Shown: positions 1 to 64,000 of the stretch, one piece after another
Layout: every line of letters begins with the position of its first letter
Numbering within the stretch: the first letter of the stretch is position 1
Assembly: GCA_022822005.1 (NCBI GenBank)
Contig: JAJECO010000079.1
Location: 62,001-126,000, forward strand
Source: Candidatus Poribacteria bacterium
Lineage (GTDB): Bacteria > Poribacteria > WGA-4E > PCPOR2b
Direction of reading: 5' to 3'
DNA: 64,000 nt
Made by a program: the position numbers and the translations under genes
Notes under the pieces: generated by a model
Databases searched by the model: none
Seen by the model: only the letters and a program-made list of their open reading frames with translations
What the model was told of the DNA's origin: nothing

Positions 1-2
1 GT

Positions 3-1409
3 GTGCTGACGGGTAATTTTATAGATGATTCCGGCGTTCGTCGTGGATTTTCAGGGGACATAATCGTTGAAGTGCCTGATGCAATAGCAACATACGCCGA
101 TTTTGTGAACTCACAAGGTCTTATCGTAGGCAGCTACATAGATGCTGACGGTTTATTTCACGCATACGCGCTCTCCTCCTCTGGTAGATTTATACTTCTT
201 GACTATCTTGAACCATCAACTCTGGAATACTTTTTTCTGCACGGCATTAGCGAGGGCGAGGGAAGGAGTGTATTTATAAGTGCCCGATCAAAATTTGTGG
301 ATGACATTCCACGCTCCTATGTCGGCTCATATCTGTACGGGCTACATGAATTGTGGTTTCCGGGTAGCGTTAGCACGGAGGGCTGGAACATCAATAAGGA
401 TGGCTCTGTCGTCGGGCACTATGACTCGGCGGATGGGCGGAGGCATGGGTTTATCGCGAAACTCGGCACTAAGGCGGAGAGCGACTATTTTGGCAACGCC
501 TACCATGTCACACTGGCTAAAGGTCTGAACATGATTTCTGTGCCATTGGCACCACCGACACCGCTGAACGCTAAGACACTTGCCGGTCTGACAGCGGCGA
601 CAACTGTCATCGCATTCGATGAGACCAATCAACAATTCGTTGGTTGGACACCAAGCGCACCGGACGACGGGTTTCCAATCGAAGGTGGGAAAGGCTATAT
701 TGTCAATGTCCCACAGGCTCGCCAATTTGCCTACGTCGGTTCCCAATGGACAAACCAAACGGAGAACGCTGCAGCGGCACCTCCTATATCCGTGGATACA
801 TTCCAAGAACAGGAAACGTGGGCGTTCGTTGTAAGCGGGCACTTGGAAGGGCAAGCTGCATTTGACGGCTACCAAGTCACAGTTCGTAACCTCAGAACAG
901 ATGGCGTGATAACTGCCTCAGTGCAAGGCGATTACTTCGCTGCGGCAACAGCTGACTTGGCGCGACGGAGCGTAGTCCAAGCTGGAGACGTAATTGAAGT
1001 ACGGGTTACCGGTCCGAGTGGAAACGTTGAATCAGACGCCTTCACTTCTATAGTAACACCTGAGGATTTGGCAAACGCGGTTCTGTCTATCAAGCTTGAT
1101 CGCATTGGCCAACCGAAGTTGACGCAGTTGTTGCAGAACTTCCCGAACCCGTTCAATCCCGAAACTTGGATTCCATACCAGCTTGAAAAAGCGGCTGATG
1201 TCACGCTCCATATTTATGATACCTCGGGTGGCATTGTCCGAACGCTGGATCTCGGTTTCAAGCAACAAGGGTTCTATATGACGCGTTCTACAGCAGCGTA
1301 TTGGGATGGACGTAACAATATCGGTGAGCAGGTTGCCTCTGGGGTTTACTTCTACAGTTTGAATACCCCTGACTTTTCGGGGACACGGAAGATGCTCATA
1401 TTAAAGTGA
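3..1409 (+). CDS. Secreted/surface protein with C-terminal FlgD-like/T9SS-like sorting domain (5' probably truncated by window edge)
   Basis: Open from window start; C-terminus LLQNFPNPFNPETWIPYQLEKAADVTLHIYDTSG...VASGVYFYSL...RKMLILK is a classic sorting/FlgD-Ig-like domain. Confidence 0.7.
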   Translation: MLTGNFIDDSGVRRGFSGDIIVEVPDAIATYADFVNSQGLIVGSYIDADGLFHAYALSSSGRFILLDYLEPSTLEYFFLHGISEGEGRSVFISARSKFVDDIPRSYVGSYLYGLHELWFPGSVSTEGWNINKDGSVVGHYDSADGRRHGFIAKLGTKAESDYFGNAYHVTLAKGLNMISVPLAPPTPLNAKTLAGLTAATTVIAFDETNQQFVGWTPSAPDDGFPIEGGKGYIVNVPQARQFAYVGSQWTNQTENAAAAPPISVDTFQEQETWAFVVSGHLEGQAAFDGYQVTVRNLRTDGVITASVQGDYFAAATADLARRSVVQAGDVIEVRVTGPSGNVESDAFTSIVTPEDLANAVLSIKLDRIGQPKLTQLLQNFPNPFNPETWIPYQLEKAADVTLHIYDTSGGIVRTLDLGFKQQGFYMTRSTAAYWDGRNNIGEQVASGVYFYSLNTPDFSGTRKMLILK

Positions 1410-1501
1410 GGGCAATCCGTATAGAACCGACAAGTGTCACAGTTGTGCCATCGGTATAATTGTGACACTCCGTTAAGCCCTAAAAAAGCGATTGAAACAT
1501 T

Positions 1502-2593
1502 ATGAGACTGGAAGATTACCGCAACCTGCTGGATCAGATTGATGATCAGATTTTAGCCCTCTTACAGCAACGGGCAACTATTGTCAAACGTGTTGGTGAA
1601 CTCAAATCGAGCACCGGTGTTGAACAGATTTATGCGCCACATCGAGAGCGGGAAATTCTCTCACGGTTGGAAACCCAAAACCGTGGGCAATTCCCCTCCG
1701 ACGCGCTACACAAGATTTATACCGAGATCATCTCCGCCTGCCGTGCGCTCGAAAGACCGTTATCCATCGCCTTCCTCGGTCCCGCTGGTAGTTTTGGTCA
1801 TACGGCGGGTTCACACTTCTTTGGTACGTCAGTGGAGTTTATCACGGTGACACCCCAACCCGACATTTTTACAGCGGTCGAATCCGGTCGAGCAGATTAC
1901 GGTGTTGTCGCAATTGAAAATTCCACACATGGCACGGTCCGTGATGTTTTGGAGATGTTCCAGTACACAAGCCTTCAAATTTGCGGGGAGTGCTTCTTGC
2001 CAATCAAGCAGCATCTCCTCTCAAAATCTCAGTTAGCAGAAATTAAAAAGATCTACTCCCACCCACAAGCGTTTGCCCAATGTCGTCAATGGCTTGGTCA
2101 AAATGTGTCAGGTGTCCATCAAATTGAGGTTTCCAGCACATCAGAGGCGGCGGAGTTGGCTTCCAGTGAACCAAATGCGGCGGCAATAGCGAGCGAACTC
2201 GCTGGCGATATTTATGGGCTATCTGTGATAGGTGAGTCAATTATGGACGGACCAAACAATACGACACGTTTCCTTGTTATTGGAAGCCACTCGGCGGCCC
2301 CAACTGGAAACGACCGAACATCCATCATTTTCTCTGTTAAGGATAAAATTGGCGCGTTGTGGGAAATACTGCAGGTATTGAAAAACTATGAGATTAATAT
2401 GAGTAAGATTGAGTCTCTACCCTCTCAGGCCAAAGCGTGGGAGTATGTTTTCTTTGTGGACTTGGATGGGCATGCGGAAGATGAAAATGCCCGAAAAGCA
2501 CTTACAGAAATTCAGGAGTTGTGCGTGATGATGAAAATTTTGGGGACTTATCCGATTGGGGAGCAGGGTGAGGAAGGATCTGGTAAATTCTAA
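1502..2593 (+). CDS. pheA: Bifunctional chorismate mutase/prephenate dehydratase
   Basis: N-terminal chorismate mutase (RNLLDQIDDQILALLQQRATIVKRVGELK), prephenate dehydratase (AFLGPAGSFGHTAG...VAIENSTHGTVRDVLEMF), C-terminal ACT domain (TSIIFSVKDKIGALWEIL). Confidence 0.95.
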   Translation: MRLEDYRNLLDQIDDQILALLQQRATIVKRVGELKSSTGVEQIYAPHREREILSRLETQNRGQFPSDALHKIYTEIISACRALERPLSIAFLGPAGSFGHTAGSHFFGTSVEFITVTPQPDIFTAVESGRADYGVVAIENSTHGTVRDVLEMFQYTSLQICGECFLPIKQHLLSKSQLAEIKKIYSHPQAFAQCRQWLGQNVSGVHQIEVSSTSEAAELASSEPNAAAIASELAGDIYGLSVIGESIMDGPNNTTRFLVIGSHSAAPTGNDRTSIIFSVKDKIGALWEILQVLKNYEINMSKIESLPSQAKAWEYVFFVDLDGHAEDENARKALTEIQELCVMMKILGTYPIGEQGEEGSGKF

Positions 2594-2600
2594 TTAACAC

Positions 2601-3668
2601 CTACATCCAGTAAATTAAGATTAAAATCAAGTTCACTAAGCTATGCGTGATTATGCAGGGGATTAGTGATTTCGTGCGAATGTAGAGCCACACAAGGGTA
2701 ACCCCCATGAGGAATATTGGAATCCCTCCCAAAACCGACGGCATGAAGGAACGGATGTAGCCGTGTAGTGCTGCAAAAAGGAGCGCGCTAAGGACAGTTC
2801 CTTTAGCCTGACCAAATCGACTGGCGAAACCGGTATATGCAATCCCCCGAAAGAGAATTTCCTCCCCCACCGGCATTAGAATTAACATCACAAAACCGAA
2901 GAGAATAACTGTGCTGTCCCCGAAGTTTTCTGGTATGCTGCTTGACCATTGCTGCTGCTCCCATTGGACCAAGTTCCCCAGTCCTTCGAGGGGACTGTGC
3001 TGACTGAACCAATCTATCCCCTGCATGAAACCTACAGCAGCGAAAGCCAAAGCGGGGGCGAGAAATAGAGGCAGTCCAAAATCGGCAGGGCTACCGCTAT
3101 ATCCCAATCCAATAGACCTTACAGTTCTGCGGTAGCGACCAGTTATGCAGAATAGAGACAGCCAAATCAACACATTTCCGACGATTAGCTTAATGCTCCA
3201 GAAGTGGGAAGTTGGAAGTGTGTATACAGCGTCTGCTTTTGTCAGCACCTCCAGTCCTTCTCCCATCAAGATAGCGATGTAACGCGCGATCTCTTGAAAT
3301 AGAAAGGTTATTAGAAAAATGACGACTGGATCTGACGGCTTGAGATAGCCGTGCAGCCTTGCCACTGTTTCTTCTGCTGTATAGAACTGATCGCAGCGCC
3401 CACACTTGCGTGACCATGCTCGGTTATCGCGCTGACATTTAGGGCATGTCCAGATGAGTTCGGGGATTCGATTCCAGAAGTAAATCGGGAAAAACGCCTG
3501 TGGAAGGAAAAAGGTGCCCAAAGCCCAAAACCTAGATCGATCTTGTAGTCTACTATCGTTGTATACCCAAAGGGCAAGTGCGCCGTTGATAGCCGTGCTC
3601 AAAAGCACTACGTAGACATTTTGCATTGGCAGATTCCGTGGCTCCACTGACGAAGATTTGGCGCGCAT
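2601..3668 (-). CDS. CPBP-family intramembrane metalloprotease with zinc-ribbon segment
   Basis: CPKCQRDNRAWSRKCGRCDQFY zinc-ribbon-like segment; EEILFRGIAYTGF and ALLFAALHGYI CPBP motifs; multiple hydrophobic segments. Start uncertain. Confidence 0.8.
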   Translation of the reverse strand: MRAKSSSVEPRNLPMQNVYVVLLSTAINGALALWVYNDSRLQDRSRFWALGTFFLPQAFFPIYFWNRIPELIWTCPKCQRDNRAWSRKCGRCDQFYTAEETVARLHGYLKPSDPVVIFLITFLFQEIARYIAILMGEGLEVLTKADAVYTLPTSHFWSIKLIVGNVLIWLSLFCITGRYRRTVRSIGLGYSGSPADFGLPLFLAPALAFAAVGFMQGIDWFSQHSPLEGLGNLVQWEQQQWSSSIPENFGDSTVILFGFVMLILMPVGEEILFRGIAYTGFASRFGQAKGTVLSALLFAALHGYIRSFMPSVLGGIPIFLMGVTLVWLYIRTKSLIPCIITHSLVNLILILIYWM

Positions 3669-3863
3669 GGTAACATATCCAAACGCATGTGTCAACGACC
3701 ATTTTTGATCTTCACATCGTTGCGACAGGTGTGCTATAATCAACTGAGTTGGTTCATCGGTTCATTAGTAGTCGGTCTATTGAACAGGAGAACCCGACAC
3801 ATTACGCTTCAAATAGGATTTCAATACATAACCACGCGGGTTTCCGGAGGATCGGAGGGAACA

Positions 3864-4817
3864 ATGGTTACTTTAGGTACTGGAGATTTTACATATCAAA
3901 CATCGGGGGAAGATTGGGGCAACATACCCGAAGATTGGACTTACAAAGAGGCTACTGCTGTCGCTGTAGATGCGGACGATAATGTTTATGTCTTTAATCG
4001 CGGGACACATCCGATGATTGTCTTCAATTCTGACGGTGATGTACTTCGGACATGGGGAGATGGCATATTCGCCAATCCACACGGCGTAACCATCGCTCCT
4101 GACGGTTCGGTCTATTGCGTTGATAACGGAGATCACACCGTTCGTCAGTTCACACCCGATGGGAAACTGTTGATGACGCTTGGCGAGCCTCATCGACCTG
4201 CATCTCCAATGAGTGGCGAACCTTTCAACCTTCCAACACACTTGGCAATCGATCCACATACCGGCGACCTGTATGTGGCTGATGGATATGCCAACGCACG
4301 GGTTCACAAATTTACGCCTGATGGCCGACATCTGTCCTCCTGGGGTGAGTCAGGGACGGGTGAGGGACAGTTCAACATTGTCCATAACATCACAACGGAT
4401 AAGGATGGCTGGGTGTACATTGCTGACCGCGAAAACCACCGGGTACAGGTATTTTCTCCCGATGGGAAGTACGAAACGCAGTGGTTGAACCTATCCAGGG
4501 CTGCCTGTATCTGTTTGGACACCAGTGACGAACCGCTCGTTTATGTCGGCGAGTATTTCGGTGGTATTGCGTCAAATGCAATGGGTACCTGTTTGGGACC
4601 CCGCGTCAGTATCATAGATACGAAGGGAAACATACTGGCACAACTGAGCGACCAATCTTATGGAGATGAACCCGGCCGGTTCTACTCACCGCATGGAATT
4701 GCTGTTGATTCTAAGGGTAGCATCTATGTCGCCGAAGTCTCTTGGAGCGACTATGGCAGTCAGATGGATCCGCCGAGAGAACTTCGTTCGCTCCAGAAGT
4801 TAGTTAAGCAGAGTTAA
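3864..4817 (+). CDS. NHL-repeat beta-propeller protein
   Basis: Repeated NHL units (GVTIAPDGSVYCVDNGDHTVRQFTPDGKLL; ADRENHRVQVFSPDGKY); start at 3864 after GGAGGGAACA. Confidence 0.85.
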   Translation: MVTLGTGDFTYQTSGEDWGNIPEDWTYKEATAVAVDADDNVYVFNRGTHPMIVFNSDGDVLRTWGDGIFANPHGVTIAPDGSVYCVDNGDHTVRQFTPDGKLLMTLGEPHRPASPMSGEPFNLPTHLAIDPHTGDLYVADGYANARVHKFTPDGRHLSSWGESGTGEGQFNIVHNITTDKDGWVYIADRENHRVQVFSPDGKYETQWLNLSRAACICLDTSDEPLVYVGEYFGGIASNAMGTCLGPRVSIIDTKGNILAQLSDQSYGDEPGRFYSPHGIAVDSKGSIYVAEVSWSDYGSQMDPPRELRSLQKLVKQS

Positions 4818-4949
4818 AAAACGTGAAACGTAATGCGTGAAACGTGAAAACCATTTGTCCATTTTAGCAAGTTCGGGCGGGGTTCCCGCGCTCCCGCGAT
4901 TTCTGTTGCACTATTCTTCAACATGAGTCAAGATTTATCTAATCTTGCT

Positions 4950-5345
4950 GACAAGCCCCCTTCCCTTTAGGGAGGGGATGTAGTCAGCCAAACGACTAAA
5001 AGTATGCTAAACAACTTTACTTCCAAAATATTGATTCAGTGACGGTTTGAGTCCAGGTGGACAAGCAGGCAGGGTAAAATCTTCCACCGTCAATTTTACT
5101 GGCAATGAGATTCCTGATTCATGACGTTTCAATCCCTTTTGGATTCACTATGCACGGGTAGCGGGCAGTCCGTCTACTGTCATTCTTTTGCGTTACTTGT
5201 GCGGGCTGGGCAGCCAAAAACGGGGCAGGGCATTGTCCCATGAAGGAGCGGATGTAAGTGGCGGGTCACCGTCCAATCCGTGTTGATTGCACAATTCAAC
5301 ATCTTGAACGGATGGGAATCCCCACCCTTCAGGGTGTGGGAGTAT
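4950..5345. mobile_element. Possible relic of IS200/IS605 (TnpB-type) element ends
   Basis: Two GC hairpins followed by related tails: CCCCTTCCCTTTAGGGAGGGGATGTAGTCA (~4964) and CCCCACCCTTCAGGGTGTGGGAGTATGTCA (~5315); no intact transposase ORF. Confidence 0.35.
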
Positions 5346-5490
5346 GTCAATCTATATGTTCCCGTTTTACCGGGAATGCGATGGTGTCCGTATATTTCTA
5401 TGTCTTCCGTTTTTGCTTGACCATCCTCTCTGCGGGTGATATGATTATGAAATGTTAGAATCTTTGAGTTAGATAGGAGGAAGTCCCTAT

Positions 5491-6102
5491 TTGGAGATGG
5501 CAAGACGCAAGCGCAGAAAACGGTATGCATCACCACCAAAGGTCGCTGGCTCTTCAACGGTGGATAAGGACTCTCATAACTGCGCCGCGGGCCCTTTCCG
5601 CATTCGGCTTTATAGCGATCCAGTACTGCGAGAAAAAGCGCTCCTCGTTCAGAATATTACGGATGTTGAAAGGAAACTTGCAGAGGATATGTTAGCCACG
5701 ATGTATGCTTCACCGATTGGGGTGGGGTTGGCGGCACCGCAGGTTGGGATTTTGAGCCGACTGATTGTAATTGATTTAGATCGAGATGCCCCGGAAGGAT
5801 CACCATTGGTTCTGTTTAATCCAACGATTCAGAGCTTAGCGGGTGAAGCCACTGAGGAGGAGGGGTGTTTGAGTTTCCCCGGTATTACGGCTGATGTCAA
5901 GCGGGCGGCGAGGGCAGTCGTGACGGCGCAAGATATTGATGGTGAACCGGTTCGGATCGAGGCGGAAGATTTACTTGCCCGCGCCCTACAGCATGAAATA
6001 GATCATCTTGATGGCGTCTTGTTTATCGATCACGTCAGCGGTCTGCGGCGGCAACTCCTTCGTGGAAAACTCAGAAAACTTCAACAGCATTCGGAACAAT
6101 AA
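5491..6102 (+). CDS. def: Peptide deformylase
   Basis: GVGLAAPQVG, EEGCLSFPG, LQHEIDHLDGVLFID motifs; TTG at 5491 or ATG at 5497 as start. Confidence 0.95.
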   Translation: MEMARRKRRKRYASPPKVAGSSTVDKDSHNCAAGPFRIRLYSDPVLREKALLVQNITDVERKLAEDMLATMYASPIGVGLAAPQVGILSRLIVIDLDRDAPEGSPLVLFNPTIQSLAGEATEEEGCLSFPGITADVKRAARAVVTAQDIDGEPVRIEAEDLLARALQHEIDHLDGVLFIDHVSGLRRQLLRGKLRKLQQHSEQ

Positions 6103-6122
6103 AAATCAGAGAGGTCAAACAG

Positions 6123-6974
6123 ATGTCGGAAGCAGAAAAATATCCAGATATTGATCAGAAACTGAATCAACTCGATAAACTATTAAAATCCTACGGAAAA
6201 GTCATCGTCGCGTTCTCTGGCGGAGTAGATAGCACCTTTCTGGCGGAAGCTGCAAAGCGAGCGTTGGGGGAAAACGCCCTTGCTGTGACAGCGGTTTCTG
6301 ACTCTTACCCGGAGCGCGAGATGAAGGCAGCACAGGACATCGCCAAGCAGATTCGCATCCGTTATGAAACGATCAATACCGACGAATTGGAAACTGAGGG
6401 ATATGCGAGCAACCCGACCAATCGCTGCTATTTCTGCAAGACCGAACTGTTTGAACAGATCCGTCCAATCGCGGAACAATATAAGATTGGCACTACTGTC
6501 TACGGGGCAATCCCTGACGATGTTGGCGATCACCGCCCCGGCATGGACGCCGCTAAACAGATGGGCATTCAGGCACCGCTCATCGATGTGAATCTGACCA
6601 AAGCGGAGATTCGTGAGGTTTCAAAGCATTGGGGGCTGCCGACGTGGGACAAACCCGCCTTTGCATGCCTCTCCTCCCGTTTTCCCTACGGTACACGGAT
6701 TACTCGCGAAAACCTACGTCTCGTTGATCAGGCGGAACAGTTTTTATTCGATTTAGGTGTTCGCCAATTCCGTGTACGCCATCATGATACGCTCGCTCGA
6801 ATTGAGGTCGATCCACAAGAGATTGAGTTCATCGCTGCCAAATCCATCCGCACCCAGATTAATGAGAAATTCAAATCGCTTGGGTATGAGCATGTCGCCC
6901 TCGATTTGCAAGGGTATAGATCTGGAAGTCTAAACGAAGGATTGCTGAGCCTTTCAAAATTGACTGCCCATTAG
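6123..6974 (+). CDS. larE: ATP-dependent sacrificial sulfur transferase LarE
   Basis: PP-loop VIVAFSGGVDSTFLAEAA; NRCYFCKTELF; ACLSSRFPYGTRIT typical of LarE. Confidence 0.9.
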   Translation: MSEAEKYPDIDQKLNQLDKLLKSYGKVIVAFSGGVDSTFLAEAAKRALGENALAVTAVSDSYPEREMKAAQDIAKQIRIRYETINTDELETEGYASNPTNRCYFCKTELFEQIRPIAEQYKIGTTVYGAIPDDVGDHRPGMDAAKQMGIQAPLIDVNLTKAEIREVSKHWGLPTWDKPAFACLSSRFPYGTRITRENLRLVDQAEQFLFDLGVRQFRVRHHDTLARIEVDPQEIEFIAAKSIRTQINEKFKSLGYEHVALDLQGYRSGSLNEGLLSLSKLTAH

Positions 6975-7208
6975 AGAGTGATGGTAGTCCACAACCTTTC
7001 ACTGTAAATCCACCGAAAATCTGCACACCGCAAAGATATGCTCCACCTCTCCATTTTGTTCAAAAGTTCGTTCATTAATGCCCCGATGAACCCATAGCGC
7101 GCTCTTGACTATGTTTTGAACCGATCCCTACACATAATATTGTATGATGGAGAAAGTTAGTGGAATTAAAAATGTCCTCGAAACAAAGGAACAAGAATCG
7201 TTAGAAAG

Positions 7209-8546
7209 ATGCAGCAGCCACAGATCCAACCCAATCAACAGACTAATCCCCTCATCGGTTCCGAATCCTTCAGCTGGAACAAATGGGACGCTTGTACCCA
7301 TTGCGGGCTCTGTTTACCGACCTGTCCGACTTACCGCGAATTAGGTCTGGAGACCGATTCACCGCGTGGAAGGCTTTATTTGATGGGGGCGGCATTCAGG
7401 GATAAGAGCCCGATGCCGCTCAATGACGACTGGGCAAAATATATCTATCGCTGTCTGGACTGCCGTGCGTGTGAAACGGCATGTCCCTCTGGCGTACATT
7501 TTGGCGAGGTTATCGAAGAAGCTCGTGCGATTTATGAACTGAACGCCGATCGTCCAACGGAGCAGCGGTTTTGGCGGCGTCTGGCTTTTAAGGAGCTTTT
7601 ACCTGATAAGGATCGCTTAGATCTCATCTTTGAACTGATGTGGTTGTACCAGCGCCTTGGGATTCGCTGGCTGGTGCAAAAACTTGGAATTCTCAAACTG
7701 ATGGGCAAATTGGGAGAGATGGAATCATTGCTGCCTGACATTCCGAATCCGTCCCTCAAGGACGGCATTCGGGAATTTACCCCCGCCAAAGGGGAGGCGA
7801 AGCATCGGGTTGGGTTTATCTCTGGGTGTGTGATGAATCAGGTGTTCACCGAAACCAATTTGGCGACGATTCGCGTCTTGACAGAAAACGGATGCGACGT
7901 CATTACCCCCACACAGCAGATGTGCTGCGGCGCGTTGCATGTCCACAACGGCGTTCGAGACACGGCATTGGAACTCGCTCGGAAAAATATCGATGTTTTT
8001 GAAGCTGAAGATGTGGAAGCGATCATCATTAATTCGGCGGGCTGCGGGGCAACCTTGAAAGAGTATGAAGCCTTGATGGAACACGATACTGTCTACTCCG
8101 AAAGGGCAAAAGTATTTAGCAGTAAAATGCGGGACATTAGCGAGTTTCTCGCGGAGATTGAAATGACACCACCGGCGGGAGAGATTAATCGGCGTGTGAC
8201 GTATGATGAACCGTGCCATCTCGTGCATGGGCAAAAGGTCCAATCTCAACCTCGCACCCTCCTCCAATCAATTCCGGGGTTGGAACTTATCGAGTTGACT
8301 GAATCGGAATGGTGCTGTGGTAGTGCCGGCATTTACAATATCACGCAGCCAGAGATGTCCCGTGAAATTCTGGAGCGCAAGATGAAGCACATCACCGAGA
8401 CAGACGCTGAAATCGTTGCGACAGGAAACCCGGGCTGTATTCTGCAGATCCAACTCGGCGTTAAAGAGAATAAATTGCCCATGAAGGTGATGCACCCGAT
8501 CGAACTGCTCGACCAGTCATATCGGGGGGTTGATCCACTCCGATAA
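7209..8546 (+). CDS. glcF: Glycolate oxidase iron-sulfur subunit-like (GlcF) / CCG-domain Fe-S protein
   Basis: Two 4Fe-4S motifs (CTHCGLCLPTCPTY; CLDCRACETACPSGV) plus two CCG-type domains (QMCCGALHVHNG; EWCCGSAGIYN). Confidence 0.85.
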   Translation: MQQPQIQPNQQTNPLIGSESFSWNKWDACTHCGLCLPTCPTYRELGLETDSPRGRLYLMGAAFRDKSPMPLNDDWAKYIYRCLDCRACETACPSGVHFGEVIEEARAIYELNADRPTEQRFWRRLAFKELLPDKDRLDLIFELMWLYQRLGIRWLVQKLGILKLMGKLGEMESLLPDIPNPSLKDGIREFTPAKGEAKHRVGFISGCVMNQVFTETNLATIRVLTENGCDVITPTQQMCCGALHVHNGVRDTALELARKNIDVFEAEDVEAIIINSAGCGATLKEYEALMEHDTVYSERAKVFSSKMRDISEFLAEIEMTPPAGEINRRVTYDEPCHLVHGQKVQSQPRTLLQSIPGLELIELTESEWCCGSAGIYNITQPEMSREILERKMKHITETDAEIVATGNPGCILQIQLGVKENKLPMKVMHPIELLDQSYRGVDPLR

Positions 8547-8600
8547 AACCGGACTTCAAAGCAACTTGGATAGACGCCGGCAAAGACATTCTGTATCTAA

Positions 8601-8658
8601 CAGGACTTACGCACTTCAGGGCGGGGCAAGATGCCCCGCCTACGGTTAGTTGCGTAAC
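8601..8658. repeat. Small palindromic intergenic element
   Basis: CAGGACTTACGCAC...GGGCGGGGCAAGATGCCCCGCC...GTTGCGTAACC: central hairpin flanked by inverted ACTTACGCA/TGCGTAAC. Confidence 0.5.
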
Positions 8659-8675
8659 CCCTATGGTTATTAATC

Positions 8676-9815
8676 ATGAAAATCACAGACATTCAGACTT
8701 TTATCGTTGGGAACCCGTGGAAAAACTGGGTGTTTATCAAACTCCACACCGATGATGGCGTTTACGGCGTTGGTGAAGCGACAAGCCACCGCAAAGCGAA
8801 AACGGCAGAGACCGCCGTCATTGAGATGCGCCGCTATTACCTCGGTCGCGATCCTTTCAACACGGAAGAAATTTACGAAGAACTTACAAAGGGGAGTGCT
8901 CCTTTTTATGTAAAAGCAGCGGTGGACATGGCGTGTTGGGACATCATCGGTAAAACAGTTCAGTTACCAGTTTATCAACTGATCGGTGGGGCGTATCGGA
9001 ATCGCATCCGCGCTTACGCTAATGGCTGGTATCAGGTAGATCGCATCCCTGAAGCGTTTGCTGAGAAAGCGAAAGCGGTTATCGAAAAAGGTTATACTGC
9101 CCTTAAATTCGATCCCTTTGGAAATGCTTACGGACGAATAGCCCCTAGCGAGCTTGACCTTTCGATCAATATCATTGCGGCGGTGCGGGAGGCAGTTGGA
9201 CCGGATGTAGAGTTACTCATTGAAGGACATGGCCGTTTTGATCCACTGCTCAGCGTCAAGATCGGGCGCAGGCTGGAGGCGTTTGATCCGGGCTGGTTTG
9301 AGGAGCCGGTGCGCTCGCCACAAATCGACGACCTCGCTTTCATTGCTTCTAAGCTGCCGTTTCCCATTGCGGCTGGCGAAGGGTTATCCGGCAAAGAAGC
9401 GTTTATGGAACTGCTGGATCGGAAGGCAGCGCAGGTGATACAGCCGGATCCCATCCCCGCCGGTGGCATCACGGAAATGAAGAAGATCTGCGCCATTGCA
9501 CAAGCCCATCATGTGTCCGTCGCCCCGCACAACGCACAAGGTCCCGTTTGTACCGCTGCTTGCCTCCATATCGATGCCTCGACGCCGAATGTTATGATCC
9601 AAGAGGTTTTTGAGGACTTTGCGACACCCTTCGCCGAAAAGATTGTTGATTATCCCATAGAGATCAAAGATGGCGACGTCATCATTCCGGACCGCCCCGG
9701 TTTGGGGATAGATCTCAACGAAGCGGAGATGGCAAAATACCCCTACGACGAATCATACTTCTTGGATATGTACGGAGAAGGTGGCTGGGAGAAGCGGAAT
9801 TTGGGTAACGCATAA
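8676..9815 (+). CDS. Mandelate racemase/muconate lactonizing enzyme family (enolase superfamily)
   Basis: MKITDIQTFIVG...DDGVYGVGEATSH; KFDPFGN; IEGHGRFD; EEPVRSP; enolase-superfamily layout. Confidence 0.9.
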   Translation: MKITDIQTFIVGNPWKNWVFIKLHTDDGVYGVGEATSHRKAKTAETAVIEMRRYYLGRDPFNTEEIYEELTKGSAPFYVKAAVDMACWDIIGKTVQLPVYQLIGGAYRNRIRAYANGWYQVDRIPEAFAEKAKAVIEKGYTALKFDPFGNAYGRIAPSELDLSINIIAAVREAVGPDVELLIEGHGRFDPLLSVKIGRRLEAFDPGWFEEPVRSPQIDDLAFIASKLPFPIAAGEGLSGKEAFMELLDRKAAQVIQPDPIPAGGITEMKKICAIAQAHHVSVAPHNAQGPVCTAACLHIDASTPNVMIQEVFEDFATPFAEKIVDYPIEIKDGDVIIPDRPGLGIDLNEAEMAKYPYDESYFLDMYGEGGWEKRNLGNA

Positions 9816-9824
9816 CAGGAGACA

Positions 9825-10793
9825 ATGTCGATGATTCGTGTGATTAAGCCAGAGGGTTTCGGCAATATTCAGTTAGAAGATGCACCCATTCCTGAGATTA
9901 ATAGCCGTCAAGTTTTGGTGCGGACGGAAAGGACGTTGATTAGTCGCGGTTCTGAGCTATTTCGGCGTTATATTAGCGAAGAAGCACTTCCGCATTCGAT
10001 TATGGGGTATTCCCTCACAGGTACCATCGAGCAGATCGGGGATGATGTTACAGAGTATCAAGTTGGTCAACGGGTGATGGCTGCCGCACCTCACGCGCAA
10101 TATGTCGTTGGAGACGCGGATTCGACACGGGGCCATTTAGTTCCACTTCCCGATGATGTTTCGTTCGAGGCGGGAACGTTCCTCCTGCTTTCTACAGAAG
10201 CGACGGCGTGGGCGGCATCTTCAGGCGCGCAGGCGGGAGATACGATCGTCATTCTGGGGCAGGGCGTCGTAGGCAGCTTGATGCTGCAGATTCTACGCGG
10301 ATATGATCCCGCCAGAATCATCACGGTTGATGGACTGTCGTTACGTTGCCAACTCTCAGAGGGATTGGGTGCGGATGTGGTAATTGATGCCTCAGAAGAG
10401 GACCCCGCCGAGGCGGTGCAGCGTTTAACCGATGGCAAGGGTGCAGATCTGGTCGTTGACTGTGTCGGCGGACATGCGGGTGTCAAATCGTTTGATCAGG
10501 CACAGGATATGGTGCGACGGGGAGGTACCCTTCAACTAATCGCACTGTATCAGGGGGAACCGTTGCCGTTGCATTCATCGAAAATTATGCACAAGCGGCT
10601 TGTAGCAGGTATTCTCGTTGACGAACCGCTCTCACAAACTGCGTTCCGAGCGTTAGAGAAGATTCGCACTGGAAAGATCCAAACTGATCGGATGATCACC
10701 CATCGCTTCCCGTACACCCAGGCGAAGGAGGCGTTTGATTTCTTATGGAATACCCCGGGTGAGGCACTCGCGGTCTTATTGGCTTGGAGGTAG
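9825..10793 (+). CDS. Zinc-type alcohol dehydrogenase (MDR superfamily)
   Basis: GYSLTGTIEQIGDDVTEYQVGQRV; VILGQGVVGSLMLQILRGY; medium-chain dehydrogenase architecture. Confidence 0.85.
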   Translation: MSMIRVIKPEGFGNIQLEDAPIPEINSRQVLVRTERTLISRGSELFRRYISEEALPHSIMGYSLTGTIEQIGDDVTEYQVGQRVMAAAPHAQYVVGDADSTRGHLVPLPDDVSFEAGTFLLLSTEATAWAASSGAQAGDTIVILGQGVVGSLMLQILRGYDPARIITVDGLSLRCQLSEGLGADVVIDASEEDPAEAVQRLTDGKGADLVVDCVGGHAGVKSFDQAQDMVRRGGTLQLIALYQGEPLPLHSSKIMHKRLVAGILVDEPLSQTAFRALEKIRTGKIQTDRMITHRFPYTQAKEAFDFLWNTPGEALAVLLAWR

Positions 10794-10852
10794 TGGCTAA
10801 TATTGGATTAAATTGACCGTAGAGACGCAGAGCGTACAGTGTTCTTATTTTT

Positions 10853-10918
10853 AACCCTCTAAATCCCCAACCCCCCTAGCCCCCCTTATCAGGGGGGAAA
10901 TTTGTCAGGGGGACTTAC
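10853..10918. repeat. C/G-rich intergenic repeat (CCCCCTAAATCCCC...TCAGGGGGACTT family)
   Basis: Shares the CCCTCTAAATCCCCAACCCCCC...TTGTCAGGGGGACTT core with copies near 23946 and 27343. Confidence 0.55.
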
Positions 10919-10977
10919 GAGCCAACTGAGTAAATTGTAAGCAAGTTGTCATCGTCCCATAAAACCCGCACTGACAC

Positions 10978-11700
10978 TTATTTGAGTTCATACATCACCG
11001 ATGCCACGCCAACGATTGCGGCGGTCTCTGTGCGCAAGGTATTATCACCAAAAGTTGCAGGCAGGCAGCCGTTTTGAATCGCCAATTCCACCTCTTCGTC
11101 TGTAAATCCTCCCTCAGGTCCCACAACAACCCCAACCGATTTTGTCTCTGCGTGATTGCGTAATATCTCTTTGAGTCCGTTCCGCTTTTCGCCCTCCCAC
11201 AAGAGAATTAACAGATCCAAGTGGTCTACCCTTAGCAGACCCTCTTCAAGCCGTTGAGGGGCGAGTACGTGCGCAAAATGGGGGCGTTTGCACTGTTTGG
11301 CCGCTTCGTTTGCGATCCGCTGCCAGCGTATCGTTCGTTTTTCCTGAACCGAGGATTGGGGCATTGAACGCTGACACACCATTGGCACAATCTCGCTCAC
11401 ACCAATCTCGGTCGTCTTCTGCACGATAAGATCCATTTTGTCAAATTTGGGCAAGCCTTGAAACAGAGTAATATACGGCGGGGTGCGTACGTGAAACTGA
11501 TGCTGGAGACTTTTCGCCTGTAGCGGGGAGGTGCGGGTATCGCAGAGCGAAGCAACATAACGGTTGCCCACTCCGTCAAAGACTTCAACTTGGTCATCAA
11601 CCCTCAAGCGGAGTACGTTGAGCAGATGGTGTCGCTCAGGCTCGCTGATGCGGATGGTGTCTTCGGAGATTTGGGAAGGGTGAACATAACAGCTGTGCAT
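10978..11700 (-). CDS. rsmE: 16S rRNA (uracil1498-N3)-methyltransferase
   Basis: VVVGPEGGFTDEEVELA; LRTETAAIVGV; QKTTEIGVSEIVPM. Confidence 0.95.
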   Translation of the reverse strand: MHSCYVHPSQISEDTIRISEPERHHLLNVLRLRVDDQVEVFDGVGNRYVASLCDTRTSPLQAKSLQHQFHVRTPPYITLFQGLPKFDKMDLIVQKTTEIGVSEIVPMVCQRSMPQSSVQEKRTIRWQRIANEAAKQCKRPHFAHVLAPQRLEEGLLRVDHLDLLILLWEGEKRNGLKEILRNHAETKSVGVVVGPEGGFTDEEVELAIQNGCLPATFGDNTLRTETAAIVGVASVMYELK

Positions 11701-11745
11701 GGATCGGTCTTACCGGAGGTTAGGGTGTGCTGCGGAATTAGCATT

Positions 11746-12267
11746 TTACATCGGTCCAAAATGTTCTTTGATTGCCTCCTCCCCAAAGTCGAAAACTTGC
11801 TTGGCAATTTCTAAGAGATCGGGCGCGAAACGAGAATTGGCAACGGCTTGTTTGGCTTCCTCACCACCGAAGCGATCCAACAACAAGAGAAAACCTCCAA
11901 TTAAAATAGCACTAGACACCACTCCAAAAGCACCCCCAATGATATGATTGATCCACCCTAAGACCCCACGCTCTACGACCTTCTGAATGTGACTAAACAC
12001 CATATCAACCACGATACTCACGGCGCCCACGACAGCAATAATACTAATCCACTTGGCGAGCGGTTCTTGCTTTATGAAGCGGAGGAGGAAAGGGGTCACG
12101 TCTTGCCAGACTTGGCTAGCGACGAATGCACCAGCAGCCAGCGCAGCAATTCCCCAGACGCTCCGTGTAAAGCCCGCCCGAAGGCAGCTCAGACCACCTA
12201 TGCCAGCAATGATTACAATGGCAATATCAAGTTTTCCCATGACTAATCCTCCTATGCGATTATGCAA
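11746..12267 (-). CDS. CvpA family membrane protein
   Basis: N-terminal DIAIVIIAGIGGLSCLRAGFTRSVWGIAALAAGAF; several TM segments; CvpA/colicin V production style. Confidence 0.75.
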   Translation of the reverse strand: MHNRIGGLVMGKLDIAIVIIAGIGGLSCLRAGFTRSVWGIAALAAGAFVASQVWQDVTPFLLRFIKQEPLAKWISIIAVVGAVSIVVDMVFSHIQKVVERGVLGWINHIIGGAFGVVSSAILIGGFLLLLDRFGGEEAKQAVANSRFAPDLLEIAKQVFDFGEEAIKEHFGPM

Positions 12268-13442
12268 TGCTCTGCGTTTGAAGCAACGACAATTTCTTCC
12301 TCTGTTTTCCTGAAAACCTCTTGAAATGCAGTATCGGTTGATTTTCCATCGCCGAGGTGTTTGAGAACATCTCGGAGCGCATCAAAGCTGAACTGCTGTA
12401 TCAGGTATTTGGTGGTTGCGTAGGACTGGAGGTATGCTAAACAACGTTGTTTCTCCGGCAGGTCCTGAAACGGTTTTTGCAGGAGGTGGAGAGGTAAGAG
12501 ATGTCTATCTCGGCTTGCCTGCTGCAAGCGTACCTTCTCGGAGTTCATCAGCGGACGTGCTATAAATTGAGCAAGCCCTTCGTCAAGCCAGTTGGGACAT
12601 CGCCCCTCTGCGAGTAGGTCGATGAGGAGGTGTGTCCACTCGTGGCGAACAACTGCGTACAAAACGCCGATACTGAGGCCGCTATAAGGACGATAAGTCA
12701 GCCGAATGCTTCCATTGTCATAGCAGGCAACCGCCCACTGTGGGAGCGAAGCATTGGAAAACAGTGTGTGGTTCGCATCTTTAACGGGGGATGTTGTGCT
12801 GCTCACCGGATTTGCAGCGTTTGGCGTATCAATTTGATTGGCAGCATCAATGAAGACAGGAACTTTGCATCGCGGGTAGCATTGGAAAGCTTTGCCAACT
12901 TCCCGGTAGGTGTGTTCGATGATTCGGGACACGACTCGTAATAGGCTTTTTGGGATTGCCTGCCCACCGGTGAGGGTGAAAAATTTATGTTCGATTTTGG
13001 GGAGATCCCCTCCGTTCCGAGAGTGTTTCATCTGCACGGTATTGACTGACTGATATTGATTGGGGGCATCAAGAGCTAGATTTAGTTCATCGGTTAAGCC
13101 GTCATAAATACTTTTTTCCTCAAGGATACGCTGCTTGCGGCGAAGGGCAGTTGGGTAACCGGGACGTAGCCTTAGCGCAGTGTCCAACGATTCAATCGCT
13201 TGATTCCAGCACCCTAATTTTTCATATGCCTTTGCCAAGTCTGCATACGCTTCCACACACATCGGGTCGATTTCTAAGCCTGCCAGATAATATTCAACAG
13301 CTCGAGCATAACATACTTGCCGATACAGATTTGCAGCGCGGTTAAAATGGGCGAAAGCAGCTTGTTTCTGACTCATGGGTGAGATTAGCTCATTTAGATT
13401 GGGATTCAAAGCCATGTGGCTACCATTAACGACTTGAATCAT
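12252..13442 (-). CDS. TPR protein with gluzincin (peptidase MA-like) domain
   Basis: TPR repeats then VVRHEWTHLLIDLLAEGRCPNWLDEGLAQF (HExxH...E). Confidence 0.75.
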   Translation of the reverse strand: MIQVVNGSHMALNPNLNELISPMSQKQAAFAHFNRAANLYRQVCYARAVEYYLAGLEIDPMCVEAYADLAKAYEKLGCWNQAIESLDTALRLRPGYPTALRRKQRILEEKSIYDGLTDELNLALDAPNQYQSVNTVQMKHSRNGGDLPKIEHKFFTLTGGQAIPKSLLRVVSRIIEHTYREVGKAFQCYPRCKVPVFIDAANQIDTPNAANPVSSTTSPVKDANHTLFSNASLPQWAVACYDNGSIRLTYRPYSGLSIGVLYAVVRHEWTHLLIDLLAEGRCPNWLDEGLAQFIARPLMNSEKVRLQQASRDRHLLPLHLLQKPFQDLPEKQRCLAYLQSYATTKYLIQQFSFDALRDVLKHLGDGKSTDTAFQEVFRKTEEEIVVASNAEHCIIA

Positions 13443-13469
13443 TATACCTTAGACAGTTGCAAATTCAAA

Positions 13470-13525
13470 TAGAAAAAAACCGCATTCCTCTCCCCGCTCA
13501 ATGGCAGAAAGAAAAATGCGGTATC
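13470..13525 (-). terminator. Putative rho-independent terminator downstream of FHA gene
   Basis: On the minus strand CCGCATT...AATGCGGTTTTTTT. Confidence 0.5.
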
Positions 13526-13608
13526 TAATGATGGGCAGGGTATTATACACGCCCAAATCTCTTTATTTTAGTTGTACTGCATCACAAAACCGCAGGCTAA
13601 CTCATTGG

Positions 13609-14712
13609 CTAAATGTGCTCAATATCTGTGACTTCACAGACAATCCCACTGAACCCAATGCGCATACCTTGTTCAACGACGGTTGCTTCTTCAATACGAA
13701 ATCCATCAACATAAGTCCCGTTTTTGCTACCGAGATCAGTAAGATAGACCTCGCCATTTTTCAGATAAAACCGAGCATGTAAACGGGAAAGTGTTCCTGT
13801 TGGGTCATCAAGTTGGATTTGTGCTGCTGCGCTGCGTCCTACTGTCATCTCTTTGAAATGGACCCAATGGACCTGTCCGACATCTGGACCTTCAACGACT
13901 TCAAAGGAGACACCAAGGACACTGGCGTCCCGGCGAAAGGCAGCTACCTCAAGCACCTGCCCACCGATTTGTACCCTTGAGGAAACATGAAGTGGCGTTG
14001 GTTCACTGATTCGAGCACCATCAACGGACGTACCGCTATCGTTGTCAAGATTTGTGATCAGCATCTCATCGTTATCGACGGTAAGTAGCGCATGACACTG
14101 TGATACAGGGGTATTGGCATCTAATTGGATAGTTGCCTCAGACCCAGATCCGATAATCATGGGTTGGAAAGAGATGTCATATTCACGCTCAAGTTCGTCG
14201 CCCTCTACAACCTTCAATTTCAGACATGCCTCTTCCACCGGAGAGGTTACCGATTCGCCCTCTTCACCGTCAAGGATGACTGTCTCATTAAGCGGATCCA
14301 CTGCTTCAGGAATTGGCGGCGGCAAATCGCCGGAAACATGCGGTAGTGCAAGTTCGCTATCACCCCCGACCAAGTCAGGACTGTAAGCTGGCTGCAAACC
14401 GACTTCATCACCGCGCAGGATAGCATCTTCTGTAGCATCACGACCAATTGACTTCATCAAATTGTTAGCAATGCGTCGTTTCGCTCCAGGAAGCGGGGTG
14501 ACGTTTTCTCTCTCCTCAAAACGGTGATGTGCAAAATCAACGAGTTCTTTCAAAGGGTCCAGTTCTGGATATTGTTCGCTCGCTTCTAACAACCGAATTT
14601 GCTTGCGGGACAGCCTTTCCCCTCGGATTCTGCGTGTATGAATCTCTAGCATCTCCGCTTTTCTTATTTCATCTTTAGTGAAATTTTGTGTTGATTTTTT
14701 CCAAAATTTCAT
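13609..14712 (-). CDS. Protein with two FHA domains
   Basis: Two FHA cores (MIIGSGSEATIQLDANTPVSQCHALL; MTVGRSAAAQIQLDDPTGTLSRLHARFYLKNGEVYLTDLGSKNGTYVDG); start at 14712 after GGGAGGATCAT. Confidence 0.85.
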   Translation of the reverse strand: MKFWKKSTQNFTKDEIRKAEMLEIHTRRIRGERLSRKQIRLLEASEQYPELDPLKELVDFAHHRFEERENVTPLPGAKRRIANNLMKSIGRDATEDAILRGDEVGLQPAYSPDLVGGDSELALPHVSGDLPPPIPEAVDPLNETVILDGEEGESVTSPVEEACLKLKVVEGDELEREYDISFQPMIIGSGSEATIQLDANTPVSQCHALLTVDNDEMLITNLDNDSGTSVDGARISEPTPLHVSSRVQIGGQVLEVAAFRRDASVLGVSFEVVEGPDVGQVHWVHFKEMTVGRSAAAQIQLDDPTGTLSRLHARFYLKNGEVYLTDLGSKNGTYVDGFRIEEATVVEQGMRIGFSGIVCEVTDIEHI

Positions 14713-14729
14713 ATGATCCTCCCTCGTAA

Positions 14730-15338
14730 TTAAACCCATTTTAGACCCTTTCTGGTAAGAATTTGGCGCAACTCCTCTGTGCAACGGAAAATCCAGATTT
14801 TCACCGTTCCTTCCTTACGCTGGAGTGTTTGCGAAATCTCGGCGATACTACATCCTTCCAGGTGGCGCAGAATCCAAGCAACTCTGTGATTCGGTTTTTT
14901 CACCATCTGGAGTGCCCATTCAAGGATCTCCTGAGCTTCTCGGGATTCGACCTGCTTTTCAGGCGTTGGTCGCTGGTCTTGGTATTCAACAAGTGGCAAT
15001 TCAGATTCATCCTCCATACTTAAAAGTGCTTCGCGAATCCTTTCTTTCTTGCGGATTGCATCGATTATTGTATTTTTTGCAACAACGTTCAACCACGCTT
15101 GAAAACTGCCTTGAACAGTATCCCATTTCTCGATCTTCTGCCATACTTTCATAAAGATATCCAAGGATATCTCCTCAGTATCCTGATGATTACATAGCAT
15201 TCGATATGTTTTACTATAAACCCAGTTATAATGTTTATCAAACAACGATCGAAAAGCCTCTTCGTTCCCAGCCTTTGTCAACGTTGCTAGTTGTGTATCT
15301 TCTTGATCCGATAGGTCATCGATCATTTTGTCTGTCAC
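14730..15338 (-). CDS. ECF-type RNA polymerase sigma factor
   Basis: Region 2 (FRSLFDKHYNWVYSKTYRMLCNHQDTEEISLDIFMKVWQKI) and region 4 (HLEGCSIAEISQTLQRKEGTVKIWIFR). Confidence 0.9.
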   Translation of the reverse strand: MTDKMIDDLSDQEDTQLATLTKAGNEEAFRSLFDKHYNWVYSKTYRMLCNHQDTEEISLDIFMKVWQKIEKWDTVQGSFQAWLNVVAKNTIIDAIRKKERIREALLSMEDESELPLVEYQDQRPTPEKQVESREAQEILEWALQMVKKPNHRVAWILRHLEGCSIAEISQTLQRKEGTVKIWIFRCTEELRQILTRKGLKWV

Positions 15339-15498
15339 AGTAGGCGCCTCCTTGTCCCTATCGTTAACAAGATCGTATTACCCTAAACGCATTGAGGGGG
15401 CAATATGTTTCAGAAATTCTTGAATTCAATCAGGAGTACCAACCTTGCAAGACCCAACAAACTAATTTCGGTGCGATCCAAGATGTGAAAGGGGAGCT

Positions 15499-16056
15499 TC
15501 ACGCTGCCATTAATAACGTAACCGCTGTCTTCAAAACGTCCTGTTCTATCCTCAGTTTCGCGAGCCCCGCCTCATGTTGCACATATAAGACAGTGTTTTC
15601 AAGGTTCATCGGACTCGGGATCTCTTGGATGAGTTTATGCAGACGCCTTATATCCGTTTTCTTGAGGCTTGTTTCCTTTTCCACTTCGGCAAATAGCTCG
15701 ACGGTGCTCTTGGGTGATGCCTGTTGCGGTGGCGATTTTTTCTTCGCCGTTGGTGCATTCTTCCTTACAGTTCGGGCAGCTTGCTTTCGCGTCGTACCTT
15801 TTTTAATCTTTCCGGTTTCGATCGCGCTTATCCCACAATCCTTGCACAACTTTGCGGTTACTGGCTCAATCGTCATCGTTACAACCAAGTCTGCGATTGA
15901 TCCGCAAACTTCGCATTCGGTAAGACTTTCAATATGCGTGAGGATTGCTCCTTGCAGCTTCAGCAGCTTTTCTTTGTCCGCTTTGTTGGTACGCTCTTGT
16001 TCACAGATCTGGATAATCTCTTGCGCTGCTTTTGCAATCTGTTGTAAATCAGCCAT
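15499..16056 (-). CDS. Hypothetical protein with a CxxC...CxxC putative Zn-binding segment
   Basis: CEVCGSIADLVVTMTIEPVTAKLCKDCG; basic central linker. Confidence 0.6.
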   Translation of the reverse strand: MADLQQIAKAAQEIIQICEQERTNKADKEKLLKLQGAILTHIESLTECEVCGSIADLVVTMTIEPVTAKLCKDCGISAIETGKIKKGTTRKQAARTVRKNAPTAKKKSPPQQASPKSTVELFAEVEKETSLKKTDIRRLHKLIQEIPSPMNLENTVLYVQHEAGLAKLRIEQDVLKTAVTLLMAA

Positions 16057-16200
16057 ATAAAATCCTCCTGTCGATATTTATCGATTTGTTATATATAGTA
16101 TAACAAATTGAATCGCCTGCGTCAAGGATTAAGATGGATCTTAGCTTAAGCTCCCGCATGAGATATACTGAGCATACAAGGTAGTTGCCACACATATGTT

Positions 16201-17769
16201 TTACGCGTCACGACTGTCTTTATAGAGTTTGTACTCCAAGCTATCCGTGAGGGCTTCCCAACTTGCCTGTATGATGTTTTCCGACACCCCAACCGTGCCC
16301 CAATGCTCTTTCCCATCACTCGCTTCAATCAGCACCCGAACTTTGGCACCGGTGCCGGCTTGGGTATCCAGAACCCGCACTTTATAGTCGGTTAAGTGTA
16401 CATCCTGCAGCGAAGGATAGAATCGCTCAAGTGCCTTGCGTAGCGCGCTGTCGAGCGCATTGACAGGACCATCACCATCAGCGGCGGTGTGCTCAACCTC
16501 GCCATCGGGCGCCATTACTTTTATCGTCGCTTCAGACCGTATACCGTGGTCTTTGACCTTCTCAATAATCACGCGAAATCCGAGCAGATCGAAGAATGAC
16601 TGATAGCCGTCTAAAAGCGTCCGAGTCAGTAGTTCAAACGATGCATCAGCGGCTTCATATTGATAGCCTTCATTTTCTGCTTCTTTCAACCGATCAAACA
16701 GTGCGATGACTTCTGGTGAGTTCTTATCGTAGTTTGGATAGCGTCTTTCGATTTTTTTCAGGATGGCACTTTTACCCGCCTGATCCGAGATTAGGATACG
16801 TTGCTCGTTGCCAACCAATTCTGGATCGATATGTTCGAAGGTGCGCGGATTCTTGCGGACAGCGTCAATGTGCATACCACCTTTGTGGGCAAACGCAGAA
16901 CTCCCGACATACGGCTGACGCTCGTCATGTGGCAGATTTGCTAATTCACTGATAAGGCGTGATGTTTCCGTGAGTTGACTGAGACCTTCCTCGCTGATGC
17001 AGTCAATCCCTAACTTAAGTTTGAGCGTCGGGATGATAGACGCGAGATTTGCGTTGCCGCAGCGTTCACCGTAGCCGTTGAATGTCCCTTGCACATGAGC
17101 GGCCCCCGCTTGCACAGCCAGCACAGCGTTCGCAGCTCCCATGGCTGCGTCGTTATGGGTATGGATACCAACTGGCAGGTCGATCTCCGCCATGACGGCT
17201 CGCACACCTTCTTGAATTTCCAGAGGCAATCGCCCCCCGTTAGTGTCGCATAGCACAACACATCTCGCACCGCCTTGTGCCGCTGCCTTGAGTGTTTGCA
17301 GCGCGTAATCCGGCTGGTCATCGTAACCATCAAAGAAATGTTCCGCGTCGTAAATGACCTCGCGCCCGTTCTCGACCAGGAAGTGAACTGAGCTTTCGAT
17401 GAGTTCGATGTTCTCCTGTGCTGTGACACGAAGCACATCTGTCGCGTGGAGTTCCCAACTCTTTCCGAAAATCGTGACGGTGCGGGCACCTGTATCCAGT
17501 AACGCCAGCAGATTGGGATCTTCGCTGGGTTGATAACGTGGATGGCGCGTGCTACCGAAAGGCACAACCGCTGCCTGTTGGAGTTGGAGCGCCTTCGCAC
17601 TTTTGAAGAATTCTATATCTTTTGGGTTTGAGCCGGGGTAGCCGCCTTCAATGTAGTGGATGCCCAAGCGGTCGAGGGCTTTGATGATGATCAGTTTGTC
17701 CTCAACTGAGAAAGCAACTCCCTCCCCTTGGCTTCCGTCTCTGAGTGTTGTGTCGTAAAGTTCAAGCAT
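16201..17769 (-). CDS. cimA: (R)-citramalate synthase
   Basis: LYDTTLRDGSQGEGVAFSVEDKL; GIHTHNDAAMGAANAV; C-terminal LeuA dimer domain; length typical of CimA. Confidence 0.9.
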   Translation of the reverse strand: MLELYDTTLRDGSQGEGVAFSVEDKLIIIKALDRLGIHYIEGGYPGSNPKDIEFFKSAKALQLQQAAVVPFGSTRHPRYQPSEDPNLLALLDTGARTVTIFGKSWELHATDVLRVTAQENIELIESSVHFLVENGREVIYDAEHFFDGYDDQPDYALQTLKAAAQGGARCVVLCDTNGGRLPLEIQEGVRAVMAEIDLPVGIHTHNDAAMGAANAVLAVQAGAAHVQGTFNGYGERCGNANLASIIPTLKLKLGIDCISEEGLSQLTETSRLISELANLPHDERQPYVGSSAFAHKGGMHIDAVRKNPRTFEHIDPELVGNEQRILISDQAGKSAILKKIERRYPNYDKNSPEVIALFDRLKEAENEGYQYEAADASFELLTRTLLDGYQSFFDLLGFRVIIEKVKDHGIRSEATIKVMAPDGEVEHTAADGDGPVNALDSALRKALERFYPSLQDVHLTDYKVRVLDTQAGTGAKVRVLIEASDGKEHWGTVGVSENIIQASWEALTDSLEYKLYKDSRDA

Positions 17770-17820
17770 ATTGCTTGTGTTTCCTCCTCATCTGCTTATT
17801 TGCAGCGGGTCTTGTATATA

Positions 17821-18138
17821 TTATGTCCCCATCTGTAACTGTTGCGATTTTGCCATTGCGTCTTCGGCTTCCTGAATCATCCCTTTGCGCTGGTAACAGA
17901 TCGATAAACTGGTGTAATTAAGTGGATCGGTCGGGTCAACATCGATCGCTTTTTTGATCGCATCAATCGCTTCATCATATCTGCTCATCCGTTCGTATGC
18001 GTGTCCAAGACCAATATGCCCATCCACATAGTCAGGGTATTGTTCGACAAGCTGATTGAACGTAGCAACTGCCGCCTCAAGTTCGTTGTTCCCGAAATGT
18101 GTCAAAGCCTGATCATAAAGTTCCTCTTTTGTTGCCAT
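17821..18138 (-). CDS. TPR-repeat protein
   Basis: TPR units YVDGHIGLGHAYERMSRYDEAIDAIKKAIDVDPTDPLNYTSLSICYQRKGM. Confidence 0.8.
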   Translation of the reverse strand: MATKEELYDQALTHFGNNELEAAVATFNQLVEQYPDYVDGHIGLGHAYERMSRYDEAIDAIKKAIDVDPTDPLNYTSLSICYQRKGMIQEAEDAMAKSQQLQMGT

Positions 18139-18279
18139 GTTTTTTCTCGCTTTCGCTTGTCCCGATACGTCGGAATCCCATCCCTGTCCGGTTCGTATAA
18201 AAAATCTGTGTGATTAGCAGATAACGCATTCATTATACTTTTGACACGTGGGAATGTCAAGGAGGGATCGGCGAACAGT

Positions 18280-18396
18280 AGGGCTATTCAGTTTTAGGCT
18301 TTTTACCCATTTTGTTTGAAAAGTCGGAGTCGGGAAGTCGCTCATAGAGCGACGTGTCGGGATTGGGAAATCCCTCCTACAGAAAAACTAAATGAC
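18280..18396. repeat. 117-bp repeat element, copy 1
   Basis: Near-identical to 21828-21944; internal palindrome GTCGCTCATAGAGCGAC; loose terminal inverted similarity ATTCAGTTTT/ATTTAGTTTT. Confidence 0.85.
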
Positions 18397-18526
18397 CTTA
18401 GAGCAGCGGATTGGCCGTTTGACTCAAATCAGCAACTATGCTATAATCTTCCGCTGTATTGATGATTTTTTAAGTGATTACAATCGCTACGATAAACGAG
18501 TTATTTCTTGTTAAGAGAGGTTAATT

Positions 18527-19405
18527 ATGCCGAAGCGAGTGAACAGAGCAATTGAACTACTTGAGCAAGATCAGCCCGTCTACTATACAGGCAGCCACAC
18601 AGCCGCCAATCTTACCTACGAGGCTGGCAAAGAGATGGCAAAAACGTGGGCAGACTACATCAACATCGGTATGGAGCATGGTCCCCTTGATTTGGTAGGT
18701 CTGGCGAACTATATGCGCGGGCTTGTGGACGGCGGACCAACCAACAGCGGTCACGTAACGCCGGCGGTCGTCGTAGAGTTGCCGATGGACGGGTCAAGTC
18801 CTGATGTTATGCGAGCGAATGCGTGGCAGCTTAGACAGCTATTGGCGATAGGTGTACATGGCCTTCTGCTATGTCATGCGGAATCTCCAGAAGCGGTGAA
18901 AGCATTTGTTGAATGCTGCCGGTATCCGTTCCAGACGATCGGTGTTGGTACGCAGCTGGATGTTGGACGTAGAGGCTCAGCAGGACAGGGATCGGCCGCA
19001 CCTATTTGGGGTGTTTCCGTTGATGAATACTTAGACAAAGCTGATCCTTGGCCCCTGAATCCGAATGGTGAACTGATGCTTGGGTTGAAAATCGAGAATG
19101 TACGAGCAATCGCCAATACTGAGATGACGCTTAGGGTGCCCGGCATCGCCTTTGCCGAATGGGGACCTGGCGATCTCGGTATGTCGTTTGGTTACAAGAA
19201 CTCCCCAAGTCCGCATCCGCCCGAAATGGTTGAGGCGAGAAATCGGGTATATAATGCGTGTAAGGAGGCGGGTGTTGCATTCTTGGAAGGCGGCAGCATA
19301 GAAACACTCCCGGAGAGAATTGATGGGGGCGTGAGGATTATGGGAGGTAGTCCGGAGATAGCGGAGGCTGGTAGAGCCTATAGTGGCAGGACGATGCCTG
19401 TGTAA
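18527..19405 (+). CDS. HpcH/HpaI aldolase/citrate lyase family
   Basis: MEHGPLDLVGLANYMRG; GVHGLLLCHAESPEAVKAFVE; EWGPGDLGMSFGY. Confidence 0.8.
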   Translation: MPKRVNRAIELLEQDQPVYYTGSHTAANLTYEAGKEMAKTWADYINIGMEHGPLDLVGLANYMRGLVDGGPTNSGHVTPAVVVELPMDGSSPDVMRANAWQLRQLLAIGVHGLLLCHAESPEAVKAFVECCRYPFQTIGVGTQLDVGRRGSAGQGSAAPIWGVSVDEYLDKADPWPLNPNGELMLGLKIENVRAIANTEMTLRVPGIAFAEWGPGDLGMSFGYKNSPSPHPPEMVEARNRVYNACKEAGVAFLEGGSIETLPERIDGGVRIMGGSPEIAEAGRAYSGRTMPV

Positions 19406-19539
19406 CTCGAAGATGTGGATTTGCCGGACAGGGCGTGTGTGTATACCGCGCCTTGTCACGAAACGTGAAAGTCTCTATATCTCAGATTTCATGTTGGACG
19501 CCGTATGTTCCTCAACGGCAATCTCCATAGGAGAAGCAG

Positions 19540-20295
19540 ATGAACAGTGACGTCAAAGCTGCAATAGATTGCTTGACAACCTACGGTTACTGCCTATTAG
19601 AGGATCGCATCCCCGAAGATACAGCATGTGGTATGGCGGAACGATTCCTTGAGTTGCACGCGGATCCGGAGTGTCAAATTTACAATACGGGAGATGAGCA
19701 CTATCAAACGTTATTTGGCATGATGAATCTGGACGACCGAGTATGGGCGTGTGCCAGTCATCCGGACACGGTAGCGATTGCGCGGCATTTTTTGGGACAA
19801 AACTGTCGGGTGGTCGAGGCATGTTCCAAGCCGACTTGGCCTGGTGCGCCGGGGCAGCATCTGCATGTGGATTCTGCGCGCGAGTTCCATGAAGTGCCGG
19901 ATGTGCCGTGGATTATTAACAGCATCTGGATGCTGACGGACTTCACAGAAACTAACGGTGCAACGGGTGTGGTGCCAATGAGCCACCGTTCACGTCGCAA
20001 GACGCCACCGTCGGATATCACCCCAGACAGCCCGTTGATCAAGCCGATTACTGGTAGGGCGGGCTCGGTCATTATGTGGCATGGCGGCACGTATCACCAA
20101 GCCCGCGCAAATACGAGCGATCAGATCCGTGTTGGACTGAATATCGCTTACTACCCGCCGTGGTTCAACAACTGGATTGAGGGCGGTCACCAACCGATTT
20201 GGCCCGAGACGTACGAGCGGATGCCGCCGGAGATGCAGCAACTGTGCCCCGGTCTTTTGGGACACAACCGTGCGGATAGGTACGAGACGCTATAA
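19540..20295 (+). CDS. Phytanoyl-CoA dioxygenase (PhyH) family
   Basis: QHLHVDSAREFHEVPDVPWIINSIWMLTDFTETNGATGVVPMSHRS...GRAGSVIMWHGGTYHQARANTSDQIRVGLNIAYYP. Confidence 0.85.
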   Translation: MNSDVKAAIDCLTTYGYCLLEDRIPEDTACGMAERFLELHADPECQIYNTGDEHYQTLFGMMNLDDRVWACASHPDTVAIARHFLGQNCRVVEACSKPTWPGAPGQHLHVDSAREFHEVPDVPWIINSIWMLTDFTETNGATGVVPMSHRSRRKTPPSDITPDSPLIKPITGRAGSVIMWHGGTYHQARANTSDQIRVGLNIAYYPPWFNNWIEGGHQPIWPETYERMPPEMQQLCPGLLGHNRADRYETL

Positions 20296-20373
20296 CCATT
20301 GATGTTGGTTTGTAAACGTCGATACGGTCCCCGGTTCGTTCACTGGTTCATTAGTTCAGAAGTTCATTGGTTA

Positions 20374-20488
20374 TGAGAGTTGGGTTTCACGCTCGGTATA
20401 TGTAAGAACATCGTGTTGAACAGCAAAAACCCTGCTACCCCTAATAGCGATGCGTTTTTAACCGTTCAACCCAACCTACGATGCTGTT
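20374..20488. repeat. ~115-bp repeat family with GTTGGGTT termini, copy 1
   Basis: GAGAGTTGGGTTTC...ACCGTTCAACCCAACCTACGATGCTGT; second copy at 22777-22894. Confidence 0.7.
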
Positions 20489-20523
20489 GAGATCCAACTA
20501 CGCCGACAGCAGTTCTCTCCCAC

Positions 20524-21801
20524 CTAATCACTGGCACCCATCAACCATTCCAAGTTAAATCGCGCGACGCTGATCTTTTCCCTGTCACGAACAACTCCGT
20601 TGGTATACAGACAAAGGATTGTTCCGTCGGGGGTTACTGCAAGATCGGAATAGCGTGACAATCCCCGCTCAATCCTACGTGAAAAGTCCCAACTCCTGCC
20701 TTCATCACGGCTGATGCGGATTGTCATATCTTTCGCCGGAGATGGATTGGAAAACAGGAGGAGATCCTCACTTCTTCCCTCGCCCCCACGGTAGCGGGTT
20801 AAGCCGGCATGGAGATTGGTGTCTGGTACTTCTTCGTGTTGACCGTGTTCACAGAAGGTTTCGCCGTAATCGGTGCTGCGTGCGAAGTGGCGTTTGCCAG
20901 TGGCAAGCGTGTTCTTGCGATAACTGACGTAGATACCGCCTCCCGTCGTTTCCACGAGACTGACCTCGTCCGAGCCTTCGGGTAGGACCGCACCCGCCCT
21001 CCAATTTTGTCCGCCGTCGTCGCTGTATAACAAGCCACCACGAACCCCCGGTACCTGTCCCGGTTCACCCTCCTTGTAAAGAAACGCCGGTATGACCAAC
21101 CGATCCTTGCGGGGGCCAAAGGTAAGTTGGATGCCGTGGACACAGTTGTTGGGCCAACCTGCCCAGCCATCCGCGTTCGGTTCCGGCCGGACATAGGAGG
21201 GATCAGACCAACTCCGCCCTTCATCGGTACTTTTGAGCAGATAGAAGCCGCCTCCCTGTTTCGCGTGTTCGCTGAAGTAGCCCAAGTCGTCTAATATGTC
21301 GGCGGGCATTTTCCAGAAAGCCACGAATATAGTACCCGTCGTACAGTCCTCGAAGATGGGCCCGAGATAGGTGAATGCCCCTGCCTCCTCGAAGATGACC
21401 TCCTGTCGTTGCCAAGTTGCGCCGTTATTTTCGCTGCGTGACATCAGGATGTCGACTTGGTTGCCGCCATCGCCCATCGAGCCGTGTCGTTTTTGGCATA
21501 CGGCGATAGCTGTCCCTTGTTTTGTGGCGATCAGTCCCGGCAGATGCACGCCGAACCCGTCATAGTCGTGATATTTCAAAGCTGAAAGGTCCACCTCAAT
21601 CGGTAGATCGGCGAGGGCTTTTCTCTCCTCTCTGGTCAACCCCGTTAGATGGATAAGGACAGATTTTGGCTCCCGTGTGCTGTAGTAGATTTGGGCGTTG
21701 GCACGTTCTGCTCGTTCCCAGTGATGGGCTGGGGCTTGTGTCAGCGTCTCGCCCTGTCCGGGCAGGAATACATCAATTTTCTCAAAGACCCTTTCGCTCA
21801 T
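20524..21801 (-). CDS. Sialidase/neuraminidase-like (BNR-repeat) exo-glycosidase family
   Basis: BNR/Asp-box motifs (SRSENNGATWQ; STDEGRSWSD; YSDDGGQNWRAG; SRDEGRSWDF). Confidence 0.8.
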   Translation of the reverse strand: MSERVFEKIDVFLPGQGETLTQAPAHHWERAERANAQIYYSTREPKSVLIHLTGLTREERKALADLPIEVDLSALKYHDYDGFGVHLPGLIATKQGTAIAVCQKRHGSMGDGGNQVDILMSRSENNGATWQRQEVIFEEAGAFTYLGPIFEDCTTGTIFVAFWKMPADILDDLGYFSEHAKQGGGFYLLKSTDEGRSWSDPSYVRPEPNADGWAGWPNNCVHGIQLTFGPRKDRLVIPAFLYKEGEPGQVPGVRGGLLYSDDGGQNWRAGAVLPEGSDEVSLVETTGGGIYVSYRKNTLATGKRHFARSTDYGETFCEHGQHEEVPDTNLHAGLTRYRGGEGRSEDLLLFSNPSPAKDMTIRISRDEGRSWDFSRRIERGLSRYSDLAVTPDGTILCLYTNGVVRDREKISVARFNLEWLMGASD

Positions 21802-21827
21802 ATCTTTTTATCCCTCGTCGCCAATAT

Positions 21828-21944
21828 AGGGCTATTCAGTTTTAGGCTTTTTACCCGTTTTGTTTGAAAAATCGGAGTCGAGAAGTCGCTCATAGAGCGA
21901 CGTGTCGGGATTGGGAAATCCCTCCTACAGAAAAACTAAATGAT
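21828..21944. repeat. 117-bp repeat element, copy 2, bracketed by a 15-bp direct repeat
   Basis: Near-identical to 18280-18396; CCTCGTCGCCAATAT at both 21813-21827 and 21945-21959. Confidence 0.85.
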
Positions 21945-21960
21945 CCTCGTCGCCAATATG

Positions 21961-22386
21961 TCATACAGCCCCAGTCTTAAAGAGCCAAAATAGGTAAGCA
22001 CAGCCAAATATCATCCAAACCCATGCAATCGTTTTCATCACGTAGCTTGGCCAACCTCTCTTTGTGAACTGGTACGCAATATGATTAAACAGTAACATCA
22101 ACGTTACCATGGGAACGAGATAGGTGTGATAATCATAATTTTGTCGAGGCAGCAGAAGAAATAGGTTGAGAGCTATTAGGAAAAGAATAAATCCCAGCAT
22201 ACTATACTTATAACTTAATGCTGTCGAAATTATGCCTCTACTCCTTTTTGATTCTTTTTTTTTCTCAATTTGGATGCTTTTTCTAAGTGCCCGCTGCCGT
22301 TCCTGTTCGTCCTCAATTTTGGCTTGCAGTTGCTCTTTTTCAGCATCGGTGAATATTCTCATGGGGGAATTACCTCCCAACATCAA
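21961..22386 (-). CDS. Hypothetical membrane protein with N-terminal coiled coil
   Basis: Charged helix EKEQLQAKIEDEQERQRALRKSIQIEKKKESKR followed by several TM segments. Confidence 0.6.
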   Translation of the reverse strand: MMLGGNSPMRIFTDAEKEQLQAKIEDEQERQRALRKSIQIEKKKESKRSRGIISTALSYKYSMLGFILFLIALNLFLLLPRQNYDYHTYLVPMVTLMLLFNHIAYQFTKRGWPSYVMKTIAWVWMIFGCAYLFWLFKTGAV

Positions 22387-22592
22387 TTGGTGAAGAAATC
22401 GAAGATATTACTTAGGCGCGAGGTGTCCGCTCTGTAGACCTCAGTGTACTGACACTGTGTGCATGAAACGGTAGTAAATTTTTTGTTTTGAACATCGAAC
22501 AGTTTGGCAAGCGTACCGCCTGCTGCTTGGAAAATATCGGTCTCGAATTCGTCGTTATCGCATTTGGGACATTTCCATTTTTCGTGTCGCAT
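22383..22592 (-). CDS. Small zinc-ribbon protein (COG3478-like)
   Basis: WKCPKCDNDEFETDIFQAAGG...TTVSCTQCQYTEVYR. Confidence 0.7.
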   Translation of the reverse strand: MRHEKWKCPKCDNDEFETDIFQAAGGTLAKLFDVQNKKFTTVSCTQCQYTEVYRADTSRLSNIFDFFTN

Positions 22593-22776
22593 AACCGCTT
22601 CCTCCTTCTGTTAGGCTCTATTGATCTTTGGGTGTCGAGATATGAATCTCGACCAACAGGCTGGATTGGAACAAGCAACATGATAGCACAGATCGAAGAA
22701 AGACACAAAGAGACGCAAATCTGCTCTCCCCTCATTTTTCTGGACGCGCCGGAATGTCTATGATACAATCGATTTT

Positions 22777-22894
22777 GTGAGAGTTGGGTTTTCAATCTCG
22801 CTATCTGTGAGAAGGTAGCGTTGAGAGGGCAAAACTCTACTCTCTTTGGTAGATAGGCACTTTCAACCGTTCAACCCAACCTACGATGCTGTCG
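22777..22894. repeat. ~115-bp repeat family with GTTGGGTT termini, copy 2
   Basis: GAGAGTTGGGTTTTC...ACCGTTCAACCCAACCTACGATGCTGT. Confidence 0.7.
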
Positions 22895-23061
22895 TCTCAC
22901 TGGAATTTAAGCAAATAGAGGTTACGGCATACGGAGCCCCGATGAATCCCCGATAAATCGGGACTCCGACAAGCCGAGAGCAGGTCCCGACTCGTCGGGA
23001 CTCTCGGAACGGAACAGGCGGGATTCAAAGCAATATGCCTACTATTATCAATGGAGGATCC

Positions 23062-23874
23062 ATGACTGCACGGTGTGAAGATATAGATTTCGATCTAAAG
23101 ATAGCGGAGTTCAGGATTAACGGCTACGCGGTGATAGAGGATGTGTTGTCCGTCGAGACTGTAGATCGCATCCGAGAGGCGTTCCTACCGATGCTGGAGC
23201 ATGTCAGGACGCGCGAAACCGGTTTCGCCGAGAAAGAGTGGGGCGACTTGCGGACGGGTTTTGGTCGCCAGCAGATTATCAACCGATACACGTTGACGAT
23301 CCCGTGGGTGCAGCCGTTTGCCGATCCAGAGGTGTATGAGAATCCGGTCATTCTGGAGTTTCTTAAGCGTTATTGGGGTAAGGACGATTTTTACATCAGG
23401 TGTCTTCATTCCAACAACCCGTATCCGGGGAGTGAGTTTCAGCGTTGGCACAGGGACACCGGACTGGCGCGGGAGATCCCGCATGTTGGGCTTGATACCT
23501 GTCCGATCCTGGGCGTCAAATTTCCGCTCGTGGATACTTCAGAGGAGAATGGCAGTATTGAGGTGTTGCCATCGACGCAGTACATCGCTAACCCGGATTT
23601 AGAGAGCCGCTACGATGAGGTGTTGACAGAAGGCTCTTTTCCGTCCGCCCGTCGACTGAACATGAAAAAAGGCACGATGTGGATACAGGATGTCCGTACA
23701 CTGCATCGCGGAACACCCAATACCTCCAATGGACCACGCCCTGAAATCGTGGTCTGTTACGGACTGTCGTGGCTCAGTATTGGTCATGCGATGAAAGTGC
23801 CGCCGGAGACGTATGACGGATTTTCGGAGCGGGCACGGGAACTGTTTGAATTTTGTGAAGTTGTTGATTACTAA
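23062..23874 (+). CDS. Phytanoyl-CoA dioxygenase (PhyH) family
   Basis: FQRWHRDTG...GVKFPLVDTSEENGSIEVLPSTQYI...KGTMWIQDVRTLHRGTPNTSNGPRPEIVVCYGLSW; start after GGAGGATCC. Confidence 0.85.
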   Translation: MTARCEDIDFDLKIAEFRINGYAVIEDVLSVETVDRIREAFLPMLEHVRTRETGFAEKEWGDLRTGFGRQQIINRYTLTIPWVQPFADPEVYENPVILEFLKRYWGKDDFYIRCLHSNNPYPGSEFQRWHRDTGLAREIPHVGLDTCPILGVKFPLVDTSEENGSIEVLPSTQYIANPDLESRYDEVLTEGSFPSARRLNMKKGTMWIQDVRTLHRGTPNTSNGPRPEIVVCYGLSWLSIGHAMKVPPETYDGFSERARELFEFCEVVDY

Positions 23875-23904
23875 TGTTCATTAGTTCACTGGTTCATTGG
23901 GTAA

Positions 23905-24114
23905 TTATGGTAGATTTTAGAATTACTTAGACACTCCCACTGCACAGCCAACCCCCTAAATCCCCAACCCCCCTTGCCCTCCTTCCGATTTTATCGGAAT
24001 CCCGATGAATCGGGACTTGTCAGGGGGACTTTGGAAACTTCGCGAAGGTTGGAGTTGTCCGTTCCGAGACCAGGATTGCTAAATGTCTCCTTATTCCTCT
24101 AATTCGTCACAATG
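23905..24114. repeat. MITE-like element, family A
   Basis: Imperfect terminal inverted repeats ATGGTAGATTTTAGAATTACTTAGACACT / (rc) TTGTGACGAATTAGAGGAATAAGGAGACATT; core shared with 27299-27459. Confidence 0.6.
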
Positions 24115-24168
24115 AACCAATTACCCAATAACTGACTTACGTTTCACGTCCCACGCTTCAACAATGTG

Positions 24169-25623
24169 TTATTCTTTGTCGGAATCGGTATTCGATAAAC
24201 ACCAGTCGTAGGGTCCGGGGCCTGTATGGGAAACCATCTCGGCGATTTGACGGCGCATCGAATCCACCCGTTCACGGTGTTCAGACTGAGCGGCGAGATT
24301 GTGCATTTCGTCCGCATCAGTTTCAAGGTCGTATAACTCATCGATATCAAAGCGGTTACGGATATATTTCCAACGTCCGTCGCAGACCATTACGTGGGCG
24401 GCAAGCTGCTCCGCCTCCTGTGCGCCGCGATAGATTGCTTCATTGCTGGAAATCTCGGCAAATACCGGTTGGAGATCGGGTTCCCTGCCCGCGAGAATAT
24501 CCGTTGCGACGGAGCGCCCATCAATCGGCGATGGCGGTTCCTCCCCTGCCAACTCAAGCAAGGTCGGCATCAGATCAACTCCAGCCAATGGCGTTTTTAT
24601 CCGTGTATCTGTAGGTAGTGTCCCACCCCAAGAGAGCAGACACGGTACGCGAACCGACGCTTCGTACATGAGGCATTTCTCCGTGAAACCGTGGTCGCCG
24701 AGCATCTCACCGTGATCGCTGATGAAGGCGACAATCTTGTTCTCCGTGATGCCACCCGTCTCAAGGGCACGGAGCAGGCGGTCAACCTGTGCATCGATAT
24801 GTGTGATCAGGGCGTAGTAGTATGCGATTACTCGACGAAATTGGTCATCGGTTACGGTCGGGGGGATGCGAAACTTTGCACGCGCTTGGTAGGCTGGCTT
24901 GCCTTCGAGAGAATCCCGAAAGGAAGTGGGTAGTGGCATCTGCTCTTCTGGATAGAGTTCAAGCAGTTCAGGTGGCACCAAGACGCGCGGGTGCGGATCT
25001 TTGATGCTTATGAACAGGAAGAATGGGGCATCGTGCGGTTGTTGGATAAATTCAAGAGACCTATCTATCGTCCAAGTGGTGCGCTGTTGTCGGGGATCGG
25101 TGATCGTCCCAAATTCCAGCGTATTTCCGTATTGTGTCATCCCTTCGGCATCTTTGAGGTAGAGGTTGGGGATTCCCGCGTGATCAAAGGAATCGAAGAG
25201 CGGATCAGGATAGTCTTTGCCGAGATAGCGGTAGGTGCACCAGAGGTCATCAAATCCGTGCTGGGGGAGGTGGTCGTTACCGAGATGCCAAGGTCCGATC
25301 ATGCCGCATTGATATCCAGCAGATTTGAGGACATCGCCGATGGTCACGCGATCAGGGGGTAGATAGCTTCCCCATTTTCCAACCATGCCGGGACCGTAAT
25401 TTTTTAGTTGCAGGTGGGCGTGTGGGTAGAGTCCGGTCAGCCAACTGGCACGGGCGGGTGAACAGACAGGAGAGGCACAGTAGGCATTTTCAAAGCAGAT
25501 TCCGCTTTGCGCCAAGCGATCGAGGTGCGGCGTTTGGACCACTGAGTTCCCTGCGAATCCTGCGGCATCGTAGCGCATCTGATCGCACATGATCAGTATG
25601 ATATTGGGGCGGGAGTGGGGCAT
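24169..25623 (-). CDS. Sulfatase (arylsulfatase family)
   Basis: RPNIILIMCDQMRYDAAGFAG; sulfatase signature CSPARASWLTGLYP; FISDHGEMLGDHG. Confidence 0.95.
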   Translation of the reverse strand: MPHSRPNIILIMCDQMRYDAAGFAGNSVVQTPHLDRLAQSGICFENAYCASPVCSPARASWLTGLYPHAHLQLKNYGPGMVGKWGSYLPPDRVTIGDVLKSAGYQCGMIGPWHLGNDHLPQHGFDDLWCTYRYLGKDYPDPLFDSFDHAGIPNLYLKDAEGMTQYGNTLEFGTITDPRQQRTTWTIDRSLEFIQQPHDAPFFLFISIKDPHPRVLVPPELLELYPEEQMPLPTSFRDSLEGKPAYQARAKFRIPPTVTDDQFRRVIAYYYALITHIDAQVDRLLRALETGGITENKIVAFISDHGEMLGDHGFTEKCLMYEASVRVPCLLSWGGTLPTDTRIKTPLAGVDLMPTLLELAGEEPPSPIDGRSVATDILAGREPDLQPVFAEISSNEAIYRGAQEAEQLAAHVMVCDGRWKYIRNRFDIDELYDLETDADEMHNLAAQSEHRERVDSMRRQIAEMVSHTGPGPYDWCLSNTDSDKE

Positions 25624-25908
25624 GATATTCCTCAGAACGTGAAACGTAATGCGTAAAACGTAAAGATATAGACCTTGTGTCCTTCAGTTCTATAGTAGAT
25701 TTTAGAATTAATTGGACACTTTCTACCGGCGCAGTTGGAAACAGCGCCTACCAATCTAAAAGCAGATACGGGCGCAGATTTCGCAGATAAAAAAGGAAAA
25801 CGAAAGAAGTCTGTGTTCCCTCGATAAAATCGGGATTCAGAACAACATATCTGCTACTAAATTATAGCAGAAGGCAGGACCGATAACCATCAATTTATAG
25901 GGGTCAAA

Positions 25909-27279
25909 ATGGAACGACAAGATAACAACAGCACACCTATCCATATCGGCACAGACCGTCAACTGTTTGTGGACGACTTCTGGATTGCTGCAGCAAAAGA
26001 TGTCACACGGCGTCTGCATGAACCTGTACAGCGTGAGATTGTAATTGCCGCTGAACATCCGTGGGAACGGGGCGGTGTTTCCTATATGGTAACGTTCCGT
26101 GAAGGGGACCGATTCAGGGCGTGGTATCGTTGTGATCAGGAGATGCCGATTCAGGGCGAGCGTCAAACACTCATCGCTTATGCTGAGAGCACGGACGGGA
26201 TTCATTGGGAAAAGCCACGACTCGGACTGATTGATTTTCAAGGCTCAAAGGATAACAACCTTGTTTGGACGGGACCGGGTAACAATATGTCGCCGTTCTT
26301 TGACCTTAACCCCGACGTACCGGACGAAGAACGGTACAAAGCCATCGTGCGTACGGGTGATATACTCGCGCTGGTTTCGCCTGACGGGCTGCGCTGGCGA
26401 CTGATGCAAGATGAGCCGATTCTAACAGATAGACCCTTCGATTCGCACAATATCGCCTTTTGGGACGCGACACGGGAGGAATATGTTGCCTATACGCGGG
26501 GTGTGGCGGGTGAGGGTAACTTCAAAAATGGAGTGCGCTGGATTCGCCGCTCGACTTCCAAGGACTTTCGGCACTGGACACCGCTTGAATCGATTGACCC
26601 CGGCGACACCCCCTTTGAGCATCTATACACCAACGCCTGTGTACAATATGAGCGTGCACCGGGGATGTACCTGATGTTTCCTGCGCGGTTTGTGCCAGAG
26701 CGTGAGCCGATTCCGGATTGGGAATATGGTTCGGGTGTGAATGACATTGTGTTTATGTCGAGCCGCGATGGGATCCACTTTGATCGCAGCTTCATGGAGG
26801 CATTTGTCCGTCCGGGACTGGATGAAGGCAACTGGCATGAACGCGGGATTTACATGGAGCGGGGTATCCTACAAACCTCGCCCGAAGAGATCTCGCTATA
26901 CAGTATGGCGAATTGGCGGATGCCGAGTGTGCATATCCGTCGGTTTTCGCTGAGAACGGATGGGTTTGTATCGGTCCACGCAGGGTATGCCAGCGGTGAG
27001 TTCGTCACCCGACCGTTGGTTTTCGCGGGGGATACTTTGAAGCTGAACTTTTCGACATCGGCGGTGGGATTTGTTCGGGTTGAGATTCAGGATACCGAAG
27101 GGCGGCCACAGTCAGGTTTCGGGTTGGACGCGTGTCCTGAAATATTTGGTGATGAGATTGATGGTGCGGTCAGGTGGGACGGTGCGGGAGATTTGCACTC
27201 GCTGGCGGGTCAACCGGTGCGGCTACGTTTCGTCCTCAAGGATGCGGATCTGTTTGCGTTTCGGTTTGAGGGGAATTAA
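25909..27279 (+). CDS. Hypothetical, beta-propeller glycoside hydrolase-like (GH32/GH43-type fold suspected)
   Basis: Repeated strand patterns (YAESTDGIHWEKPRLGLIDF; VSPDGLRWRLM; SSRDGIHFDRSFMEAF). Confidence 0.6.
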   Translation: MERQDNNSTPIHIGTDRQLFVDDFWIAAAKDVTRRLHEPVQREIVIAAEHPWERGGVSYMVTFREGDRFRAWYRCDQEMPIQGERQTLIAYAESTDGIHWEKPRLGLIDFQGSKDNNLVWTGPGNNMSPFFDLNPDVPDEERYKAIVRTGDILALVSPDGLRWRLMQDEPILTDRPFDSHNIAFWDATREEYVAYTRGVAGEGNFKNGVRWIRRSTSKDFRHWTPLESIDPGDTPFEHLYTNACVQYERAPGMYLMFPARFVPEREPIPDWEYGSGVNDIVFMSSRDGIHFDRSFMEAFVRPGLDEGNWHERGIYMERGILQTSPEEISLYSMANWRMPSVHIRRFSLRTDGFVSVHAGYASGEFVTRPLVFAGDTLKLNFSTSAVGFVRVEIQDTEGRPQSGFGLDACPEIFGDEIDGAVRWDGAGDLHSLAGQPVRLRFVLKDADLFAFRFEGN

Positions 27280-27298
27280 TCAATGTCTGAATCACCGA

Positions 27299-27459
27299 CT
27301 ATGGTGAATTCTACAATTACTTATACACCTTCGATGTACAACAAACCCCCTAAATCCCCCCCGATAAATCGGGATGTACCACTTGTCAGGGGGACTTTGG
27401 AAACTTCGCGAAGGGCGGAGCTATTGGTAAAGGTCCACTTATTTCTATAATTCACTATA
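27299..27459. repeat. MITE-like element, family A, immediately upstream of the CARF-RelE gene
   Basis: Imperfect inverted termini ATGGTGAATTCTACAATTACTTATACACC / (rc) ATAGTGAATTATAGAAATAAGTGGACC; core CTTGTCAGGGGGACTTTGGAAACTTCGCGAAGG identical to the 23905 copy. Confidence 0.65.
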
Positions 27460-27477
27460 ATAATTGGAGGCGCGACT

Positions 27478-28614
27478 ATGCGTTTCGTTTTATCGACCGT
27501 TGGGACGAGTATCCTGACCAATCAGATCCGCAACGACGACCCCAGTGGCTGGCGGCGACTGCTGCGCGATTCAGCGAACCGTCACGTGGAGGAATTGGAT
27601 TCAGAGACGGTAACGGTGATCGATACACTTGGGGATCGGGCACTGGAGAAACTTCTGCAAGAGGACTCCCAACTAAACCGTCGAATCAGCGCCGAACTGA
27701 ATGGTATCTACGGCATCTATAACGGGAAACTGCCGCAGAACGGCCCCGATCAGCACTGTCTCATCTGTACCGATACCGCCCAGGGGCAAAAGACGGGTGA
27801 ACTGGTTGAGGATTTTCTTAAAGAGCACGGGGTTAGTGTATCCTCCTACACCCCTGAAGGGCTTTCGACAAAAGATACTGCTGCTTTCACGATTGGGATA
27901 AAGGATCTTATCCGGTGGCTGGAGGAAAACGTGCCGTGGCGACGTGATAGTGGCTATCACGTGATTTTTAATCTCGTCGGAGGCTTCAAAAGTCTGCAAG
28001 GTTACATGAACACTTTTGGCGCGTTTTACGCCGATGAGGTGATTTATATTTTTGAAGCAGAAACTGCTGACTTAATCACCATTCCACGCCTCCCGATTCA
28101 GATTGATACGACCGTGATTGAGGAACACGTGACGGAATTTGCGTTGATGGACGCAGGGAAATTGTATCCGCGCCGCGGCGTTAAAGACATCCCGGAGACG
28201 CTGCTTGAATTTATAGATGAAGCGGACGATCAGACCTATGCGGGGTTATCGGCGTGGGGAACTTTGATCTGGAATCGAGCCAAGTCGGATTTACTGGCAA
28301 AAAGGTTATTACCATTCCCGCGGTTGGAGTATGCGAAAACTTTCCGCGATGACTTTAACGATGAGAATGATCCCAAGGCACGTCTCAAACTGCAAGAAAC
28401 TTTAGCAAAGGTCACATATATGCTCGAAGAAAGCAACGGCAACCTAACACCGCTTAGACAAGATAGGGGACTGCAATTTGAACGATTCATGACGGTTGAC
28501 GGCATCTACAAGTTCCGTATTACCCAAGCCGTCCGCGTCAGTTGCACAGTTGCTGACGGTGGATTAATTCTCCGACATTATGGGGGGCATGATTACGTGT
28601 ACGGAAACCCGTAG
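27478..28614 (+). CDS. CARF-domain (APE2256/TIGR02619-like) protein with C-terminal RelE-like toxin domain; candidate Cami1-type CRISPR ancillary ribonuclease
   Basis: N-terminus MRFVLSTVGTSILTNQIR and HVIFNLVGGFKSLQGYMNTFGAFYADEVIYIFE...LITIPRLPIQ match CARF (APE2256-type); C-terminus RLEYAKTFRDDF...KLQETLAKV...GIYKFRITQAVRVSCTVADGGLILRHYGGHDYVYGNP matches RelE-type core. Confidence 0.8.
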   Translation: MRFVLSTVGTSILTNQIRNDDPSGWRRLLRDSANRHVEELDSETVTVIDTLGDRALEKLLQEDSQLNRRISAELNGIYGIYNGKLPQNGPDQHCLICTDTAQGQKTGELVEDFLKEHGVSVSSYTPEGLSTKDTAAFTIGIKDLIRWLEENVPWRRDSGYHVIFNLVGGFKSLQGYMNTFGAFYADEVIYIFEAETADLITIPRLPIQIDTTVIEEHVTEFALMDAGKLYPRRGVKDIPETLLEFIDEADDQTYAGLSAWGTLIWNRAKSDLLAKRLLPFPRLEYAKTFRDDFNDENDPKARLKLQETLAKVTYMLEESNGNLTPLRQDRGLQFERFMTVDGIYKFRITQAVRVSCTVADGGLILRHYGGHDYVYGNP

Positions 28615-28658
28615 GGTTGAGGAAGCTGTTTATCTGAAAATATGCTGTAGCAATCAAT

Positions 28659-28700
28659 AAAAAAAGCCGGTGGAACTTCCACGTTCCATCGGCTTTTTTT
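28659..28700. terminator. Bidirectional rho-independent terminator
   Basis: AAAAAAGCCGGTGGAAC TTCCAC GTTCCATCGGCTTTTTTT, 11-bp stem plus A/T tracts. Confidence 0.85.
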
Positions 28701-28790
28701 GTTTCAATTCCATAAAAGGTCACATTCGGTATCAGAGCACTCATTGGCGACTTGGGTTTCAATTCCACAATGGTTCGATTATGGTAAAAA
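28701..28790. CRISPR. Two degenerate CRISPR-repeat-like sequences (possible array remnant)
   Basis: GTTTCAATTCCATAAAAGGTCACATT (28701) and GTTTCAATTCCACAATGGTTCGATTA (28756); resemble the GTTTCAATTCC...GGT..GATTAAAAC repeat class; only two copies, 55 bp apart. Confidence 0.4.
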
Positions 28791-29063
28791 TTATAATTAC
28801 TGATACATTTGAATAATAACCACTGGGGTTAGGTTGCCGCTGTTGATAACGTCAAACGTGATGCATGAAACATGAAAACTATTGGCTTTTCGGTGCCTTT
28901 AGCCCCGGAGGGGCGACATGTGCAGCCAAAGGGTAGAACCAATGAGTTACCCTGATGAATCAATGAACGCTTCAACAATGCGGGAAAGACCCGCTCACTA
29001 ACTAGCACCAAAGGTTAATATGTATATTTATTTGTATTGTTCACCAAATGTCCAATCTGTGCA

Positions 29064-30143
29064 CTACATGACATGTGAGTGGGTTGGCAAACCGTCATGG
29101 CTATGTTCTATGATGCTGTGGTGATGTTCGCCGGATTCCTCGACAGGATCAATATGGATAACCGCCCGCGAAAGATAGCTCAAATGGTGAAAAAGCTGAT
29201 GTTGAACCTCTTTTGCTATAGCATGTCCTTCAGCGACAGAGAGGTGTGGTGTTACGGCAATATTCACCTCCGCATGCAGGCGGTGCCCGATCCAACGGCT
29301 GCGGACATCTGTCACCTCTTCAACGCCCTCAACATGGTGAGCGGCGTGGTTTATCTCATCAATTACGTCGGTTTCCACACCGTCCAGCATACGGGTAAAT
29401 ACCGCTTTTCCTGACTGCAGCACAATCCCAAAAATCGCGATGGTGATAAGCACCCCGACGATGGGATCTGCAATCGGATGGACGAACTTTATCCCGAGTA
29501 CTCCCACTAACACCGCGAGACTTGTCCAACCATCAACGCGCGCATGATAACCGTCCGCAACAAGGGCGGCACTTCCAATCTCTTTGCCAACCTTAATCCG
29601 AAATATCGCAACCCCTTCATTGCCTATAAAGCCGATTATTGAGGCGGCGGCGACGATCCAGAGGTGCCCAACAGTTTGAGGGTTAAAGAAGCGGTTGATT
29701 GATTCATACCCTGCAACAATTGCGCTGAACAGTATCATAAATACGATTGCAATGCCCGCTAAGTCTTCAACCCGCCCATATCCGTAGGTGAAGCGTTTAC
29801 TCGGTTTTAAGCGGGCAAACGAGAAAGCAATCCACAACGGAATCGCAGTTGCTGCGTCGCCAAAGTTGTGAATTGTATCAGAGAGTAGAGCGACACTGTT
29901 GGAAATCACAACCACGCCGACCTGTAACACCGCAGTTACCATTAATCCCAAGAAAGACCATTTTATTGCCCAGATGCCACGTTCTGTGGTTACAATGGAG
30001 GGGTCTATAACGCCGTGCGTATGACCATGTTCGTCGTGATCGTGACTGTGACCGTGGTGATCGTGTTCGTCATGATCGTGATGATCGTGACCATGATGGT
30101 GGTGATGTCCGTCGTGATGATGATGCGTTTTTTTTCTGAACAT
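29064..30143 (-). CDS. Cation diffusion facilitator (CDF) family transporter with His-rich N-terminus
   Basis: N-terminal HHHHDGHHHHHGHDHHDHDEHDHHGHSHDHDEHGHTHG; NSVALLSDTIHNFGDAATAIPLWIAF; YGYGRVEDLAGI. Confidence 0.9.
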   Translation of the reverse strand: MFRKKTHHHHDGHHHHHGHDHHDHDEHDHHGHSHDHDEHGHTHGVIDPSIVTTERGIWAIKWSFLGLMVTAVLQVGVVVISNSVALLSDTIHNFGDAATAIPLWIAFSFARLKPSKRFTYGYGRVEDLAGIAIVFMILFSAIVAGYESINRFFNPQTVGHLWIVAAASIIGFIGNEGVAIFRIKVGKEIGSAALVADGYHARVDGWTSLAVLVGVLGIKFVHPIADPIVGVLITIAIFGIVLQSGKAVFTRMLDGVETDVIDEINHAAHHVEGVEEVTDVRSRWIGHRLHAEVNIAVTPHLSVAEGHAIAKEVQHQLFHHLSYLSRAVIHIDPVEESGEHHHSIIEHSHDGLPTHSHVM

Positions 30144-30220
30144 TTAAGAACCACCTCCTACGGGTTGGCGGATCTGTTAGACAGTACCCCCTGAACGGTT
30201 GTTTTGTTCTTAAAGTCTCC

Positions 30221-31249
30221 TTAATCTCGTGGTAAGGGTAGGTGAATCTTCGCGCTGTCCCGTGATTGCGAATACAATGCTCCGAGCATAATCTCCAATG
30301 TATGTCGAGCACGGCGTGGTGGTGAGCTGCTTGGCACGTCATTCCACACCATCTGAGCGAGTTCCCGGACAGGATGGATTAAAGAATCACCGAAGTAGTC
30401 TCCGTAGGTTTCGCCTTGGGGCGCTGGCGCGTCCGTTGCTGTCCCTTCGGGTTGATCCGTTTTCCACGCTTTGCAGTGGTTATCGTTTAAAACGTAGCGC
30501 CCATTTGGTCCCTGGAGATCGAATTCGCAACCGGCGGGCGTCATCTTGGCGCTGTTCACGATACCGCGCACCCCGTTGGAGAACTCAATAAAAATTGATG
30601 AGCCAGGATCGAGGGCAGGATCTTTTCCACCCTCCCCTTTGTACTCAATGCCATAATCTTCAAAACCCTGCTCGTGTGCGGCGATGAGCCACACCGGGTC
30701 CGCATCAGCAAAGTAACAGACCGCGTCTATGAGATGGGTGCCGTTACGAAAAAGCATTGATCGGCGACCTCCCATGTGTGCGATGATACGGGTCAGTCCA
30801 CCGATTTCACCTTCCCGAACCGCAGTTCGCACCCCTTGATATAGCGGCAGCCAGCTCCGTGTGTGATCCACCGACATCTTAGTCCCGTTGCGCTCAACCG
30901 TCTCGATAATCCGATCGGCATCGTTGAGGTTGATTGTCAGCGGTTTCTCACAGAGAATCCCCTTGACGCCGGCGTCCGACGCGTCACAGACCGGGTTGGT
31001 ATGATAATCGTCCGGTGTTGCGACACTGACGACATCAAGATTCTCCTTTTCGAGCATGGCGCGGTAGTCGTTGTACTCATGGACCGAGCCGCGTGTAATC
31101 TTTGAACGCTCGAAGAAGGTGTCAAGAACGTCGGGTTTCAGGTCACAGACTGCGACAAGTTCAAATTCGGGAGCATTGGCGTAGGCGTATCCATGATATG
31201 ATCCCAAACCGCATCCGATAACGCCCGCCCGTAATTTTTCGTTGCTCAT
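30221..31249 (-). CDS. Gfo/Idh/MocA family oxidoreductase
   Basis: LRAGVIGCGLGSYHGYAYANAPEFELVAVCD; VKGILCEKPLTINL. Confidence 0.9.
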   Translation of the reverse strand: MSNEKLRAGVIGCGLGSYHGYAYANAPEFELVAVCDLKPDVLDTFFERSKITRGSVHEYNDYRAMLEKENLDVVSVATPDDYHTNPVCDASDAGVKGILCEKPLTINLNDADRIIETVERNGTKMSVDHTRSWLPLYQGVRTAVREGEIGGLTRIIAHMGGRRSMLFRNGTHLIDAVCYFADADPVWLIAAHEQGFEDYGIEYKGEGGKDPALDPGSSIFIEFSNGVRGIVNSAKMTPAGCEFDLQGPNGRYVLNDNHCKAWKTDQPEGTATDAPAPQGETYGDYFGDSLIHPVRELAQMVWNDVPSSSPPRRARHTLEIMLGALYSQSRDSAKIHLPLPRD

Positions 31250-31275
31250 CGTTCACCTCGTTATGTTGGTCTTTC

Positions 31276-32139
31276 TTACAGTTCAACAGATTGGGGTTGA
31301 GGTAGCCCTGCAGGGAATCCGTAGGGAAGATCATTGCGATCCGCGGGCAGGGGCCAGCTTTGTCCACCCAGATTCTGAAACGACTTGTGGCGACCACAGA
31401 GCCATAAGAACATCTCCGACACCTTGATTGTGTCGCGGAACTGCTCCACGTATGCCCCACCAGGACCAGTGTATTGAGCGGTAGCAAAATCAAAATCTGG
31501 TTCCGTTATCCAGTCCCGTTGTGGGGGAGTCGTACGCCAGTAGAAGTACTTGAGTAGATTACGGATGCCCGACCCAGTTGAGGAGCCGCGGCGGTGCCAG
31601 ATATGGTATACGGTGAGGAAGATAGAGCCGGCGGGCGCGGTAGTGGGGATAGCACCCTTGATGCTAGCCAGATGCCCCATAAACCTTGCTTTATTACGCA
31701 CGAGATGGGTACCGGGCACAATCTGTGTTGGTCCCATTTCAATGGGCGTATCCTGTGGATAGTAGAAAACCTGCAAAAAATTGAGTTCGTGCGTGTAGTG
31801 ATAGTTGCCATCCACATGCCACCCACCCACAGATTGGATGGGACACTCCACGCGATGGTTGCTCATCAATATTGGCAGGTGAAAGTTAATCCCCAGAAGG
31901 GAACGCACAGCGCCAGCCGCTGCTGGGTGAACTATCACATTCTCAACGAACCAGTCTTCCTTCAGGATGCCGCTTGGCTCCATATTGGGGTGTTGATCAC
32001 AGTATTCCATCGCTCTGCGATTGACCTCATCGGGGACAACACCTTCAAGCATCAGATAACCGTTCTTGCAGAACTCTAACACCTCAGTATCCGTCAGAGT
32101 CGGTTTGCAGTCGTAGGTTTTCCGTTCTGATATTCGCAT
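31276..32139 (-). CDS. Phytanoyl-CoA dioxygenase (PhyH) family
   Basis: GGWHVDGNYHY...LQVFYYPQDTPIEMGPTQIVPGTHLV...APAGSIFLTVYHIWHRRGSSTG. Confidence 0.8.
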   Translation of the reverse strand: MRISERKTYDCKPTLTDTEVLEFCKNGYLMLEGVVPDEVNRRAMEYCDQHPNMEPSGILKEDWFVENVIVHPAAAGAVRSLLGINFHLPILMSNHRVECPIQSVGGWHVDGNYHYTHELNFLQVFYYPQDTPIEMGPTQIVPGTHLVRNKARFMGHLASIKGAIPTTAPAGSIFLTVYHIWHRRGSSTGSGIRNLLKYFYWRTTPPQRDWITEPDFDFATAQYTGPGGAYVEQFRDTIKVSEMFLWLCGRHKSFQNLGGQSWPLPADRNDLPYGFPAGLPQPQSVEL

Positions 32140-32142
32140 AGT

Positions 32143-32514
32143 TTACCTCCAACGTTCAAGGATAAATTCAGCGCCCAAGCCGTAGAACTCTTTTTCATCT
32201 ACAGTAAGCAGCGCCATATTTGGGAAAGAGATAATCCGCCAACCATCCCGGACAGCTTCTATCACTGTCTGATAGGGCCAATCCTCTGGATCAGGCGGAC
32301 CCTCACAAAGTTCTCCATCCTCAACCAGCAGCATACCGACCACCGCCGCTCCGGGTGAGGTGGTTACCGCTTGCAGATAAAGGATATCCTGCCGTTTTGG
32401 GTTGTCCGCTCCCACGATGTCCGCGAATCCCTCGCGCAGACTCGTTTCCGTCAGTGTCCCTTGTTGGAGTTCCGCCACTAAGGTCTCCATGGTTTCTTTC
32501 TGGGTTTCAGTCAT
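32143..32514 (-). CDS. Hypothetical small protein
   Basis: MTETQKETMETLVAELQQGTL...; no recognised family; start at 32514 preferred. Confidence 0.55.
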   Translation of the reverse strand: MTETQKETMETLVAELQQGTLTETSLREGFADIVGADNPKRQDILYLQAVTTSPGAAVVGMLLVEDGELCEGPPDPEDWPYQTVIEAVRDGWRIISFPNMALLTVDEKEFYGLGAEFILERWR

Positions 32515-32831
32515 CACGCTTTTTCCTCGTTCAAGGTTGTGGTTCCACTGGCAAAAATTCCAATTATGCCTCCAGCGAATTATACACGAATTTAGTTGCC
32601 GTGCCAACAGAAAACGTGATACGATAAAAAAACCTTCTACTCCCTTGGTGCGCCACCGGTTTCCGGGTCAGAACGTCCATCGAAAAGATCGAAAATCCTT
32701 TGTAAATTTCTATGCCGTGTAGGCACTCATAAAAGCTATATAAATCGTGATTTTATAACTCTACAGCGGATGGGACGTATGACAGCAGCCCTGTCCAACT
32801 CTTTAGATCAAGATCTCAGAAAGGAATTAAT

Positions 32832-33791
32832 ATGTTAAAGGCAGGATTTATCGGTGCCGGCGGTCGCAGCCAAGGTGCACACTACCCAAACGTGAACCGC
32901 CTCGAAGATGATGTTGAGATGGTTGCTGTATGTGAGATTGATGAAGAGCGAATGAATCAGGTTGCCAAGAAATATGAATTCGCGCATACGTTTACCGATC
33001 ATCGTGAAATGCTCGACAGCGTTGACTTGGATATCATCTACTGCGTGATGCGTGAGGAATGGATATTGCAACCCGCGCTCGATTGCCTCAACGCAGGGAA
33101 ACATATCTTCATCGAAAAACCACCTGGCGCAAACAGCGATGAGACGCAACAGTTGTTGGACGCAGCGATTGCGAACGATGTCTATGCGATGGTCGGTTTT
33201 CAACGCCGTTACGCTGCGGTGACCCGTGAGGCAATGCGCCGTGTGGCGGAGAAGGGACGTGTTTCTACAGCGATAACTACCTTCAACAAGCAGATTCTCG
33301 GTGGCGATGGCAAGGAGTTTACAACAACGCTCTGGAACGATGTATGTCACGTTGTCGATCTGCTTCGGTATATGGCGGGTGGTGAACCTGTCGAGGTAAC
33401 GGCGTATCGGGATAAGTTCGGCAGCGAAAGTCGGAACTGTTACACCGCACTCGTTCGTTTTGATAACGACGTGACAGGTGTGTTACTTGGGAATCGAGCA
33501 TCAGGAGGTCGGGTGCTTCGTTCAGAACTGCACGGTGTGGGGATTGGGTGTTACATGAAGATCCCGGCGGAGATTGAAATTCACGAGGACAACGAGAGCC
33601 ACACAATGGGCGGTTGGGAGGTTGATGGCGTTGACGAGCGGGATACGCCTCGATATGAAGGTGTTCTGACGATGCACGAGCACTTCGCAGATTGCGTCCG
33701 TAACAGGAAGGTTCCGATCAGCGATCTCCGTGACGCGATTCATTCGATTCACCTTGTTGACCAGATTGAAGGGACTTTACCCGACTCATAA
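32832..33791 (+). CDS. Gfo/Idh/MocA family oxidoreductase
   Basis: MLKAGFIGAGGRSQGAHYPNVNRLEDDVEMVAVCEI; GKHIFIEKPPGANSDETQQLLDAA. Confidence 0.9.
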   Translation: MLKAGFIGAGGRSQGAHYPNVNRLEDDVEMVAVCEIDEERMNQVAKKYEFAHTFTDHREMLDSVDLDIIYCVMREEWILQPALDCLNAGKHIFIEKPPGANSDETQQLLDAAIANDVYAMVGFQRRYAAVTREAMRRVAEKGRVSTAITTFNKQILGGDGKEFTTTLWNDVCHVVDLLRYMAGGEPVEVTAYRDKFGSESRNCYTALVRFDNDVTGVLLGNRASGGRVLRSELHGVGIGCYMKIPAEIEIHEDNESHTMGGWEVDGVDERDTPRYEGVLTMHEHFADCVRNRKVPISDLRDAIHSIHLVDQIEGTLPDS

Positions 33792-33875
33792 AACGTAAGA
33801 GATGTCTAAGTGCTTGGGAGATTAGCCGATGTTGGATCCGACAGCTAATGCCTTGGTATGTGGAAGTAGGGATTT

Positions 33876-35240
33876 ATGGAAATAAATCAAGTCAAAGCAC
33901 ATCTTGAAAGCGACAAAATTCAGAAAATTAAACTCGCTGGCTTCGATATTGATGGGGTTATGCGTGGCAAATATATCTCGCTTGACAAGTTCTTTTCTGC
34001 TATCGAAAAGGGTTTGGGTTTCTGTGATGTGACGTTCGGTTGGGATATGATTGACCAACTCTATGAGCAACCGACCGTCACGGGATGGCATACCGGGTAT
34101 CCGGATCTCCTTGCCAAGATTGACCTAAGTACGTATCGCGCGATCCCTTGGGAGCCGAATACAGCGTTGTTTTTGCTGGACTTTTACGAAAACGCGGATC
34201 AGCCGCTTGCGGTTTCCCCACGCCAACTGCTCCAGACAGTCGTCCGTAAAGCGAACGATATGGGATTCCAACCGTTCATGTCAGCGGAATATGAGTACTT
34301 CATCTTCCGAGAGACGCCCCACTCTCTCGAGGATAAGGGGTTTGAGAACATGACACCGCTCTCGCCCGGTTGGTTCGGCTACAGCGTGCTACGAGCGTCT
34401 GCAGCTGCGGAGATTGTTCACGCAATTATCGATGGGATGAACGAATATGGCATTGAGCTGGAAGGGATACATACAGAAACAGGTCCCGGCGTCTATGAAA
34501 CTGCGATTCAGTATGATACAGCATGTAACGCTGCAGACAAAGCCGCCCTGTTCAAAACTGGCGTGAAAGAGATTTTAGCCAGACATGAGCTCGTTACAAC
34601 CTTTATGGCGAAGTGGAGTTTAGATTACCCCGGTTGCAGCGGTCACCTGCACCAGAGTTTATGGAACTTGGAAGGGGAGGCAAACCTGTTTGCCGATGAA
34701 TCCGATGCTTCGGGTATGTCTCAAACGATGAAACACTATATCGCCGGGCAGATAGCTGCAATGCCTGAAATGATGGCATTCATCTGTCCGACAATTAACT
34801 CCTACAAACGAACCGTCCCCGGCGCATGGGCACCAACCAACGCCTCTTGGGGAATTGAAAATAGAACCACCTCCCTTCGTGCAATCCTTGGAACCTCCCC
34901 TACATCCACACGGACCGAGTATCGGTTAGCTGGTGCTGACGCCAATCCACATATCGCTATGGCGGTTAGCCTCGCCGCCGGGTTATACGGTATTGAACAT
35001 CAACTTGATCCCGGTGAACCTTTCAGTGGCAATGCCTACAATGCCCCTCGCAGGCGGTTTGAACTTTTGCCGAGGTCCTTAGAGGACGCAACAGATGAGT
35101 TGATAGACGGTGAAATTAGTCGTGCCTGTCTTGGTGATGCGTTTGTGGATCATTTCATAATCACACGTGAGCATGAAATTACGGAATTCCGCCGCGCCAT
35201 AACGGATTGGGAACTGAAACGATACTTTGAGGTCATCTGA
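33876..35240 (+). CDS. Glutamine synthetase family (GlnA-like/gamma-glutamyl ligase)
   Basis: FMSAEYEYFIFRE; CSGHLHQSLW; NSYKRTVPGAWAPTNASWGIENRTTSLR; ADANPHIAMAVSLAAGLYGI. Confidence 0.9.
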   Translation: MEINQVKAHLESDKIQKIKLAGFDIDGVMRGKYISLDKFFSAIEKGLGFCDVTFGWDMIDQLYEQPTVTGWHTGYPDLLAKIDLSTYRAIPWEPNTALFLLDFYENADQPLAVSPRQLLQTVVRKANDMGFQPFMSAEYEYFIFRETPHSLEDKGFENMTPLSPGWFGYSVLRASAAAEIVHAIIDGMNEYGIELEGIHTETGPGVYETAIQYDTACNAADKAALFKTGVKEILARHELVTTFMAKWSLDYPGCSGHLHQSLWNLEGEANLFADESDASGMSQTMKHYIAGQIAAMPEMMAFICPTINSYKRTVPGAWAPTNASWGIENRTTSLRAILGTSPTSTRTEYRLAGADANPHIAMAVSLAAGLYGIEHQLDPGEPFSGNAYNAPRRRFELLPRSLEDATDELIDGEISRACLGDAFVDHFIITREHEITEFRRAITDWELKRYFEVI

Positions 35241-35244
35241 TACT

Positions 35245-35940
35245 ATGTTTTCCCAACCGATTCAGTTGGCGATGTTTGATATGGCTGGGACCACTGTCAA
35301 CGACAAAGTCGACGGATACCCGCTGATGGTCATCAGTATGATGCGAGCTTTTGCGAAGCACGGAATAGAGCTTTCCTCAGACGTAATTAACAAGCATCGG
35401 GGGAAGCAGAAGTTTGAGGCCATCCAAACCCTTCTGAAAGAGGTTGCAGAATTATCCCCCACCGATGCCGAGCGCGTTGGAGATAACGTGTACCACGATT
35501 TTCTGCATGGACTGGAAAACAACCTTTCCCGTATCTCGGAGATTGACGGCACGACCGAGCTTTTCCGACACCTCAAATCCAAGGATATCCACGTTGGGGT
35601 AGGAAGTGGATTTCCGATGCAGATTGTTCAGGCAATCGTCTCTCAGTTGGGTTGGTTGGACAAGGGGTTGCTCGACTATGTAGGGAGTGCCGAGCAAATC
35701 GGTGTAGGGCGTCCTAACCCGAAAATGATTCATGACGCTATGCAACAGTTCAACATTACAGATGGACGAAATGTCCTCAAAATTGGGGATACTGTGGTTG
35801 ATGTTCAAGAAGGAAAGAACGCCGGTGCATGGACGGTCGCCGTATTGACTGGATCTCAAACAGAGACCCAATTGATGGCAGCGGAGCCGGATTACATTCT
35901 ATCAAGTATTCGAGAGTTGAGAACGTTAATCCCTGGGTAA
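35245..35940 (+). CDS. HAD-superfamily hydrolase, phosphonatase-like
   Basis: LAMFDMAGTTVND HAD motif I; VGVGSGF; VGRPNPKMIHDAM; KIGDTVVDVQEGKNAG. Confidence 0.85.
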   Translation: MFSQPIQLAMFDMAGTTVNDKVDGYPLMVISMMRAFAKHGIELSSDVINKHRGKQKFEAIQTLLKEVAELSPTDAERVGDNVYHDFLHGLENNLSRISEIDGTTELFRHLKSKDIHVGVGSGFPMQIVQAIVSQLGWLDKGLLDYVGSAEQIGVGRPNPKMIHDAMQQFNITDGRNVLKIGDTVVDVQEGKNAGAWTVAVLTGSQTETQLMAAEPDYILSSIRELRTLIPG

Positions 35941-35959
35941 ACGCACCCAGCCATGGCAG

Positions 35960-36946
35960 CTATCGCGCAACCTGTTTGAGCCACCCCCACATCGTGAATT
36001 GCTTACCTACGGGAGCAACCGTGAAAGGAGGACTATACCACGTAGGATGAGAATCACGCACTACCGGGCTGTTGGTCAGGTTTTGCTGGTTCTTGCCATC
36101 AATGTCCATCACGTAGATTTCCCAGTTCCCATCCCTATTCGAAGAGAAGGCAATCCGTCTGCCATCTGGGGACCATGAGGGTTCACGGTCAACGTGGTGA
36201 TTTTTGGTAAGTTGTTGAGGAATCCCGCCATCGGCGGTCATCACGTAGATTTCCATGTCTTCCCCCTTCGGCACAGCAGTGAAAGCGATTTGCTTGCCGT
36301 CGGGAGACCATGAAGGTGCCCAGCTATCACGGTGACTTCCGGTGAGTTTATGGATATTTCCTCCATTGGTATCCATCACATAGATGTCCCAGTTAGCAAA
36401 CTTGTTGGAAGCAAAGGCAATGCGTTGGCTGTCCGGGGACCACGAGGGATTACGGTCAATATGGAAACTGTTGGTGAGATTTCGATGATTACTTCCGTCG
36501 GCGTCCATTACGCAGATATCTGTCTTTTCCCGCTTGCCAGCCCTATCAGACGTGAAGACAATGCGTTTGCCGCCTGGGGACCATGAAGGTTCCCAGTCAC
36601 TATGACGATTGTCCGTGAGCTGTCGAAGATTCCCGCCATTGATGTCCATGGCGTAGATATCCCAGTTTTTATTACTCAGGGAAGCGAAGGCGATACGTTT
36701 GCCGTCCGGAGACCAAGAGAGAGCGTTGTCAGCCCAGAGATTATCAGTAAGTTTTTGAAGATTCCCGCCATCGGCGTCCATTACGTAGATATCTACCTTA
36801 TCATTAATCTCAGACGTAAAGGCGATTTGCGCCTGCGCGTCAACACCTACCATCAACGCTGTCACAACCGACAGAGCAATGCCTGCTAAGATGAAATATG
36901 CTGCGTTATGTTTCCGTTGCATCTGACGTGCCTCCCTCCCTTTCAA
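35960..36946 (-). CDS. TolB-like PD40/WD40 beta-propeller protein, tandem copy 1
   Basis: Repeated SWSPDGKRIAFAS...DIYVMD.DGGN.Q.LT blocks; N-terminal signal-like segment. Confidence 0.9.
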   Translation of the reverse strand: MKGREARQMQRKHNAAYFILAGIALSVVTALMVGVDAQAQIAFTSEINDKVDIYVMDADGGNLQKLTDNLWADNALSWSPDGKRIAFASLSNKNWDIYAMDINGGNLRQLTDNRHSDWEPSWSPGGKRIVFTSDRAGKREKTDICVMDADGSNHRNLTNSFHIDRNPSWSPDSQRIAFASNKFANWDIYVMDTNGGNIHKLTGSHRDSWAPSWSPDGKQIAFTAVPKGEDMEIYVMTADGGIPQQLTKNHHVDREPSWSPDGRRIAFSSNRDGNWEIYVMDIDGKNQQNLTNSPVVRDSHPTWYSPPFTVAPVGKQFTMWGWLKQVAR

Positions 36947-36952
36947 AAACGG

Positions 36953-37942
36953 TTATTGGACGCCCCCTTTAAGCCAGCCCCAGATCGCGAATTGCTTGCC
37001 CACAGGAGCAACTGCAGCAAAAGAAGGACCATACCACGCGGGTTGAGAGTCATCCGCTATCGGATTTTTGGTTAGGTTTCGAGGATTCTGTCCATCAGCA
37101 TCCATCACGTAGATTTCCCAGTCCCCGTCTCTCTTGGAAGCGAAGACAATGCGTTTGCTGTCGGAAGACCAGGAGGGTGAGTTGTCAGGATGGCGGTTCG
37201 CAGTTAAGTTTCGAGAATTTCTGCCATCAGCGTTCATTACATAAATATCCGGGAGTTCATTGTGCCAATCCGTAATCCAAGATGAGAAGGCGATGTATTT
37301 GCCATCTGGGGACCAAGCGGGTGGACCGTCGCGGCGGGCAGGGCTTTTGGTAAGATTTCGAGGATTCTTGCCATTGGCGTCCATCACGTAGATGTCCGGG
37401 TGAGCCTCCCGTTTAGATCGGGCCACGAAGACAATGCGCTTGCCATCTGGGGACCAGGTGGGGGAATATTCGACATGGCGACTAACTGTGATGTTTTGAG
37501 GAATCTTGCGATTGACATCCATCACGCAAATTTCCCCATCATCACCCTTCAAAGAAAAGAAGGCAATACGTTTGCCGTCGGGTGACCAAGCGGGATCACG
37601 ATCAATGTCGGGATTGTCTGTGAGTTGTTGAAGATTATTCCCATCGGCATCCATTACATAGATGTCCCAATTCCCCTCTCTGTCGGATTCGAAGGCGATG
37701 CGCTTGCCGTCGGGTGACCAAGCGGGATCGCGGTCAGTTGCCGGATCGTTTGTGAGTTGTCGAGGATTGCCACCGTTCGTGTCCATCACGTAGATGTCCG
37801 AGTTTCCATCTCTATTGGACACAAAGGCGATTTGTGCTTGTGCGTCGATACCAGCCATCAGTGCCGCTAAACCTAAGAGGACAACCGTGGCCAGCGCGAG
37901 ATTGTATCTCCGTTGCATCTGCCGTGCCTCCTTCCTTTTCAA
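36953..37942 (-). CDS. TolB-like PD40 beta-propeller protein, tandem copy 2
   Basis: Repeated AWSPDGKRIAFESDREGNWDIYVMDADGNNLQQLTDNP units. Confidence 0.9.
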   Translation of the reverse strand: MKRKEARQMQRRYNLALATVVLLGLAALMAGIDAQAQIAFVSNRDGNSDIYVMDTNGGNPRQLTNDPATDRDPAWSPDGKRIAFESDREGNWDIYVMDADGNNLQQLTDNPDIDRDPAWSPDGKRIAFFSLKGDDGEICVMDVNRKIPQNITVSRHVEYSPTWSPDGKRIVFVARSKREAHPDIYVMDANGKNPRNLTKSPARRDGPPAWSPDGKYIAFSSWITDWHNELPDIYVMNADGRNSRNLTANRHPDNSPSWSSDSKRIVFASKRDGDWEIYVMDADGQNPRNLTKNPIADDSQPAWYGPSFAAVAPVGKQFAIWGWLKGGVQ

Positions 37943-37948
37943 AGACGG

Positions 37949-38983
37949 TTATCGTGCGACCTGTTTGAGTCTGCCCCACATTGTGGATTGCTTGCCCGAA
38001 GGGGCAACTGAAAAAGTGGAAGCAACCGCAAAGGCAGGACCAAACCACGCGGGATGGGATTCATGTGCTAAAAGAGTGTTGGTTAGGTTTTGCGGATTTC
38101 CCCCGTCTGAATCCATCACATAGATGTCCCAATTCCCGTTCCTATCAGACATAAAAGCGATGCGTTTACTGTCGGCAGACCATGAAGGGTAACTGTCAAT
38201 CGCGGGATTGTTTGTGAGGTTTTGAAGGTTTCCCCCATCGGCATCCATCACGTAAATATCCGTTTCCTCCCCTTGAACCGCTGCTGTAAAAGCGATGCGT
38301 TTACCGTCAGGAGACCATGAAGGTGCCCAGTTATTACGGTGACTTCCGGTGAGATTTTGATGATTCTCCCCATCTGCATCCATCACGTAGATGTCCCATC
38401 TGGCGCCCCTATGGGAGGCGAAGGCAATGCGTTTGCCGTCGGGAGACCAAGCCGGGTAACGGTCGACATGATGTGAGTTTGTGAGTTTTTTAGGATTCTC
38501 TCCGTTCGTGTCCATCACGTAAATATTTGCTTTTCCCCAGTCCTCCGCTCTATCGGACGTGAAGGCGATGCGCTCGCCATCGGGGGACCATGAAGGTTCC
38601 CAGTCACTATGAATATTTTTGGTGAGTCTTTTCGGGTTCCCCCCATCGACATCCACTATGTAGATGTCCCAGTTTCTATTGTTTAGCGAGGCGAAGGCAA
38701 TGCGTTTGCCGTCGGGAGACCAAGAGAGCGGATCGTCAGCCCAGAGATTGTTTGTGAGTTGTCGAGGCTTCTGCCCCTCCGCGTCTATCACGTAGATGTC
38801 CACGTTGTCATTAGTCTCAGACGTAAAAGCAATTTGTGCTTGGGCGTCAACACCTATCACCAATGTTATTAGACCCAAGAGGACAACGCTAACTAGGATG
38901 AAATATGCACTATTCCATTTCCATTGCATCTGCTGTGCCTCCTTCCCTTTCGACAGCGTAACACCTATCCGATCTGGTAACAC
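37949..38983 (-). CDS. TolB-like PD40 beta-propeller protein, tandem copy 3
   Basis: Same repeated unit; C-terminus VAPSGKQSTMWGRLKQVAR parallels copy 1. Confidence 0.9.
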   Translation of the reverse strand: MLPDRIGVTLSKGKEAQQMQWKWNSAYFILVSVVLLGLITLVIGVDAQAQIAFTSETNDNVDIYVIDAEGQKPRQLTNNLWADDPLSWSPDGKRIAFASLNNRNWDIYIVDVDGGNPKRLTKNIHSDWEPSWSPDGERIAFTSDRAEDWGKANIYVMDTNGENPKKLTNSHHVDRYPAWSPDGKRIAFASHRGARWDIYVMDADGENHQNLTGSHRNNWAPSWSPDGKRIAFTAAVQGEETDIYVMDADGGNLQNLTNNPAIDSYPSWSADSKRIAFMSDRNGNWDIYVMDSDGGNPQNLTNTLLAHESHPAWFGPAFAVASTFSVAPSGKQSTMWGRLKQVAR

Positions 38984-39120
38984 CCGACTGAAAATTCGAT
39001 TCTGGCGGCGCTTTTAAGATAGCTGGTGTTGCCATCTAAACATCCTTCAATGGGGCATGTCTATAGAATATTGTCACTGACTTAAAAATTTACAGGATAT
39101 TTACATTCATTTGCAACCAG

Positions 39121-39161
39121 TTTTTAGAAGTATGGACATAATCTGTCCATACTTCTAAAAA
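39121..39161. terminator. Perfect 18-bp inverted repeat (terminator or operator)
   Basis: TTTTTAGAAGTATGGACA TAATC TGTCCATACTTCTAAAAA. Confidence 0.6.
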
Positions 39162-39270
39162 AGTGACCGAAATTCTTGTGTGATTGGTGGGTATTTTTAT
39201 AATCACAATGGGGAGAGGTAGGGGTTTTTGAGTTGATACTTAAAATGGGAGAGCCAACTGCAATATCAGA

Positions 39271-40518
39271 TCAGCCTGCCGTGCGTGCCCATGCTTCCGC
39301 AAACGCTGCCGAACCATCGTCGTCCCAAAAATACATATCAACCGGATGATTGTAACCGGGACCGTGTCCATCAATGAAACTTGGTCCGGTGCCCAAACCA
39401 TCGCCTACAGTACGGACTGGCAGCCGCGCGTAAATCGGCGCGAGTCCTTCATATTGAATCTGTATCAAGGCGCGTGGTAACGGATCTGGCTCAACCTTTG
39501 ACCAGTGGACAAGTGCGTCACGGTCGAGTGTCACGCCCAATCCCGGCTCTTCTGGCACACGTGCTGTTCCGCCAGCGACCTCTATCGCCGGTGACACGAT
39601 GTCTTCTGCCCATAGATGGGTGCAGGTGACGTGGTGCAGCGTCGCCATTGGGAAAACTGCTGCCATGTGTGCGATGAACGCTCGTGTGATGTTTCCCCCT
39701 GTGTTCTGCATCATGAACGGTATATTTGCCGCTTCGAACAGGCCCGCTCGCTGAATCACCTGTCCAGGGGGCGCGTGCCCCAGCATGTAACCGTCTGCGA
39801 GTCCCATGAGTGCCTCCCGTCCACCCAACGGCAGGTGGTGGAAGTAAATAGGCAATGGACACTTGCTGCGCAGCACACGATACCCTTCAAAATCGTGTGT
39901 GCGCAATGGGTCTTCAATCGCCCCTGCGACGGGCAACTGTATCAATTCTCGCGCCAAGTCCAAGACATGCTCCACTGTATTGTCAAAATTGATATCGTAA
40001 TGAATCTTAAATCCGGGTGGTGCCACCTCTTCAAGTTTAACCTGCATTGCCTCGGTCTGTGCTACAACGTTGTGGCAGTGGAAGGTGTGAAATTTGAGCC
40101 AAGTGTAACCTGCAGCTGCTGCGTGCTCTACCTCCTCTGCCATCTTCTGAGGTGTCTGTGAGACTGTCCATGCGGCCATCGGGACACGCGAACGGACTTG
40201 CGGTCCGAACAGCTTATAGGCAGGAACATCGTTGTACTTGCCGACCAGATCGTAGATAGCCGGAGCGAGAGCGATAGGGAGAGCCGGGTGCGCTAACCAA
40301 TCACACGGATTCGTACCGCGCAGCTGTTCTATCCATTCATCCATCCCCTCCCACAACTTGCCAACATGTTCGCCTAAGCCTTCCAACCCGTTATCGGTGC
40401 GAATGACAAAGACCGTACGATAGCGGAAATCAAGTCCTTGATAGCGCGTCAATGCCTCGCTATTCCACGCCTGAAACGGTGGACAAATAACGTGTGTTTC
40501 GATATCAGTGATTTTCAT
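39271..40518 (-). CDS. Mandelate racemase/muconate lactonizing enzyme family
   Basis: MKITDIETHVICPPF...RTDNGLEGLGEHVGKLW; KFHTFHCH; HYDINFDN; IEDPLRTHD. Confidence 0.85.
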   Translation of the reverse strand: MKITDIETHVICPPFQAWNSEALTRYQGLDFRYRTVFVIRTDNGLEGLGEHVGKLWEGMDEWIEQLRGTNPCDWLAHPALPIALAPAIYDLVGKYNDVPAYKLFGPQVRSRVPMAAWTVSQTPQKMAEEVEHAAAAGYTWLKFHTFHCHNVVAQTEAMQVKLEEVAPPGFKIHYDINFDNTVEHVLDLARELIQLPVAGAIEDPLRTHDFEGYRVLRSKCPLPIYFHHLPLGGREALMGLADGYMLGHAPPGQVIQRAGLFEAANIPFMMQNTGGNITRAFIAHMAAVFPMATLHHVTCTHLWAEDIVSPAIEVAGGTARVPEEPGLGVTLDRDALVHWSKVEPDPLPRALIQIQYEGLAPIYARLPVRTVGDGLGTGPSFIDGHGPGYNHPVDMYFWDDDGSAAFAEAWARTAG

Positions 40519-40537
40519 GGTTTTGTCGTCTCCTCTT

Positions 40538-41362
40538 TTAAGCGAGTTCGTAACCTTTGTGCATGTTGTCGATAAAGCGATGAACCGAAGACGCGGGGAT
40601 AAAGGCGAGGTACAGCAGAATCATAGCCAAAGTGAAAGTGCGGATAGGTAATAGGAGGTAAAAGAGAACATGCAAGACGATTCCAGCCGGCATCAAGTAT
40701 TTACGGAATCTGGGGATATACAGTCCGAAAGCCAGCAGGAATTCCAGTGTCACGGTAGTAATTGCGACAACAGAACAGAATATAGAAAATCCGGGAATAC
40801 TTGCATAGTCATATCCCGCATAATAGTTGTAGACGAGGAGTTCTATACGAGCACCACTCAAAAATCCCCAGTAGAGTTTTTCGTAGCCGGTCCAAAAATA
40901 GACCATTGATACCTGAATCGCAATGAGGCGCAAACCCCACAAATTGCCAATTTCAGGTGGTGATGGCAAGCCGGACGATAGCGAACGGCGGAGTGCCAAC
41001 CAACGATCTAAGGAGTATGAGCGACCGCACGGTGTCAGCGCAATAAAGAAGACAACCATGACCAAGAGAAAGGTATGATGATGCCTGAATGACTGATGTA
41101 TGTTAAACATAATCGAGACAAGGATGGCGGCTCCGATTGATGACACGCGCGTCCATAGCCCAATGCACATCAGTCCGGTAAAGAGGAAAAACGCAGAATT
41201 GAGCAGAATTCCACTTGGTCGTACATCCCGACAGAGTATCAGTTTACTTGCCCATTCAGACCAGATGAGCAGAACCAATCCGATTCGGATTAGACCTACC
41301 GAACGGGTGGAATCACGATAACACAACCCCCAGTTATAGAAATGTTGTAAGAGACGTAACAT
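40538..41362 (-). CDS. HTTM (vitamin K-dependent gamma-carboxylase-like) membrane protein
   Basis: STRSVGLIRIGLVLLIWSEWASKL; HQSFRHHHTFLLVMVVFFIALTPCGRSYSLDRWLALRR; YFWTGYEKLYWGFLSGARIE. Confidence 0.75.
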   Translation of the reverse strand: MLRLLQHFYNWGLCYRDSTRSVGLIRIGLVLLIWSEWASKLILCRDVRPSGILLNSAFFLFTGLMCIGLWTRVSSIGAAILVSIMFNIHQSFRHHHTFLLVMVVFFIALTPCGRSYSLDRWLALRRSLSSGLPSPPEIGNLWGLRLIAIQVSMVYFWTGYEKLYWGFLSGARIELLVYNYYAGYDYASIPGFSIFCSVVAITTVTLEFLLAFGLYIPRFRKYLMPAGIVLHVLFYLLLPIRTFTLAMILLYLAFIPASSVHRFIDNMHKGYELA

Positions 41363-41401
41363 AGCTTGCAGGACTGATTATGTTTCCGCTGTTCCCCTTT
41401 G

Positions 41402-41857
41402 TTATTCGATGTGCTTGTCCACATATAGCGTTTTCCAGCCGTCGCGTGTGCCGATACGTGCATTGACTCGCAGATCAACGACAGCTCCCACTTTCTGTCG
41501 TATATGTTGTCCCACACGCAACACATCTGTTTCCCCCATAATCCGTCGGGAGTGGTGGTGTGATCCCAGCAATTTGTCACGACCTAATACTTGGAGATGA
41601 TCAATGTGCTCGATACGTCCATCTGGATGTCGGATGTAAAATTGCACATCACAGACATCGATTCCACGAGTATGGTACATCCGCCATGCCCGAAAGAGAT
41701 TGCTTTTACCCTTCAAGACTTGCGTATAAAAGGGACCAAAAACGACATATAGCGTTAGCAGCGTGAAAGCAACTACCCGGCAGACAATTACCAACTTGCT
41801 CTCAGCTATTTCCTCCATCGCCGTTTTTTCAGATTGGTATTGATTGGCTGGTGTCAT
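41402..41857 (-). CDS. Hypothetical protein, one TM segment, likely partner of HTTM gene
   Basis: Single TM VIVCRVVAFTLLTLYVVFGPF, then soluble domain; short gap to HTTM gene, same strand. Confidence 0.6.
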   Translation of the reverse strand: MTPANQYQSEKTAMEEIAESKLVIVCRVVAFTLLTLYVVFGPFYTQVLKGKSNLFRAWRMYHTRGIDVCDVQFYIRHPDGRIEHIDHLQVLGRDKLLGSHHHSRRIMGETDVLRVGQHIRQKVGAVVDLRVNARIGTRDGWKTLYVDKHIE

Positions 41858-41912
41858 TGATAATCTTCCCTTGGTTCAAAGGCATCAATACACTTCTCAT
41901 ATAGCAGTTGGG

Positions 41913-43454
41913 CTAAAAGCGAACGACTATTTCTACATCTGTCAGCACGATGTCAGAAGCAACCTTCGGGTGGCGCTCTTCAAGCACAACCTTGATTTCG
42001 TGAGAACCCGCGCCCGGAGGCGGATCCACATCGAAACACAACCACGCCGCCCCGCTTACATCCGAAATACGGTGTGGGTCGTTAATGGTGCAATAGCGGA
42101 GTGTGGGTGCATCAAGGGCTATTCCATCCCACGAGACCCGTACCACATCGCCGCGTACCCACTGATCGAGTCGTACCCGTAACTCCACCTGTTTAGGGAT
42201 GTTAGCTGAGAAGTCGTCTGCCACATTTAGGTTGATCGTTGGACCTTCGCCAGTGAGTGTCTGCTTGAGCGCGACGGGGACCTCACCCCAAAGGCGGTCA
42301 TTTCGGTAAGCGCCCCGCCATTCTCCCGTTTCTTGGAGAAAGCGATGGGTAGCCGCATAAATTTTGTCCGTGCCTTGCAGCGTGTCGGGCGAACCGATTT
42401 GTGATAGCAATTCCCGTCTTGAATCTCGATTCGCGTGCCAGTTAAAGACATAGATGCCATCGGCTCCTGCGCTGTGGTAGCGGTTGGCGATGGCACGGGT
42501 ACGCATTCGGTCTTTGGTCTCAGTATCTTCGGGACCCACGAAGGGGTCGGGCAAACCGCCATCAAATCCGGGGTAGACAGCGATCGGTTTATCTTGGCAT
42601 AGCTCAACAAAAGCTGCAACGTCCAAGGAAGGATCTGTCGCGGCACCGCCAGCGGGAATCAGTATGTCTACCAATCCCTCATTTACCCAAGTCGGAATGT
42701 CGTATCCAATATTGCGACACATCTCCAGTGTACCAGACACACGCGCTGCTAAGTAGAACGGTTTGCCACGTTTCCGCGCGAGCGCATCGGTCATTTGTCG
42801 CACCGCGCGCTGGAGGTCGGTCAGGACATATCGGAGTCGGTAGGCTTCGTCTGCGGGCAGGTGAAAGGCGTGTCGCTGCCAATCCAATTCGACGCCATCC
42901 CAGTCGTATCGCTCGCAGATCTCTTTGATGTGTGCGTAACGGTGTTCTCGTATTTCGGGGACAGCGAAATTCCATGAAAGCGCGAACCATTCCGATGTCT
43001 GATCACCGAGCAGCCACTCTGGATGTTCGATCCGCATCTGTGTCAGTTCTGTATGATGCAGCGTCTCTAAGTCAGCGATCTGTGCCCCACTGAAATGATT
43101 ATCGTTCATACGCACTGAGGCGTAGACATGCATACCAAGTTGGTGTCCACGGTCGATAATGGCTTGCTGCGGATCTTCGCCGCGTTCCACCATCTGACGG
43201 ATGTTCTCGGTGTGAGTGTACGACTGAACGCTTTCATAACGGCGACTGTGGATATCGCCGAGTTGTTCAAGGACATTGCTCTGCCAGCGGGCAGCGTGTT
43301 CACCGATGCACCAGAAATGGGCGCCAACCTGTGTGCCTTCCAGAGGAGCGTAAGCCTTTTCTAAGAAGGCACGTACAGATTGTGGGGACTCAGAGTAGCC
43401 GTGGGGCGCGCCATCCCAGTTGTAGATAACCCGATATTTAGGGGGAATGGGCAT
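41913..43454 (-). CDS. Uncharacterised TIM-barrel glycoside hydrolase-like protein
   Basis: YDWDGVELDWQRHAFHL; ADGIYVFNWHANRDSRRELLSQIG; C-terminal beta-rich region. Confidence 0.6.
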   Translation of the reverse strand: MPIPPKYRVIYNWDGAPHGYSESPQSVRAFLEKAYAPLEGTQVGAHFWCIGEHAARWQSNVLEQLGDIHSRRYESVQSYTHTENIRQMVERGEDPQQAIIDRGHQLGMHVYASVRMNDNHFSGAQIADLETLHHTELTQMRIEHPEWLLGDQTSEWFALSWNFAVPEIREHRYAHIKEICERYDWDGVELDWQRHAFHLPADEAYRLRYVLTDLQRAVRQMTDALARKRGKPFYLAARVSGTLEMCRNIGYDIPTWVNEGLVDILIPAGGAATDPSLDVAAFVELCQDKPIAVYPGFDGGLPDPFVGPEDTETKDRMRTRAIANRYHSAGADGIYVFNWHANRDSRRELLSQIGSPDTLQGTDKIYAATHRFLQETGEWRGAYRNDRLWGEVPVALKQTLTGEGPTINLNVADDFSANIPKQVELRVRLDQWVRGDVVRVSWDGIALDAPTLRYCTINDPHRISDVSGAAWLCFDVDPPPGAGSHEIKVVLEERHPKVASDIVLTDVEIVVRF

Positions 43455-43583
43455 GGTCGTTTTCCTTCTGTTGGTTCATTTGTTCATTGATTGATTGGTG
43501 CAACACAAGTGTGGAACGTGGATCTGTGTTCTATGCAGGGGCGAGTGTGCTAATGAACTCTTGAACGAATGAACGCTTCTTTG

Positions 43584-45122
43584 TTACTCCCACTCTATTG
43601 TGCTGGGTGGTTTGGAGCTAATATCGTAAACGACACGATTGATGCCGCGCACCTCGTTGATGATGCGGTTGGAAATGACACCCAGTACGTCGTGTGGAAT
43701 CTTCGCCCAATCTGCTGTCATGCCGTCGGTGCTCGTCACAGCACGTAACGCTACAACATTTTCGTAGGTTCGCTCGTCGCCCATCACGCCGACACTTTTG
43801 ACAGGCAGAAACACGGTCAATGCTTGCCAGATTTCGTCGTATAGTTCTGCTTTTTGCAGCTCCGCGATGAAGATTTCGTCTGCCTCGCGCAGCATGTCGA
43901 GACGCTCTTGAGTGATTGGACCCAGTATGCGGACGGCTAAACCGGGACCGGGGAACGGGTGTCGTCCCAAGACAGGTTTTGGGATATCCAACTCTGATCC
44001 GACTGCCCGCACTTCATCTTTGAACAGTTCACGGAGCGGTTCAATCAGTTTGAACGGCAAATTCTCAGGGAGCCCGCCGACATTGTGGTGTGTTTTAATC
44101 GTTGCTGATGGTCCCTTAACGGACACACTCTCAATTACGTCAGGGTAGAGTGTGCCCTGTGCTAAGAAGTTGATCTGACCAACTTGTGCTAACCCTTCTT
44201 TGAAGACTTCAATGAATTGGTTGCCTATGATTTTGCGTTTCTGTTCTGGGCTTTCAACGCCCGAAAGATATTCGAGAAACCGGTCGGTTGCGTCAACATA
44301 ATAGACATCAATACCGAGGTCTCGAAAAGTTGACAGTACCTGATCCGCTTCATTTTTCCGCAGTAAGCCGTTGTTGACAAAAACACAAACAAGTGCATCT
44401 CCAACAGCGCGCTTAAGTAACGTTGCAAGCACTGTCGAATCGACACCTCCGCTCACAGCGCATAACACGCGAGCCCCATCCGTTTCGGTGCGAATTTTCT
44501 CTGTGGCTTCGTTGATGAAGGACTGCATAGTCCATTCAGCACTACATTCGCAGACTTCATGGACAAAATTGGCGAGCAGCCGGTTGTCATCTTGCGTATG
44601 GATAACCTCTGGGTGGAATTGCAAACCGTAAATATCCCGATCCAGATCTGCTATCGCTGCAATAGGCGAATTGGGTGTATGGGCAACGGGATGGAATCCA
44701 TCGGGTAGAACATCGATTCGATCCCCGTGACTCATCCAGACATCCATCGTCTTCGACAAGTCCGCAAACAACGGGATCGGCAAATCTACGGTCAATTCAG
44801 CCGAACCGAATTCACGTTCATCGGCAGGGTGCACTTTTCCATCAGCGGAAAGGTGCGCGATGAGCTGCATACCGTAACAGATACCGAGAATCGGTACGCC
44901 GAGTGTTAAAATCCTCGAATCCGTGAGGGGCGCGTCTGGTGCGTAGACGCTTGCAGGACCACCAGAGAGGATGATACCTTTCGGGTGTATCGATTCGAGC
45001 GCATTAAGCGGAATATTATAAGGATGGATTTCACAGTACACCTTGTGTTCGCGCACACGCCGTGCGATTAGCTGTGTATACTGCGAGCCGAAATCTAAAA
45101 CAACTATGGTTTCACGTTTCAT
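43584..45122 (-). CDS. guaA: GMP synthase (glutamine-hydrolysing)
   Basis: [51 protein letters not shown]-terminal KPPSTIEWE. Confidence 0.97.
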
Positions 45123-45327
45123 TGTGACTAACCTTCTGATCTATTAAGTCGTAAATTTATTCTATCATAGAGTTGTTAAAACCGTCAATTAAGCATTTAT
45201 CAAAAATCGCTTGGTTTTAATTGTGCAATATGTTATAATTAAGCACTACGCATTATATGTCTATTAGTTGGTGTTAACTTATAACCTACAAACAAAATTT
45301 AAGGAATCTCTAAGGAGGCAAATCCTA

Positions 45328-45942
45328 ATGGCACATACACTACCCGACCTGCCCTATGCTCATAACGCTTTAGAACCGCACATTGACGAGCAAACGATGC
45401 AGATCCATCACGGGAAACATCATCAGGCTTATATTACAAATCTCAACACCGCCCTTGAAGGACTTGATGATTTGGCAGCCCTATCGGTCGAAGAATTGCT
45501 CAGCAACATCGACCAAGTGCCGGAAGACAAACGGCAAGCTGTTATCAATAATGGCGGCGGACATGCCAACCATTCACTCTTCTGGACTATTATGGGACCC
45601 GACGGTGGCGGCACCCCCACACCAGAGGTCACCGCTGCAATCGAGTCCGCTTGCGGATCACTTGAAGCTGCCAAAGAGCAATTCGTGACAGCTGCGACAA
45701 CCCGTTTCGGATCCGGTTGGGCATGGGTTGTTGTTGATGAAACTGGCAGTATCCAAATCTACTCGACTGCTAACCAAGATAGCCCCATCATGCAAGGTCA
45801 TACACCGATACTGGGGCTTGATGTGTGGGAACACGCGTATTATCTGAAGTATCAGAACCTGCGTCCCGCTTATATCGAAGCTTGGACGAACGTTATCAAT
45901 TGGGAAGAGGTTGCCAGGCGTTACGCCGCTGCAAAAGGCTAA
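45328..45942 (+). CDS. sodA: Superoxide dismutase (Mn/Fe)
   Basis: [48 protein letters not shown]. Confidence 0.95.
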
Positions 45943-45963
45943 GGCAACAATCACGACCGAGTT

Positions 45964-45996
45964 AGCGCACCTTCACTGAAACATCTGAAGGTGCGC
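45964..45996. terminator. Hairpin downstream of sodA
   Basis: AGCGCACCTTCA CTGAAACATC TGAAGGTGCGCT, 12-bp stem but no clear T tract. Confidence 0.45.
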
Positions 45997-46046
45997 TGCA
46001 TCTCAAAAATATATAATCGATCTGATTCAAAACTGAATATACAAAA

Positions 46047-46379
46047 GCGATGAAGGGGAGGAGTAAGTCGAGCGGTCTTGACAGAGCGGGAAATCCACCG
46101 GCTGAGAGATTTTCCCAAGTAACCTCGACCGAAGGTCGCCCCGGAGCTGCTAACCTGAAAACGCCCCAGTAGGGTTAGCCGGGTTGATGCACGTTACGCA
46201 TACCAATGAGTGCCCTTTTATATACAATGTTTAATCGACACAAGGGAATTGGAGTGGTACCACGGTAAGGACTTTAAGAGGAAGCCCTTCTCGTCTCCAA
46301 GTATATCCTCGAAAGTTGTTCCCTAACATTTTCAATTGGGGAAACTTCTACTGAGGGTTGGAACGGGAGGGCTTTTTTA
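46047..46379 (+). promoter_or_regulatory. T-box leader (tRNA-sensing) upstream of ilvBNC, predicted Val (GUC) specifier
   Basis: Stem I: GGGG(46055)-AGTA(46062)-GTCGAG / CTCGAC(46124)-GAA-G-GTC-G-CCCC; T-box TTGGAGTGGTACCACGG (46249-46265) complementary to TCTCGTCTCCAA; terminator GCCCTTCT...GGAGGGCTTTTTT. Confidence 0.85.
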
Positions 46380-46572
46380 TTGGACATATTTGTAATAGAA
46401 ACCGTTAGGATTGACGACGAGGCTTCCTTGGGGAATTAGATGCAAGTTCTAACCTCGTCGGTGCAAAATCAAAGAAGCCTGTGACTGTTTAATTTTCATT
46501 CAAGGATTTGAACGGATTTTATCCTGAGAAGCCACCAATCCTTGAATCCTTACAAATTTGAAGGAGAGTGTT

Positions 46573-48249
46573 ATGGAACTATCAGGAGCAAACATACTGA
46601 TTGAAAGTCTCAAACAAGAGGGTGTGGAGTATATTTTCGGTGTCAATGGTGGCGCAGCGATGCCAATCTTTGATGCACTCTACGAACACCCTGATGTCAA
46701 GTTAATCATGATGCGGCACGAGCAAGGTGCGTCACATGCCGCCGATGGCTACGCTCGAGCAACAGGTAAGGTTGGTGTTACGCTTGCTACTTCGGGTCCC
46801 GGTGCAACAAACTTAGTGACCGGTATCGCAACCGCCTATATGGATTCCATTCCGATGGTGGCGATCACTGGACAGGTTTTTACCCACCTGATGGGGAACG
46901 ATGCCTTCCAAGAATGTGACGTGATAGGTGTGACTCGCCCGGTCTGCAAGCATAGTTACTTAATTAAAAGCGGTGATGAAGTCGCTGAGGTCATAGCGGA
47001 AGCGTTCCATATCGCTAGTACAGGGAGACCTGGTCCCGTCGTTGTCGATTTCGCCAAGGATGCACAGATCCACGAATCGTTGTTCCGCTACCCAGAGAAG
47101 ATCAATATCCGCAGCTACAAGCCGAAGGTGGAGGGGCACCCGCGCCAGATCGCGAAAGCCGTTGAGTTGATTCACAATGCAGAACGACCGATGATTTATG
47201 CAGGCGGCGGTGTGCCGCTCGCTAACGCGTCTGAGGAGTTGCGTGAGTTGGCAATTAAAACCGGCATTCCGATTACCGTGACACTGATGGGGTTGGGCGC
47301 ATTTCCCGAAACCCATCCGCTGGCAATGGAGATGCCCGGTATGCACGGCTCCTGCTGTGCTAACTACGCATTTACTGATTCTGATCTGGTCATTGCGGTC
47401 GGTGCTCGGTTCGATGACCGTGTTACGGGTGACTTGACAAAATTCGCGCCGAACGCAAAGAAAATCCATATTGACATTGATGCTTCTTGTATCGGCAAGA
47501 ACGTCCCGATTGATGTGCCGATCGTAGGCGATGCTAAACGCGTATTGGCAGAAATGAACAAACTGGTGCATCGTGTGGACATCGAGCCTTGGATGCGCCA
47601 AATTGATGAATGGAAAGAGCAGTATCCCTTTGAGTACCAACAAAACGGTGATAATATCATGCCGCAGTATGTAATTGAGCAGATATATGACCTGTATTCC
47701 GACGCAATCGTCGTTGGGGACGTTGGACAGCATCAGATGTGGGCGGCACAATATTTCAAATTCACCGAGCCGCGTCAATGGTTGAACTCCGGTGGACTCG
47801 GTACCATGGGATTCAGTTTGCCCGCAGCGATTGGAGCGCAACTCGGTTGCCCTGACAAAACCGTTGTCAACATCAATGGCGATGGCTCCTATATCATGAC
47901 GATACAAGAGCTTGTTCCCGCCATCACGATGAAGCTCCCGCTCAAGATCTTCATCATTAATAACATGTATCTTGGTATGGTTCGACAGTGGCAGGAACTC
48001 TTCCACCAGAAACGGTACGCCGCCGTCGATTATCATGATAACCCTGACTTCGCACTGCTCGCTGAGGCTTTTGGGGCAACAGGAATCCGTGTTGAGCGAA
48101 TTGAGGATGTCCGTCCGGCGTTAGAGAAGGCAAAAGGCATCACCGATGGGCCCGTTGTTATTGATTTTATCGTCGATGAAGAGGAAAACGTGTTCCCAAT
48201 GGTTCCAGCAGGTGCAGGACTTGGCGATGTTATACGAGGTTTAGCATAA
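46573..48249 (+). CDS. ilvB: Acetolactate synthase large subunit
   Basis: GVEYIFGVNGGAAMPIFDAL; MRHEQGASHAADGYARATGKVGV; GDGSYIMTIQELVPA. Confidence 0.96.
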   Translation: MELSGANILIESLKQEGVEYIFGVNGGAAMPIFDALYEHPDVKLIMMRHEQGASHAADGYARATGKVGVTLATSGPGATNLVTGIATAYMDSIPMVAITGQVFTHLMGNDAFQECDVIGVTRPVCKHSYLIKSGDEVAEVIAEAFHIASTGRPGPVVVDFAKDAQIHESLFRYPEKINIRSYKPKVEGHPRQIAKAVELIHNAERPMIYAGGGVPLANASEELRELAIKTGIPITVTLMGLGAFPETHPLAMEMPGMHGSCCANYAFTDSDLVIAVGARFDDRVTGDLTKFAPNAKKIHIDIDASCIGKNVPIDVPIVGDAKRVLAEMNKLVHRVDIEPWMRQIDEWKEQYPFEYQQNGDNIMPQYVIEQIYDLYSDAIVVGDVGQHQMWAAQYFKFTEPRQWLNSGGLGTMGFSLPAAIGAQLGCPDKTVVNINGDGSYIMTIQELVPAITMKLPLKIFIINNMYLGMVRQWQELFHQKRYAAVDYHDNPDFALLAEAFGATGIRVERIEDVRPALEKAKGITDGPVVIDFIVDEEENVFPMVPAGAGLGDVIRGLA

Positions 48250-48740
48250 TGACTGAAGAACGACACATCTTTTCCGTACTTGTTGAAAACCGGTTCGGAG
48301 TCCTTGCACGAATTGCGGGACTGTTCAGTGGACGTGGATTTAACATTGACAGCCTCAATGTTGCGGAGACAGACGATCCGGACGTTTCGCACATGACAAT
48401 CGTCACACATGGGGACACGCAGATCATTGAACAGATTTACAAGCATCTGAACAAGTTGATTGATGTCATCAAGGTGACAGATCTCACTGTCGAAAATCAT
48501 GTTGAGCGGGAGATTGTACTGATTAAAGTCTATGCCGAGCCACAGCGACGTGGGGAAATTCTCCAGATTATGGAGATTTTTCGCGCCCATACGATTGATG
48601 TCAGTCCCGACTCTCTGATTATTGAAGTGACCGGTGACGAAGGGAAGTTGAAGGCGGTTGTTGATTTGCTACGTCCCTATGGCATTCAAGAACTTGTCCG
48701 CACCGGCAAAATTGCAATCATGCGCGGGGCCGCAAAGTAA
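48249..48740 (+). CDS. ilvN: Acetolactate synthase small subunit
   Basis: HIFSVLVENRFGVLARIAGLFSGRGFNIDSLNVAETDDPDVSHMTIV; overlaps ilvB by one base (TAATG). Confidence 0.95.
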   Translation: MTEERHIFSVLVENRFGVLARIAGLFSGRGFNIDSLNVAETDDPDVSHMTIVTHGDTQIIEQIYKHLNKLIDVIKVTDLTVENHVEREIVLIKVYAEPQRRGEILQIMEIFRAHTIDVSPDSLIIEVTGDEGKLKAVVDLLRPYGIQELVRTGKIAIMRGAAK

Positions 48741-48777
48741 TGAACCTATTTTCATGTTTCACATATAAGGAGTATTC

Positions 48778-49770
48778 ATGGCAACAATTTATTACGATAG
48801 CGATGCAGATTTTGATTTACTCAAAGAGCGAACGATTGCGGTTATCGGCTATGGTAGCCAAGGGCGCGCCCAAGCATTGAATCTGAAGGACAGTGGTGCA
48901 AACGTTGTCCTTGGGCTGCGCCCCGGCAGCCGTTCTCAACCGGATGCAGAATCGGAAGGATTGACGGTAAAAAGTATCGACGACGCTGCTGCTGAAGCAG
49001 ATGTCGTTCAGATTCTCATCCCGGATGAACAACACGGGGCGGTGTATCGGAATCATATTGAACCGAATCTGGAAGCTGGCAACATGGTGATGGTTTCGCA
49101 CGGTTTTAGCATCCATTTTGGTCAAATCGTTCCGGGAGACGGTATTGATGTGGCGATGATCGCACCAAAGGGACCGGGGCTGCTCGTGCGAGAGGTTTTT
49201 GAGGAGGGCGGCGGTGTGCCGTGTCTCATTGCTATCCAGCAGGATGTAACAGGACATGCCAGAGACCTCGCACTCGCTTATGCGAAGGGGATCGGCGGCA
49301 CACGGGCTGGCGTCATTGAGACTACTTTTCGGGAAGAGACGGAAACAGATCTCTTTGGCGAGCAAGCTGTGCTTTGCGGCGGGACTACCGCGCTCATCAA
49401 AGCTGCTTTTGATACCCTTGTTGAGGCTGGTTACCAACCTGAGATGGCGTTCTTTGAGTGCTTGCATGAGTTGAAACTGATTGTAGACCTAATCTACACA
49501 GGCGGACTCAGCAAGATGCGCAACGACGTTAGTAATACGGCGGAATTCGGCGATCTTACCCGCGGTCCTCGTGTCATTGATGAAGGTGTCCGAGAACGTA
49601 TGCAAACAATTCTTAAAGAGGTACAGAACGGCGAATTTGCACGGGAATGGGTGCTGGAAAATCAAGCGAATCAGCCCGTGCTGCAAGCACTGCGTCGTCG
49701 AGAATCAGAGCTGCAGATCGAAAAGGTGGGGCAAGATCTACGGAGCATGATGAGCTGGCTTGATGAGTAA
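48778..49770 (+). CDS. ilvC: Ketol-acid reductoisomerase
   Basis: [67 protein letters not shown]. Confidence 0.97.
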
Positions 49771-49805
49771 CAGTTCCATCGTTAAATAGCATATCCCTAT
49801 TAAAG

Positions 49806-49849
49806 TCGTCACTTCGATTGCAATCACATTATCGAGGTGACGATTTTTT
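49806..49849 (+). terminator. Rho-independent terminator after ilvC
   Basis: TCGTCACTTCGAT...ATCGAGGTGACGATTTTTT, 13-bp stem. Confidence 0.85.
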
Positions 49850-49880
49850 GTTTCGGTCTTGGAAAGGTCATTTTTTCTTT

Positions 49881-51134
49881 ATGGATAGAGTTGAGAACGA
49901 GGTCGAGCAGCATGAAAAACGCAATCTTATCGTATTTGCGGCTAACCAGATCTTTATGCGGCTCGGTTGGATTTTCAAGACTGAATCGGTAGTAATGCCG
50001 GGGTTTTTAGATGTTTATACCTTATCGGGTTTTATCCGAGGACTCCTGCCCCTCATCTCTCGAATTGGGCAGAGCATCCCTCAAATTCTTATCGCACACC
50101 GTGTGGCAAAAATGCCAAGAAAACGAATGGTGTTTATACTTTCCGCCTTCGGTATTACCTTTCCTTGGCTAGTGCTGGCACTGAGCCTTGAATTTGGGAG
50201 TTGGTCAAACAACACAATCGTAGCGATTTTTCTGACACTGTATGGCTTACACTGGCTGACCTACGGCAGCAATGTCCTAGCACACGGCACACTACAGGGA
50301 AAACTGATTCGTCCTAGAAGACGGGGGCGTCTATTGGCTTACGCCAGTCTCATCGGCTGCACGTTTGCAATTATTATCGTCTGGCTTGTGATGCCACATT
50401 GGGTTCGCGGCGACACCGCTAATTATGCTTGGATATTTGGGATGACAGGGATGTTCTTTGGTTTTGCTGCGGGTTCCAGTCTGTTTTTCCGTGAGCCTCC
50501 TGATGACCATGCCGCGCAAACTATACCTTTTCTTAAATATCTTAGTTCCGGCCTGATGCTGCTGCGATATGACCGGAATTTTCGTATATTCGCGATTGTC
50601 CTGATGTTGTTCTATACAGGTTGGCCCATTTTTCCGCACTATACCATCTTTGGAAAACGAACGTTAGGATTGGTGTCGAGAAATTTCGTGACGCTGTTGA
50701 TTGCGCAAAACACGGTCAGTGGACTCGGTGCCTTGGTGATGGGGAATATCGCAGATCGGTACGGCAATCGGATTGTGATGCGTGTGCTAATCTTTGTCGC
50801 CGCATGTGTGCCGCTGCTAGCGGTTGGACTGAGTCGCCTGCCTATGGGAGCAAGCTGGTACTGGCTTGTGTATGCTTGCTTGGGATTTACGCCGGTATCG
50901 GGTCGTATTCTTACAAACTACACCCTTGAAATTTCTCCGCAGGAAAAGCACCCGCAATACTTGGGGCTGCTGAGCGTTCTTCAGACAGTGCCGTTGCTGG
51001 GATCGCCGGTGGTTGGTCTGTTGATTGATAGATTCTCTTTTGAGTCCGTGTTTATCACGTCTTCTGTTTTGGTCTTTTGTGGTGTCCTGCTTACCTTTCG
51101 ATTAGTCGAACCTCGATTTAGCCGTTCTGTTTAA
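49881..51134 (+). CDS. MFS-type transporter
   Basis: Many hydrophobic helices; basic loops (RPRRRGRLLAYASLIG; MGNIADRYGNRIVMRVLIF). Confidence 0.8.
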   Translation: MDRVENEVEQHEKRNLIVFAANQIFMRLGWIFKTESVVMPGFLDVYTLSGFIRGLLPLISRIGQSIPQILIAHRVAKMPRKRMVFILSAFGITFPWLVLALSLEFGSWSNNTIVAIFLTLYGLHWLTYGSNVLAHGTLQGKLIRPRRRGRLLAYASLIGCTFAIIIVWLVMPHWVRGDTANYAWIFGMTGMFFGFAAGSSLFFREPPDDHAAQTIPFLKYLSSGLMLLRYDRNFRIFAIVLMLFYTGWPIFPHYTIFGKRTLGLVSRNFVTLLIAQNTVSGLGALVMGNIADRYGNRIVMRVLIFVAACVPLLAVGLSRLPMGASWYWLVYACLGFTPVSGRILTNYTLEISPQEKHPQYLGLLSVLQTVPLLGSPVVGLLIDRFSFESVFITSSVLVFCGVLLTFRLVEPRFSRSV

Positions 51135-51184
51135 TTAAAATAGGTAGGATCGGTCTGATCCTATCCTGTCATAGGAGCATAATT

Positions 51185-51943
51185 ATGCCCAATGAAATGA
51201 TGACCACTTTTGAAAAGCTCTGGATTACCCTTCGCGCTGCGTGGTGTGACAATCACGACCTTGATGGCGCATTGGCTTTCAGCCATGACCGCGGAGCGAT
51301 GGACTTCTTTCATCGCGTTGTACAGGTGAACGTAGACGACGCTCAAGTAGACAGGTTGATCGACGATGCGATTCGCCTGTTCCAAGAAAAAAAATACGAC
51401 TGCATGTTCACCCTTTCGCCATTAGATCGTCCTGTTGACCTTGGTGAGAGACTGGAGAAGCGCGGTTTCACAGAGGGTATGTTGGCGTCAGCGATGGTTT
51501 ATGACCCACCCACTGCGCCACCGTTCCCCCAAACTGTTGCGGAAATCAATATCTCGCCCGATGATGAATATGATCTGTGGGCAGATGTCATGTGTCGCGG
51601 ATTCGGTCATGACCAGACAATGGGAGAGATAGGGCGTGATGTGCTGATTGTGCCTGAAGTGCGCCGCTATCTCGCACGTGTGAATGGAGAGCTAGCGGGC
51701 ACGACGCTGATCTATTCGCAATTCGGTATGGGCTACGTTGACCATGTTGCGACATTGCCGGAGCACCGCCGTAAAGGGATTGCCTCTGCTATGGTTACAC
51801 GAGCGGTTGCGGATTCGCAGGCGATGGGTAACCGCTGGACAACGCTAGAGACGACAACAGGTAGTAACGCCGAGCGGGTATATCAACGACAGGGATTCCG
51901 TATTGCCTATCATCGACGACGCTATATCATGCCTCATGGGTAG
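51185..51943 (+). CDS. GNAT family N-acetyltransferase
   Basis: GYVDHVATLPEHRRKGIASAMVTRAVADSQAMGNRWTTLETT...VYQRQGF. Confidence 0.85.
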   Translation: MPNEMMTTFEKLWITLRAAWCDNHDLDGALAFSHDRGAMDFFHRVVQVNVDDAQVDRLIDDAIRLFQEKKYDCMFTLSPLDRPVDLGERLEKRGFTEGMLASAMVYDPPTAPPFPQTVAEINISPDDEYDLWADVMCRGFGHDQTMGEIGRDVLIVPEVRRYLARVNGELAGTTLIYSQFGMGYVDHVATLPEHRRKGIASAMVTRAVADSQAMGNRWTTLETTTGSNAERVYQRQGFRIAYHRRRYIMPHG

Positions 51944-52015
51944 GTAGGGGCGTGGGCAATAGCAGAACATTAGAAGCCCCTCAATAATTGTTCCAACAGA
52001 AAAGGAGTTCGCAAC

Positions 52016-53359
52016 ATGGCGCTGCAAGCTTGGATACGCATCGGTCAACCACTTGAACCAGTGATGAACGATTATGAACGGATCTTTGACGCTTGGGAAG
52101 CGGGTGGAATCAAAGGTTTTGTTTTTGGTCGCACAGTTTTTGCGGATGCAGAGGGTCAATTTACCGTTCCTGCTTTCCCGTCCAACCCTCAAGTGTATCG
52201 CGATCGTGGGTTAGAACCAAACCTCCGCAACACAGAAACCGATCCGTCTAAAGAGAAGCTGCTCCATGCGATGCTTGACAACGCCAAATCGCGCGGCTGG
52301 GAGATTTTCATCTTTGCCCCCGGCAGCGGGGCAACGGGTGCGAAACCGCTTCCATTGGAAGAGGATCCCTACGGCGCGGTTGCAATGGCAGCGATTTGGG
52401 ATGAGACATTCGGCAGCTTTCCACAGGTGGATGGCGGTATCATGGATGGCTGGACCGAGTCCGCTTATGAATTGGTATGGCACCACGGAAACGCTGTGTT
52501 TGCCGATATACCTGAATCAACCAAAGCCCAAGCCGCTGCCAGAGGATACGATCCAGAAAGACTTGAACGCGGCAGATCTCATCTCCATGAGCGTTTTCGC
52601 AGTCTCACCCCCGCTGAAGTGCGCTACTACGGTCCCTACGGCGTGCTGTCGGAGATGACCCTTTTCGATATCAACGAGGATGCTATTTATTGGCTGCGTT
52701 GGCGGCGGGAAGATGGGATTAAAATGGGAGAAGCATTTCGGGGTGAATTGGACAACTTCCCACGCAAGTTGTTATTGGGGAATGGTCCCCGTTCGGCTGT
52801 ATTCTCCGGCATGACTGCGCTCGATTTTCACGCATGGGATCAGATAGTGGATATTCTGCTGGTCAAGCACTACTTCTGGCATCGTGGCTTCGACGGTATG
52901 TACGGCACTGTCGCCCGTTGGGTGGAACAGATTCAAGAATGGAATCCTCGTCTGACCGAACAGGACTGCTTTACGGTAGTGAAGGCGTGGTTAGGCATCG
53001 ACTTACCGGAGGTCAACTCTCTATCGGACATGGATTTAGGGTTCCCTCAAGCCTTCTTCGACCAAGTTGTGACGACTGAAACCGAGCGAGCGCTTGCAGC
53101 GATCAGTCAGCCGGAGAAGATTGTTCCTTGGGTGGATACAGGGCGGATGCCGCACGGTGGGGATCCGATGACCGCCGGAGATCTGCATCGCATCCTCACA
53201 GCCTCAGAAGAGGCGGGGCTGAAGCGTTTCCTATTTCATAATCACGCACATCTTACGTCAGCGGAGTGGTGCGTAATCTCCCGGCTATGCGGGCACGCTT
53301 GGGATGAAGATCCCAACGGGTATTGGCCCCCCGCGACACCGAAACCATCGACTTACTGA
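52016..53359 (+). CDS. Conserved hypothetical protein (possibly TIM-barrel hydrolase-like)
   Basis: Long well-formed ORF with RBS (AAAAGGAGTT); no confident family. Confidence 0.6.
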   Translation: MALQAWIRIGQPLEPVMNDYERIFDAWEAGGIKGFVFGRTVFADAEGQFTVPAFPSNPQVYRDRGLEPNLRNTETDPSKEKLLHAMLDNAKSRGWEIFIFAPGSGATGAKPLPLEEDPYGAVAMAAIWDETFGSFPQVDGGIMDGWTESAYELVWHHGNAVFADIPESTKAQAAARGYDPERLERGRSHLHERFRSLTPAEVRYYGPYGVLSEMTLFDINEDAIYWLRWRREDGIKMGEAFRGELDNFPRKLLLGNGPRSAVFSGMTALDFHAWDQIVDILLVKHYFWHRGFDGMYGTVARWVEQIQEWNPRLTEQDCFTVVKAWLGIDLPEVNSLSDMDLGFPQAFFDQVVTTETERALAAISQPEKIVPWVDTGRMPHGGDPMTAGDLHRILTASEEAGLKRFLFHNHAHLTSAEWCVISRLCGHAWDEDPNGYWPPATPKPSTY

Positions 53360-53381
53360 TTGATTAGAGAGGAGGTCTACT

Positions 53382-54056
53382 ATGGCTAACTTAACGCTTC
53401 CTGTGCGTTGGTATAGCAATGAAACCCAGCACGGCGAGTTGGAACTTGAATTAGAGCGAACCGCTTTCATGATTGTGGATAGCGATTGTGGCACCGGGAA
53501 TCGGTATGTCGAAGATGGGATTGCTCCGGCATTGGCTGCAGCGCGCACATCCAGCATGAGGGTGGTTTTTATTCACAACGACTTTTCCCTCGTTGATGAG
53601 CCGGGCAGTATCAAGCGAGAGATTCACGGTATCCGTTGGGGCGACGCGCTTGCTGGAACGAGACCGTCACCCGCATCAAGAACGCCCTATAAACCGAATT
53701 ATTCCCCATCAATCCAGCCGTTACCGCATGAGCCAGACTTTCCCAAGCGGGAGTGGTCGGCGTTCCATGAGACGCATGTCGATTACCATCTGCGGTGCTA
53801 CGACATTAAGAATTTGGTCGCAGTTGGATTCAGCCAGCGTGCATGTTTATACCAAACCCTTGCCGGTGCAGTCGAACACAATTATCGGGTCATTATGCTG
53901 CGAGATTGTACGCATTCCGCCGAGTATCCCGATACGGTCGATCCGAACTTACCAGAGGGAGGATGGCTACGGAAGGTGATGATACGCAACTTTGAACATA
54001 TCATTGGGTACACCTCGACCTCATCGGATTTTGTTGCAGCGTGCGAAGTACTTTAA
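53382..54056 (+). CDS. Isochorismatase-like cysteine hydrolase
   Basis: TAFMIVDSDCGTG; YDIKNLVAVGFSQRACLYQTLAGAVEHNYRVIMLRDCTHS. Confidence 0.7.
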   Translation: MANLTLPVRWYSNETQHGELELELERTAFMIVDSDCGTGNRYVEDGIAPALAAARTSSMRVVFIHNDFSLVDEPGSIKREIHGIRWGDALAGTRPSPASRTPYKPNYSPSIQPLPHEPDFPKREWSAFHETHVDYHLRCYDIKNLVAVGFSQRACLYQTLAGAVEHNYRVIMLRDCTHSAEYPDTVDPNLPEGGWLRKVMIRNFEHIIGYTSTSSDFVAACEVL

Positions 54057-54089
54057 AGTTCGGTGAGATCAGGATATTGCAAATCTGAC

Positions 54090-55052
54090 TCACGCGTGTA
54101 CCATCAATCGCCCAACATGAGCGACGACCGATTCGGACAACCCTTTAAGGTTATATCCGCCCTCCAATGCTGAGATCAACCGTCCCTCACAAGTTTCCGC
54201 AGCAATTTCGCAAAGGATGTCAGTCAAATTGGCAAAGCCGTCTGCGGTCATATTGATCGCCGATAGCGGGTCTAAACGGTGTGCGTCAAATCCAGCCGAG
54301 ATTATCAGGAAATCGGGAGAGAAATCAAGTAACGCTGGCTTGAGAACTTTTTGGAAGGTCTCGACATAGTCACTGGGTTCGCTACCCGGAGGCATCGGTA
54401 TGTTCAGTGTTGTACCAACAGCCTCACCTATGCCAGTCTCGTCTGCCATGCCGGTGCCAGGGTAGAGCGGCACCTGATGCGCCGAGAAAAAGAAGACGGA
54501 GGGATCATCGTAAAAGATATCCTGTGTCCCGTTGCCGTGATGGACGTCCCAATCGACAATTGCGACGCGACCCACCCCATGTTCACGCTGAAGGTATCGT
54601 GCAGCTATCGCGACGCTATTGAATAGACAAAAGCCCATCGCACGGGTTGGGGTTGCGTGATGACCGGGCGGACGAACAAGCGCGAAGGCGTTTCTCACAG
54701 TCTCTGCCATGACCGCATCTGCTGCCCTCAACACGCCTCCGGTCGAAAGACGCGCAACGTCATAGGATGCGGGTGAGGTTGGCGTGTCGTAATCGAGGGG
54801 GAGACCGTTTTCACAATACTGCTTGATCCGATCGATATGATCTTGGATATGCGCATAACACATCTGCTCAAGTGTTACAGGAGTGGCTTCGATCTGGTGC
54901 AAGTCGTCCCAAAAGTCAGAAGCCTGTAGTGCTTTTATACTTGCTTGTAGACGTTCCGGACGCTCAGGATTCTGTACGCCTGTATCATGCTTGAGATAAT
55001 CGGTGTGGTAGACAAAACCTGTCTTTTTCTGAGAAGTCATAGTTGGTTCCAA
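54090..55052 (-). CDS. Histone deacetylase family (acetylpolyamine amidohydrolase/HDAC-like)
   Basis: RPPGHHATPTRAMGFCLFNSVAIAARYL; VDWDVHHGNGTQDIFYDDPSV; ISAGFDAHRLDPL. Confidence 0.95.
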   Translation of the reverse strand: MEPTMTSQKKTGFVYHTDYLKHDTGVQNPERPERLQASIKALQASDFWDDLHQIEATPVTLEQMCYAHIQDHIDRIKQYCENGLPLDYDTPTSPASYDVARLSTGGVLRAADAVMAETVRNAFALVRPPGHHATPTRAMGFCLFNSVAIAARYLQREHGVGRVAIVDWDVHHGNGTQDIFYDDPSVFFFSAHQVPLYPGTGMADETGIGEAVGTTLNIPMPPGSEPSDYVETFQKVLKPALLDFSPDFLIISAGFDAHRLDPLSAINMTADGFANLTDILCEIAAETCEGRLISALEGGYNLKGLSESVVAHVGRLMVHA

Positions 55053-55209
55053 ATTGAACGTGGGTATTTACTTCATATTATAGATTGTAGTCTTTTTCAA
55101 AGCATACCGCAAGCGAATTCTCTGGTCTTGACATCCCTTTTCACTTCTGCTATGATACCTCAACTGCCTTCAAAAAATCATATGTATATACCGTCAAAAT
55201 AGGGTAGAG

Positions 55210-57057
55210 ATGAAAATTCAGAAAATCTTTCTTGGCGCAGTTTGGTTTTTCATCAGTCTAACTAATCCAATTATCGGTTCTGCTCAAGTACACACATCCG
55301 GAAATATCGAAGTCCATATAGTCGGCGAGGGTTCACTGGGTGCAGTCCGGGACGATGAACTCGTCTACAACTTTAGGTTTCCTAAATCTGGAGAGAATTA
55401 CTATCTTCACGAATTGTCGGAGATTTGGGTTGGTGACGCAAATGGAAATGTAGCGAGCGCATGGGATTTAGATCCCGATGAACCCGGCCCTCTCACAATT
55501 GGAGAGTGGGAAACTGTATCAACGAACGCTGAAAAAACAGATCTCGACGAACGACATACAATTATCGCACAATACAATTCATCCGGAGTTGTCGATTTTC
55601 CGCTCAATCTTTCGGTTGACCAACAGAGTTTTGCTTGGAGTACCAACAATCATCCCGATGCAGATGATTTCGTTGTGATAAGATTAGTTGTGACAAACAA
55701 CAGCAATACAGGGCTTGAAGGTATCTATGTGGCAACGATGGCGAATTGGGATGTTGATGGGACAGATTTAGAGGCTGGAGAGTTAAGCCGGGATTGGGTG
55801 GATTGGGATGAAACATATCAAACGTTGTTCACCTACGATGGTGATGATACTGACGGAATCAATGAGGTTCACACCGGCCTCACCTTGCTGGACGGAAAGT
55901 TAAGCACCCATCAGATCTTTCTGTTTTACGGTCCCGAAGGCCGTCCGACCGCCAACCTTTTTTTCGATGAAAGCCGATCCGAGTTCATGGCCGATTCGAC
56001 TGCTTTTGCTGCCAATAAGAGGGATCTCGAGACCCTTGGATTTCCGGCTTGGGATTATGTGTCCATTATCTCAGCGGGACCCTATGACATACCAGCTAAA
56101 CAGTTTATCGCTGTTACTTTTGCCCTTGTTGCTGGTGAGAACTTAGTAGATCTGCAGAAAAATATCAGTGCCGCGAGAACCGTTACCTTTAGGCCGCACC
56201 GATTGGGCGCTGAGGTTGTAAGAGGAAACGTCCGGTTGAAATGGGAACCTGCAATTAATTTAGGTTTGGCTGGCTATGCTGTCCTAAGGCGAACGAAGAG
56301 TGAGAATGAATTCCAGCAGGTTGGTCGGGTTACCCAAGCGACTACCTTTGACGACACAGGGGTTCAAGGAGGCGTAGAATACACCTACAAGATCCGTCCT
56401 GTTCATGCCAGTGGACAGCTGCTTGAATTTGATTCTTCGGAGGTCAGTATTATCCCAGGTGATGTTCCGGACGCGCCCGTAGGATTAACGGCGACGTTCA
56501 ACGAAGACCAGATTATTCTTAATTGGACAAAATCTACTCGTCAGATCAGCAAATATCTTATCTATCGCAACCGCACGGGCAGACCGCCATGGACGCAGAT
56601 TGCATCGGTCCCGCCGGGAGTTTCCACTTTTGTTGATCGGGATGTCTATCCAGGGTCAAAGTATTTCTATGCAGTCGCGGCGACAAGTCCAGCCGGCGGA
56701 GAAGGTAAACTTTCCCAAATTGCTGATGTTACCCTCCCTGAGGAAACCATCATACCCCCCGAAGCCAACTTGGATAAAGTGATCTTTGTCCCGAATCCAT
56801 ACCGTCTGAACGGGAGCGCGAATGGGATGGAGTTCCGCAATCTGCCTGACCGTGCGACAATCCGAATCTACAACAGTACCGGTGATCTCATTAGACAGAT
56901 TGATCATCGCAACAACACATCCATGCAACGTTGGGATGGGCGGACGGAGGCAGGTGAACAGATTTCTGCCGGCATCTACGTCTATCACATTGAGTCCATG
57001 AGGGAAGGGCAAAGGGGAAGGAATTCGGTAAGTGGGAAGTTCGCAGTGATTCGTTGA
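55210..57057 (+). CDS. Secreted protein with fibronectin III-like repeats and C-terminal FlgD/T9SS-like sorting domain
   Basis: Signal peptide; FnIII-like TYKIRPVHASGQ; C-terminus KVIFVPNPYRLNGSANG...RWDGRTEAGEQISAGIYVYHIES. Confidence 0.75.
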   Translation: MKIQKIFLGAVWFFISLTNPIIGSAQVHTSGNIEVHIVGEGSLGAVRDDELVYNFRFPKSGENYYLHELSEIWVGDANGNVASAWDLDPDEPGPLTIGEWETVSTNAEKTDLDERHTIIAQYNSSGVVDFPLNLSVDQQSFAWSTNNHPDADDFVVIRLVVTNNSNTGLEGIYVATMANWDVDGTDLEAGELSRDWVDWDETYQTLFTYDGDDTDGINEVHTGLTLLDGKLSTHQIFLFYGPEGRPTANLFFDESRSEFMADSTAFAANKRDLETLGFPAWDYVSIISAGPYDIPAKQFIAVTFALVAGENLVDLQKNISAARTVTFRPHRLGAEVVRGNVRLKWEPAINLGLAGYAVLRRTKSENEFQQVGRVTQATTFDDTGVQGGVEYTYKIRPVHASGQLLEFDSSEVSIIPGDVPDAPVGLTATFNEDQIILNWTKSTRQISKYLIYRNRTGRPPWTQIASVPPGVSTFVDRDVYPGSKYFYAVAATSPAGGEGKLSQIADVTLPEETIIPPEANLDKVIFVPNPYRLNGSANGMEFRNLPDRATIRIYNSTGDLIRQIDHRNNTSMQRWDGRTEAGEQISAGIYVYHIESMREGQRGRNSVSGKFAVIR

Positions 57058-57072
57058 GAGAGAACACGTAAA

Positions 57073-57109
57073 ATAAAAAAAGCGACGCTACATGATATGT
57101 GCGTCGCTT
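57073..57109 (-). terminator. Terminator downstream of tRNA-Leu
   Basis: On the minus strand AAGCGACGC...GCGTCGCTTTTTTT. Confidence 0.75.
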
Positions 57110-57120
57110 CTGCTAATAGA

Positions 57121-57206
57121 TGCCGGGAAGGGGATTTGAACCCCTACGGGCGAAAGGGCCCACTAGATCCTGAATCTAGCTTGTCTACCAATTCCAACAT
57201 CCCGGC
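57121..57206 (-). tRNA. tRNA-Leu(CAG)
   Basis: Minus strand GCCGGGATGTTGGAATTGGTAGACAAGCTAGATTCAGGATCTAGTGGGCCCTTTCGCCCGTAGGGGTTCAAATCCCCTTCCCGGCA; acceptor pairs, long variable arm, CAG anticodon loop, GGTTCAAATCC T-arm. Confidence 0.95.
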
Positions 57207-57359
57207 GTAACCTCTTGGCCGCCGGTTTGACAACCGCTACAGTCTACATCAAATGCGGTTAGCTTGTCAAGGAATTTCTCTTTCCGAACAACCTATACTG
57301 AATTTCACTCGCGCATTTTCCAGCGTATATCAAGCGGAAAAACCTGTAGTGGCTAACGT

Positions 57360-58214
57360 TCATCTGCGCGCTTTAATCTCGCCCCATTTTACGGCTATTT
57401 TGCCGGTAGGTTCGACGGCAGCGACTGGCGCATACTTGTCGAGTGACTTGCCCCGCTCCCCTAACTCTTTGGCTTCTTTAACTTGAGCCGCGGTCAGCGC
57501 GTGGCTGAGGACCACCACTTCATCCATGACGCCTTGGACATATCCCAACTGATCTCTGCGCACTTTGCCGGCGTCCGGGTCGCGCAAATCGTGGCCAATG
57601 GTCAACGGGAATTCAGTTGGTCGAAACGCGCCTCTCTGTTCCTTAACGATTTTTTCTTTTCCGTTAGTATAAACTCTGACCTCCTTGCCATCGGCGACCC
57701 CGGCAACGTGATACCAATCGTTTGCTACAAGAAAATCTGGATCCACCGCAGCCGTTCGTCCGCCTTCCGTATTGGCATCAAACGCGAACCCGCCCAGCTT
57801 AAACCCTTCACGAAACGTTCGCAGTGAATAAGAAGCCCAAAATCGCTTGTTTGACTCCTTAAAAGGCGCGTTTTTCCAGACCAAGGACTGATCTCTTCCG
57901 AAATCGGGTCGCGTAAATTTAACCCAGCACATCAACGTGACCTGATCCGTCGCATTTAGGCTGTTGTCATGGGGAACCTCAAAATAGGAGTCCGCCCCTT
58001 CCTCCAGTATGACACCGCCAGCAACCTTTCCCTTTGGCGTCCAACCGGCCCCCCCTTTGAAATCGCCGTGGTTACTATTTGGAGAAGAATCCCTGTGTGC
58101 ATTCGCTTTGACATCAAATGTCCAATAACCGAGGAGCTTGGCATCAACATCTATCAGAAAAGAACCAAGAAGGAAGATGAGCACTCCCCCAAAAATGATA
58201 AATCGTCGAGACAT
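57360..58214 (-). CDS. Secreted single-LamG-domain protein (array member 1)
   Basis: Signal peptide; DAKLLGYWTFD...SSPNSNHGDFKG...LEVPHDNSLNATDQVTLMCWVKF...GKIAVKWGEIKARR. Confidence 0.85.
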   Translation of the reverse strand: MSRRFIIFGGVLIFLLGSFLIDVDAKLLGYWTFDVKANAHRDSSPNSNHGDFKGGAGWTPKGKVAGGVILEEGADSYFEVPHDNSLNATDQVTLMCWVKFTRPDFGRDQSLVWKNAPFKESNKRFWASYSLRTFREGFKLGGFAFDANTEGGRTAAVDPDFLVANDWYHVAGVADGKEVRVYTNGKEKIVKEQRGAFRPTEFPLTIGHDLRDPDAGKVRRDQLGYVQGVMDEVVVLSHALTAAQVKEAKELGERGKSLDKYAPVAAVEPTGKIAVKWGEIKARR

Positions 58215-58279
58215 TGGTCATACCTCCTGTTAGCCGAATTAACTTCCGCTAAGGTGTTGCAAGCCTAACAAAGATTAAA

Positions 58280-59155
58280 CTACTTTGCCGTTTTAATCTC
58301 GCCCCATTTAATCGCTAATTTGTCTTGAGGCTCCACCCCGAAAACAGGCTGAAAGCTCTCAAGTGACTTCCCTCTTTCGCCCAGTTCCATTGCTTCTTTA
58401 ACTTGACCCGCGGTCAGTGCATGGTCTAAAATCACCACTTCATCTATGATACCCCGAACGAATCCCAGAAAGTGTCGCGCAACGGGTTCATCCGGATCGC
58501 GCAGATCAAATCCAATTGTCAACGGGTCATCAGAAGGTTGGAATACGCCCCGCTGGTTGCCAACCGCTTTCTCTTTTCCGTTGGTGTAGACTTTAACCGT
58601 TGTACCATCAGCAGTTCCTGCAACGTGGTACCATTCATCCACGACGAGCGGAAAATCTGGATCAATTGCAGCTGTTCGTGCTTCCGTCATATTTGCGTCA
58701 AACGAAAAGGAACCTCGATTAATCCCGGGGCGATAGAGCCGCAGGGCGTACGAAGTCCAGAATCGCTTGTTTTCCGCAAAAGGAGCATTTTTCCAAATCA
58801 AGGAACCATCCTCACCAAAACCTTCAAAAGCACCGGGATCCGTAAATTTGACCCAGCACATCATGGTGATTTGCCCTGTCTTCACGTTCAGACTTTCATG
58901 ATGAGGGACTTCGAGCCAAGCTTCTTGCGCGTTCTCCAGTTGTAGTCCTCCACGAACTTTGCCCTTGTCCGTCCATTGTGCTTCACCGATGAACGCCTTG
59001 GTTTCCCCATCGTTGCGGTTTGGCGAGGAATCCTTTCCCAGATTATTTTTATCCTCGAAAGCCCAATAGCCGAGGAGCTTGGCATCAGTGTTAGTCAAGG
59101 GGCAACAGAAAAGATAGATTAACAGAGCACCAAGAACTAACATAATACGAAACAT
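58280..59155 (-). CDS. Secreted single-LamG-domain protein (array member 2)
   Basis: DAKLLGYWAFEDKNNLGKDSSPNRNDGE...MMCWVKF...KLAIKWGEIKTAK. Confidence 0.85.
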   Translation of the reverse strand: MFRIMLVLGALLIYLFCCPLTNTDAKLLGYWAFEDKNNLGKDSSPNRNDGETKAFIGEAQWTDKGKVRGGLQLENAQEAWLEVPHHESLNVKTGQITMMCWVKFTDPGAFEGFGEDGSLIWKNAPFAENKRFWTSYALRLYRPGINRGSFSFDANMTEARTAAIDPDFPLVVDEWYHVAGTADGTTVKVYTNGKEKAVGNQRGVFQPSDDPLTIGFDLRDPDEPVARHFLGFVRGIIDEVVILDHALTAGQVKEAMELGERGKSLESFQPVFGVEPQDKLAIKWGEIKTAK

Positions 59156-59209
59156 TAATCGTCCTCCTAACTCCAGAGCGGATCAGGGATCAACTGACTC
59201 GCACAACCC

Positions 59210-60067
59210 CTACTGTCTCGCTTTAATCGCGCCCCATTGGGTGGCTAACTTGCTCTCGGGTTCAACGGCGAAGATGGGATTGTAACCCTCAAGCGGTTTT
59301 CCTTTTTCGCCCAATTCCATTGCTTCTTTGATTTCGGCGCCGGTCAACGCCTTGTCAGCGACGATAACCTCATCCATGACACCGTTCATGAAAGCAAAAT
59401 GTATTAATATAGGACGCAAATCATGACCAATCGTTAAAGGCAGGTCGGAAGCTTGGAACTCACCCCTTTGGGGGCCCTTCCCTGTCTCTTTGCCGTTGGT
59501 ATAGACCCGGATTTCTGTCCCATCAGCGGTCGCTGCAATGTGAAACCATTCTTTCTCCAGTTGATCCACTTCGGGAAATTTTTTATCAACGACTGCGCTA
59601 CGACCCTCCGTCATATTGGCATCAAATCCGAAGCTACCGAATTGCGATTTGGGACGCCATATACGCAAGGCGTAAGATGCCCAAAAGCGTTTGTTTGTTT
59701 CAAAGGGTCCATACTTCCAGATTAAGGACTGTTCTCGACCATCACCTGTAAAATCACCGGGATTACCAAATTTCGCCCAACACATCAGTGTAATCTGATC
59801 CTTCACATTGAGGCTATTATCGTGGGGGACTTCAAGCCAAGACTTACCATCAAATTTGATTCCACCCCCGACTTTGCCCTTTGCAGTCCATTCCGCTGAG
59901 CCTTCGCCTTTTAGTTCACCATGATTTCGATTCGGAGAAGAATCCTTGCCAATCTCGTTTTTGCTCTGGAAAGCCCAATAACCGAGGACTTTCGCATCAG
60001 CATTAATCGCTGAACAACACAAAAAGCAGATTAACAAAACCCAAGTACCTAAAACGGCACGAAACAT
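59210..60067 (-). CDS. Secreted single-LamG-domain protein (array member 3)
   Basis: DAKVLGYWAFQSKNEIGKDSSPNRNHGELKG...SLIWKYGPFETNKRFWASYALRIWRPKS. Confidence 0.85.
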   Translation of the reverse strand: MFRAVLGTWVLLICFLCCSAINADAKVLGYWAFQSKNEIGKDSSPNRNHGELKGEGSAEWTAKGKVGGGIKFDGKSWLEVPHDNSLNVKDQITLMCWAKFGNPGDFTGDGREQSLIWKYGPFETNKRFWASYALRIWRPKSQFGSFGFDANMTEGRSAVVDKKFPEVDQLEKEWFHIAATADGTEIRVYTNGKETGKGPQRGEFQASDLPLTIGHDLRPILIHFAFMNGVMDEVIVADKALTGAEIKEAMELGEKGKPLEGYNPIFAVEPESKLATQWGAIKARQ

Positions 60068-60137
60068 TAAAAATTCTCCTTTTATCTTAGAGCCAATCGG
60101 TCAGCAAGCGCATGTTTGATTTAGTCACAAACAGTTG

Positions 60138-61013
60138 TTACCTCCCCGCTTTAATCGTGCCCCATTGGGTGGCCAATTTGTCCGCGGGCTCAACGGCGAA
60201 GACGGGATTGAATCCTTCAATTGACTTTCCTTTTTCACCCAGTGCCATTGCTTCTTTGACTTCGGCTGCGGTCAGTGCCTTGTCGGCGACCACAACTTCA
60301 TCCATAATCCCATTAACATAAGCATGATGCGCCAATATGGGACGTAAGTCGTGACCAATCGTTAGCGGGAGATCTGATGCTTGGAACTCGCCTCTTTGGG
60401 CTCCCTTTCCTGTCTCTTTGCCGTTGGTATAGACCCGGATCTCGGTTCCATCAGCGGTCGCTGCAATATGATACCAGTCTTTTTCTACGTCACCTTGTTC
60501 AGGAAATTCTTTGTCGACAGCCGCACTGCGTCCCTTTGTCATGTTCGCGTCGAACCCGAAACTACCGAAGTCTGATTTGGGACGCCAGACGCGCAAGGCG
60601 TAAGATGTCCAAAAGCGTTTGTTTGTTTCAAAGGGTCCATACTTCCAGATTAAGGACTGCTCTCGACCACCGCCCGGGGCAAAATCGCCAGGCGCACTAA
60701 ATTTAACCCAACACATCAGGGTTACTTGATCTTTGAGGTTAAGACTGTCATCATGAGGGACTTCAAGCCAACCATTACTGAGTTCTAGCCCGCCGCCCAC
60801 CTTGCCTTTTGCAGTCCATTCAGCGGTGCCTTGTCCCTTCAACTCTCCATCGTTGCGGAATGGTCCCGAATCCTTGCCAATATCATTTTTGGTATTGAAA
60901 GCCCAGTAACCGCGGACTTTTGCATCAGCATTCATCGTTGACCAACACAAAAGGCAGCATAACAAAATCCCAGTACTTAGAATGATGCGAAACATTGGAC
61001 ATTCTCCTTTCAT
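60138..61013 (-). CDS. Secreted single-LamG-domain protein (array member 4)
   Basis: DAKVRGYWAFNTKNDIGKDSGPFRNDGELKG...SLIWKYGPFETNKRFWTSYALRVWRPKS. Confidence 0.85.
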   Translation of the reverse strand: MKGECPMFRIILSTGILLCCLLCWSTMNADAKVRGYWAFNTKNDIGKDSGPFRNDGELKGQGTAEWTAKGKVGGGLELSNGWLEVPHDDSLNLKDQVTLMCWVKFSAPGDFAPGGGREQSLIWKYGPFETNKRFWTSYALRVWRPKSDFGSFGFDANMTKGRSAAVDKEFPEQGDVEKDWYHIAATADGTEIRVYTNGKETGKGAQRGEFQASDLPLTIGHDLRPILAHHAYVNGIMDEVVVADKALTAAEVKEAMALGEKGKSIEGFNPVFAVEPADKLATQWGTIKAGR

Positions 61014-61069
61014 CTTAAAGCCAAATCGGGTAATGAACGGATGTGTTTAATTTTAGATGCAGCGAACCG

Positions 61070-61948
61070 TTACTTTCTTGCTTTAATCTCACCCCATTGC
61101 GTGGCTAATTTACCTTCGGGTTCAACAGCGAAGACGGGATTGAACCCTTCAAGTGACCTTCCTTTGTTACCCAAATCCATTGCTCCATTGATTTGAGCCT
61201 CGGTCAGTGCTTTATCCACGATTACAACTTCATCAATGATCCCATAGAGAAATTCACGCCCAGCTAGCAAGCCGGGACGTAAATCATAGCCAATTGTTAA
61301 GGGGAGGTCTGTTGCTTGAAACTCCCCTCGTTGCGGGGCAGCTTTCTTCTCTTTTCCATCGGTATAAATCCGAACTTCTGTTCCATCGGCGACACCCGCG
61401 ATGTGATACCACGTTTTGTCCGCATCCCCTGGATCAGGAAAGTCCGGATCTGCTGCCGCACTCCGACCACCTACCAAGTTGGCATCAAACCCGAAGCTAC
61501 CAAACTTGGTATGTCTACGCCATACCCGCAAGGCGTAAGAGGTCCAGAATCGCTTGTTTGTGGCAAAGGGACCATTCTTCCAAACAAGGGTCTGATCTCG
61601 GCCGGTACCACCAAATGGATCACCCTCGCCGCTAAATTGAACCCAACACATCATGGTAATCTGATCCTTCACATTGAGGCTATCATCGTGAGGTACTTCA
61701 AGCCAACCGTCTTTCAATTTCAACCCGCCACCCACTTTGCCTCGTGCAATCCAATCCGCAGTTCCGTTGCCTTTCACTTCTCCATCGTTGCGGTTCGGAG
61801 AGGAATCCTTGCCAAGCTCATTTTTGCTGTTGAAAGCCCAATAGCCGAGGGCCTTGGCATCAACAGTTATCACGGGAAAGCAAAGACAGTAGATGATGAC
61901 ACAACCCAAAATAATCAATCGTCGAGACATCAGTAACACTCCTTTCAT
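61070..61948 (-). CDS. Secreted single-LamG-domain protein (array member 5)
   Basis: DAKALGYWAFNSKNELGKDSSPNRNDGEVKG...TLVWKNGPFATNKRFWTSYALRVWRR. Confidence 0.85.
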   Translation of the reverse strand: MKGVLLMSRRLIILGCVIIYCLCFPVITVDAKALGYWAFNSKNELGKDSSPNRNDGEVKGNGTADWIARGKVGGGLKLKDGWLEVPHDDSLNVKDQITMMCWVQFSGEGDPFGGTGRDQTLVWKNGPFATNKRFWTSYALRVWRRHTKFGSFGFDANLVGGRSAAADPDFPDPGDADKTWYHIAGVADGTEVRIYTDGKEKKAAPQRGEFQATDLPLTIGYDLRPGLLAGREFLYGIIDEVVIVDKALTEAQINGAMDLGNKGRSLEGFNPVFAVEPEGKLATQWGEIKARK

Positions 61949-62017
61949 CGAAACATCTTATCTCCCCACTTTTGTTATGGGAAGGTAGATAGTATCAATC
62001 CGTGTTATTGGTCCGTT

Positions 62018-62920
62018 TCACTTGCTTCCTGCTTTTAGTTCCCCCCATCGGACAGCCAGTTTGCCTTGGGGGGCAACGTCAAAGAGCAACTCGAAATTGT
62101 CGAGCGACTTCCCTTTCTCACCCAACTCCATCGCTTCTTTGACTTGGTCTTGGGTTATTGCCCTATCGAGAATAATCACTTCATCGAGCAGCCCGAAGTG
62201 ATAGGGCTTAGATCCACCTCGATCGGGTGGAATGCGCAGATCAAAGCCAATGGTTAACACCTGCTCCGAAGGTTTGAACTCGCCCCGCTGGTCAGCGACA
62301 GCTTTTTCTACCCCATTGGTATAGAGTCGAACCTTTGAGCCATCGGCGGTAGCTGCAATATGATACCATTCGTTTACTTCGGGGTGGTCTTTATCTCCGG
62401 GGGCTGTAAACACACGCCCCTCAGTCATTTGGGCTTCGAATATAAAACTTCCCAACTTCTTTCTTGGACGAAGTTTCGCCAACGAATAGGATGTCCAAAA
62501 TCGCCGGTCTTTCTGATCCCCTTCTAATATAAAGGGACCATTCTTGTAAATCAAGGACACCTCGCTGGATTCCCCTAAGGCACCGGCGTCAAAATTCACC
62601 CAACACATCAGGGTAATCTGATCCTTGGCGTTGAGACTGTCATCATGTGGGACTTCAAGCCATGAAATTCCATCCAATTTCAGGGCACCACCGACCTGTC
62701 CCTTCACATCATGGGCGGCAGCCTTTTTCGGTTCGCCGTGATTGTCAAAGCCCGAAGAGTCCTTCCCTAATTTATCTTTGTCATCAAACATCCAGTAACC
62801 GAGGGCTTTGGCGTCAACATGGCTAGGCAACACACTGAGAACATAGATGCACAGAAACACAAGAATTGGTCCAATACGATACATGGATAGCCCTCCTTTT
62901 GCAAAAAACCCACTATCCAT
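62018..62920 (-). CDS. Secreted single-LamG-domain protein (array member 6)
   Basis: DAKALGYWMFDDKDKLGKDSSGFDNHGE...SLIYKNGPFILEGDQKDRRFWTSYSL. Confidence 0.85.
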   Translation of the reverse strand: MDSGFFAKGGLSMYRIGPILVFLCIYVLSVLPSHVDAKALGYWMFDDKDKLGKDSSGFDNHGEPKKAAAHDVKGQVGGALKLDGISWLEVPHDDSLNAKDQITLMCWVNFDAGALGESSEVSLIYKNGPFILEGDQKDRRFWTSYSLAKLRPRKKLGSFIFEAQMTEGRVFTAPGDKDHPEVNEWYHIAATADGSKVRLYTNGVEKAVADQRGEFKPSEQVLTIGFDLRIPPDRGGSKPYHFGLLDEVIILDRAITQDQVKEAMELGEKGKSLDNFELLFDVAPQGKLAVRWGELKAGSK

Positions 62921-62973
62921 CTCAATACGGGTCAGATAGTGGGTCTATGGTATTTACACAGCATGCAAGCAGC

Positions 62974-63843
62974 TTACTGTCTTGTCGATTTAATTGCGCC
63001 CCATTGCGTGGCTAATTTGCCTTCGGCTTCCACCGAAAAAATCTCCACCATCTCGGTGAGGGACTTCCCCCTTTCACCGAGATTAAACGCTTCTTGAACC
63101 TGAGCTGGGGTCAGTGCCTGATCGAGAACCATCACCTCATCTATGGTTCCCCGCAGATGGCGCCTCGCACCGCCGACGCGATCCACCGGAACGCGGTGAT
63201 CATAGCCGATTGTCAAAGACTGCTCGGAATTCCTAAACGGCCCCCGCTGTGCACCTTTCGCTCTCTCTTTGCCGTCTCGGTAGATTTTAATTTCAGTGCC
63301 ATCCGCCACCGCTGCAACGTGGTGCCAATCATTTGGTTCAGGAATCAGCGGATCCCCGGGCAATACAGCCGATCGACCGCCTTCTGTGTTCGCATCGAAT
63401 CCAAAAGTACCACATGCACATCTATCGCGCCACTTGACCAATCCGTAAGATGACCAAAACGTCCGGTCCTTCTTGTCACCTTCCAGTATGAAGGGACCGT
63501 TTTTGTAGATTAAACTCTGTTCTTCCGCGGGACCGCTAAAACTGATCCAACACATCAGAGTGACTTGGTCTTTGACATTCAGGCTGTTGTCGTGGGGGAC
63601 CTCAAGATAGTGTGGCGCTTGGTCTCCGCCCCCTGTTAGATTCAAAGCACCGCCGACCTTCCCCTGCCGTGTCCAAGCCCCTGCTTTCAACTCTCCATCG
63701 TTGCGGAAGTGTGACAAATCCTCCCCGAGCTTCTTTTCGTCGTCAAAAGTCCAGTAGCCGAGGACCTTGGCACCTGCATCTATTGGTGAGAACAGGCAGA
63801 TTAGCGGGATGCCAATTAAAAATAATAAAATAATACGAGCCAT
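62974..63843 (-). CDS. Secreted single-LamG-domain protein (array member 7)
   Basis: GAKVLGYWTFDDEKKLGEDLSHFRNDGELKAG...SLIYKNGPFILEGDKKDRTFWSSYGL. Confidence 0.85.
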   Translation of the reverse strand: MARIILLFLIGIPLICLFSPIDAGAKVLGYWTFDDEKKLGEDLSHFRNDGELKAGAWTRQGKVGGALNLTGGGDQAPHYLEVPHDNSLNVKDQVTLMCWISFSGPAEEQSLIYKNGPFILEGDKKDRTFWSSYGLVKWRDRCACGTFGFDANTEGGRSAVLPGDPLIPEPNDWHHVAAVADGTEIKIYRDGKERAKGAQRGPFRNSEQSLTIGYDHRVPVDRVGGARRHLRGTIDEVMVLDQALTPAQVQEAFNLGERGKSLTEMVEIFSVEAEGKLATQWGAIKSTRQ

Positions 63844-63949
63844 GATAATCCTCCCTAATATCCTTAGCTATCCTCCTCTAATCTTTATGAAAATTGTGGA
63901 AAGGAGGCAAGTTAGACTTGCCCCCAAGTATTGAGTTGACGTTTGTTTT

Positions 63950-64000
63950 CTATCGACCGGTCTTGATCTGCGCCCAAGTCATGGGTAGCTTTGCCTTTGG
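63950..64000 (-). CDS. C-terminal end of a further LamG array member (truncated by window edge)
   Basis: Minus-strand translation ...PKAKLPMTWAQIKTGR* matches the conserved C-terminal GKLA.QWG.IKA.. of the other copies. Confidence 0.65.
   Translation of the reverse strand, partial: PKAKLPMTWAQIKTGR

Follow-up and report, generated by a model that had tools for sequence, protein, structure and literature searches.

A class I T-box riboswitch, very probably specific for tRNA-Val(GAC), in the ilvBNC leader of a Poribacteria genome

The leader and the genes that follow it

The window, that is, the whole stretch of 64,000 nucleotides of a Candidatus Poribacteria contig that was analysed, carries a leader for which the next gene 3' on the same strand is ilvB (starting at 46573), followed by ilvN and ilvC (Table 1). 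That ilvBNC is the target, as the initial annotation had it, is borne out by matches to TIGR00118, TIGR00119 and TIGR00465, all above the NCBIfam cut-offs. No leu gene was seen directly 3' of ilvC, where the next open reading frame looks like that of a membrane transporter.

The leader matches the full-length Rfam T-box model RF00230 (window 46041-46301, plus strand) with 102.6 bits (E 1.6e-21), the gathering cut-off being 93 bits, and all the stems are present, which upholds its earlier identification as a T-box. The element had been placed at 46047-46379; the location was right but the true start is 46041. Besides the T-box, the sole other match in an Rfam scan of the window is a tRNA.

Table 1. 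Positions in the window of the parts of the ilv T-box and of the genes behind it
Feature	Position	Strand	Basis
T-box Stem I	46041..46147	+	Rfam alignment; 44-sequence alignment and pair counts
AGTA, S-turn/loop E strand of the specifier loop	46062..46065	+	Direct reading; invariant in 44 leaders
Specifier codon GUC (Val)	46135..46137	+	RF00230 register; 44-leader alignment
Stem II with S-turn (UGAA 46156-46159, AGUA 46168-46171)	46149..46179	+	Direct reading and Rfam alignment
Stem IIA/B pseudoknot (GATGC 46186-46190 with GCAT 46198-46201, around conserved CGTTA)	46180..46203	+	Rfam alignment
Stem III (GCCCTT/AAGGG)	46212..46246	+	Rfam alignment
Antiterminator (TTGGAG 46249-46254/CTCCAA 46295-46300) with T-box bulge TGGT 46255-46258	46249..46300	+	Rfam alignment, folding, relatives
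Intrinsic terminator that excludes the antiterminator, with T run TTTTTT at 46373-46378	46281..46378	+	Folding, relatives
ilvB, acetolactate synthase large subunit (regulated gene)	46573..48249	+	TIGR00118, above NCBIfam cut-off
ilvN, acetolactate synthase small subunit	48249..48740	+	TIGR00119, above NCBIfam cut-off
ilvC, ketol-acid reductoisomerase	48778..49770	+	TIGR00465, above NCBIfam cut-off

The elements follow one another as Stem I, Stem II, Stem IIA/B, Stem III, antiterminator and terminator, the order found in the class I transcriptional T-boxes with Stem II gathered in RF00230; what differs from RF00230 T-boxes in general is the poribacterial host, with only two elements per genome. 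Stem I pairs GC (46047-46048) with GC (46146-46147), is closed by GGGG (46055-46058) against CCCC (46139-46142), further pairs GTCGAG (46067-46072) with CTCGAC (46124-46129), and bears the AGAG and GGCUGA loop motifs in its distal stem. In the aligned ilv leaders both sides have changed in 15 of its 21 pairs, 37 cells where shuffles yield 19.4 (none of 500 scored as high), and the share of paired cells, 80% in the true register, falls to 57% or less once the partners are slid. Stem IIB varies likewise among relatives, pairing GATGC with GCATC in most and CGCGC with GCGCG in two.

The codon in the specifier loop and its tRNA

The specifier loop reads GAA-G-GUC-G, where GAA is as invariant as AGTA in the 44 aligned leaders. 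In the register of RF00230 a single base separates the codon from GAA and another separates it from the closing helix, and it is GTC at 46135-46137 that aligns to this position, as had been proposed from analogy. The columns hold GUC in 43 of the 44 leaders and AUC, an isoleucine codon, in the remaining one; L005 and L016 both have GTC. The alignment was also searched for another conserved codon, and the valine reading held, with one relative that has apparently switched to AUC as the exception.

It might be argued that a genuine T-box here responds to a different amino acid (isoleucine, leucine or serine), the specifier being in another frame. The AUC found in place of GUC in the relative G025 can be cited in favour of this view, as can the +1 frame, which is likewise conserved, UCG and UCA being synonymous for serine. 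Yet the -1 frame is not conserved: the base before the specifier is G, T or C, and since it is free to vary, a glycine reading (GGU) one base earlier is excluded by column conservation. The frame is fixed by the Rfam register and, as an internal control, by the genome's other T-box, which lies before pheS-pheT (L002 1501-1785; G000:C13:59218-59502) and displays UUC (Phe) in the same register, thereby validating it. The serine frame was rejected on the column conservation test together with this control; nor does serine suit ilv genes. The bulge, finally, favours valine: UGGU is complementary to the 3' ACCA of a tRNA and is matched by the discriminator A73 of tRNA-Val(GAC), of which one copy is present among the tRNA loci of the genome that were examined, so that the agreement of bulge and discriminator put forward earlier stands. 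tRNA-Ser is expected to carry G73, a mismatch to UGGU. Sensing of another amino acid is, on this evidence, very improbable, and valine, through GUC, is the reading retained.

In G025 the ilvB T-box (L114 1127-1492, G025:C18) has AUC, while its congener G024 (L018) has GUC, an apparent case of a natural specificity switch; specificity within these ilv leaders can move, as this AUC indicates.

The antiterminator and the competing terminator

The attenuator that had been proposed, in which TTGGAG pairs with a CTCC further on and a GC hairpin carries a T tract, is recovered by folding and in relatives, with CTCCAA as the partner strand. The antiterminator, UUGGAG-UGGUACC-...-CUCCAA, has a predicted folding energy of -15.2 kcal/mol, and the overlapping terminator, folded over 46279-46376, one of -41.2 kcal/mol (z = -4.65; none of 200 shuffles folds as well), with z = -7.7 for the terminator of a relative. 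The strand CUCGUCUCCAA belongs to both structures and is therefore the basis of the switch. This mutually exclusive arrangement, with its U run, is conserved in relatives, where the arms of the terminator are kept as its loop and interior vary.

By extension of the known T-box mechanism, uncharged tRNA-Val would make two contacts, by its anticodon GAC with the GUC of Stem I and by the free ACCA at its 3' end with the UGGU of the antiterminator bulge, and the second of these would stabilise the antiterminator and let RNA polymerase read into ilvBNC. With charged tRNA-Val the second contact would be impossible, the terminator would form and transcription would stop. Most likely, then, the ilv T-box would switch on the genes of valine and isoleucine synthesis when uncharged valine tRNA builds up. 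We infer from that same mechanism that the tRNA is bound, that it causes antitermination and that the physiology responds accordingly.

In the genus of the window, the loop of the terminator holds an extra hairpin of about 60 nucleotides (46299-46355), the loop in other families being of a few nucleotides. In one genus of family f4, the ilv T-box has an antiterminator whose apical loop contains an inserted hairpin of about 35 nucleotides, CGGTTTCGG...CCGAAACGTGCTATA (L150 553-660; likewise L151, L152, L153, L155, L157 and L177). Another hairpin, at 46415-46461 beyond the terminator, was rejected as a candidate for a further regulatory element, since members of the genus do not share it; its stretch occurs a single time in the genome. 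A scan upstream for promoters gave no sigma-70-type match, a consensus that may not be that of this phylum, and a terminator consensus scan gave none with its loop limit of 3-8, too short for the terminator with a loop of about 60 nucleotides present here.

T-boxes across Poribacteria and beyond

A guess that the genome was Poribacteria-like proved well founded: the closest named record by IlvB, the Candidatus Poribacteria contig JAJECN010000010.1, has an IlvB 85% identical and the same leader (99.7 bits), and this contig lies in a genome, G067, of the same order as that of the window. The occurrence had been flagged as phylogenetically notable; Poribacteria are indeed concerned, but the case is not isolated, since nearly the whole phylum has a T-box, with a phenylalanine one at pheST in addition. 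At a threshold of E <= 0.001, T-boxes are found in 79 of 85 Poribacteria genomes and in 55 of the 56 good-quality ones, usually two per genome, as in that of the window. Single-contig assemblies figure among the bearers, so this is not a binning artefact.

Could the ilv element be a degenerate, non-functional remnant, or a chance resemblance? Shuffled sequence is predicted to fold as stably as the leader taken as a whole (z = -0.91) and the genus of the window has a longer terminator loop, two facts that would suit such a view. It is hard to reconcile with a full-length Rfam match, with retention on the scale just given, with the compensatory changes and with a switch that is recognisable in the relatives inspected, and we hold it to be extremely improbable. 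Anatomy, conservation, codon register, cognate tRNA and target genes of the ilv T-box are all established here from sequence. Taken together, the anatomy, the conservation across the phylum, the GUC columns and the covariation of Stem I therefore make the ilvBNC leader, with high confidence, a canonical T-box riboswitch of class I that attenuates transcription and is specific for tRNA-Val(GAC).

In the Poribacteria loci examined, the T-boxes have ilvB and pheS as targets. Two deep lineages (G004 and G002) have the GUC T-box before an ilvD-like open reading frame, which we read as ilvD, with a match to ilvB further on. The pheST T-box, with its phenylalanine specifier, is conserved across much of the phylum, and where the register is readable in relatives the codon is UUC; a GTG reading in L178 was a false pattern match, the specifier being UUC. 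In G024 and G025 (family f3) the ilv T-box alone was found and no pheST T-box was detected, the latter seeming to be lost or too weak to detect. That several families have the T-box, and the deep-branching G002 as well, suggests vertical descent within Poribacteria.

In published surveys most T-boxes come from Firmicutes; smaller numbers are given for Actinobacteria, Chloroflexi, Deinococcus-Thermus and Geobacter, in the last at leuA (PMC2494555, PMC3766115). Outside Firmicutes they are few per genome and associated with amino acid genes, as in Poribacteria; these surveys do not list Poribacteria, whereas here two T-boxes are conserved across that phylum. The TBDB database covers 3,632 species (PMC7778990), and a literature search found no paper linking Poribacteria with a T-box. 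The ilvBNC-leuABCD operon of B. subtilis has a single leucine T-box in front (PMC12452182). The likeness is that of one T-box before ilvBNC; the B. subtilis element, however, senses tRNA-Leu, whereas the poribacterial leader has the valine specifier GUC and no adjoining leu gene was seen. IlvB similarity led to 20 named genomes. In this set T-boxes were present in three of the Firmicutes-type metagenome-assembled genomes, an Atribacteria, two deltaproteobacterial genomes and Poribacteria, and none was found in those of Calditrichia, Bacteroidetes, Ignavibacteriae, Aliifodinibius and Nitrospira. With T-boxes in several genomes outside Firmicutes and the range already surveyed, the occurrence in Poribacteria is therefore a modest extension of range, the mechanism being that of textbooks and not new.

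A well-understood tRNA-sensing switch is thus extended to an uncultured phylum. With usually two T-boxes per genome over 85 genomes, Poribacteria offer a compact set in which to ask whether the T-box originated in Firmicutes and later moved to other phyla, or has a more ancient origin. The broader reading, about as likely as not, would if true speak for a system older, or more widely transferred, than the Firmicutes-centred view has it.
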